This document shows, in pieces, positions 1-34,758 of a stretch of 34,758 bases of DNA. How positions within the stretch are numbered: the first letter of the stretch is position 1; each line of letters starts with the position of its first letter. Source of the DNA: a virus; IMG/VR virus record IMGVR_UViG_3300010430_004776, positions 1-34,758 of that record; one strand, given 5' to 3'. The translations under genes and the position numbers were made by a program. The notes under the pieces are model-generated. The model made no database searches. It was not told where the DNA came from and saw only the letters and a list, made by a program, of their open reading frames with translations.

Positions 1-1418
1 AGTAGGGTTAGTTTGTGTTTATAAGTTGGGTCGCCACCACCACCACCGCCAAAATCCCAGTTCAGATTGCTACCACCGTCCGTCGAATTCGTCGCCGTCA
101 CTTCCGTACCGGGAGACGCATCGGAATTCGAGACGTTGCACCAATCCGCGACTGCAGTCCCGGTGACGTCCAGGTCTAAGCGATTGACAACCAGCAAATC
201 ACCATCGGCACCCGATAGCGACAGATTGCCGCCGACTGTCATGTTCGCACCGTTCTGATCGGCAGTTAATTGCCCGCCGTCCGTGATGGTAAAATTGCCC
301 ACCGTCGTTAAATCATTGGAGTCGAAATCCACCGTGCCGCTGGTCAGCAGAAACGAATCGCAGGTTGGCTCATCGAGCCATGTCGCCGTTACCGTGCCCG
401 CCGACTTGTCGACGTCGATGTCCTCGACTGCCTCACCGCCGAAATCGATGGATTGGTTGGCACTGCCGGACAGTGTGATGGTGCCTGTGCCTTTGGTCCA
501 GGTGAAAGTATTTGCGGTGGTATTTATCAGGTCGCCTTCAAGTGTCACGTCGACGTTATTCGTTGCGCAATCAACCTCCAGAGTTCCAACACCACGATCA
601 TCCAGCGTTAAGTCACCGCCGAATATCACATCGTCGGCAAACCGCAAGACGCATGTCCCGTTTGAATCAAACCAAAAACCGCAGTCCCATCGCCCACCGG
701 GTAGCACAAATGTTTCTGTTGGAATCCGTGCTGCCAATATGTGACTGCTGCCATTCACGGTCACGCCGGTTCCGCGAGTGAACACGGTTCCTGTTGCCCG
801 GAAAACCGACAATTCGCTATCGATTGTCAACGTTGAATTATTGCCTAGAGTTAAATCCGCACCGTTGTGTAGATTTAGGATGGTATCCACTACCAGTGTT
901 CCGTTGACGGTTAGTGTTCCGCCATCTACTCCCAGGATAGACGTACCAAGCGTCACTGATGCACCAGAAGCAATCGTAAGGCTTGCGGGGCCGCTGTCTT
1001 CAGCGTTGTTACTACCAATCAGCGTTTTGCCTGTGCCGGTCATTACGACTGTTGATGTTTCGCCGTAATAATGTATGTCCCTCAGCGTGAAATCACCGCC
1101 GCAAGTGAATGTCCCGCTCCCCATCCTTAGCGTCATGCTGGGTGTTCTTGAGCCAAAATCACCACTCGTGTCCACGTCGTAAGTATCCGCATCAAACGTC
1201 CCGGTGTATTCGCCGTCGCCATCCTCGAACACGATCGACGCGACATCCACATTTGCACCAAGCGTGCAATTCCCGACTCCGTTAGCATTGAAGATAACGG
1301 CATCACCCGAACCGGGTACGGACGCACCGCCACTGCCACCGGAGGAGGTCGACCAATAGGTCGTATCGCTCGCATCCCATGTCTGTGCCGTGCCAGCAAT
1401 CCAGTAACGGTCAGCCAT
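1..1418 (-). CDS. Beta-rich tail fibre-like protein, C-terminus cut by window edge
   Basis: The frame is open from an ATG at 1418 to base 1, giving about 472 residues with no stop, so the C-terminus lies left of the window. It begins MADRYWIAGTAQTWD and continues with Gly/Thr/Ser/Asp-rich strands (repeats such as GTLTVNGTL and GDLTLDD) typical of stacked beta-helix or autotransporter-like passengers found in phage fibres. Near residue 430 is a segment of the type CNVSNSDAS...NSTDGGSNLNW followed by a poly-Gly stretch. It starts three bases after the preceding leftward gene, so it is the third gene of a tight operon with the depolymerase. A tail fibre or receptor-binding role is an inference from composition and position; no enzymatic motif is visible. 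Confidence 0.7.
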   Translation of the reverse strand, partial: MADRYWIAGTAQTWDASDTTYWSTSSGGSGGASVPGSGDAVIFNANGVGNCTLGANVDVASIVFEDGDGEYTGTFDADTYDVDTSGDFGSRTPSMTLRMGSGTFTCGGDFTLRDIHYYGETSTVVMTGTGKTLIGSNNAEDSGPASLTIASGASVTLGTSILGVDGGTLTVNGTLVVDTILNLHNGADLTLGNNSTLTIDSELSVFRATGTVFTRGTGVTVNGSSHILAARIPTETFVLPGGRWDCGFWFDSNGTCVLRFADDVIFGGDLTLDDRGVGTLEVDCATNNVDVTLEGDLINTTANTFTWTKGTGTITLSGSANQSIDFGGEAVEDIDVDKSAGTVTATWLDEPTCDSFLLTSGTVDFDSNDLTTVGNFTITDGGQLTADQNGANMTVGGNLSLSGADGDLLVVNRLDLDVTGTAVADWCNVSNSDASPGTEVTATNSTDGGSNLNWDFGGGGGGDPTYKHKLTL

Positions 1419-1421
1419 TGC

Positions 1422-1760
1422 TTACGCCTGTTGTTTCCGTGGAGAAAACCGGCCTTCGGTTTCGTAATACACATCGTGATTGGCTGGCACCGCATCCGCA
1501 GCAGGTGACACGCCGTGGAAGATCGGCACCGCTTCGGTGACACTCAGACCACCCGAAGAAATCGCTTCAATCAGCGTGACAAGCCCGGCAATCTCCTGCG
1601 TCGTCAACTCGGCGTTGGGCACGATGGCCATGATCACAAACGGTGTTTCCGCAGCGACTGGCCCGACGTCGTTGAAAATCCCCGGCCACTTCTTGCGCCA
1701 GACGCCTTGCGACTCAAGCAACTGCTCGTCGGTCAGTTCTACGAATTGTTTCAATGCCAT
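1422..1760 (-). CDS. Hypothetical small protein between depolymerase and fibre gene
   Basis: A 112-residue protein whose ATG at 1760 follows directly on the TAA of the depolymerase gene (TAAATG), so the two are very probably translationally coupled. The next gene starts three bases after its stop. The N-terminus is charged (KQFVELTDEQL), followed by a hydrophobic stretch with PFVIMAIVP and an Ala/Val-rich second half ending in RKQQA. There is no signal peptide and no family is recognised. Lying between a secreted lyase-like protein and a fibre-like protein, it could be a fibre assembly or attachment factor; that is position-based inference only. Confidence 0.6.
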   Translation of the reverse strand: MALKQFVELTDEQLLESQGVWRKKWPGIFNDVGPVAAETPFVIMAIVPNAELTTQEIAGLVTLIEAISSGGLSVTEAVPIFHGVSPAADAVPANHDVYYETEGRFSPRKQQA

Positions 1761-4040
1761 TTATCGGCTCACTTTCGTTTTATCTTCCACTGTGAAATCA
1801 ACCAACCAACCGCCAACTGAAACCACATTGCCGGTCATCGTCGCGGCTGCAGGAACGAATCCCGCGTCGCCGATTTCCAGCACCACGCAATACGTGCCAG
1901 TGCCCTGTGCGAATAGTGCATAGCTGCCGAAGTTTTCGCGGCCACTGTCGTCGTCTTTGAAATCGTATCCAGTGCCATCGTGAGACTCGCCGTTAGGCCC
2001 TTCAGTTGCTTTGCCAGGACCACCGCGAACGTCCAGCGAAACCGGTGTCAAGAACGTGCCGTGTATCGCTTTGTTTTCGACCGTTGCCGTGAAGGATTGA
2101 CCGTCGACAACCGGTTCATTCATTAAGCGACAGCCCCACAACTGCGACACGCCATCACCGACAGACACGCGGTCATAAACGACAACGAATTCCCGACCGT
2201 CGACCGGTTTCAGGTGCACCACCGTGCGTTTGTTTTTCAGAACACCCAACCGGCTCTTGTCGCCGTCGCAGGCGAACCGTGACGCATCAATCGTGAACAC
2301 GTGATGTGAATCGTTGCCGTGGTCCTCGGTGGGCAAAACGCCCCGATAACCGGGCAGGGATGCCACGTCGTAAGGGTTTTCCGCTCGGGGGACTTTTTCG
2401 TCGGCTGGGAGATGAAAGCCGCCCCAGTAAGTTGACGATTGCTGTATGTGATTCGGACTTTGTCCGGTTGGCCACAGCCAGATCCCTGATCCGTAGAGCA
2501 CGCATCGCCCGCCCTTTTTTGCCTGTCCGGCGACCATCAGTTTTTCGCGACCGGAAGTGATCGACAGCAAACCGACATCAGGTTCGTAACGATTGCTGTC
2601 GATGGTTCGCGTGGTAAGCATCAGGGTCGTCGAATCGGGCGACCAGCTACTGCGGCTGAAAAAGCGGTCATCACCGGCCCGGAAAGAGGACAACGGCAGA
2701 CCGAGTTGTTGCGGTGATTTCGGCTCGACCGACTTGTCTCCAAGCGTTAGAGCGAAAATCGGGTAGTAGCTGCCGTCGCCATGCTGTTGGTTGATCCACG
2801 CGGAAAGTGCCGCCGCTTGCGGGTCGATGTCTTTATAGATGCCGGTCAGCATTAGGAAATCTTGCAGGCCGCGACTGCTGCCAACCGGTTCGCCGCGAAA
2901 GACGATCCACTCAGCAGCTTTGCGGTAGAAGTTGTCCCGGCTAAATAGTTCGTCGCCGGTTGCGGTTTCCCACATCGCCAGGAGACGCGGAGCACTGTCG
3001 AAGAACATCGCGTTATAACCGGTGATTGTCCCGTTGGTGTGCCCGCCCGCCTGCGTGCCTCCCGAGTCCAAGGCCATGCTGTTGTGCATGTCGATTGGGC
3101 CGCCGCGAACGCCGTCGTAGATCGGATAAAACCGACCGTCGCCGTTGATGCGGAGTTGCTCGACACCGTATGCGCAAAACTCGTCGCGGACGCCGTCGCC
3201 ATAGGCCGCTAGTGGGACCATACCGCGAAGCTGGAAACCCTTGGCGTGCGTTCTTGGTTCTTGGGAATCGTTCCCGTAATTGTCGCGGACGCCGTCGCCT
3301 TTTTCGGTGTGCCGTGGCGAAGTAACGCCGAACTCGGTACTGCCGGGTTCAGGCATCGTCAAGCCGCATTCGCCGAGCAACAGCCGCAAGGCGGTTTCTT
3401 TCTCGGAGGCCGTTAGCAGATCATTGCACCAGTCGTAAACCAGCACGAAGTCGAGAAACGCATCGCCGTTGGAATCCATCTTGCCGTCGAGCGCCAGCAG
3501 TGCCGCCTTGGCCGCTTGGCCGGCAGCGACATCGCCCAGCAGTGCGTATTGCAAGGCGTTTAATTCCGGGTCGCCTTCCAACTGCCGCAAAGTGTTTTTC
3601 CATTCGGGATCGGACAGCTTGGCGCGGATTTGGTCTTCTCGGCCGGGGAGCAAGAATCGGGGATGGTCAACTACCTTGAGAGCCGAGGGTGGAGTGCGAA
3701 ACGTCCAGGGCTGGCCGTTGATTGTGAGCGGGTAGACGCCGTCGACTGGTGGCGGGGGCGGCGGATCGGGATCGTCGTCATCGCAATCGGGGCAGTCGGG
3801 ACAGTCAGGGCAGGGGTCGGGCTCGGGTTGGGGGACGTTGAGTTTTTCGGCGAGGGCTTTGAGGCGCTTGATCTTTTCGCCGGTCTGCTGGTGCTCAGCG
3901 CCGGTTTGCAGATGTTCGGCTTGGATTTCATTGACGAGATCCAGGATATCTTTTTCGAGGTGCGCGTCGGTGTCGCCGACGGCAAAGCCCCCGAGGAAAC
4001 AGAGTACAATGCCACACAGCAACCAGATCGGTGATTTCAT
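1761..4040 (-). CDS. Secreted heparinase II/III-like polysaccharide lyase (putative depolymerase)
   Basis: The frame opens at 4079, but the ATG at 4040 is the better start: it has a G-rich ribosome binding stretch just upstream and begins a classic signal peptide (MKSPIWLLCGIVLCFLGG). A short coiled-coil-like segment follows (QTGAEHQQTGEKIKRL), then a Cys/Asp/Pro low-complexity linker with repeated PDC and a run of six prolines. After it come DHPRFLLPGREDQIRAKL, the usual entry to the alpha/alpha toroid of heparinase II/III and alginate-lyase proteins, a His/Asn-rich central part (MHNSMALDSGG, AGGHTNG) and a C-terminal beta-sandwich with EFVVVYDRVSVG. The family would cleave acidic polysaccharide by beta-elimination. 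In a phage context this suggests capsule or matrix degradation. The exact lyase family and catalytic residues cannot be fixed by eye. Confidence 0.72.
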   Translation of the reverse strand: MKSPIWLLCGIVLCFLGGFAVGDTDAHLEKDILDLVNEIQAEHLQTGAEHQQTGEKIKRLKALAEKLNVPQPEPDPCPDCPDCPDCDDDDPDPPPPPPVDGVYPLTINGQPWTFRTPPSALKVVDHPRFLLPGREDQIRAKLSDPEWKNTLRQLEGDPELNALQYALLGDVAAGQAAKAALLALDGKMDSNGDAFLDFVLVYDWCNDLLTASEKETALRLLLGECGLTMPEPGSTEFGVTSPRHTEKGDGVRDNYGNDSQEPRTHAKGFQLRGMVPLAAYGDGVRDEFCAYGVEQLRINGDGRFYPIYDGVRGGPIDMHNSMALDSGGTQAGGHTNGTITGYNAMFFDSAPRLLAMWETATGDELFSRDNFYRKAAEWIVFRGEPVGSSRGLQDFLMLTGIYKDIDPQAAALSAWINQQHGDGSYYPIFALTLGDKSVEPKSPQQLGLPLSSFRAGDDRFFSRSSWSPDSTTLMLTTRTIDSNRYEPDVGLLSITSGREKLMVAGQAKKGGRCVLYGSGIWLWPTGQSPNHIQQSSTYWGGFHLPADEKVPRAENPYDVASLPGYRGVLPTEDHGNDSHHVFTIDASRFACDGDKSRLGVLKNKRTVVHLKPVDGREFVVVYDRVSVGDGVSQLWGCRLMNEPVVDGQSFTATVENKAIHGTFLTPVSLDVRGGPGKATEGPNGESHDGTGYDFKDDDSGRENFGSYALFAQGTGTYCVVLEIGDAGFVPAAATMTGNVVSVGGWLVDFTVEDKTKVSR

Positions 4041-4141
4041 CCCTTTGCCCCCCGCAAACGTGCGGTGTCTAAGATTCATTTGACGTTTCCAACGAGGCGA
4101 AAACGCTAGGTGAATCAGGCGCGCGAGGGGAAGGTCAATCC

Positions 4142-4333
4142 CTATTTGCAGTGGGGCAGATGGGCGATTTGATCGCGGTGGCGTTTGCGGGCGCGGGAGA
4201 TCAGCGGGAATAGTTCCGCGCGTAGCAGGGTGTGCACATCGATTCCTAATCGAAGTGCCTCTAGTTCCAGCGCCTTATTTTCCTGTGGCGAGAAACGCAC
4301 GCTGCGGGCTATGCGTGGGCATTTGCGGACCAA
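4142..4333 (-). CDS. Small ribbon-helix-helix-like DNA-binding protein
   Basis: A 63-residue basic protein starting at TTG. The start is supported by a near-perfect AGGAGGT five bases upstream of the TTG at 4333. The core (SVRFSPQENKALELEALRLG) has the pattern of a CopG/Arc-type ribbon-helix-helix: a short strand with alternating hydrophobic residues followed by two amphipathic helices. The C-terminal tail is rich in Arg, Lys and His. It lies upstream of the leftward depolymerase operon and diverges from the rightward late genes, a natural place for a regulator of the divergent control region. The fold assignment is from pattern only. Confidence 0.55.
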   Translation of the reverse strand: MVRKCPRIARSVRFSPQENKALELEALRLGIDVHTLLRAELFPLISRARKRHRDQIAHLPHCK

Positions 4334-4515
4334 AGGTCACCTCCTGTGCCTGGATTATGGCTGTTTTGCGGGCTAAGTCGAGGCCGATCGGCAAATTGAG
4401 CTTGCAGCCGCTCGGCTGATTCACCTAACCGGAATCCATGCCAGGAAATTGGTGTGACATGCTCGGCGCCTTCAGGATGAGGGCACGACGGCAAGGATGC
4501 CGGCCGGGCACCACC

Positions 4516-4535
4516 AATCCGAAATCCGAAATTCG
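4516..4535. repeat. Short tandem repeat, family E (AATCCGA units)
   Basis: Three imperfect heptamer-like units (AATCCGA, AATCCGA, AATTCGA) lie in tandem about 35 bases upstream of the holin-like gene. Similar short tandem blocks occur at other gene boundaries in this window with different sequences. Confidence 0.5.
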
Positions 4536-4567
4536 ATGATTCTGTAACGCCGCAGGGAGGCAGGCTG

Positions 4568-4774
4568 ATGGGTGTTTGGCAAGTTGTTTCGCTGGTGATC
4601 ACGCTGTTGCGTGGTAACAAAACCTATCTCGTCACGGCCGCCATGGCGTTGGTACCGGTCGCCGTCTCTTTTGGCTGGATCGATCAAGAGACCGCCAACT
4701 GGCTGCTCTCACTGCTGACGCCGGCCGGACTCGCCACGCTGCGGGCTGGTGTGGCGAAAGGCGAAATCAAATAA
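4568..4774 (+). CDS. Holin-like small membrane protein
   Basis: A 68-residue protein with a strong AGGGAGG ribosome binding site upstream of the ATG. It has a short N-terminal segment with GNKTY, a hydrophobic helix (LVTAAMALVPVAVSFG), a turn with D and E, and a second hydrophobic helix (NWLLSLLTPAGLATL) ending in a charged tail. Small two-helix proteins with a K-T-Y entry and a TLRAG end are often annotated as phage holins or holin-like proteins. It is the first gene of the rightward run. No endolysin of a standard family sits beside it, so lysis function is only suggested. Confidence 0.5.
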   Translation: MGVWQVVSLVITLLRGNKTYLVTAAMALVPVAVSFGWIDQETANWLLSLLTPAGLATLRAGVAKGEIK

Positions 4775-4823
4775 CCGCTGCGGCGGTTTCTTCCCCCCAA
4801 TTTGCATTGATGAAGGATCAGAC

Positions 4824-5477
4824 ATGCAAACTCTTGACTTGCCGGCTCGTGCTGCCTTCCCCCGCAAACCGAAAATCGATAGCGACCAGGTCCTCAATGA
4901 GGCGTTGCACGAGATCGGCTATATGGACGCTTACGAGGCAGAGCAAAAAGCGGCCCTCAAGTTGCGGATCGATGAATTGACGGCGGAATTCCAAGAGCGT
5001 TTGACCATTCACGCGCAGAAAGAAAAGCTGCCGATGTCAATCGCCGAATACCGCAACTCGCTCAACGAGGCCATCGAAAAGTACTGCACGAAAAACCGCG
5101 TGAAGATCCTGGAGGATGACAAGAAGTCACGGGAATTCACGCACGGCACGATTGGCTGGCGGGATTCGAAAGCCAAGATCGATTTCTGTGAAGGCTACAG
5201 CGGATCCAAAGTTGAAAAGCTGGTCGACAAGATTGTGACCGGCGGTGTGCTCAAGCGTGTTCGCAAATTGCTGGCCTCCCTGTTTTTTGTGGGGACGCGG
5301 CCGGTTTCGCTGATCTGCGAGCCGAAATTGTCATTCAGCAAAACCAGCACGCTCAAAGCTTACCAGGACGGGAAGCTCAAAGACGAACACCTCGACGCGA
5401 TCGGCGTTTGCTATGTCGAGCCGGGCGAGGATTTCTATATCAAGCCAAACGACGTTGCGTTGATATCCGAAGCTTAA
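4824..5477 (+). CDS. gam: Mu Gam-like host-nuclease inhibitor
   Basis: The frame begins at 4749, but the ATG at 4824 has a GAAGGA ribosome binding site and avoids overlap with the previous gene, giving 217 residues. After a charged helical N-terminus (about residues 20-90) comes the Gam signature: a turn and strands around EFTHGTIGWRDSKAKID, then a leucine-rich helix, and near the C-terminus GEDFYIKPNDVAL, which matches the EDFSIIPFEQDV ending known from phage Mu Gam. Gam dimerises around double-stranded DNA ends like Ku and blocks RecBCD-type exonucleases. Here it could protect linear phage genomes. It sits just before membrane and protease genes instead of in an early operon, which is unusual. 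Confidence 0.75.
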   Translation: MQTLDLPARAAFPRKPKIDSDQVLNEALHEIGYMDAYEAEQKAALKLRIDELTAEFQERLTIHAQKEKLPMSIAEYRNSLNEAIEKYCTKNRVKILEDDKKSREFTHGTIGWRDSKAKIDFCEGYSGSKVEKLVDKIVTGGVLKRVRKLLASLFFVGTRPVSLICEPKLSFSKTSTLKAYQDGKLKDEHLDAIGVCYVEPGEDFYIKPNDVALISEA

Positions 5478-5489
5478 ACGAGGTCGCCG

Positions 5490-6263
5490 ATGCGTTCATT
5501 TCTCCTTACCGCCGCCGCGGCGGTGTGTCTGTGCCTAACGAATTATACTGCGAGCGCAGCACCACCGCGGGCGACGGTCACCGGTTCGACCGGTGGCGTT
5601 CCCGGCGATATCTTGGTTCTCGACGCGTCGGAAAGCGTAGCCGATCATTTTCATTGGGTAGTGACGCCCGAGCTGCCTGATGGGCGGCCGACGATCTTGG
5701 TGCTGGAGGAGGGCCGCAAGTGTTTGGTCTGCTCGGTGCCGGGGACTTGGACCGTGGTTCTGGCTGCCTCGAATGATGAGGGCGTGGATCAACTGAAATG
5801 GACGGTGACTGTGGGGGGCGAGCCTCAACCGGGGCCTGCGCCGCCGCCTGGGCCTGATCCTGAGCCGGGGCCGGCACCAGGCCCTGATCCCGAACCGACG
5901 CCTCCTGAGCCGGATCTGCCACCAGGTGTTTACGGTATAACGCATTTCGCTCGCGATCAGGCGAGGGCGGTTAATTCACCCAACCGCGCTACGGAATCGG
6001 CCGCTGTGGCGGCTGGCTTTGAATCTGTCGCAGCGGCGATATCGGCGGGAACGCTTACGAGGCCGAATTTGATCCTAGCGGCTTTACTTGAGGCAAATCG
6101 GGCAGCATTGGGGACCGAGGCCGCGTTGCGAGCTTGGATTCCGTGTGGCACGGCGATCGGGAAGCAGCTGCAGGCGTTGTATGAATCGGGACGGCTGACT
6201 GGGCCTGAGTCCTGGGCGGCGGTTTTACTCGAGGTAGCTCTTGGGTTGAGGGCGGTTAAGTGA
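5490..6263 (+). CDS. Secreted protein with PKD/Ig-like domain and proline-rich linker
   Basis: A 257-residue protein with an N-terminal signal peptide (MRSFLLTAAAAVCLCL, likely cut after SASA). Residues 25-110 form a beta-rich PKD/Ig-like domain (VPGDILVLDASES...HFHWVV...PGTWTVVLAASNDEG). A Pro/Gly/Glu linker with repeats of PGPDPEP covers about 112-145, and a C-terminal alpha-helical domain follows. The pattern GDILVLDAS...W...V is typical of PKD domains that mediate protein or sugar contacts outside the cell. Its stop overlaps the GTG start of the next gene, implying coupling. Export of a phage product to the envelope suggests a role in lysis or superinfection exclusion, but that is inference. 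Confidence 0.6.
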   Translation: MRSFLLTAAAAVCLCLTNYTASAAPPRATVTGSTGGVPGDILVLDASESVADHFHWVVTPELPDGRPTILVLEEGRKCLVCSVPGTWTVVLAASNDEGVDQLKWTVTVGGEPQPGPAPPPGPDPEPGPAPGPDPEPTPPEPDLPPGVYGITHFARDQARAVNSPNRATESAAVAAGFESVAAAISAGTLTRPNLILAALLEANRAALGTEAALRAWIPCGTAIGKQLQALYESGRLTGPESWAAVLLEVALGLRAVK

Positions 6264-6553
6264 TTTCTGATTTCACGCTGCTGATCATCTTCATTTTGAT
6301 TCCGACCGTCTTCTCTGTCGTGTGGTCGGTGATCTTGTTCAAGATTTACCTGACCATCGAGCGGATTGAGTACGCATCCAAAACGGTGACCTACGTGCAG
6401 ACTTACACGCCTCCCCCGCAACCACCGCCAAACGACGATTATCAGTTCCCGAAGATCTGGTGCGGACCGTCACCGAATACCCCATCGATGGGCGGTGGGC
6501 TTTGTGATTTGGCTGGCGCTGCAGCTGAAACGGCCAGCATTTCAAGTAATTAA
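6260..6553 (+). CDS. Small membrane protein with proline-rich tail
   Basis: A 97-residue protein starting at GTG, four bases inside the stop of the preceding gene (GTGA overlap). It has one clear transmembrane helix near the N-terminus (LLIIFILIPTVFSVVWSVIL) and then a soluble tail with a PPPQPPPNDD stretch. No family is recognised. Coupling to the secreted PKD-like protein suggests the two work together at the membrane, and a spanin-like or accessory lysis role is one possibility without direct evidence. Confidence 0.5.
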   Translation: MISDFTLLIIFILIPTVFSVVWSVILFKIYLTIERIEYASKTVTYVQTYTPPPQPPPNDDYQFPKIWCGPSPNTPSMGGGLCDLAGAAAETASISSN

Positions 6554-6573
6554 AGTGCGGCAAGGACTCATCG

Positions 6574-8214
6574 ATGAGCAATTGTGAACCTCAGGGACTC
6601 GGCACGCGCTGGAAGGTCGCCATTGCGGCGGCTTTTGGCATTTCTATTGCCGGGCTTTCAATTTCGATTTCGACGTCGGTGGATGTCGACGTTTCGATCA
6701 CTCCCAAGGAGGCGCGCGAGGGCTGGGCCGGGCCCGAGGCGGTGAAAGAGGCTGCGCCGATTGTGGCGGGGATGCAGCCGTTTCGTGTTGTTGGCGCTCC
6801 GCAAGACAACACGCGGGCCAACGTGCGGTTGTGGGAGTTTGCCAAACAATGCAACGGCGGAAAACATCTGCCGAACATTGCGCAGCAGATCGGTGACTGT
6901 GTGAGCTGGGGCGCGAAGAATGCGGCCGACTATTTGCAGTGCCGGCAGATTGCGAGCAATCCTTGGGTCGGCAAAGAGTTTCGTCCCGCCTTCGCGCCGT
7001 ATATCTACGGAACATCGCGTGTCCAAATTGGCCGTGGACGCATTAGCGGCGACGGGAGCGTTGGGGCGTGGGCGGCCGACGCGGTGCAGACCTACGGCGT
7101 TCTGGACGCGCAATATGAAGGCGTGCCGGAATATACCGGCCGCGTGGCCAAGACGTGGGGGCGGCGTGGTCCGCCTGAGGAATTCATTAAGCATGCGAAA
7201 CAGTTTTGTGTAAAGACGGTCGCGCCGGTGCGCTCGGCGGCCGAAGTGCGGGACGCAGTTTGTAATGGTTATCCGGTGACGATCGCCTCGAACTGGGGCG
7301 GCAAGATGCGGCCCGATGTGGTTGATGGGCGACTCGTCAACAAGCGGAGCGGGACTTGGAATCATCAGATGTGCATCATCGGTTACGACGGTGAGACCGG
7401 CAGCGAGCCTTACTATTACGTTTTGAATTCTTGGGGGGCAGCGGCGCACGGCACGCCTCCTGATGATGCTCCGCCGGGCGGGTTTTGGATCCGCACCAAA
7501 GACGTTGAGTACATCGTTCGACAGGGCGATTCATTTGCTTTCTCTGATTTCGATGGCTTCCCAGCTCAGGAGCTGGACTTCCGAATCATCAGAGACGGGG
7601 CACAGATTCAAGGAGGAAATGTCATGCAGGCTGGTATGAGTTTATTTGCGTTGTCGTTGGTTGCGTTCGCATTCATCTTCGTCTCGATTGTAAAGCGTTG
7701 GGTGTTGCATTGGTGGCGGCTGCCGTTGGTGGCCTGTCTGCTGGTGGTCACATTTACCTCAAGTGCTCGAGGTGATGAGCCACTCAACTGGAACATCATG
7801 GGGACGCCGGCCGTCACCGACGAGGGGCTCGACTTTAATATCATGGGCACGCTGCCCCTCGAGGCAGCGATTGCTCCGGCCAAGCCTGTGATGAAAGCGT
7901 ACAAGGACATGCGATCGGTCTGCCCGGCGTGCGTTGTATTGCAGTCGCACGAAAAAGAATTGCCATTTGATTTGGATTGGAAGCAAGCGCCGCAGTGGGT
8001 GAAGTCTTACCCGACGACGGAATGGCGCGCGGCTGATGGCAGGCGATTGTATTTTGTGCTCGGCGTGCATGGCGATCGCAAGGAGTTGGTGCGGCGCTGG
8101 GAGTGGTCCATGCGGCAGCCAGCGGGCGGCGGGACGACGGCAGTCAACACGTTGACTGGGGGCCAGTCAACACCCAGTCAACACCCAGTCAACACCCGGC
8201 TTGGGTCCTCCTGA
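6574..8214 (+). CDS. Papain-like (C1) cysteine peptidase fused to thioredoxin-like domain
   Basis: A 546-residue protein. An N-terminal hydrophobic segment (residues 14-33) is a signal peptide or anchor. The C1-type catalytic set is visible: QQIGDCVSWG (Cys109), WNHQM (His264) and LNSWG (Asn285). After the peptidase (ending about residue 345) come a second hydrophobic region (355-395), a signal-like cut site (SSARGDE), and a domain with SVCPACVVLQS (Cys450/Cys453) and SYPTTEW, resembling the CxxC and cis-proline loop of thioredoxin-fold proteins. An ATG at 7624 (Met351) lies behind a perfect AGGAGG seven bases away, so the C-terminal part may also be made separately. The substrate is unknown; lysis, virion maturation or attack on host envelope proteins are all possible. 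Confidence 0.65.
   Translation: MSNCEPQGLGTRWKVAIAAAFGISIAGLSISISTSVDVDVSITPKEAREGWAGPEAVKEAAPIVAGMQPFRVVGAPQDNTRANVRLWEFAKQCNGGKHLPNIAQQIGDCVSWGAKNAADYLQCRQIASNPWVGKEFRPAFAPYIYGTSRVQIGRGRISGDGSVGAWAADAVQTYGVLDAQYEGVPEYTGRVAKTWGRRGPPEEFIKHAKQFCVKTVAPVRSAAEVRDAVCNGYPVTIASNWGGKMRPDVVDGRLVNKRSGTWNHQMCIIGYDGETGSEPYYYVLNSWGAAAHGTPPDDAPPGGFWIRTKDVEYIVRQGDSFAFSDFDGFPAQELDFRIIRDGAQIQGGNVMQAGMSLFALSLVAFAFIFVSIVKRWVLHWWRLPLVACLLVVTFTSSARGDEPLNWNIMGTPAVTDEGLDFNIMGTLPLEAAIAPAKPVMKAYKDMRSVCPACVVLQSHEKELPFDLDWKQAPQWVKSYPTTEWRAADGRRLYFVLGVHGDRKELVRRWEWSMRQPAGGGTTAVNTLTGGQSTPSQHPVNTRLGSS
7611..7626 (+). promoter_or_regulatory. Strong internal ribosome binding site and in-frame ATG
   Basis: AGGAGG at 7611-7616 lies seven bases from an in-frame ATG at 7624 inside the C1 peptidase gene. 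Initiation there would give a 196-residue membrane or exported thioredoxin-like protein (start MQAGMSLFAL). Its quality matches or exceeds the sites at the true gene starts in this window. Confidence 0.55.
8141..8196. repeat. Three tandem CAGTCAACACC units plus an inverted pair
   Basis: The 11-base unit CAGTCAACACC occurs three times head to tail at 8164-8196. A further copy of CAGTCAACAC lies at 8141-8150, facing TTGACTG at 8152-8158, which makes a small hairpin. The block encodes the last residues of the C1 peptidase protein and sits 120 bases before the small terminase start, where a packaging recognition site could be. Confidence 0.6.
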
Positions 8215-8318
8215 GGCCCCCCAGGGCCGCGCGGTTTCCCCATGGCGACGTTTTTGTTGATAAGGGGGCTTTTTTGGGGGGTTACCCCACCACTTTGGGG
8301 GGTGGAGGTTGGTGGGGT

Positions 8319-8780
8319 ATGAAGTATTCGGATCGGACGCTGGGGGATGTGGCGGATTTTTTTGGGGTGGGGTTGGATGCTGTTAAGAAATGGCGGTCCG
8401 GTCCTGATCCGATGCCGGAGAAAGTTGGCAATCGGTGGCCGTTGGATGAGATTGCTCGATGGCGGTTGGGTCGGGTGCTGGCGCCGAAGGAGACTTCCGA
8501 GCAGCGCGAGCTGTTGGAGCTGCGGAAGTTGAGCGCGGAAGTTGAAGCGAAGGAGATGGCGCTGCGGCAGAAGGCGGCGGCGTTGGTGGATCGGACGGCG
8601 GCGATCGCCACGATCACCGAGATGTTTAACCGGGTACGACAACGGTTGTTGGCCGCGCCTGAGGAGTTGGCATCGGCTTTGCCGCAATCACTGCGGTCGG
8701 AATTCGTGGTCGAACTGAAACACAAAATGAACCTGATCCTCAAAGAGTTCGAAAGCTGGTCGGGCGATGTGGAGAAATAA
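8319..8780 (+). CDS. Phage terminase small subunit
   Basis: The open frame reaches back to 8103, but the ATG at 8319, behind a G-rich GGAGG stretch, gives a 153-residue protein that begins directly with a helix-turn-helix: TLGDVADFFGV, then AVKKWRSG and WPLDEIARW. This is the Nu1-like layout of small terminases, where the N-terminal domain binds the packaging site. Residues 60-95 are a charged coiled coil (ELLELRKLSAEVEAKEM), followed by a helical C-terminus that would contact the large subunit. The stop overlaps the start of the large terminase gene. The tandem repeat just upstream could be its DNA target. Confidence 0.75.
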   Translation: MKYSDRTLGDVADFFGVGLDAVKKWRSGPDPMPEKVGNRWPLDEIARWRLGRVLAPKETSEQRELLELRKLSAEVEAKEMALRQKAAALVDRTAAIATITEMFNRVRQRLLAAPEELASALPQSLRSEFVVELKHKMNLILKEFESWSGDVEK

Positions 8781-10845
8781 CCGCCTGATCGGCGGATTGA
8801 TTATGGTCGCTGCCCTTACGATTCCGGATGTCGACGACACCGCTGATTTTCGGGCGGCTTATGGTGCGTTTCGGCCTCGGCCGGATGTGCGGATGTTGGA
8901 TTGGTGCGTCGACAATGTCGTCACCGATGAGGGACGCGCCTACGATCATGCCGCTTATCCGCATCTGGGCGCGCCGGGGGGGCCGTTTGATCATTACGAT
9001 GATCCGCATTGCCGTACGCTCGCCTTGCAGTGGGCCACGCGGTTGGGCAAGACGTTCTCCGGCCAGTGCTTTTTAGTCAAGACGGCGGCCTGTGATCCGG
9101 CGCCGATGATCTTCGCCTCGGCGGCCGAGTCGTTGCTCAAACGCTCGTTGGGTCGCTGCTATCAAATGCTCCGCCGGCGTCCGCAGCTGCGGGCGTTGCT
9201 CAAATGGCAATCGGAGAAATCACAGAAACAGGATCTGATCGAGTTCAACGAATGCCAGATCGCCGGAGCGTGGGCACGCTCCACGACCTCGCTGGCGGAC
9301 ATGAACCGCAAGATCGGGCACGCCGGTGAAATCGACAAGTGGGAACATCTGAGCACGTCGAAAGAATCCGATCCGCAAAAGCTGTTTGACGACCGGTTCA
9401 AAGACCTGCAGCACGTGCGCAAGGTGACGTATGAATCGACGCCGGCGTTCAAAAACTCGTCGCGCATCGAACGGTTGCGGCTGGCCGGTTCGAATTGTTC
9501 CTACCACGTCCCCTGCCCGCACTGCAAAAAGTATCAGACGTTGGAGTTTGGCGACGGCAAAGAACCGGGCGGTATGCGGTTCGGCCGCGATCAGTCGGGG
9601 CGGCATGACGAGACGATTGCCAAGGCGACGGCGCATTACGAATGCCGACACTGTGGCAAGAAATGCGGCAACGATCACCGCTCCTGGATGATGCGGCGCG
9701 GTGTGTGGGCTCCCGACGGCTGCGGAATCAAAGACAAAATTGCATTGCGGATGACCGAGAAGCTGCTCCGCGATCGCAGCGGCTACCTGTGGCAGGGCTG
9801 GAAAAATGCCAAGTGGATCAGCGGCACACCGCTGCGGGACGGCGAATCGTTCAGCTCGCAACTCTCGTCACTCTACGCGCTCTCCCTGGACTGGGGAGAC
9901 ATTGCCAAGGAGTTTGTGGGGACGCGCGGCAAGCCGCATCTGTTTCGTAACTTCATTCAGCAGTGGCTGGCCCAAACGTGGGACGTGCGTGAAAACCAGC
10001 AGACCTGGGAGCAGCTGCACGCGCGGATGGTGATCGATGTGCCTCAGGGCGTGGTGCCGCTGGGCTTTTCGCTGGTGACGATGGGGATCGACAAACAAAA
10101 AGATCACTACGTCTATGTCTCCGAAGCCTGGGCCGAGGGGCAGGCGTCGCACACGGTCGCTTACGGGACGTGTGAGTCGATCGAGGAATTGGAGAGCGTG
10201 CTCCGCACGCGGTGGCCGCATCAGGATGGCGGCGACGCGGTCCCGCTCAAGCTGGCGTTGATCGATAGCGGCTACCGTCCGGCCGACGTGTTCGCGTTGG
10301 TGCGGGCGTGCAAGAAAAAACGGATTCCGCTGATGGCGTGTCGGGGATCTTCGACAGCGCTGACGTCGTATTACCAGAAAAAAAAGAACGGTCCTAAAAC
10401 ATCGGCGCCCGGCATGTGGGTGGTGTGGGTGGACACCAACTCGACACAAGACCGGCTGGAGCAGCAACTGCACTCATTGAAACCGGAAGATCCGGGCGGG
10501 GCGTCGCTGTATGCGGCATCGGCCGGCGAGCATCAAGATTACCTGGAGCAGCTGCTCAACGACGCGGCGTTTTCGGATCTGGACGGCAAGAACAACGTCC
10601 GCGAAAACTGGCAGCGGATCGACGAGGATATGCCCAACGATTTCCGGGACGCGAAACGGTATGCGTTCGTCGCCATGCTGGCGGGGACGCGCAACGGGCG
10701 GATCCGCCCACGGCCCGGCTTGCAACAGGCTGACGGTGCGGCGGTGCGGGAGTTGGCCGCGGCGGCCGGTGCGGGGTTGACGCTCAAGCCGCGTTTGACG
10801 TTGCAGCGGCCGAAGTTGGCGCCGGGGAAGAAGAGTAGACAGTAG
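8767..10845 (+). CDS. Phage terminase large subunit, GpA type
   Basis: A 692-residue packaging ATPase/nuclease of the lambda GpA family. The Walker A-like segment WATRLGKTFSG is at about residues 89-98, followed by a DPAPMIFASAAESL stretch typical of the family. A zinc finger-like pair (CPHCKK near 248, CRHCGKKC near 291) sits in the middle, and a nuclease-type second half contains LVTMGIDKQKDHYV and LALIDSGYRPADV. Length fits the family. The first ATG overlaps the small terminase stop by 14 bases; a second ATG at 8803 behind GGCGGA is an alternative. The last codons lie inside a GTAGGCAGTAGGC repeat, suggesting that repeat insertion shaped the C-terminus. Confidence 0.9.
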   Translation: MWRNNRLIGGLIMVAALTIPDVDDTADFRAAYGAFRPRPDVRMLDWCVDNVVTDEGRAYDHAAYPHLGAPGGPFDHYDDPHCRTLALQWATRLGKTFSGQCFLVKTAACDPAPMIFASAAESLLKRSLGRCYQMLRRRPQLRALLKWQSEKSQKQDLIEFNECQIAGAWARSTTSLADMNRKIGHAGEIDKWEHLSTSKESDPQKLFDDRFKDLQHVRKVTYESTPAFKNSSRIERLRLAGSNCSYHVPCPHCKKYQTLEFGDGKEPGGMRFGRDQSGRHDETIAKATAHYECRHCGKKCGNDHRSWMMRRGVWAPDGCGIKDKIALRMTEKLLRDRSGYLWQGWKNAKWISGTPLRDGESFSSQLSSLYALSLDWGDIAKEFVGTRGKPHLFRNFIQQWLAQTWDVRENQQTWEQLHARMVIDVPQGVVPLGFSLVTMGIDKQKDHYVYVSEAWAEGQASHTVAYGTCESIEELESVLRTRWPHQDGGDAVPLKLALIDSGYRPADVFALVRACKKKRIPLMACRGSSTALTSYYQKKKNGPKTSAPGMWVVWVDTNSTQDRLEQQLHSLKPEDPGGASLYAASAGEHQDYLEQLLNDAAFSDLDGKNNVRENWQRIDEDMPNDFRDAKRYAFVAMLAGTRNGRIRPRPGLQQADGAAVRELAAAAGAGLTLKPRLTLQRPKLAPGKKSRQ

Positions 10846-10863
10846 GCGGTAGGCAGTAGGCAG
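10835..10863. repeat. Tandem repeat, family C (AGTAGGC units)
   Basis: Four imperfect heptamers (AGTAGAC, AGTAGGC, GGTAGGC, AGTAGGC) run in tandem across the stop codon of the large terminase gene and abut the first family A repeat. Confidence 0.6.
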
Positions 10864-10865
10864 AA

Positions 10866-10896
10866 ATCACCACGGAGGCACGGAGGGCACGGAGAT
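10866..10896 (+). repeat. Family A repeat, forward copy 1
   Basis: ATCACCACGGAGGCACGGAG followed by GGCACGGAG. It faces an inverted copy at 11094-11113. Its GGAGGG lies seven bases before the ATG of the 66-residue gene, so the repeat itself carries the ribosome binding site. Confidence 0.7.
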
Positions 10897-11095
10897 GAAA
10901 AAAGGGGATTATGAGTGGCTGCAGTTGCGGGCGGGCCGCGTTCAGTTGCAGAAGGCGTTTGACGCTCTCGGTCGCGCCTTTAAGGAACTGTCTGCAGTGC
11001 AACCGGAAAGCAGTCACCTAGAGACAATCAGACTGCAAATGAGCGAGCTCACGGTATTGCTTGCGGAATGCGACGCAAATCTGAACGCTTCGTGA
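10895..11095 (+). CDS. Small hypothetical helical protein in inverted-repeat bracket
   Basis: A 66-residue protein (MKKGDYEWLQLRAGR...) predicted mostly helical, with heptad-like leucines (LETIRLQMSELTVLL). No family is recognised. The gene is bracketed by inverted copies of the CCACGGAG repeat, which also provides its GGAGGG ribosome binding site. It lies in the terminase-to-portal interval, where phages often carry small accessory genes. A head or DNA-packaging helper is possible; nothing in the sequence shows it. Confidence 0.5.
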   Translation: MKKGDYEWLQLRAGRVQLQKAFDALGRAFKELSAVQPESSHLETIRLQMSELTVLLAECDANLNAS

Positions 11096-11113
11096 TCTCC
11101 GTGGCTCCGTGGT
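11094..11113 (-). repeat. Family A repeat, inverted copy 2
   Basis: GATCTCCGTGGCTCCGTGGT is the reverse complement of the forward copy at 10866. It overlaps the stop of the 66-residue gene. Confidence 0.7.
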
Positions 11114-11154
11114 GAACTTTGTTTTTCAACCAAAATCGAAAAGGATTTCGTTTT

Positions 11155-11541
11155 ATGGCTAAGGCGACTACGAAAAAGCAGGATGCGGCGGAGAATGGGT
11201 CGGCTGAAAAGGAGCAGGCGGAGACGAAACCGACTGGGGAGATTCGTAAGACGCGATCGCCGCGGGTGTTCGCGGCGGTCTGCGAGCGGAATCCTAACCA
11301 CCAGTCGACGCGGATCTACAAAACCAAGGGGCGGACGCGGTATTGTGTCTGCGACGATTGCGGTCACACCTGGAAACAGGTGGGAGAACCGGCCGATCCG
11401 TTGGGGGAGTATTGCCGCGAGCTGGCCACGCAACTCGAAGCGCTCACCGAAGAGGCGCAGGCCGCGAAGGATGACACTGTTATCCTGAATCTCAACGAAG
11501 TGTTGGGAATCGTGGAGGACGTGCGGCTGTTGTTGGGGTAG
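11155..11541 (+). CDS. Zinc-ribbon-like hypothetical protein
   Basis: The ATG at 11155 follows an AAAGGA site and gives 128 residues. The N-terminal 40 residues are charged and low in complexity (Lys, Glu, Ala, Thr). The centre has a C...H and CVCDDCGHTW pattern (a Cys, a nearby His, then CxCxxC), consistent with a small zinc ribbon. The C-terminus is a helical acidic region (ALTEEAQAAKDD...LGIVEDVRLLLG). It lies between the large terminase and portal genes. Zinc-ribbon proteins in this interval could assist packaging or transcription; no specific family is recognised. Confidence 0.55.
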   Translation: MAKATTKKQDAAENGSAEKEQAETKPTGEIRKTRSPRVFAAVCERNPNHQSTRIYKTKGRTRYCVCDDCGHTWKQVGEPADPLGEYCRELATQLEALTEEAQAAKDDTVILNLNEVLGIVEDVRLLLG

Positions 11542-11542
11542 G

Positions 11543-11592
11543 GGTGAGGCTTGAGGCTACAGGGATTTGCCACAGAGGGCACGGAGATCACA
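11543..11592 (+). repeat. Family B plus family A repeats, left arm of a composite bracket
   Basis: GTGAGGCTTGAGGCTACAGG (family B) is followed by GCCACAGAGGGCACGGAG (family A). The same two families recur inverted at 12314-12361 in mirror order, giving nested inverted arms. Its GGAG lies nine bases before the ATG at 11596. Confidence 0.65.
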
Positions 11593-11595
11593 GAG

Positions 11596-11958
11596 ATGAT
11601 AAACCTTATTCGGCTCCGATGCTGGTTGCACAACAAGATCAAGATAAAGGCCTGGCGGTGGTGGAAACGGCTGTGCGGCACACTGAACTACAATGACCCT
11701 CTTTTTTTGAAGGACATTGACATTGAGGTGCTGTCTAACGGGAAAATGGTCAGTATTCCCGACAACGTTCGAATCTATGAATCGCTCGACGGGGAGTACA
11801 CCGCTATCGTAGTGAATGCCAGAGGCGGGATGGCTGAATACATGTTTTCAAATGCTCACAGCGGAATTCGGAAACCTACTCCTCCGCCGCCGGCAGGTGA
11901 TCCACGACGCTGGAAAGAGCCCAGACCTGTCTCACCACCTCCCCCGCCTCGCAAATAA
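11596..11958 (+). CDS. Hypothetical protein with proline-rich tail
   Basis: The frame is open from 11551, but residues upstream of the ATG at 11596 (GFATEGTEITE) are just the translated repeat; that peptide is a known artefact of such repeats. From 11596 it has 120 residues: a basic aromatic N-terminal helix (LHNKIKIKAWRWWKRL), a beta-rich middle (IDIEVLSNGKMVSIPDN) and a tail with PPPP runs and basic residues. No family is recognised. GGAG from the repeat serves as its ribosome binding site. Confidence 0.45.
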   Translation: MINLIRLRCWLHNKIKIKAWRWWKRLCGTLNYNDPLFLKDIDIEVLSNGKMVSIPDNVRIYESLDGEYTAIVVNARGGMAEYMFSNAHSGIRKPTPPPPAGDPRRWKEPRPVSPPPPPRK

Positions 11959-11979
11959 AAGCGACCAACGGGAGCTTGC

Positions 11980-12180
11980 TCAGGATACGGGATGCTCGAC
12001 TGAGACGGAATCGGTGCGCGGGCTGTATTTGGCGGCCAAGCATCGGATGGCCGATTTTTCAACTTCTTCCGACAGTTCAGCGAAAGCGCTGGCACCTCTT
12101 AGCGTTGTTTCAACTGAGACGTCGGCGCTCAGGGTCATCCCGTTACCCACGCGCCGCTCCAGGCGGATCCTTATTTTCAA
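11980..12180 (-). CDS. Small leftward gene with TTG start
   Basis: A 66-residue frame on the minus strand starting at TTG with AGGAGGAAG six to eight bases upstream, overlapping the stop of the 42-residue membrane peptide gene (TTGA overlap). The product (MKIRIRLERRVGNGMTLSAD...) has two basic beta strands, then a mixed segment with AFAELSEEVEKSAIR and a polar end. No family is recognised. It runs against the surrounding late genes and lies within the composite repeat bracket, so it looks like a transferred accessory cassette. It was missed by an ATG-only view. Confidence 0.45.
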   Translation of the reverse strand: MKIRIRLERRVGNGMTLSADVSVETTLRGASAFAELSEEVEKSAIRCLAAKYSPRTDSVSVEHPVS

Positions 12181-12305
12181 GACTCTTCCTCCTTGGGGGG
12201 CTTTGTGGCGATGTAGAATATTGCGACGGCCAGCAGCGCTCCGGCGGCAAATCCAATCCCGAGCCCGACGCCGATCCAGTAGAAAATTGCGGTGAATGTT
12301 TCCAT
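12177..12305 (-). CDS. 42-residue membrane peptide, leftward
   Basis: The minus-strand ATG at 12305 gives METFTAIFYWIGVGLGIGFA..., a single transmembrane helix of about 30 Gly/Ala-rich residues followed by a charged tail (TKPPKEEES). The ribosome binding site GGAG lies in the family A repeat arm upstream. The gene is too short for a standard ORF cutoff. It overlaps the next leftward gene by four bases, so the two form a two-gene operon oriented against the late genes. Small Gly-rich single-helix peptides can be toxins, holin-like or assembly subunits; no choice is possible here. Confidence 0.5.
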   Translation of the reverse strand: METFTAIFYWIGVGLGIGFAAGALLAVAIFYIATKPPKEEES

Positions 12306-12313
12306 GGGCTGTT

Positions 12314-12361
12314 GCTCCGTGCTCTCCGTGGCTCCGTGGTGATTTCAAGCCTGAGGCTACC
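12314..12361 (-). repeat. Family A plus family B repeats, right arm of the composite bracket
   Basis: CTCCGTGCTCTCCGTGGCTC followed by CGTGGTGATTTCAAGCCTGA and GGCTACC. It is the mirror of the arm at 11543-11592 (A inside, B outside). Confidence 0.65.
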
Positions 12362-12392
12362 GGCTTGTGGGCTGGTTGGCAATGTCTGTTGG

Positions 12393-12417
12393 GCACTGCT
12401 GGACAAGCCAGCAGTGG
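12393..12417. repeat. Perfect 9-bp hairpin repeat
   Basis: CACTGCTGG, loop ACAAG, CCAGCAGTG. A nine-base-pair stem in an otherwise gene-free 237-base interval before the gpW-like gene. There is no T run, so a terminator is unlikely. Confidence 0.55.
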
Positions 12418-12442
12418 CACCCCCGCCCCCCACTAAGCCCCT

Positions 12443-12477
12443 CGTGCGGTAGCACGCACCCAGCGGCGAATGCCGCG
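12443..12477 (-). repeat. Family D double hairpin, inverted copy
   Basis: CGTGCGGTAGCACGCAC followed by GCGGCGAATGCCGC. It is the reverse complement of the double hairpin that recurs at 17017, 17850 and 24171, with 16 of 17 bases matching in the first part. Confidence 0.6.
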
Positions 12478-12542
12478 TTCCATGTGGTAACTTGGTATTT
12501 GGGGGGTGTGGCGTGTTGGGGGGTGGTGGTAGAACCCCCGCC

Positions 12543-12791
12543 ATGAGTGTCGACACCGCTACATTGCTCTCGAAAGTTGAAGACGCGATTGCTGGCCTGC
12601 TGGATGCGATCATCGATCACCAGATCGAGGAGTATCAGGTCGGGAATCGTAAGATTCGTCGCGTGGATTTCGACAAGACGCTCGACGTGCTGTTTGCGCG
12701 GCGGGACAAGTTGAAAGCGATCGTTGCGCGGACCTCGACGTCACCGGTGCGGGTGGCCAAGCTGGGGAGGGCGCGCGGACTTGATCGGTAA
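12543..12791 (+). CDS. gpW-like head-tail joining protein
   Basis: The ATG at 12543 gives 82 residues; the open frame upstream is a repeat-rich G stretch. A first helix (ATLLSKVEDAIAGLLDAI), a short strand pair (EEYQVGNRKIRRVDF, like the V-x-x-x-G-R-x-V-x-F of lambda gpW) and a second helix (DKTLDVLFARRDKLKAIV) reproduce the gpW fold order. gpW fills the portal channel and prepares it for tail attachment. Position between the large terminase and portal genes is the lambda order. The C-terminal coding region overlaps the likely portal start. Confidence 0.6.
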   Translation: MSVDTATLLSKVEDAIAGLLDAIIDHQIEEYQVGNRKIRRVDFDKTLDVLFARRDKLKAIVARTSTSPVRVAKLGRARGLDR

Positions 12792-14421
12792 ACTCAAGGA
12801 AAAAGTGGCCCGGATGCTGGTCGGCTCGCCGCAAAAGTGGCAGCAGTCGCGCGTGCAAGCGCGGGCGGCGGAACTGGCGCAGCGGAAAGCGGCGATGCAG
12901 CTGCCGGCGTATATGGCGGCAAGCAGCGGCGGTTTTCAGGGGGGCAAGCTGGATCGGATCACCGAGGAATGGAACCCGGGCACGATCGGGCCGAACCGTG
13001 CGTTTCAGATGGACGGGAAGCGGCTGCGGGAGCGGGCGCGGGACCTGGTGCTGAACAATCCCAAGGCGCGGGCGGCGGTGGATGCGTATGTCGCCAATGT
13101 ATTGGAGTGCGGGATCACGCCGAAACCGCGATTTGATGATGAGGAGCGGCGTAAGCTGTGGACCTCGCACTGGGACCGCTGGGGGGGGATGTCGGCACAC
13201 GCCACGCGCGAAGCGGATGTGACGGGCAAACAGACATTGTATGAGCTGAATGCGCTGTGGTTGCGCGAAATTATTATTGGCGGCGGTTGCTTGGCGCATT
13301 ATGTGGAGCGGCCACTGCGGGGGCGGACGTTGCCGACGGCGATCGAGCTGATCCCCGAGGAGCGGTTTGCGGAAGAGGTGCAGTGGAGCGGGCCGAATAC
13401 CAAGACGGCCAACCCGGTGATCAACGGCGTGGAGATTGAAGAATCGACCGGCCGGGATGTGGCGTATTGGGTGTGGAGCGTGCAGCCCAACGATTTGCAA
13501 TTCGCGTTTGAGCGGGAGCCGCTGCGGTTGCCGGCCGAGGAATGCGAGTATTCGTATTTCCGGACTCAGATCGGGCAGTACCGAGGCTATTCGATGTTCC
13601 ACGCGGCGATCGTGTGGCTGTGGGCGCTGGGGTATTACACGGACAACGAGCTGAAAAACAGCGATGTCAAATCGTCCTGGGCGTACATGATTTTGACGGA
13701 CCTGGACGCCAGTGGCGGAGACTGGGCGGACCTGATGGATTCCAGCCCGGAATCGGGGACCGTGGATTATTACGGGAATACCGTGGAGAAGCTGGAACCG
13801 CAGAGCATCTGGCGGGGGCAGCCGGGCGACAAAATTCAAGCGGTGGGGCCGAATGTGCCGGGGAGTGATTCGCTGCCCTGGATTGAGTTGATTGACCGTT
13901 CAATCGCGATCGGCATGAATCTGAGTTACGAGGAATTGTGCCGCGATTACTCAAAGGGGAGTTTTTCGTCGGTGCGGGCTTCGGCAAATGCGGACCGTAA
14001 GCGGTACCGGCCGATGCAGAAATTCAACGTCAATCACTTTTCGAATCCGACCTATCGGCGGTTTGGTGCGGCGGCGGCGCGTGTGGGACTGGAAGGTTTC
14101 CCGCGTCCGGCGGAATACATGGCTGATCTGGATCACTGGCTGGCAGTCGACTGGCGTCCGCCGGGTTGGGAATCGGTCAATCCGAAAGATGACGCGGCCG
14201 CGGAAGATCTGAAACTCAAGAATGGCACAACGACACGCTCGATCGTGATCGGCAAAACCGGTGGCGATTGGGAAGAGGTCGACGAACAGCGGCAGCGGGA
14301 AATGGAATCGGAAGAGCGACGCGGTTTGCCGTCGTCGACAGCCGCGGCGGTGCCGGCGGCGACCGATCCGGAACTGAATGAAGATCAAGCGGCCGCCGTG
14401 CGGACCGCGTTAGGGGAATAG
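12781..14421 (+). CDS. Phage portal protein, lambda family
   Basis: The frame opens at an ATG at 12724, but the first 19 residues (Arg/Trp-rich) overlap the gpW-like gene in another frame. The TTG at 12781, eight bases after GGGAGGG, is the better start and gives 546 residues. The family signature is clear: RARDLVLNNPKARAAVDAYV near the N-terminus, GGGCLAHYVERP, IELIPEERF, then GYSMFHAAIVWLWALGYYTD, and the late DYSKGSFSSVRASANADRKR. The portal forms the dodecameric ring for DNA entry and exit. It is followed without a gap by the protease-capsid fusion (TAGATG). Confidence 0.85.
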   Translation: MIGKLKEKVARMLVGSPQKWQQSRVQARAAELAQRKAAMQLPAYMAASSGGFQGGKLDRITEEWNPGTIGPNRAFQMDGKRLRERARDLVLNNPKARAAVDAYVANVLECGITPKPRFDDEERRKLWTSHWDRWGGMSAHATREADVTGKQTLYELNALWLREIIIGGGCLAHYVERPLRGRTLPTAIELIPEERFAEEVQWSGPNTKTANPVINGVEIEESTGRDVAYWVWSVQPNDLQFAFEREPLRLPAEECEYSYFRTQIGQYRGYSMFHAAIVWLWALGYYTDNELKNSDVKSSWAYMILTDLDASGGDWADLMDSSPESGTVDYYGNTVEKLEPQSIWRGQPGDKIQAVGPNVPGSDSLPWIELIDRSIAIGMNLSYEELCRDYSKGSFSSVRASANADRKRYRPMQKFNVNHFSNPTYRRFGAAAARVGLEGFPRPAEYMADLDHWLAVDWRPPGWESVNPKDDAAAEDLKLKNGTTTRSIVIGKTGGDWEEVDEQRQREMESEERRGLPSSTAAAVPAATDPELNEDQAAAVRTALGE

Positions 14422-17016
14422 ATGCCCAAGCCAGCCAAACACAAAATCCGACACGTGGTGCGACGCGTGTACGAGACGCCGTGGGCGATCTTGCCGGAGA
14501 AACTGGAGGAGATCACCGAACTGATCGACTTGCGCGCTGCGGGTGAAACGTTCACGCCGGAGGAGATTGCGGCGCGGATCGGCCGGGGCGGTGGTGGTGG
14601 GAGCGCTGAGTCTACTGGGCAAGTGGCTGTGCTCAACTTGTTCGGCGTGATCGCCCAGCGAATGAACGCGATGGAGGAGATATCGGGCGGAACATCGACG
14701 GAGATGTTCGGCAAAGCGTTCGACGAAGCTGTCGCGAATGAAAACATCTCGGCGATTGTGATCAATGTCGATTCACCGGGGGGAACGGTGACGGGTGTGC
14801 CGGAGCTTGCTGCCAAGATTTACGCGGCACGAGGCTCGAAACGCATCATCGCTGTGGCGAACTCGCTGATGGCGAGTGCGGCCTATTGGGTTGCCTCGGC
14901 AGCGGATGAGATTGTGGGTCAACCGTCGTCGTATTCCGGATCGCTAGGCGTCTTGACAGTGCACACGGACCGCACAGAGGCAGACGCACAGGACGGGATC
15001 AAACATACGGTGATCCGTTCATCGGCCCACAAGGCGGAGCGAAACCCGTACGAGCCGTTGAGTGAAGAAGCCCTGAAACACACTCAGGAGCGAGTCAATA
15101 AGATTCACGCGGATTTCATTGGGGCGGTGGCGACACATCGCGGCGCTTCGGTGGAGACAGTACAGCGGGACTACGGGCAGGGACGTGTGTTGTTGGCCGA
15201 TGAGGCCCTGGCGGTCGGCATGATCGATCGCGTGGAGACACTGGAGCAGGTTTTGAGCGAACTCGGCGTCGGTGCCGGTTCGACTTCTCAGCAGAGCGCA
15301 CGGCACCGACCGGCGTATCAAACGAAAGTGAGCAAGGAAGCTATGGACCCGAAAATCTTGACGGCATTGGTGCGTCGTGGACTGTGTAACGTGGACGCTT
15401 CGGAGGAAGCCGCCAATGCGGCCCTGCAGGCGTTTTTCGTGGCGCGGGGTGAAACACAACCTGAGGGCGTCGACGCGATCGTCAAAGCATTGTCGGCGAC
15501 TTCCGCAAACAGCCAAAGCGAGCTGCCGCCCGGGGACGCTTCGGGGGGGGCACAACCTGGCGGCGGCAGTTCGCAACCGGCTGCCAATGAACCCGCCGCT
15601 CCCGCGCAGCCGCAAGCGGCGACCGCGATGTCGACGGATGACCTGTTGGCTTCGATCAACTTGACCGCATTGTCGGCCGAGGATCGGCTGGAGCTGTTTG
15701 CCCAGCTGCGTCCGCAGTTGGCGACGCTCAACCACAGCGATATCGTCAAGAAGATCAACGAAAAGGCGCACGCCGAATCACAGCCCGCTGGTGCGGGACG
15801 GATTGATACCGGTGCCCAGTCGCTGGACAAGTTTTTTGCCGCGTCACGCGATGCCATCTTGGCCCGCAATTACGCCGGCAACACTCCGGAAGAAATCTAC
15901 GACTTCCGTAGCGGCGAAATGGTCGCCTACAAACCGCAGGGGCGACCGAACCGCAATTTGCAATCGCCGTTGCGACTGGCCGAGGCCTGTCTGTTGCAGG
16001 CGGGGATTCCGCAGGCGCAAGTGGCACAGCTTTCGCCCGAGCAAATCGCCCGCATTGCCTGCGGGAGCGATCTGTCGAACTTCGGCATCTTTGCCGCCAG
16101 CGACGGACCGGCGTACAACGTGTCGGGGATGTTCTCCAACATCCTCCTGGATGCCACGAACGTGATGCTCCGCCGCTCCTACAACGAAGCGAACACCACG
16201 TTTCAGGTGTGGGCCAAGCAAGGGGCGTCGATCTCCGACTTCAAAGATGTCCATAAGGTCATCGCCGGGGAACTGGATGATCCCAAGATGGTGCCCGAGG
16301 ATGGAGAATTCGAAGAAACCACGCACACCGACGGCAAGGAAAAGTATGCCCTCGACGTGTGGGGTCACATTTTCTCGATCACCTGGCAGGCGATCGTCAA
16401 CGATCAGTTGGGCGCTTTCAGCGAGATCCCGGCCAAACAGGGCCGCGCGATGCGTCGCAAGCAAAACAAGCTGGTCTATGGCGTGCTCGTCGATAACGCC
16501 GCGTTGCAAAACGACGGTGTCGCGTTGTTCTCTGACGCGACGCACAACAACCTGACGACCGGCACCGCCACACCGACCGTGGCGACGCTGAACACCATGC
16601 ATAAGAAGATGGCCGAGCAGACCGGTCTCAATGCGCAAGCGACGCTGAACATTCAGCCGCGGTACATCATGGCCGCTCCGGCGTTGCGAGGGTCGATTCT
16701 GGAGCTGCTCGGTTCAACGGCCAATCCGGCTTCCTCGGGCAATTCCGGCGTGACCAACATCTGGCAAAACGCCCTGGAGCCGGTCATCGACGCCCAATTG
16801 GGCGCGGCTGCGGGCGGTAGCGATACGGCTTGGCACCTGGCCGCCGATCCGATGGATGTCGACACGGTCGAGTATGCCTACCTGCAAGGGCTCGAATCGC
16901 CGGCCGTGGAACGGATGGAGGCTTTCAAATCGTTGGCCGTCCGCTTCCGGATTTACCAAGCGTTCGCCACCAAGGCGATCGACTTCCGCGGCCTCCAAAA
17001 ACACAACGGCGTCTAA
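14422..17016 (+). CDS. Prohead protease-scaffold-major capsid fusion protein
   Basis: One 864-residue frame carries three functions. Residues about 60-290 are an S49 (SppA/lambda gpC-like) serine protease, with INVDSPGG and the nucleophile Ser152 in MASAAYWVASAAD. Residues about 308-450 are a scaffold-like stretch rich in Ala, Pro, Gln and Gly. From about 460 to the end is an HK97-fold major capsid protein of the type seen in Mu-like heads (IFSITWQAIVNDQLGAF, RRKQNKLVYGVL, RYIMAAPALRG). An in-frame ATG at 15343 (Met308) behind AAGGA offers separate synthesis of scaffold plus capsid, as lambda does with Nu3 inside gene C. Processing between parts is expected but the cut sites are not visible. 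Confidence 0.85.
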   Translation: MPKPAKHKIRHVVRRVYETPWAILPEKLEEITELIDLRAAGETFTPEEIAARIGRGGGGGSAESTGQVAVLNLFGVIAQRMNAMEEISGGTSTEMFGKAFDEAVANENISAIVINVDSPGGTVTGVPELAAKIYAARGSKRIIAVANSLMASAAYWVASAADEIVGQPSSYSGSLGVLTVHTDRTEADAQDGIKHTVIRSSAHKAERNPYEPLSEEALKHTQERVNKIHADFIGAVATHRGASVETVQRDYGQGRVLLADEALAVGMIDRVETLEQVLSELGVGAGSTSQQSARHRPAYQTKVSKEAMDPKILTALVRRGLCNVDASEEAANAALQAFFVARGETQPEGVDAIVKALSATSANSQSELPPGDASGGAQPGGGSSQPAANEPAAPAQPQAATAMSTDDLLASINLTALSAEDRLELFAQLRPQLATLNHSDIVKKINEKAHAESQPAGAGRIDTGAQSLDKFFAASRDAILARNYAGNTPEEIYDFRSGEMVAYKPQGRPNRNLQSPLRLAEACLLQAGIPQAQVAQLSPEQIARIACGSDLSNFGIFAASDGPAYNVSGMFSNILLDATNVMLRRSYNEANTTFQVWAKQGASISDFKDVHKVIAGELDDPKMVPEDGEFEETTHTDGKEKYALDVWGHIFSITWQAIVNDQLGAFSEIPAKQGRAMRRKQNKLVYGVLVDNAALQNDGVALFSDATHNNLTTGTATPTVATLNTMHKKMAEQTGLNAQATLNIQPRYIMAAPALRGSILELLGSTANPASSGNSGVTNIWQNALEPVIDAQLGAAAGGSDTAWHLAADPMDVDTVEYAYLQGLESPAVERMEAFKSLAVRFRIYQAFATKAIDFRGLQKHNGV
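15331..15345 (+). promoter_or_regulatory. Internal ribosome binding site for scaffold-capsid product
   Basis: AAGGA lies a few bases before an in-frame ATG at 15343 inside the protease-capsid fusion gene, exactly where the protease domain ends. It would yield a 557-residue scaffold plus capsid protein without protease. Confidence 0.5.
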
Positions 17017-17110
17017 CCGGCGTTCGCCGGATTGTGCGTGCTGCCGCACGATTTCGGGTCTTACCGCTCCCGTTAGTCGCTGGCTGACGGGGAGCGGGAG
17101 CAGTTTTTTG
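17017..17110 (+). terminator. Family D hairpins and terminator-like stem, copy 1
   Basis: Directly after the capsid stop: CCGGCGTTCGCCGG (perfect hairpin), then GTGCGTGCTGCCGCAC (second hairpin), then GCTCCCG at 17066-17072 pairing with CGGGAGC at 17095-17101 and six T at 17104-17109. The last part has the form of an intrinsic terminator or attenuator. A diverged copy of the whole block follows the next gene. Confidence 0.55.
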
Positions 17111-17180
17111 AGACGACAAACCTTATTCGTGCTTGAGCACGGCAACACGCGGCTTTGCCGCATTCATGGAGGATATCACG

Positions 17181-17849
17181 ATGTCGGCAAAGAACTTTTG
17201 GCAATGGCGGGATGACTTTTTCGGGCGTCGCGTGTATCACGCAACCGACGCCTCGAATGTGGGACATCAGTGGGACATCACCCTCACGACCACGGCCGGG
17301 GCCCCGACTTACGTTTCTGTTGATGGCGCAGAAACGGGCGCATTGGCAGTCGATTTTGATTCCGACTCGGAAGTCGAAAACGTCTGTTTGTCGTTCGGTG
17401 ATCAACTGCAATTCGATATCGACAAAGTCCGGGAAGTGAATATCCGGATCAAGCAAAACCAGGCCACCATCGACGCAGCCACGTCGCTGGCGTTTGGTCT
17501 GACGGGCGATCGCAATGATGCGATCGACTCTATCGCGCAAAACTGTCTGTTTCGCCTGATCGGCAGCAACGCCATTGTTTGCGAAACCGACGACGGCACG
17601 ACCGACACCGACGACGTGGCGACCGGCAAAACGCTGGCCAACGCCTACAAGGATTTCACGATCAGCTTTGCCAACGGCAAAAGCGACGTGCGGTTCTACG
17701 TCGACGGGGAACGGGTCGCGGCCGGCACCACGTTTGACATGAGCGGTTACGCCGGCTCGCTGCAGCCGTTCATCCAAATCCAAAAGACGGCCGACACCAA
17801 CGTTGACGGCTTCACCGTCGACGACTTCGAAGTCCGCGGCATCCGCTAA
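17181..17849 (+). CDS. Candidate capsid decoration or tail protein, jelly-roll-like
   Basis: The ATG at 17181 has GGAGG eight bases upstream; the earlier ATG at 17133 has none. The 222-residue product is all-beta in character: short N-terminal WQWRDDFFG, then alternating strands and a late FRFYVDGE-like segment (DVRFYVDGERVAAGT) and LQPFIQIQK, a pattern seen in concanavalin/LamG-like sandwiches. Its place right after the major capsid gene is that of a head decoration protein in many phages. Terminator-like repeat blocks on both sides may tune its level separately. The fold is an inference. Confidence 0.5.
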   Translation: MSAKNFWQWRDDFFGRRVYHATDASNVGHQWDITLTTTAGAPTYVSVDGAETGALAVDFDSDSEVENVCLSFGDQLQFDIDKVREVNIRIKQNQATIDAATSLAFGLTGDRNDAIDSIAQNCLFRLIGSNAIVCETDDGTTDTDDVATGKTLANAYKDFTISFANGKSDVRFYVDGERVAAGTTFDMSGYAGSLQPFIQIQKTADTNVDGFTVDDFEVRGIR

Positions 17850-17940
17850 CCGGCGTTTGCCGGGGGGGGGTGAGTGCTGCCGCACTGTTTTGAAACTTGG
17901 CCACTCCCGTTGGTCGCTGGGCTGGCGGGGGCTGGTTTTT
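17850..17940 (+). terminator. Family D hairpins and terminator-like stem, copy 2
   Basis: CCGGCGTTTGCCGG, then AGTGCTGCCGCACT, then a G/C stem (CCACTCCCG with CGGGGGCTGG) and five T. It follows the block at 17017-17110 in order and spacing, with the same element types but diverged bases. Confidence 0.5.
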
Positions 17941-17958
17941 CTATTCCGGAGAAATGCG

Positions 17959-18156
17959 ATGAAACAACAGATCGAACTTTATACGGGCGAATACGCCGAG
18001 ATCGGCGGCGTCCGCGTGAAATGCGAAAAGGCCATTCAGCAACGCCCGGGTGGCGGTCCGCCGCGGTTCGGTGTGGTGCTGATCTGTGACGAGCCAGACA
18101 GTCAAGCCACAGAGGGCACCGAGGAGGAATCCTCAACCGACGAACCCGAAGAGTAA
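17959..18156 (+). CDS. Small hypothetical protein with acidic tail
   Basis: The ATG at 17959 behind CGGAG gives 65 residues. The N-terminal half has alternating strand-forming residues (QIELYTGEYAEIGGVRVKC) and the C-terminus is Glu/Ser/Thr/Asp-rich (ATEGTEEESSTDEPEE). That acidic tail is encoded partly by a family A repeat (CCACAGAGGGCACCGAGGAG), so it was probably formed or extended by repeat insertion. No family is recognised; a head-tail helper is suggested only by position. Confidence 0.5.
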   Translation: MKQQIELYTGEYAEIGGVRVKCEKAIQQRPGGGPPRFGVVLICDEPDSQATEGTEEESSTDEPEE

Positions 18157-18207
18157 TCGCAATATTGCGATAAGGCTTTTCTCCGTGATCTCCGTGGCTC
18201 CGTGGTG
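18106..18207. repeat. Family A repeats, inverted pair around the end of a small gene
   Basis: CCACAGAGGGCACCGAGGAG at 18106-18125 (within coding sequence) and CTCCGTGATCTCCGTGGCTC with CGTGGTGA at 18180-18207 (before the next gene) face each other, as in the two brackets near 11 kb. Confidence 0.55.
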
Positions 18208-18212
18208 ACCCG

Positions 18213-18620
18213 ATGACCTTTGCAACGACCAAAACGGCTGACGTGGCTGAAACGCTGGTGCATTTTGGCGAGGGATCGACCTATTGGCCAGCGTGTGGCG
18301 CGGGGAGCCAACGGTCGATCACGATCGTTGTTGATGAGCAGGATTTCCAACAGACCAAGGATGGCAAGTCGCTGCTTGAGGTTTCGCAGATCAATGTGTT
18401 TGCGCGGAACCATGCGACGACCGGGATTGATGATCCCCGCCTGGGAGATCGTCTGATTCGCGACAGTGACACGCCGGCAGCGGCGGGTCAAAAAGTGCGG
18501 GAATATTACCTGTCGCGAGTGATCGACGTCGATCCGGATGGGGGGTGGTATGAGTTTATCAGCCGGCGGCGGATTGAGACCGGGCCGAATGTGTCGGGCC
18601 AAGATAGCTTTGCCGGTTAG
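18213..18620 (+). CDS. Putative head-tail adaptor protein
   Basis: A 135-residue protein with beta-strand-rich sequence (QRSITIVVDEQD, KSLLEVSQINVFARN) and a conserved-looking end with YYLSRVIDVDPDGGWYEF. The size, fold type and position between the head genes and the tail completion-like gene match head-tail connector proteins (lambda FII or HK97 gp10 class). No single motif is diagnostic, so the assignment rests on gene order. No clear ribosome binding site is visible because a family A repeat abuts the start. Confidence 0.5.
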   Translation: MTFATTKTADVAETLVHFGEGSTYWPACGAGSQRSITIVVDEQDFQQTKDGKSLLEVSQINVFARNHATTGIDDPRLGDRLIRDSDTPAAAGQKVREYYLSRVIDVDPDGGWYEFISRRRIETGPNVSGQDSFAG

Positions 18621-18628
18621 GGGATGTG

Positions 18629-19105
18629 ATGCCGTCGAATTTGTTTTTGGGTCCGATTAATAATTTGCAGACGTTGTTGGCGACGACGGCGCGTTGGCGG
18701 GAATTGACCGGGGCGGCGGATGTCGCGGGGGCTAAGGAGTTTATTCACAAGGGGTCGGCACTCGACACGAGAACACACCCGCGACCGAGATCGATTATTG
18801 GTCCCAAGGAAGGGCGGACGCTGGAGCGGACTTCGACAACCGGTTGGTTTTTGGAGGGGCCGCTGTTTTGGGAATTGGAACTGGAGACTCCCGACGAATA
18901 TATCGGCGATCACAACGCGGCGTTTGATTGGTTCATGGGGGAAGTGCAGACGCTGATCCACCAGATGGCCACGCTGGTCGTGACGCAAAACATTTTGGAC
19001 GTGACGCGGTTCACGGAATCGGAGGCGGCCGTGCCGTTTGAAGCGGAGTTGTCTGACGGGGTTGAGTATTGGGGCACGCTGTGGGAAATCAACGTCAACG
19101 GGTAA
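18629..19105 (+). CDS. Putative tail completion or connector protein
   Basis: 158 residues from the ATG at 18629, with AGGGGA six bases upstream; a GTG at 18626 is in frame and equivalent. It is a mixed alpha/beta protein with LQTLLATTARWREL early and GWFLEGPLFWELELE in the middle. It is placed after a head-tail adaptor and before a basic virion-morphogenesis-like protein, where phages carry tail completion proteins. There is no diagnostic motif. Confidence 0.5.
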   Translation: MPSNLFLGPINNLQTLLATTARWRELTGAADVAGAKEFIHKGSALDTRTHPRPRSIIGPKEGRTLERTSTTGWFLEGPLFWELELETPDEYIGDHNAAFDWFMGEVQTLIHQMATLVVTQNILDVTRFTESEAAVPFEAELSDGVEYWGTLWEINVNG

Positions 19106-19111
19106 GCCGGA

Positions 19112-19582
19112 ATGAAAATTGTCTGGAATGAGGACCTGGTGACGGAGCGGACGCACAAGCGGATTTTGAAGCAAGTCAATCGCGAGATCGGTGTACTGCA
19201 CCGCAATCGCACACTCAAAAAACACTTTGAAAACAACGCGGAGACGCGGCCGGGCGGGGCTTACGGTTACGAGGCACGCACCAAGAAATATCAGATTCGC
19301 AAGGCGAAGAAAAAAGGGCACCAGAGACCGTTGTCGTTTACCGGTGAGATGCGGCGGACGGTGACCGGATCGTCCCGGGTGACGGCGACGCAACACCGCT
19401 GGCGGGTCTATGCCCGGACCGGCAAAAAACTGAATCTGCAACTGGGACAGCAGATCAAAAACGAATTGGAAGCGGTCTCCGAGGCGGAGATCGATAAATA
19501 CATTTCCCTGATGGAAAAGCGCTACGTGCAGTTGGCCAACCAGCCGCAGAACCGACGGAAACGACGCAAAAAACTGAGCTAA
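19112..19582 (+). CDS. Putative minor tail or virion morphogenesis protein
   Basis: A 156-residue strongly basic protein. It has helical N-terminal segments (DLVTERTHKRILKQVNREIG), an RPLSFTGEMRRTVTG segment that recalls the S/T-G-x-(M/L)-(R/S) motif of phage virion morphogenesis and HK97 gp10-type tail completion proteins, and a basic C-terminal tail (RRKRRKKLS). It starts a few bases after the previous stop, within the connector/tail module and just before the tail tube. Function is inferred from size, charge and order. Confidence 0.5.
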   Translation: MKIVWNEDLVTERTHKRILKQVNREIGVLHRNRTLKKHFENNAETRPGGAYGYEARTKKYQIRKAKKKGHQRPLSFTGEMRRTVTGSSRVTATQHRWRVYARTGKKLNLQLGQQIKNELEAVSEAEIDKYISLMEKRYVQLANQPQNRRKRRKKLS

Positions 19583-19598
19583 TGAGGGAGAGCCAAGG

Positions 19599-20495
19599 AT
19601 GGCCGAAACCGTTTACGATGCCGTGCTGGGCTCCGGCAATGCACTGAAGCAAGTCCGCAGCAGTCAATACTCGCCGAATGGCAACATCATTCTGGGATCC
19701 GCTTCGGGGGCGATCGATCCGTCGGCGCTGTATGGCGGGCCGGCCAATCCGACGGCCTTGTTTGAGACGGGTGATGTCGCCGGCGCGTTGGGGCTGATGT
19801 CGGTCTCCACCGGTCTGCACGTCAGTTCCGGCACAATCACGATCCCCTACAACAAGCGGGCCAACGGGGGCGCGTTCGCGGGGACGTTGTCACATATGAC
19901 GATTTCCGGAACCAACGCGCTGATCATTCCGGTGCAGATATCGGGATCTCAAGACAACGAAGCGGTGATCCTCACCGTGCAGGTCATCTTCTACTCGACG
20001 ACCGGGTTGGCGAATCCGGTGACGTTCAACACCGGCGCGACTTTGGCCGCGCAAACGTTCAATGTGATGTATGACTTCGGGCCGGTCTACGCCGATCTGG
20101 GGAGCAGCTCGGCGCAGATTGCCGAGGCGACCGGTTGGACCGTCAACACCGGACTTGTGGTGGTGCCGCGACGCTACAACGGCGGGGTTTATCCTTCGAA
20201 GCTGTTTATTGTGCAGCGAAATCCCACAATCGAAATCACATTCGAGGACTTCGACGACGCGGCGGCGTTCGGCACGGTGTATGACGCACTGACCAGTTGT
20301 GCCGTCTATGCCCGCAAGCGGGCCGACGGCGGGACGCATGTGGCCGACGCGACCGAGGAGCACGTGAAACTTTCGTTCGCCGCTGGCATTTCCGACATCC
20401 GCTCACTCGGCGGCAGTGATCGCACCAACGGCCAAGCCTCGATCATGCTGACCGGTAAGGCACTGACAGCGGCGACGACGAGCGCGATTCCGTAG
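19599..20495 (+). CDS. Putative major tail tube protein
   Basis: A 298-residue protein with GGGAGA upstream of the ATG. It is almost entirely beta in character, with Gly/Ala/Thr/Ser-rich strands (SGTITIPYNKRANGG, TLSHMTISGTNALIIPV). The place before the tape measure gene and after the connector genes, and the neutral beta composition, match siphovirus tail tube subunits. A repeat cluster follows directly. Confidence 0.55.
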   Translation: MAETVYDAVLGSGNALKQVRSSQYSPNGNIILGSASGAIDPSALYGGPANPTALFETGDVAGALGLMSVSTGLHVSSGTITIPYNKRANGGAFAGTLSHMTISGTNALIIPVQISGSQDNEAVILTVQVIFYSTTGLANPVTFNTGATLAAQTFNVMYDFGPVYADLGSSSAQIAEATGWTVNTGLVVVPRRYNGGVYPSKLFIVQRNPTIEITFEDFDDAAAFGTVYDALTSCAVYARKRADGGTHVADATEEHVKLSFAAGISDIRSLGGSDRTNGQASIMLTGKALTAATTSAIP

Positions 20496-20497
20496 TA

Positions 20498-20584
20498 GAC
20501 GTGAGGCTTGAGGCCTGAGGCTTGAGAAAAGCCTGCCCCCTCAAGCCTGTGACCTCAAGCCTGTCCCCTCAAGCCTCAAGCCTA
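20498..20584. repeat. Family B inverted cluster
   Basis: GTGAGGCTTGAGGCCTGAGG and TTGAG on the left arm, and CCTCAAGCCTGTGACCTCAA plus CCCCTCAAGCCTCAAGCC on the right arm. The arms are reverse complements and can fold back. The cluster fills the interval between the tail tube gene and the next gene, leaving it without a visible ribosome binding site. Confidence 0.65.
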
Positions 20585-20590
20585 ATAAAA

Positions 20591-21259
20591 ATGCACTACC
20601 TGATTTTTCTACCGAATGCGAATGATGCGACCGCCCCGGCTCAGTTGGAGGCGGTGGGGTTGAGCGATCATGTGGCGGGTGCTGAGTTTTTGGTTTCCGA
20701 TGAGGGGCCGGACAGCCAGGCGGGGGTGTTGTGTGCTTGGCGGAAACCGGGGGATGGCTGTGATTTGTGCTATGCGCCAGATCGTCAGACGTGGGTGCCG
20801 GCGGTGACCGATGGCGATCTGGCCAGTGGTCGCTATTGGGTCGGTTTTTCGAATGACGCGCCACCCACGCCGAGCGAATTGCAGCGACCTTACCCGTATC
20901 GCGGCGTCACGAAAACACTGGGTGGGCAGACGTGGAGAATTCCCGAACCGAAAGAGCTGCCGCACGATGTGATCATGTCCGACGACGGGAGTGTGCGGTT
21001 TGAGCTGCAGCGGCGGTTTTATGACTACGGTCTGCAGGCGGCGGATTGGTCCGAAAAGATCGCCGCCGTTTACGACGAACAAAACGAGCAGGGGCTGGAT
21101 TACTCGGAGATCTGGAAATTTGTGGTGCAGGCTTTGCGGCTCAATTATCGCATCACCGCCGAGGTGGTGAACCATCTGCGGTTGTTCGATCAAGATAACA
21201 TTTTGCGGACGCTGTTCGCGGCGGTGGGCATCATTCCGGCACAACAAACGGGGGAGTAA
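20591..21259 (+). CDS. Tail protein in tail-assembly-chaperone position
   Basis: The ATG at 20591 (MHYLIFLPN) gives 222 residues. In-frame codons upstream are only the repeat, so an upstream TTG start is unlikely. The first half has Cys/Trp residues (GDGCDLCYAPD), and the second half is helical with YDEQNEQGLDYSEIWKF. It ends three bases before the tape measure start, where tail assembly chaperones lie. No slippery frameshift motif typical of those genes was seen. No ribosome binding site is seen before the start. Function is inferred from position only. Confidence 0.45.
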   Translation: MHYLIFLPNANDATAPAQLEAVGLSDHVAGAEFLVSDEGPDSQAGVLCAWRKPGDGCDLCYAPDRQTWVPAVTDGDLASGRYWVGFSNDAPPTPSELQRPYPYRGVTKTLGGQTWRIPEPKELPHDVIMSDDGSVRFELQRRFYDYGLQAADWSEKIAAVYDEQNEQGLDYSEIWKFVVQALRLNYRITAEVVNHLRLFDQDNILRTLFAAVGIIPAQQTGE

Positions 21260-21262
21260 TCG

Positions 21263-22792
21263 ATGGCGGGAAATACCATCTCGATCACGATGACCTCCGA
21301 TGACCGGGATGTCATCTCCTCGTTTCGAGACCAGAACAGCCAGATCATTCGCAACCAAGAAGCGCTGCGGAAGATGGGGACGGCTGGAAAAAAAGCACAT
21401 CAAGAAAACGAAACCGGTCTGGGCAAAGTCAAAAACGCTGCGGTGGGTGTCGCGTCGAGCGTGGGCCTGATCACGTCAGGAGTCGGCTTAGCATCGGCAG
21501 CGGTGCGGATCTTGATCGCCGATTTCGAAGCGTTGCAACGCCGCCAAGAATTAGCCGCGCGGAGCCAGGTGGAATTTGCACCGGCGGTGAAGCAGGCGAT
21601 CATCAATGCCCCCAGTCAGACGCCGGCACAGGTGGAATCCTCCGTCTCCAGAATTTCCAAGGCGACCGGGGCTTTGCCGCGGGATGTGGCTTTGACGCTA
21701 TCGTCGGCCTCGTCTGCGAAAGGCAAGCTGCCCTTTTCCGCTGCCGAGGAAGCGACGCGCGAAGCGTTGCGGCTGACAGCGGATTTGCCTGAGGCCCAAG
21801 AATCATTTGCCGGGGTGGCTCTCGATATTCGCAATCTCTTCCCCAAGGCCACCGCGCAAGATGCCCTTGGGTTTTCGTTGTCGCTGGGCAGTAACGCCCG
21901 GATCGTCAACCCGGCCGATATTGCCGGTAACCTGGTGCCGGGAGCGATCGACCTGGCGCGGAACGGATCTTCGCTGCGCAACGCGGGAGCTGTGGGTGCC
22001 GCGATTACCTTTGGTAGCGGGGACACGACCGGTAAAACGAGCCGGACCGCTTCGACGGCACTGGATGTGCAGTTACGGAAAGCGTTTCCGGAGATTGACG
22101 GAATTGGTAAGCAGATTGATTTTCTGCAAAACAATCCGGGAGCCCGGAAAGCGTTTTTGGAAGGTGGCGATTTTCAGGGACGCGAAATCAAACCCGCCTC
22201 GTTTGAGAAAAAGGTGATCGGGGCGATTGAGTCTTTGCTGACGGCTGGTTCGGACGTGGATCAGACGTTTCGAAATGCACAGAAAAACCTGCCCAACTTG
22301 TTGGAAGCGGGACCGATTTTTGAAAACCGCATTCAGCAATTGCAAGGTGCCAATTCGCAACGGACGGCACGTGTCGATCGATCATTTAAGAGTGCCACCG
22401 AGCGTGCACGAAATCGTGACGTAAATTCAGCGCTGGGCTTTGCCACGAAAGAGGGCCTTGTGGAATTGTTCGATTCGCAAGGAGATGGCGCCGTTGCTGC
22501 ATTTCGCACGCGCCGCCAGTTTGAAACCGAAACGGCCTTTGGGACACGCGATCCCGTTGGCGGGACAATCCGCTTGATTGAAGCGCGGCTCGATGAAAAG
22601 TTTGGGCCAGGTCGAATCAGCGGAAGAGAATTGACGCCGGAGCAAAACGAACAGGCGGCCGAGCTGCGCAGCATTGTGAAAGAGTTGCGGGAAATTAAAG
22701 CCCAAGGACAGCAGACAGCGAAAGTCGAGATTGTGAACACGCGCGGCAAACGACCACGCCAGCCAAAAGCGGCGGAGAATAATCGTAACTAG
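21263..22792 (+). CDS. Putative tail tape measure protein (short)
   Basis: A 509-residue protein beginning with MAGNTISITMTSDDRD and mostly alpha-helical with coiled-coil-like stretches (NSQIIRNQEALRKM, EALQRRQELAARSQ). A hydrophobic segment near residues 60-85 (VGVASSVGLITSGVGLASAAV) is the internal membrane-active part typical of tape measures. It ends in a basic, disordered tail. Since tail length scales at about 0.15 nm per residue in known siphophages, this size would imply a tail of about 75 nm, on the short side. The assignment follows from helical character, hydrophobic segment and gene order. Confidence 0.6.
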   Translation: MAGNTISITMTSDDRDVISSFRDQNSQIIRNQEALRKMGTAGKKAHQENETGLGKVKNAAVGVASSVGLITSGVGLASAAVRILIADFEALQRRQELAARSQVEFAPAVKQAIINAPSQTPAQVESSVSRISKATGALPRDVALTLSSASSAKGKLPFSAAEEATREALRLTADLPEAQESFAGVALDIRNLFPKATAQDALGFSLSLGSNARIVNPADIAGNLVPGAIDLARNGSSLRNAGAVGAAITFGSGDTTGKTSRTASTALDVQLRKAFPEIDGIGKQIDFLQNNPGARKAFLEGGDFQGREIKPASFEKKVIGAIESLLTAGSDVDQTFRNAQKNLPNLLEAGPIFENRIQQLQGANSQRTARVDRSFKSATERARNRDVNSALGFATKEGLVELFDSQGDGAVAAFRTRRQFETETAFGTRDPVGGTIRLIEARLDEKFGPGRISGRELTPEQNEQAAELRSIVKELREIKAQGQQTAKVEIVNTRGKRPRQPKAAENNRN

Positions 22793-22804
22793 GGAAGGGA
22801 CGTT

Positions 22805-23188
22805 ATGAATCAGGATGACAAATTGAACGCCGCCGAAGAGGCGAAGTTCCGCGCGGAGATTGCTGAAACGATCGATCTGGCCGAGCAACTGCCTAATGCG
22901 CAGGATTGGCTTGTTCTCGCCGAACAGGATGAGATCAACGCCCGCAATCACCACGCGCGATGCGCCGCAGCGGCGATCAAGCTGCGGGGGCTGAAGCGGG
23001 ATTATCCGGGGTATTTTCCGAAGCCGGAGTCGGAGACCGACGAGGAAACAAGCGATGAAAACCAGACCGATCCGTCCCCTGGGGACGATGGGGACGGGGA
23101 CACTGACGGGGAAACAAGCGACGAAAACCAGACTGATCCGTCCCCTGGGGACGATGGGGACGGGGACGCGGACGGAAACCAGAAATAA
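22805..23188 (+). CDS. Hypothetical protein with acidic tandem repeat
   Basis: 127 residues behind GGAAGGGA. The first 75 residues are helical (KLNAAEEAKFRAEIAETIDL...ARNHHARCAAAAIKL). The C-terminus has two near-identical 22-residue units (core SDENQTDPSPGDDGDGD). The acidic tail is likely disordered. No family is recognised. The position after the tape measure suggests a tail-tip or assembly role, without proof. Confidence 0.5.
   Translation: MNQDDKLNAAEEAKFRAEIAETIDLAEQLPNAQDWLVLAEQDEINARNHHARCAAAAIKLRGLKRDYPGYFPKPESETDEETSDENQTDPSPGDDGDGDTDGETSDENQTDPSPGDDGDGDADGNQK
23042..23173 (+). repeat. 66-base tandem duplication inside a coding region
   Basis: Two 66-base units (23042-23107 and 23108-23173) differ at only a few positions and keep the reading frame. 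They encode the acidic 22-residue repeat of the preceding gene product. Confidence 0.8.
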
Positions 23189-23209
23189 AAAATCGCGGCA
23201 GGGACCCTG

Positions 23210-23234
23210 TCGCCTACAGCCTCAAGCCTACAGC
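23210..23234 (-). repeat. Family B repeat, inverted copy before a tail gene
   Basis: CCTACAGCCTCAAGCCTACA and GCCTG. Together with the forward copy at 23655-23680 it brackets the gene 23245-23652. Confidence 0.55.
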
Positions 23235-23244
23235 CTGCGAAGCC

Positions 23245-23652
23245 ATGAGCATTACCCAAGACTCCACCACACTCGCCGCGAATGGTCAGCATGGACTGAT
23301 CACCGCGATCGGTCCGCACGAAGTGCCGATCGCGGTGGGGCGGTGGTTTGGGGTGGAAGGGGAATCGCACATTGTCGGGAGCCGCTACGGTCGTGACCTG
23401 GTGTGTGATGTCACTTTTTCTGGGTACGCGACGCGGGCCGCTTTACAAACGGCGTTGGATTTGATGAGCAGTTACAACGGCGCGCTGACCGGGACGGTGA
23501 CACAATCGATTTCAGGCGATTCGACCACGTTCAATGAGTGTACGTTTCTGGGGTTTGAAGCGGCGCGGCCGGCGTTTTATGACGGGTCGGGCGTGCATGA
23601 TTGGGTGATGTTCGGGCGGCTGCGGTGGCGGCAACGGCGACCCAACAGCTGA
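23245..23652 (+). CDS. Putative tail protein, repeat-bracketed
   Basis: A 135-residue protein (MSITQDSTTLAANGQ...) with alternating strands (GLITAIGPHEVPIAVGRW, LVCDVTFSGYATRAAL) and a basic end (RLRWRQRRPNS). It shows no family signature. Beta-rich composition and position in the distal tail region suggest a small tail protein. It lacks a visible ribosome binding site because a family B repeat sits directly upstream, and a second copy follows its stop. Confidence 0.5.
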   Translation: MSITQDSTTLAANGQHGLITAIGPHEVPIAVGRWFGVEGESHIVGSRYGRDLVCDVTFSGYATRAALQTALDLMSSYNGALTGTVTQSISGDSTTFNECTFLGFEAARPAFYDGSGVHDWVMFGRLRWRQRRPNS

Positions 23653-23654
23653 TG

Positions 23655-23680
23655 GACGTGAGGCTTGAGGCTGCAGGCTT
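23655..23680 (+). repeat. Family B repeat, forward copy
   Basis: GACGTGAGGCTTGAGGCTGC and AGGCTTG, right after the stop of the bracketed tail gene. Confidence 0.6.
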
Positions 23681-23716
23681 GAGGAAAATTGACAACGATC
23701 CCAAGGAGGGGAAATT

Positions 23717-24166
23717 ATGTCGGGCGTAGGATTTCGGATTGTCTCGGATGAAATTGCCACCGGGACAAGCGACAAAACATTGGTGCAGGTCGTTGCGGCC
23801 AGCAATCACGCGCTGCTGATCAATGCGATCAGTATCAGCTTTAAGGGAACGTCCAACACGGCGGCACCGATTGAGGTGCAGATCGTGCGGCAAACCACGG
23901 CCGGCACGATGTCGTCGTTGACGCCGGTCAAGAATCCCGATGATTCGGCAGAAACATTGCAGGTCACGGCACAACACACCGCGACCAGCGAGCCGACCTC
24001 GACTGACGTGTTGGCGCGGGAATTGGTGCATCCGCAGACCGGACACACCTTCCCGCTCAAAGCGCTCAACGAGGCCATCAAAGTCGGCGGCGGCGATCGC
24101 CTCGGCGTGCTGGTCAATGCGGGCGCGGACGTCAACGCGGTCGTCACCATCGACGGCGAAGAATAG
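23717..24166 (+). CDS. Hypothetical tail protein, beta-rich
   Basis: 149 residues with a very good AAGGAGGGG ribosome binding site. The product has long beta strands with small residues (TLVQVVAASNHALLINAISIS, PIEVQIVRQTT), and ends with GGGDRLGVLVNAGADVNAVV, resembling a jelly-roll or Ig-like sandwich. It is followed by a family D double hairpin. It fits a tail or virion surface protein; no specific family is named with confidence. Confidence 0.5.
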   Translation: MSGVGFRIVSDEIATGTSDKTLVQVVAASNHALLINAISISFKGTSNTAAPIEVQIVRQTTAGTMSSLTPVKNPDDSAETLQVTAQHTATSEPTSTDVLARELVHPQTGHTFPLKALNEAIKVGGGDRLGVLVNAGADVNAVVTIDGEE

Positions 24167-24170
24167 CCGG

Positions 24171-24203
24171 CCGGCGTTCGCCGGGTTGTGCGTGCTGCCG
24201 CAC
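24171..24203 (+). repeat. Family D double hairpin, copy 3
   Basis: CCGGCGTTCGCCGG then GTGCGTGCTGCCGCAC, with the same order and spacing as at 17017. A short T run follows at 24215-24219, so it may act as a weak attenuator. Confidence 0.6.
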
Positions 24204-24234
24204 GAGGGGCGGGGATTTTTACGGGAGGTGTTTT

Positions 24235-24564
24235 ATGCGGCGGTCTCCGGCGGCGGTTTGGGTTTGTTGTTTTGCGGCGGCCGGCGATATCGAGCTGGCG
24301 CGTGAGCATGCGTTTGATTGGACGCGGGAGCGGTTCGGGTCCGATTGCGGCGGCACGCGCGAGGAGCAATTGCCGATCGCTCTCTCTCCCAGTGGGAGCG
24401 GGCCGCCGACGGGATACCTGTGCGCGTTTTCCTGCACGCCCGAGGTGGCCGCCGCGGTGCAGGCGTATGTCGCGCGGCGCCTTTCGCCGATCACCATCAC
24501 GTTGCAGGACAAGGCGAGTTTTTTAACAGGTCAGGGACTGGCGGAGATTGACGCGAGCGGATGA
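24235..24564 (+). CDS. Hypothetical protein overlapping tail gene
   Basis: 109 residues with GGGAGG seven bases upstream of the ATG. The N-terminus is hydrophobic with two Cys (VWVCCFAAAG), followed by a helical part and a C-terminal segment with PITITLQDKASFL. Its stop overlaps the next gene's start (ATGA). There are no recognised domains. It could be a small tail-tip subunit; the hydrophobic start is not a convincing signal peptide. Confidence 0.45.
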   Translation: MRRSPAAVWVCCFAAAGDIELAREHAFDWTRERFGSDCGGTREEQLPIALSPSGSGPPTGYLCAFSCTPEVAAAVQAYVARRLSPITITLQDKASFLTGQGLAEIDASG

Positions 24565-26093
24565 CATCGACCACCACCATCAAACCGAACGGCGACGGCA
24601 CCAATGCGAGTTGGTCCAGTACCGAGGGGACGCTGTACGAGGCGATCGATGAGGGGATCGGCTCGACGGACGATGGATCGACGTACATTTCTGCGACGGG
24701 TGAAACGAGCTGCTTTCTGGAACTGGAAGCGACGCCGGGCGGTTTTGTCGATGCGGTGGGAGTGTCGATCGACCTGCGTTGCCAGCGGTCCAGCGACAAG
24801 GGGGACGCGAAGGTTTTCCGGCTGCAGATCTTCGAGTCGGATGAAACGACGGCGATTACCAATGAGGTGACATTCACGCCGGTCGTGGGGTTTTCCACGG
24901 TCACCGAATCGCTGACCATCACCGGGACCAATGACAAAACGACCTGGGACGCGGCGCGGGTGCGGATCCGCACAGAAGGCGCCGACGGCGAGGGGCAAGT
25001 TTCGACGCTGGATGTCGATCTGGAGTATGACCCGGGGAAGCCGGCGACACCGATCCTGGGGCGGATGCGTGAGAAAAATGTGACCGGGGCGCGATTTGTG
25101 CCGCGGCGGGTCGATACGCGGATCTTTGAGCGGACCATGCCTCCACCGAGCGGCGAGGCGGAGCCAAACGTGGTGCCGTTTTTCCGGTCTCGGCAATTGC
25201 ATGCGCTGTACAGCAGGCGGTTTGTTGAGACGCGGTTTCCGACACTGGTGCCGCTGCGGGGACCGCTCCCGCCAACCGGCGAGGAGCCGGGAGAATCGAC
25301 GGCGCCGCTGTTGAACCAAGCGCGACGCAACGACGCGATGCGGTGGGCCGATGCTCACTTTGCGCGGCAGCGGCGACAGACGGCGCAGCTGCTGACGACG
25401 ATGATCAATCCTCCCTTGCCGCCGCCACCACCGACGCCGGCACCGACGGCCGCTTTGGGAGCGGGGCCGTTTATGGGGGGGCATAAGATTCGGCGGGCGT
25501 ATTGGCTGAGCCAAACCGCTTTGCGGGTGGAATTTTCTTCGAGCTACGGCACGAATTATCACTACCAACTTTATGCGGGGCGGTGTCTGATTGGGACGAC
25601 CAGCACGCCGGCACAGCGAGTGATTGTGGGGCATCTGCAGCCGGCTGAGTGGCCGCCGCATTTGACGTTGTTGGCGGTCGACAAGGATCAGCGGCAAACC
25701 GACTACGGCGATACGTTGCCGCCACGACCTTACAACCGGGTGAAATTGCAATTTACCGCCAGCAGTTGGCCGGCGGACTCGAAATTTATTGATGTGACCG
25801 GCAGTGCGACACCGGGTGGAGCGGTCGTTGATTCCAACTTGATCGAGCGGGTGCTGTACGACACCGATCGGCAATACACAGTTTTGACGAAGCCGCTGCC
25901 GGGGACGGGGACCTGGTCGTTTGAGGTGTTCGGGCGGGACGATCGGTTGGCCAACGGCAACGCCGGCGACGTGTTGGAGTTGTCGCAAGCGGTGCTGGCA
26001 CATCCCCCCGACGTGGCCCTGGCCAGCGACGGAACGCGGTTGTCGGTCAGTGTGGCCTCGCAGACGGCGACGGTCACTTTCACTTATCCATAA
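24561..26093 (+). CDS. Tail-tip-like beta protein
   Basis: A 510-residue protein starting MTSTTTIKPNGDG. Residues 1-165 are beta-rich, resembling an Ig or carbohydrate-binding sandwich (CFLELEATPGGFVDAVGVSID, STLDVDLEYDPG). A Pro/Arg-rich linker with PPLPPPPPTPAP follows at about 280-300, and then a second beta domain with HYQLYAGRCLIGTT. Domain layout and position suit a distal tail or receptor-binding component. A 759-residue frame on the opposite strand is a shadow. No enzymatic motif is visible. Confidence 0.55.
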   Translation: MTSTTTIKPNGDGTNASWSSTEGTLYEAIDEGIGSTDDGSTYISATGETSCFLELEATPGGFVDAVGVSIDLRCQRSSDKGDAKVFRLQIFESDETTAITNEVTFTPVVGFSTVTESLTITGTNDKTTWDAARVRIRTEGADGEGQVSTLDVDLEYDPGKPATPILGRMREKNVTGARFVPRRVDTRIFERTMPPPSGEAEPNVVPFFRSRQLHALYSRRFVETRFPTLVPLRGPLPPTGEEPGESTAPLLNQARRNDAMRWADAHFARQRRQTAQLLTTMINPPLPPPPPTPAPTAALGAGPFMGGHKIRRAYWLSQTALRVEFSSSYGTNYHYQLYAGRCLIGTTSTPAQRVIVGHLQPAEWPPHLTLLAVDKDQRQTDYGDTLPPRPYNRVKLQFTASSWPADSKFIDVTGSATPGGAVVDSNLIERVLYDTDRQYTVLTKPLPGTGTWSFEVFGRDDRLANGNAGDVLELSQAVLAHPPDVALASDGTRLSVSVASQTATVTFTYP

Positions 26094-26111
26094 AAAAGCG
26101 GGGGGCCAAGG

Positions 26112-26801
26112 ATGGCCACGATCACACTTTTTGTCGAACACACGGCGAGCGCCGATGTTTATTTTCGGATCTTCAATGCGTCCGGCCAGGTGTTTGACTT
26201 TTCCGATAATTCGTTTGACACGATCGCCGGAGCGACAACGCCGCACGTGGTGGCGACCGAGCGGGCTGACATGGCCGGCACCGGTCGGAGCGGATACACG
26301 GCGACGGTCGATTTGGCCAATGTCAACAACAGCGCGGCGGCCCAGTTTGTGGTCAAGGCGTACGACAACGGCACGCCGGCGGCGACCGATAATCCGATCG
26401 CTCCGGCTTCGACCAACGAAACGATTCTGCCCGATTCGCATTTGTGGATTGAGTACGGGGAGCTGGGCCGCGGCGAGATTATTGTCGGGGCGGAGATCAA
26501 CGTCAAAAGTACGGCCGGGAGCGCGGCACAGGTCGCGGTCTGGTTGGAACGCAACGGCGTGAAGCTGAACATTGACGCGATTGATGCGAGCTGTACGGCC
26601 TCGGCGGTGCTCAGGGAGCATGCGTCGGCCTCGAATCTGTTCACGCTGAACATGGTCGACACTGACATCCAAGGGGACCGCTTTGAAAAGGAGCAATCCT
26701 CTCCGGCGTTTGTGGATGATCGCCAGTATGAAATCGTCGCCAGCATCACAGAAAACGGTAACACACACACCACGACGCACTCGGCTGTTGTAATTGGGTA
26801 A
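26112..26801 (+). CDS. Tail protein, beta-rich
   Basis: 229 residues (MATITLFVEHTASADVYFRI...) with CCAAGG before the ATG. Repeated Thr/Ala/Val strands and a middle part with YTATVDLANVNNSAAAQFVV suggest two Ig-like sandwiches. It is followed after two bases by another beta-rich protein of similar size, so these are probably paired tail-tip components. No known family is recognised. Confidence 0.5.
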   Translation: MATITLFVEHTASADVYFRIFNASGQVFDFSDNSFDTIAGATTPHVVATERADMAGTGRSGYTATVDLANVNNSAAAQFVVKAYDNGTPAATDNPIAPASTNETILPDSHLWIEYGELGRGEIIVGAEINVKSTAGSAAQVAVWLERNGVKLNIDAIDASCTASAVLREHASASNLFTLNMVDTDIQGDRFEKEQSSPAFVDDRQYEIVASITENGNTHTTTHSAVVIG

Positions 26802-26803
26802 CG

Positions 26804-27532
26804 ATGACACAACGCACGCGCAATCTGACGGCCGTTTTCAACGACCAGCCTTTTTCGGGGCAGGGGGTTTCGCTCTACGTCTCGATCGAGTCTTCGGTGC
26901 AGTATCGAAACATTCGCCTGGTCGGGCGAGGGCGGCGCCGCGCCAGAAAGCATTGGATCAAGGGGGCGGGGGGGAATCACGATATTGCTGCTGCGAGCGT
27001 TTTGAAAACGGCGCGGGTGGCTTCGGTGACCTACGACACCACGGAATGCGATTACGATCTGCCGGCCTCGTTCGCCAATCAAACGGCGATCTTTGAGGTG
27101 CGTCATTACAAGGACAACGTCGAAAACTTGGTTTCGAATTACCGCACGGTGTCGGTCGAGCTGGATGCGAATCGCGATCCGGTGACGGCGATTCATGGGA
27201 CGGCGACGCTGCTGGCTCAAGAGGTGCGGGCCGGGGGGATTGTGCGGTTGCGGATTTTGTGGAAACCGTCGCTGGATGGTGTGCAGCCGACGCAATTTGT
27301 GGCGACACGCACGGCCGGGCCGACGTCTCCGGCTGATGCGACGGTGAGTTATTCGGCCGGAACCAAGATTGTGGAGATCGACACGCCGGCCCTCAGCGAT
27401 GCGTCGGCTTATACCTACATGATTCGCGCCGAGAACGGCGCCACGACGAAAAACGTGCTCACCGGAATTACAGTCACTGCCGACGCCAGCGGGCCGCCGG
27501 CACCGATCAGCGGATCCACTTCGACGAAATAA
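26804..27532 (+). CDS. Tail protein with Ig/FN3-like domains
   Basis: 242 residues. The second half has the strand and loop order of an FN3-like module (RAGGIVRLRILWKPSLDGVQ, IVEIDTPALSDASAYTYMIRA). The first half carries a basic patch (RGRRRARKHW). Start and stop are tight to its neighbours. FN3-type modules in phage tails bind host polysaccharide or stabilise the tip; the call is from strand pattern only. Confidence 0.5.
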   Translation: MTQRTRNLTAVFNDQPFSGQGVSLYVSIESSVQYRNIRLVGRGRRRARKHWIKGAGGNHDIAAASVLKTARVASVTYDTTECDYDLPASFANQTAIFEVRHYKDNVENLVSNYRTVSVELDANRDPVTAIHGTATLLAQEVRAGGIVRLRILWKPSLDGVQPTQFVATRTAGPTSPADATVSYSAGTKIVEIDTPALSDASAYTYMIRAENGATTKNVLTGITVTADASGPPAPISGSTSTK

Positions 27533-27534
27533 CC

Positions 27535-29532
27535 ATGACGACACCACCCTATCAACCGAATGCTGGGAAGTCGGCCACCGCGCCGGTGCAGCTTGCGATC
27601 CGTCTGGGCAACAGCGAGGGGGACGCGCCGGAAGCGGAGGACATTGTTGAGCATCTGCGACTGCTGCGGATTGTGCGCACGGCCGGCGGGCGGGAATCGG
27701 ACGTGGCGACGTTTGCTTATGATCTCGACAAGACCGGCGAACGGCTGGAGGACTTGCAAACGCTGACTGGCTGGAACCGGCAGATTGAAGTGCGGGCCTT
27801 GGGGGATACCGGCAGCGAGGATGGGGAGGTTTTGTTCTGGGGTGACCTGGTGGCCTCGACGATCCAGATCGATCCGACCGGGGAATTTGCTACGGTCCAG
27901 GCGGTGATTCCGCCTTATATGTTTGGTGAGCCGCTGATTGGGCAAAAGGTCATTGATCCGCTGGATGATGGCTTGAACGTTGTCGACTATCACGTCGATG
28001 TGGTTTTCAATCCGCTGATCGATGGTGCGGTCGCCAAGAATATGTCGCAGCTCAAAGACGACGACGAGAAGTATTACGTTTGGATTGATCCCGAGTCGAT
28101 CGCCTCGATCACCGCTGTCGATTTGACGCAATTCAGCAACGGGGAGTTTTGGACGATCGACCAGGCGTTGAATTCGCTGCAATGGGCCTTCAATGCCGAC
28201 GAGGAATTTATCACCAATTTCGACGCGGTCGACAACGAGATTTTCGCAGATGCCGAAGAACTCAAGAATGTGCGAATCCGCCGCGGGCAGTATTTGCCGG
28301 AGGCACTCGACACGTTGCTGCAGCCACTGGGCTTCAATTGGTTTGTGGATTTCGCATTTGAGGACACGGCAGATCCGGGGGATGGCTCGGACCACGAGCC
28401 GGTCTGGGAAGTCACGAAAACGATCGTCGTTTTCAAGCGGGGTGAGGGGGAGGAGCGGCAGGTTCACTTCCAGCGACCTGGCGAAGCGTTTGAGGCGACG
28501 AAATCGAACGCGCCGTTTGTGAGCGTGAACTGGGACGTTTCCGACTTGGCAAATTCAATTGAGGCTTACGGATCGCTACAAGAGCGCGAGGTGACGCTGG
28601 AACTGTTTCGAGGCTGGACACCGTCCTTTGATCACTGGACGGCCGACGATTGCGATCCGTCTGATCCAGATTCGTTGTACTACACCGAGATCGACGGCCA
28701 CGAAGCTCACCGACTGTGGGTGGCCAATGAGGCAGGCGATTACACCGGGTTTCGTGATGAAATGCCCGAAGCTCCCGACCTCAGGGAAATTTTCGACGGA
28801 TATGTTCCCAAGCGGCGACGGCTGTATGAGTGTTTGACGTTCACCAGCAATACTGACCGCCGCCGGCGGCCCATTTTATTGGAATGGCGGAATCGCGAAA
28901 ATGAAAGCGAAGGCAACGACGAGATCGTCTGGGAACCGGTGCCAGCCTCTTGGGGGTTTGCCGTTTTGCAGGATCAGATCGGGATTTATTTCACCGGCGA
29001 TTTATCGAACGGGGTAGCGGCGCTGATCGGCCAAGAGGAGCAGCCGATGCTGCGGGTGACAGGGACCATCGTCGGAGATCAGCGCGTCTCACAGTTTTCC
29101 ACGACGAGTGGAAGTAGCCCAAATATCCGCGACGCAAAATTGGTCCTGGATGTGTCTGATCGATTTCACGATCGCAAGCGGCAAGCCACCGGCGACTACA
29201 AGAGCCGCTTTATCAACGATGACGTCGATCCACCGACGTTTGATTATGAGGCCGACGAGGCGGATGATTCCTCAGCGCTGCAGGATTTCGTTGACGAACT
29301 GTCTGTGGTTGAGGAGTCGGCTTCGATGGACGCCTCGCTGGAGCTGCACGGCATTCACTTCGAATACAAAATCGGCGATTTGATCACAAAAATCGACGGC
29401 CGCAATATCTCGCTGAATCGCAACTCACCCGACTCGGAAAACAAGCGGTACCTGCAAATCACTGGAACCACGCACGACATTCAAGCACAAAAAACAATTC
29501 TCCGCGTCGAGTCTGAAGAGGCTTTCGCGTAA
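27535..29532 (+). CDS. Putative tail hub or baseplate protein
   Basis: A 665-residue protein. The first third (LLRIVRTAGGRESDVATFAYDL, QIEVRALGDTGSEDGEVLFWG) resembles the T4 gp27/siphophage tail-hub beginning, where the reference-frame domain sets up a beta barrel. The middle contains a DDDEKYYVWIDPESIAS stretch, and the last third has an acidic block (DVDPPTFDYEADEADDSS) before a final region with HGIHFEYKIGDL. It is the largest tail gene, in the place of the hub/tail-tip protein. The assignment is moderate. Confidence 0.55.
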   Translation: MTTPPYQPNAGKSATAPVQLAIRLGNSEGDAPEAEDIVEHLRLLRIVRTAGGRESDVATFAYDLDKTGERLEDLQTLTGWNRQIEVRALGDTGSEDGEVLFWGDLVASTIQIDPTGEFATVQAVIPPYMFGEPLIGQKVIDPLDDGLNVVDYHVDVVFNPLIDGAVAKNMSQLKDDDEKYYVWIDPESIASITAVDLTQFSNGEFWTIDQALNSLQWAFNADEEFITNFDAVDNEIFADAEELKNVRIRRGQYLPEALDTLLQPLGFNWFVDFAFEDTADPGDGSDHEPVWEVTKTIVVFKRGEGEERQVHFQRPGEAFEATKSNAPFVSVNWDVSDLANSIEAYGSLQEREVTLELFRGWTPSFDHWTADDCDPSDPDSLYYTEIDGHEAHRLWVANEAGDYTGFRDEMPEAPDLREIFDGYVPKRRRLYECLTFTSNTDRRRRPILLEWRNRENESEGNDEIVWEPVPASWGFAVLQDQIGIYFTGDLSNGVAALIGQEEQPMLRVTGTIVGDQRVSQFSTTSGSSPNIRDAKLVLDVSDRFHDRKRQATGDYKSRFINDDVDPPTFDYEADEADDSSALQDFVDELSVVEESASMDASLELHGIHFEYKIGDLITKIDGRNISLNRNSPDSENKRYLQITGTTHDIQAQKTILRVESEEAFA

Positions 29533-29552
29533 TCGCAAGGAGGCGATTCTCG

Positions 29553-30464
29553 ATGTTGGAACGAGAAAACCACCGGCGGCTGCCGGCAGCGTTTACCGGC
29601 GAAATGCCGTCTGTGATTCGCAGGAAGTTTTTCCAGACGGTTGCCGGTCCGGACGACGAGCCTTACCCGGAGCGCCCGGAGAGTGCCGCAGATGTGAATC
29701 CGACGGTCTACTACGCGACGATGCTCAAGGATCCGACCTACGACCAAGAGGTCGGGTATCAGGGCCTGGTTGTCTCAGCGACACCGAAAAAGGTGTTTAT
29801 TTACAACCTGAATCCGGATCACTATGTCGAAGAAGGCACCAAAATCGTCGGCTGGGAAATCAACAATCGTTGGTGGACGCACGGCAGGGCGGGAGACGCG
29901 CTCTTTCTCGTAAAGTTTGACGAAGATATCGCGCAAGGTGCGTCCGGATCGTTTACGTTTTGGCGGCGCGAGGGTGACGCAGCGAAGGGTGAAGAGACCG
30001 AGCAAACGGACGAAAAAGGGAGCGGATACGCGCGACTCGGTAGCGTCGTGGCGGAGACCTTTGGTTATGTGACATGGATCGACGGCGGGTGGGAGATTCT
30101 GCTGTCGTTGGGTGGTGGTAGTTGTACCCCTCAAAATGCGATTCACGATTACACAATTATCGGGCAACCGACCGGCGGCTCGTTGAGCATTGATCTAGAA
30201 GTCTCCGGTGTGACTTCGACGCTTTCGTTTGGTTACAGCGCCACTGCACCAGAAGTGCAGGCGGCGCTGCAGGCTCATAGCGAAATCGGGTCGGGCGACG
30301 TCATGGTCACAGCCGGCCCGTTTCCCCACGCGACGATCCGCGTGGAGTTCACCGGGGATTTGAGCAATACGGCGGTGCCATTGCCGACGGCGAACTGGAA
30401 TTCTCTGGCTGGCGATGGGGCCGTGGCGGTCATTTGCGCGATGGCCCAAAAGGGGGTCAGTTAG
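29553..30464 (+). CDS. Tail fibre-like protein with VQAAL domain
   Basis: 303 residues behind a strong AAGGAGG site. After an N-terminal part with PSVIRRKFFQ and a middle beta domain (TKIVGWEINNRWWTHGRAGD), the last 100 residues carry the beta-rich TLSFGYSATAPEVQAALQAH...TIRVEFTGDLSNTAVP, a repeat module common in planctomycete and phage surface proteins. It probably forms or attaches a tail fibre. The next gene begins at the base after its stop. Confidence 0.55.
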   Translation: MLERENHRRLPAAFTGEMPSVIRRKFFQTVAGPDDEPYPERPESAADVNPTVYYATMLKDPTYDQEVGYQGLVVSATPKKVFIYNLNPDHYVEEGTKIVGWEINNRWWTHGRAGDALFLVKFDEDIAQGASGSFTFWRREGDAAKGEETEQTDEKGSGYARLGSVVAETFGYVTWIDGGWEILLSLGGGSCTPQNAIHDYTIIGQPTGGSLSIDLEVSGVTSTLSFGYSATAPEVQAALQAHSEIGSGDVMVTAGPFPHATIRVEFTGDLSNTAVPLPTANWNSLAGDGAVAVICAMAQKGVS

Positions 30465-31016
30465 ATGGGTTGCTGCTGTGATGTTCCTTGGATTTATCGG
30501 TATTTTCCGCCCGCGTCGCCGGACACACCGTGCCTGGAAGATTTGGCGGCGTCGGTCGGCCGGACTGCGCCCTGGCCTAATACGGTTTTCCTTGAAGATG
30601 ATTTCGGTCACGCAATTGAATTGGTGTGGTTTGAGTCCTCCGGAGTTTGGGCTCCAGCAGCTGACGTCCCCGCCCAAGAATGGCAGGGCGAGGACAGAAC
30701 GTGCACGGGCAAGGTTTATACGTTTGGGACGAACCCCGATTTTGCCTTTCAGCCTAGTATTATTTTGAGCTGCGCACCGGGCGTCGGCTTGCGTTTAACG
30801 ACGCACACTTTCTATAGGGCCCCCGAGAACTTTCTGGCGTTTTCCAAAGAATTGGCCGTCAGTAGTGGCCATCAATTTGACCCCATCGACATTAACACCA
30901 GTGCCATCACAGCGGTCCGCCAGGGCGGTCCCGGTTCTGCTCCCCGCCCCATTGTGTGCACGATGTCTGGCACCAATGTTGCACCGGACCCGACAGCGTT
31001 TCATCTATTTGAGTAA
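30465..31016 (+). CDS. Hypothetical distal tail protein, Cys-rich start
   Basis: 183 residues beginning MGCCCDVPWIYRYFPP, with three consecutive cysteines, further Cys at about residues 23, 79 and 102, and a beta-rich remainder. There is no signal peptide. It is the last structural-type gene before the integrase and follows the fibre-like gene without a gap. The Cys cluster could bind metal or form disulfides after assembly. No family is recognised. Confidence 0.45.
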   Translation: MGCCCDVPWIYRYFPPASPDTPCLEDLAASVGRTAPWPNTVFLEDDFGHAIELVWFESSGVWAPAADVPAQEWQGEDRTCTGKVYTFGTNPDFAFQPSIILSCAPGVGLRLTTHTFYRAPENFLAFSKELAVSSGHQFDPIDINTSAITAVRQGGPGSAPRPIVCTMSGTNVAPDPTAFHLFE

Positions 31017-31045
31017 TTGACTTCACGCATGGGGAGGCGCCAAGG

Positions 31046-31885
31046 ATGGCAACGGTTGCGGAATTGGTCGATCGGTATCTGCAGTGGTGCGCGCAACAGC
31101 GATCCAAATCGACGCTGAAATTCTATCGCTCTCGGCTGGCGAAGTTTCGCGCGGAATTTGGGGCCCGTAACTGGGAATCGCTGACGCAGATTGAAATTGA
31201 GGATCATCTGTCGTTGGTTGGTCAAACCGCTTCGAATTCGACGCGGCATCATAACGTTGTGGCGCTAAACACGATCCAGAACTGGGCGCTGGCGCGGAAT
31301 CTGATTGCGGCGGCTGTGTTTGAGAAATTGGAAAAACCACGGCCCGGCCAGCGGACGCGGATTCCCACGCCGGAAGAAACTGAGATCATTCTCTCAGCCG
31401 GCAGCGAGGCGTTTTGTCGGATCTATCAGGCCTTGCGGCAATGCGGGGCCCGGCCCGGCGAGCTGTGCCGCGCGACGATCGCCGACATTAAAGAGGGCGG
31501 CACGGTGATCGAGCTAACCGAGCACAAGACGGCCCGCAAAACCGGCAAGCCGCGGCGGATCCTCGTCGGTGCGAAAATGCGGCAGCTGATCAATGAGGCG
31601 ATCGGCGATCGGAAAGAGGGGCGGATTTTTCTGTCTCCCACCGGCCGGCCGTGGAAGCCGGAAAACTTGTCGCGGACGTTTCGCAAAATTCGCGACGACC
31701 ACGGATTGAAAAAAGACCTGGTGCTGTATCTCGCGCGGCACGAATTTGGGACCAAGGCGACGGAGAAACTCGGCATCCACGCCGCCGGCGAGATGCTCGG
31801 CCACACGCAAGTCACGACGACACAACGCTACGCGCACGCGGATGAGAACAAACTGCGGAGCCAGCAGGATGATGTGCTGGATTGA
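31046..31885 (+). CDS. int: Tyrosine recombinase (phage integrase)
   Basis: 279 residues with CCAAGGA before the ATG. The N-terminal SAM-like core-binding domain (LVDRYLQWCAQQRSKSTLKFY) is followed by the catalytic domain. The visible catalytic set is Arg136 (CGARPGEL), Lys161 or a neighbouring Lys (EHKTARK), Arg231 (LYLARHEF), His253 (LGHTQ) and Tyr262 (TTQRYAH). Tyr228 occupies the place of the first His of the HxxR motif. It lies about 1.8 kb left of the tRNA-Leu fragment, so it very likely catalyses integration into that tRNA. It is transcribed with the tail genes. Confidence 0.9.
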   Translation: MATVAELVDRYLQWCAQQRSKSTLKFYRSRLAKFRAEFGARNWESLTQIEIEDHLSLVGQTASNSTRHHNVVALNTIQNWALARNLIAAAVFEKLEKPRPGQRTRIPTPEETEIILSAGSEAFCRIYQALRQCGARPGELCRATIADIKEGGTVIELTEHKTARKTGKPRRILVGAKMRQLINEAIGDRKEGRIFLSPTGRPWKPENLSRTFRKIRDDHGLKKDLVLYLARHEFGTKATEKLGIHAAGEMLGHTQVTTTQRYAHADENKLRSQQDDVLD

Positions 31886-31912
31886 GCCGGCGGTGTGTGG
31901 GAGTTATTGGGC

Positions 31913-32431
31913 CTAGTCAGCCCTGAACCACCATGACAGCGCAATCCCAACAAACCATCTCCAAAACCCCGCCCCAGTCTGCTTTACAAATCCGCACGTA
32001 CCGACGAACGCCGTTTCTGCCAAGAGTTTTACAGCGTGTCCGGTGTAGATGACCTTAAGATATTGAAGTTCTCTCGGTCGGCAAAAATACTGCGTGGCCT
32101 CCAGGTAGTCTTCTACCAGCTCGCAATATGCCGGCTCCCAAACCGAGCGGCGCAATTGCGTGGGAATCAAACACGCCATTAACGCCCACCGTCGCGGCCA
32201 CCCCCGTTCAGGCACGATAATCTCACTATCCTCAAGCTCTGCTCGCAAGATCCTCACACTTTGCGGCGCAGTAATCCCGATCCGTACGGCCCTCCCCTTT
32301 CCCGTCGGTAGAATAACGATGTGAATAGAGTCATCGATACAAATCCCCTCACCCCCGCAGCGCGAGATCACATACTCTTCCATTTCTAAGTCGCTCCCTA
32401 AGTCTAAAAAAGCATCATGCAAAATGGGCAT
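31913..32431 (-). CDS. CsrA-domain protein with C-terminal extension and hydrophobic end
   Basis: 172 residues if started at 32431; the ATG at 32383, with GGGAG ten bases upstream, would start two residues before the CsrA-like core and is more likely. Residues 19-68 align with CsrA: ISRCGGEGICIDDSIHIVIL matches its first strands, and VRIGITAPQSVRILRAEL matches VRIG.xAP...R.E, keeping Arg24 and Arg63 (E. coli R6 and R44). CsrA dimers bind GGA in mRNA leaders and control translation. The rest is a helical/Cys-containing segment with a Trp-rich hydrophobic end (FWRWFVGIALSWWF), which is not usual for CsrA. The gene overlaps the PadR gene by 17 bases. Confidence 0.6.
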   Translation of the reverse strand: MPILHDAFLDLGSDLEMEEYVISRCGGEGICIDDSIHIVILPTGKGRAVRIGITAPQSVRILRAELEDSEIIVPERGWPRRWALMACLIPTQLRRSVWEPAYCELVEDYLEATQYFCRPRELQYLKVIYTGHAVKLLAETAFVGTCGFVKQTGAGFWRWFVGIALSWWFRAD

Positions 32432-32723
32432 GTAAACTCTTGCCCAGGTAGAAGTCGATCGTTTTCTCCCTCGCTTTTATCCCTTTCGCGGAAATCTTGT
32501 ACCGCCGCTCCTTAAGGGTTTGGCCGGAAACGACTTTAGTCGTGTACCAGCCTTTAACGTATTGCGCATCCTCAAGGCGGGACATCAGCTGATAAAACGC
32601 GGCCCGAGTTTGTTTAAGTGAAACATGTGCCAATGTGTCGCGGAGTTCACGTCCTGGTTTTTGGCCGTCGACTAACAAAGTCAAAATTGCAAATTGAAGG
32701 GGGGTGATTTTGGGGATTGGCAT
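32415..32723 (-). CDS. PadR-family transcriptional regulator
   Basis: 102 residues, a winged-helix protein. LQFAILTLLVDGQKPGRELR begins the PadR/MarR-like first helices, AAFYQLMSRLEDAQYVKGW is the recognition helix and wing entry, and GQTLKERRYKISAKGIKA is the wing strand pair. AAGGA lies eight bases before the ATG, and a good promoter with TATAAT lies upstream. PadR proteins bind operator DNA and often regulate the gene beside them. Overlap with the CsrA-like gene indicates a two-gene operon. Its position near the attachment site suggests lysogeny-stage expression. Confidence 0.75.
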   Translation of the reverse strand: MPIPKITPLQFAILTLLVDGQKPGRELRDTLAHVSLKQTRAAFYQLMSRLEDAQYVKGWYTTKVVSGQTLKERRYKISAKGIKAREKTIDFYLGKSLHAHFA

Positions 32724-32790
32724 CCTATTCGTTCCTTTTCCATGACTGCGTTAGAGCGTCCGTCTCAAACGGCATCGCATGTAACGTCGC

Positions 32791-32819
32791 ATTATATCCG
32801 ACAGCCAAAGTTGAGGCAA
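32791..32819 (-). promoter_or_regulatory. Promoter for PadR-CsrA-like operon
   Basis: On the minus strand, TTGCCT (32814-32819) and TATAAT (32791-32796) are separated by 17 bases, a near-ideal sigma70-type pair. Transcription would start near 32784 and read into the PadR gene. A small palindrome (CCGTCTCAAACGG, 32760-32772) between start site and gene could be an operator. Confidence 0.6.
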
Positions 32820-32830
32820 GAGGAGCCTGT

Positions 32831-32873
32831 CAAAAAAAATGGGGTGCCTGGTGGACTTAGGACACCAGACACC
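32831..32873 (-). terminator. Intrinsic terminator for zinc-ribbon gene
   Basis: GGTGCCTGGTG and CACCAGACACC form an 11-bp stem (one wobble) with a nine-base loop. On the minus strand it is followed by a run of eight T. It ends transcription coming from the leftward gene at 32971-33501, before the PadR promoter. Confidence 0.75.
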
Positions 32874-32970
32874 CGCAACAACCGGTCGTTTGCACGATTG
32901 TAGGGTGAAATCTTAGTTGTGCACAGTCCCCGGCCCCCGATTCGGCATGGCGAATGACAACAGGTTAACC

Positions 32971-33501
32971 CTAGCGCTGCCAGACGTAAAAATACACTAT
33001 CGCAAAGCAGGCTCCAAAAACGGTGATGACCCACGACCAAAAGAAAATTAGAAATCTCCGGTCGCTATCTATACCGTACCACCAATCACTGGTCGCTTTG
33101 ATTCCGTTGCCCAAGCCGTTTCGGATTCGCTCTCTCCGTTGTTTAGCCTGTTCGTGTCGCTGTTTTGACCGCAACTCTGCCGTCCTTTGGTACTCTTCGT
33201 TGCGCGCCAATTGTTCTTGCCGGTAAAGTCTCGTTTGCCGTTTGATCTCGGTTTCTGCGCCGCTTCTTCCAAATGGCTCTCCGCAATGCAGACACTTTTT
33301 TGCACCGCTAGGAACACGTCCTAGACACGTTTTACACTGCGGACGGTTGTCGAGCGCGAAAGCCCCGAGGACTCCCAGCGGGCCAAACAGGAGACCAAAA
33401 AAGAAACCTTCCGTCGCGGCCTCTTTTGCGCTCCCGGCTGCGTAACCGATCCAGGCGCTCACGAATGCAATCGGGATTGCGGCGCAGATGAAAGATTCCA
33501 T
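32971..33501 (-). CDS. Membrane protein with zinc ribbon and coiled coil
   Basis: 176 residues. The N-terminus has two hydrophobic segments (FICAAIPIAFVSAWIGYAAG, GFFFGLLFGPLGVLGAFAL). Then comes a zinc ribbon with CKTCLGRVPSGAKKCLHCG (two CxxC), a long charged coiled coil (residues about 85-130) and a C-terminal transmembrane helix (FLIFFWSWVITVFGACFAIV). The layout suggests an anchored assembly or superinfection-type protein. The terminator at 32831-32873 belongs to it. Prophage membrane proteins near the attachment site are often expressed in lysogens; that is general knowledge, not seen here. Confidence 0.65.
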   Translation of the reverse strand: MESFICAAIPIAFVSAWIGYAAGSAKEAATEGFFFGLLFGPLGVLGAFALDNRPQCKTCLGRVPSGAKKCLHCGEPFGRSGAETEIKRQTRLYRQEQLARNEEYQRTAELRSKQRHEQAKQRRERIRNGLGNGIKATSDWWYGIDSDRRFLIFFWSWVITVFGACFAIVYFYVWQR

Positions 33502-33649
33502 GGGCGAGCGGTTCGTAAAGTAGTGGTGGACGGCAGTGGCGAAACGTCCACACTAACGTTTTGGATCACAACGGTCCACAAAAATCCGGCCTTGGAGATC
33601 CATACAATTCGGCCAATCATTAGCATGCGAACAATGCGTTTCTCTTAGA

Positions 33650-33702
33650 TTCAGGACCTAGTGGGGGTTAACCCCGTGGAGGTTCAAGTCCTCTCTTGGG
33701 CA
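33650..33702 (+). other. Right attachment site: 3' part of tRNA-Leu(CAG)
   Basis: From the anticodon loop on, the sequence is a good tRNA-Leu: TTCAGGA loop (anticodon CAG), CCTAG stem half, variable arm GGGG-GTTAA-CCCC, T arm GGAGG-TTCAAGT-CCTCT and acceptor half CTTGGGC with discriminator A. The 5' half is absent: no GCCCAAG upstream, and the bases at 33645-33649 do not pair with CCTAG. This is the standard trace of phage integration in a tRNA anticodon loop, the displaced 3' end marking the right junction. Confidence 0.8.
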
Positions 33703-33874
33703 CTTAGGTATGTAAGGGTTTACGGCGACTGACCATTGCAGTTGTCGCGTTGGTCGCCTAGATCATCGACGGAGGTTAGAGAAGCGTTTTTCAAGGTGCG
33801 GTGAGTGTGGCGGTCGTAAGGGCCGCCCGCTCGGGATCAGGCGAAGTCAAATTTGCCGAGAGCCGGAAGGCTCC

Positions 33875-34423
33875 GTGAGTAACCCTAGGACAGCTCCCGC
33901 ACCGTTTTTTCTTCATGCAAAGCCCCCTGCCCGGGAGAGCGCCGTGCTCGAATGGTTGACGCCTGCTGATCGTTGCGTCAAATTGACCCTGTCGTTGTGG
34001 AAGTTCTACGTCGAGCGAAAGGGACCGCCGGTGTATGTGGCAGTGTTCGCCAAAGCGTTCGAGGTCGATACGCCTGAGGGCGAAATCGATGAGGGCGTGG
34101 TTCCGGTGATTGCCTCGATCACGAACCGGAACGATCATGCGGTTCGCATTACCGACGTGGGTTTAATTTGCAAGGCCGGCCTGTTTGCAAAATCCCGGCG
34201 CATCTCTCTGTTGGGAAAAATCATCTCGCACCACGAATTGCCGATTTGCATCGAACCTCACGATCTGCAACAAGTCGAGCTGATCATCAACGCCGAGGAG
34301 GTCGAAGACGCTGTCTCAGCACGCTTGCTGTTCGTCGAAGTCGATGGCGGCCCTATCTTTTCGGACTACTGCGAAGAACTGCGCAACCACTGCCGTGACT
34401 TCGAAAAACAATTGCTCGGCTGA
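33875..34423 (+). CDS. Hypothetical host protein
   Basis: 182 residues from a GTG, with GGAAGG four bases upstream. It is outside the phage (right of the attachment site). The protein is mostly beta with alternating hydrophobic strands (YVAVFAKAFEVDTPEGEID, VVPVIASITNRNDHAVRITDV, IEPHDLQQVELIINAEEV). No family is recognised. A short helical end (EELRNHCRDFEKQLLG) closes it. Confidence 0.5.
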   Translation: MSNPRTAPAPFFLHAKPPARESAVLEWLTPADRCVKLTLSLWKFYVERKGPPVYVAVFAKAFEVDTPEGEIDEGVVPVIASITNRNDHAVRITDVGLICKAGLFAKSRRISLLGKIISHHELPICIEPHDLQQVELIINAEEVEDAVSARLLFVEVDGGPIFSDYCEELRNHCRDFEKQLLG

Positions 34424-34463
34424 GTCCCTGAGAATCGATTTTCGAAATCCACAGATTTTTTGC

Positions 34464-34491
34464 TTGACACGCGGCGCGACGTTGGTATTTT
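34464..34491 (+). promoter_or_regulatory. Sigma70-type promoter
   Basis: TTGACA at 34464-34469 and TATTTT at 34486-34491 with a 16-base spacer. It is the only good promoter pair seen in the interval and points into the ORF-free region that follows. Confidence 0.55.
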
Positions 34492-34497
34492 GGGACC

Positions 34498-34744
34498 GTC
34501 CTTAATTACTCACGTCCGCGACCAGTCGTGTGATTCTCTTTTGCTCATAAGCCCTAGAGACCAATCGACGGCCTCGAACGTGAACCCAATTTAGTTTTCG
34601 TTCGCAGCCGGCTCCTTCCGTGAGTAGGGGTAGGACCGGTTGGCCTAGGGAGTCTGTTTATGAGAGCCACAATTATCCCCGGCGGGATCATTGGCTTTTC
34701 TCCGCGCCGCGCTGGAGTTTTCTCCTAGCGCGGTTGCGGTTTTT
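34498..34744 (+). ncRNA. Candidate structured non-coding RNA, no ORF
   Basis: Between a promoter (34464-34491) and a terminator (34708-34744) lies about 247 bases without an open frame but with long-range pairing: CTCATAA (34544-34550) with TTATGAG (34658-34664), CCCTAG (34552-34557) with CTAGGG (34645-34650), CCAATCG (34561-34567) with CGGTTGG (34637-34643), CGGC with GCCG, and CGAACG (34575-34580) with CGTTCG (34599-34604). A separate hairpin pairs AGCCA (34665-34669) with TGGCT (34692-34696) and ATCCC with GGGAT inside it. It could be a riboswitch-like leader of a gene to the right or a free small RNA. It does not fit the SRP, tmRNA or RNase P landmarks I know. Confidence 0.55.
34708..34744 (+). 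terminator. Intrinsic terminator
   Basis: CGCGCTGGAG, loop TTTT, CTCCTAGCGCG (one bulged T) forms a ten-pair stem, with outer GC bases able to extend it, followed by five T at 34740-34744. It closes the structured RNA interval. Confidence 0.8.
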
Positions 34745-34758
34745 CTCATTGTAACGAC

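Follow-up and report, generated by a model that had tools for sequence, protein, structure and literature searches.

A prophage of a planctomycete bacterium encodes a real, well-placed phage variant of CsrA with an orphan, predicted-helical tail. The gene lies between the integrase gene and the right attachment site, next to a PadR-like gene on the same strand. Since phage csrA genes are already known, what is new here is mainly the long tail and the pairing with the PadR-like gene. All coordinates below refer to the window, i.e., the entire 34,758-nt stretch of IMG/VR record IMGVR_UViG_3300010430_004776.

RESULTS

A CsrA-domain gene is located between the prophage integrase and attR

When counted from its first ATG, the CsrA open reading frame (ORF) spans 31913 to 32431 on the minus strand and encodes 172 amino acids (aa). 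The original prediction of a CsrA domain held up in a profile search, where the ORF scored 46.6 bits against a PF02599 cutoff of 27 (E = 3.4e-12, residues 20 to 67), and the product also matched the phage CsrA family phrog_9500 (E = 1.1e-7). PF02599, alignment, and the predicted structure together place the domain at about residues 20 to 68 (32228 to 32374, minus strand). Because the ORF passed the Pfam cutoff but missed that of the csrA equivalog TIGR00202 (41.7 versus 70.1 bits), we refer to its product as a CsrA-domain protein rather than a standard csrA product. Given that the canonical CsrA N terminus aligns at residue 19, translation is no less likely to begin at the ATG of codon 17 (32383), which would give a 156-aa protein and a 31-nt gap to the PadR-like ORF upstream. 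The overlap proposed for these two genes thus exists (17 nt) only with the first ATG.

A tyrosine integrase gene (31046 to 31885, plus strand; PF00589, E = 9.5e-18) converges on the CsrA gene. Its product is 63% identical to the orthologue in a related prophage of the Planctomycetales metagenome-assembled genome (MAG) G001, and the terminases of the two prophages are 75% identical. On the other side of the CsrA gene, positions 33646 to 33705 (plus strand) correspond to a tRNA-Leu(CAG) from its anticodon to its 3' end (the 3' half) and barely differ from the intact tRNA-Leu(CAG) in G001. The intact gene sits at the far end of the prophage in that genome, and the match supports the assignment of 33646 to 33705 as attR and, with it, the predicted position of the operon between the integrase and the attachment site.

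The left end of the prophage falls outside the window. Positions 1 to 1760 contain neither an intact tRNA-Leu nor an early region, so the prophage is probably truncated on the left by several kilobases. The sequence past attR (33706 to 34758) is either bacterial flank or another element and includes a 182-aa ORF (33875 to 34423, plus strand) with no Pfam match. In G001, a second, different integrase gene (L050:9715-10800) lies near the tRNA-Leu (11886 to 11971), which suggests stacked or successive integrations there.

The CsrA gene shares a variable slot with a PadR-like gene

The slot between the integrase and attR holds three genes, all on the minus strand: the PadR-like gene, the CsrA gene, and a gene (32971 to 33501) whose 176-aa product has hydrophobic stretches and a part resembling a zinc ribbon. 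This third product matched phrog_17537 (E = 6e-4) and, in Pfam, gave weak double-zinc-ribbon matches only. The G+C content of the slot is ~0.49 to 0.54 over most of its length, below that of the tested core genes; at third codon positions it is 0.54 to 0.61, compared with 0.68 to 0.76 in those genes, and the codon usage of the slot is unlike that of the phage core. PADLOC returned no defense-system match for the three genes. Among prophages with related integrases, the genes that follow the integrase differ, with DNA methyltransferases in three and membrane-type or other proteins elsewhere, which indicates that the PadR-CsrA-zinc-ribbon set occupies a variable accessory slot.

The PadR-like gene (32415 to 32723, minus strand; phrog_3675, E = 6e-6) is upstream of the CsrA ORF and encodes 102 aa. 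Its product shares with PadR regulators (PF03551; structures 1xma and 5dym) the winged-helix pattern LxxLxxGxxxG...FYxxxxRLE...RxYKxxxxG, and its closest solved relatives, albeit weak matches, are 1xma and the PadR protein 5dym. It differs from PadR regulators in scoring below every curated PadR cutoff (for the PF03551 gathering score, 18.3 versus 27 bits) and in the low confidence of its model, which, examined for a winged helix and a C-terminal dimerization helix, predicts the HHH-EE-H order at a mean pLDDT of 59 with 1xma as the top Foldseek match at a probability of just 0.18. The claim of a PadR regulator thus fell short of the family cutoff, and a PadR-like regulator in a co-directional operon layout is plausible at this subthreshold level. 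Its lone distant relative, in locus L060, also reached only 18.7 bits against PF03551 and lies beside a phage-like gene but no CsrA gene. No PadR-like gene was found beside a CsrA gene in 392 Planctomycetota genomes or the sampled viral loci.

Upstream of the PadR-like gene, the predicted sigma-70-like promoter TTGCCT-17-TATAAT is present at 32819 to 32791 (minus strand) and agrees with the consensus at 10 of 12 positions, but the number of such sites (one, versus a mean of 1.5 in shuffled sequences) is not above chance. The leader of the PadR-like gene (32714 to 32763, minus strand) contains four GGA motifs as candidate CsrA sites, three of them ANGGA. A density of at least three ANGGA per 50 nt occurs in 0.2% of such segments of this sequence, although the ribosome-binding site confounds this signal. 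Chance and ribosome-binding sites thus explain part of what are weak promoter and GGA signals. Folding of this leader was not unusual (z = 0.55), and a hairpin resembling a terminator where the PadR-like and CsrA genes meet (32432 to 32416) was dismissed because it was at chance level. An Rfam scan of the window returned no RNA family and hence no known CsrB-like RNA.

Two prophages with related integrases carry CsrAs at a different genomic position

A survey published in 2020 counted 30 csrA-positive phages among 2,517 and noted variable C-terminal extensions (PMC7366521). These 30 are far outnumbered by the IMG/VR stretches in which a search with one peptide pattern picked out an encoded CsrA (at least 380, including L080 to L159). 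Two prophages with related integrases, in G001 and G322, also carry CsrAs (L050:5988-6203, 71 aa; L074:17890-18114, 74 aa). Carriage of a CsrA by a phage is therefore nothing new. The G001 and G322 proteins belong to the same phrog_9500 family as the window CsrA, but they are of ordinary length, occupy another genomic place, and lack a PadR-like partner. Each directly precedes a gene, presumably of the early or replication type, whose 305- or 354-aa product matched no family; this placement may represent a conserved early module.

These observations bear on whether the window CsrA acts in the core phage switch, i.e., whether it regulates phage genes and sets the choice between lysis and lysogeny together with the PadR-like repressor. 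One example of a target would be the integrase gene, whose start reads CCAAGGATGG. The leaders of both the PadR-like and integrase genes are GGA rich, and the presence of CsrA in the early region of two related-integrase prophages is consistent with such a role. However, GGA counts in leaders (1.44 versus 1.06 per 50 nt) are confounded by ribosome-binding sites, the CsrAs of those two prophages sit away from the slot and without the extension, and the slot itself varies among relatives. We therefore consider a core switch function unlikely.

The CsrA core retains both arginines but carries a cysteine at a basic position

In the alignment, Arg24 and Arg63 correspond to Arg6 and Arg44 of Escherichia coli CsrA, as had been predicted, and Ile22 occupies the position of Leu4. 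Leu4 and Arg44 are critical CsrA residues (PMC7652899), and the change from Leu4 to Ile22 is conservative. The basic residue at position 7, which is lysine in at least 90% of the aligned viral CsrAs, is replaced by Cys25, a change that the original prediction did not mention.

AlphaFold2 (AF2) modeled the core strands at a pLDDT of ~90, although the alignment supplied to it consisted of CsrAs, such that the model and the profile match are not independent lines of evidence. In a Foldseek search with the predicted protomer core, the top 11 PDB matches were all CsrA or RsmE (probability, 1.00; target-normalized TM scores, 0.57 to 0.76), and no other chains reached a probability of 1.00. With a score above threshold and a CsrA-like predicted protomer, the CsrA call withstood, at the level of the monomer, the refutation that had been set for it. 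The protein resembles the CsrA/RsmA family, including plasmid RsmQ and the csrA product of Burkholderia phage JC1, in profile, predicted protomer core, Arg6 and Arg44 equivalents, and carriage on a mobile element; it differs in its ~100-residue tail with a hydrophobic, Trp-rich end and in the cysteine at position 7.

Given that host genomes carry many CsrA paralogues (10 in G001), the phage protein could instead form mixed dimers with, or compete with, host CsrAs and thereby dampen post-transcriptional control. Cys25 could weaken RNA binding while the residues of the beta-core stay in place. Retention of the Arg44 and Arg6 equivalents, however, does not indicate a loss of RNA binding, and interlocking among divergent CsrAs is conjectural, making interference a rather improbable explanation.

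The C-terminal extension is an orphan that reads as coding

Residues 71 to 172 (31913 to 32221, minus strand) form an extension with four predicted helices, the last of which is Trp rich (FWRWFVGIALSWWF). The ~100 extra residues and their Trp-rich hydrophobic end were thus borne out, with seven tryptophans in the protein as a whole. The comparison that accompanied this claim, to a CsrA that is normally a 60-residue free dimer, was an unfair yardstick, since the tail after the domain ranges from 0 to 77 residues in the 53 Planctomycetota CsrAs compared (two of them encoded in prophages). Nevertheless, the tail here (~105 residues after the domain) is the longest among the 134 viral and host CsrAs compared. 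The long host tails seem polar and of low complexity, unlike the present extension. In 79 of 81 viral CsrAs, the tail was at most 39 residues, in a sample that leans toward typical CsrAs because it comprises the best 80 of 380 loci. Longer tails occur in the CsrAs at L130:1084-1539 (84 residues after the domain) and L158:921-1271 (59 residues), neither of which was matched by the window extension.

Searched alone against Pfam, the 392 Planctomycetota genomes, plasmids, and IMG/VR, the extension gave nothing beyond chance; three weak genome matches were dropped because they contained stops or covered short stretches only. The full-length protein yielded no relative in IMG/VR, GTDB genomes, plasmids, or phages, and in another 170 genomes of the order, matches stopped at the boundary of the CsrA domain or shortly after it (one longer alignment was dismissed because it crosses a stop). 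Without a homologue, the function of the extension is unconstrained.

This orphan status, the low model confidence in the region (helices at a pLDDT of about 50 to 72), and the lack of a second independent contig over it (L002 stops at position 18843) would fit a nonfunctional extension, i.e., a degenerate or misassembled read-through on an ordinary phage CsrA. In contrast, the frame stays open for more than 100 codons and is the best scoring of the six, level with the PadR-like and zinc-ribbon genes of the slot, and so reads as coding; we think it quite unlikely that the extension is nonfunctional. By its Wimley-White free energies (octanol, -8.6 kcal/mol; interface, -10.3 kcal/mol), the last helix favors partition to the membrane interface. 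It is very unlikely that the Trp-rich terminal helices anchor a dimer of the phage CsrA in this way. Such an arrangement would couple host mRNA control to the membrane itself or to one of its proteins, e.g., the 176-aa slot product.

DISCUSSION

We propose, with a probability of about one in two, that the prophage carries an accessory, moron-type lysogenic operon that combines PadR-like transcriptional control with a GGA-binding CsrA paralogue whose tail serves as a contact module. The PadR-like winged-helix protein would control transcription of the operon from the candidate promoter at 32819 to 32791. The CsrA paralogue would dimerize via its beta-core and recognize GGA motifs in the leaders of mRNAs, those of the host first and possibly that of its own operon, in which case it may be autoregulated. 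The long helical extension would contact a protein partner or a membrane surface and thereby control or localize the RNA-binding core.

The variability of the integrase-attR slot and the absence of the PadR-CsrA pair from related prophages lead us to prefer an accessory function aimed at the host to one in the core lysis/lysogeny switch. For action on the host by a CsrA from a mobile element, plasmid RsmQ, which rewires host translation, provides a working precedent (PMC9928087), and one phage csrA has been termed a moron gene (PMC9144972). Cys25, the orphan extension, the PadR score below the cutoff, the nonconserved pairing, and the weak promoter and GGA signals all argue against the proposal as a whole.

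The suggestion that the tail is a contact site builds on what has been proposed for Pseudomonas RsmM, RsmH, and RsmL and on the analogy with FliW binding in CsrA. Structured C-terminal extensions of CsrAs have been proposed as protein-contact scaffolds (PMC7366521), and FliW binds CsrA near its C-terminal region (PMC7829508). Like RsmM, RsmH, RsmL, and the FliW-type CsrAs, the window protein has a lengthened, partly helical C-terminal region of the kind proposed or shown to be a site of protein contact. Going by the published descriptions, it is set apart by its four predicted helices, compared with the one or two helices added in RsmM, RsmH, and RsmL (with short strands as well in RsmM and RsmL).

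CsrA genes are known on phages and plasmids, but the role of the phage copies is mostly untested, and planctomycete phages have hardly been studied. An extended phage CsrA in an operon on the lysogeny side of the genome provides a concrete case for testing the role of CsrA C-terminal extensions.
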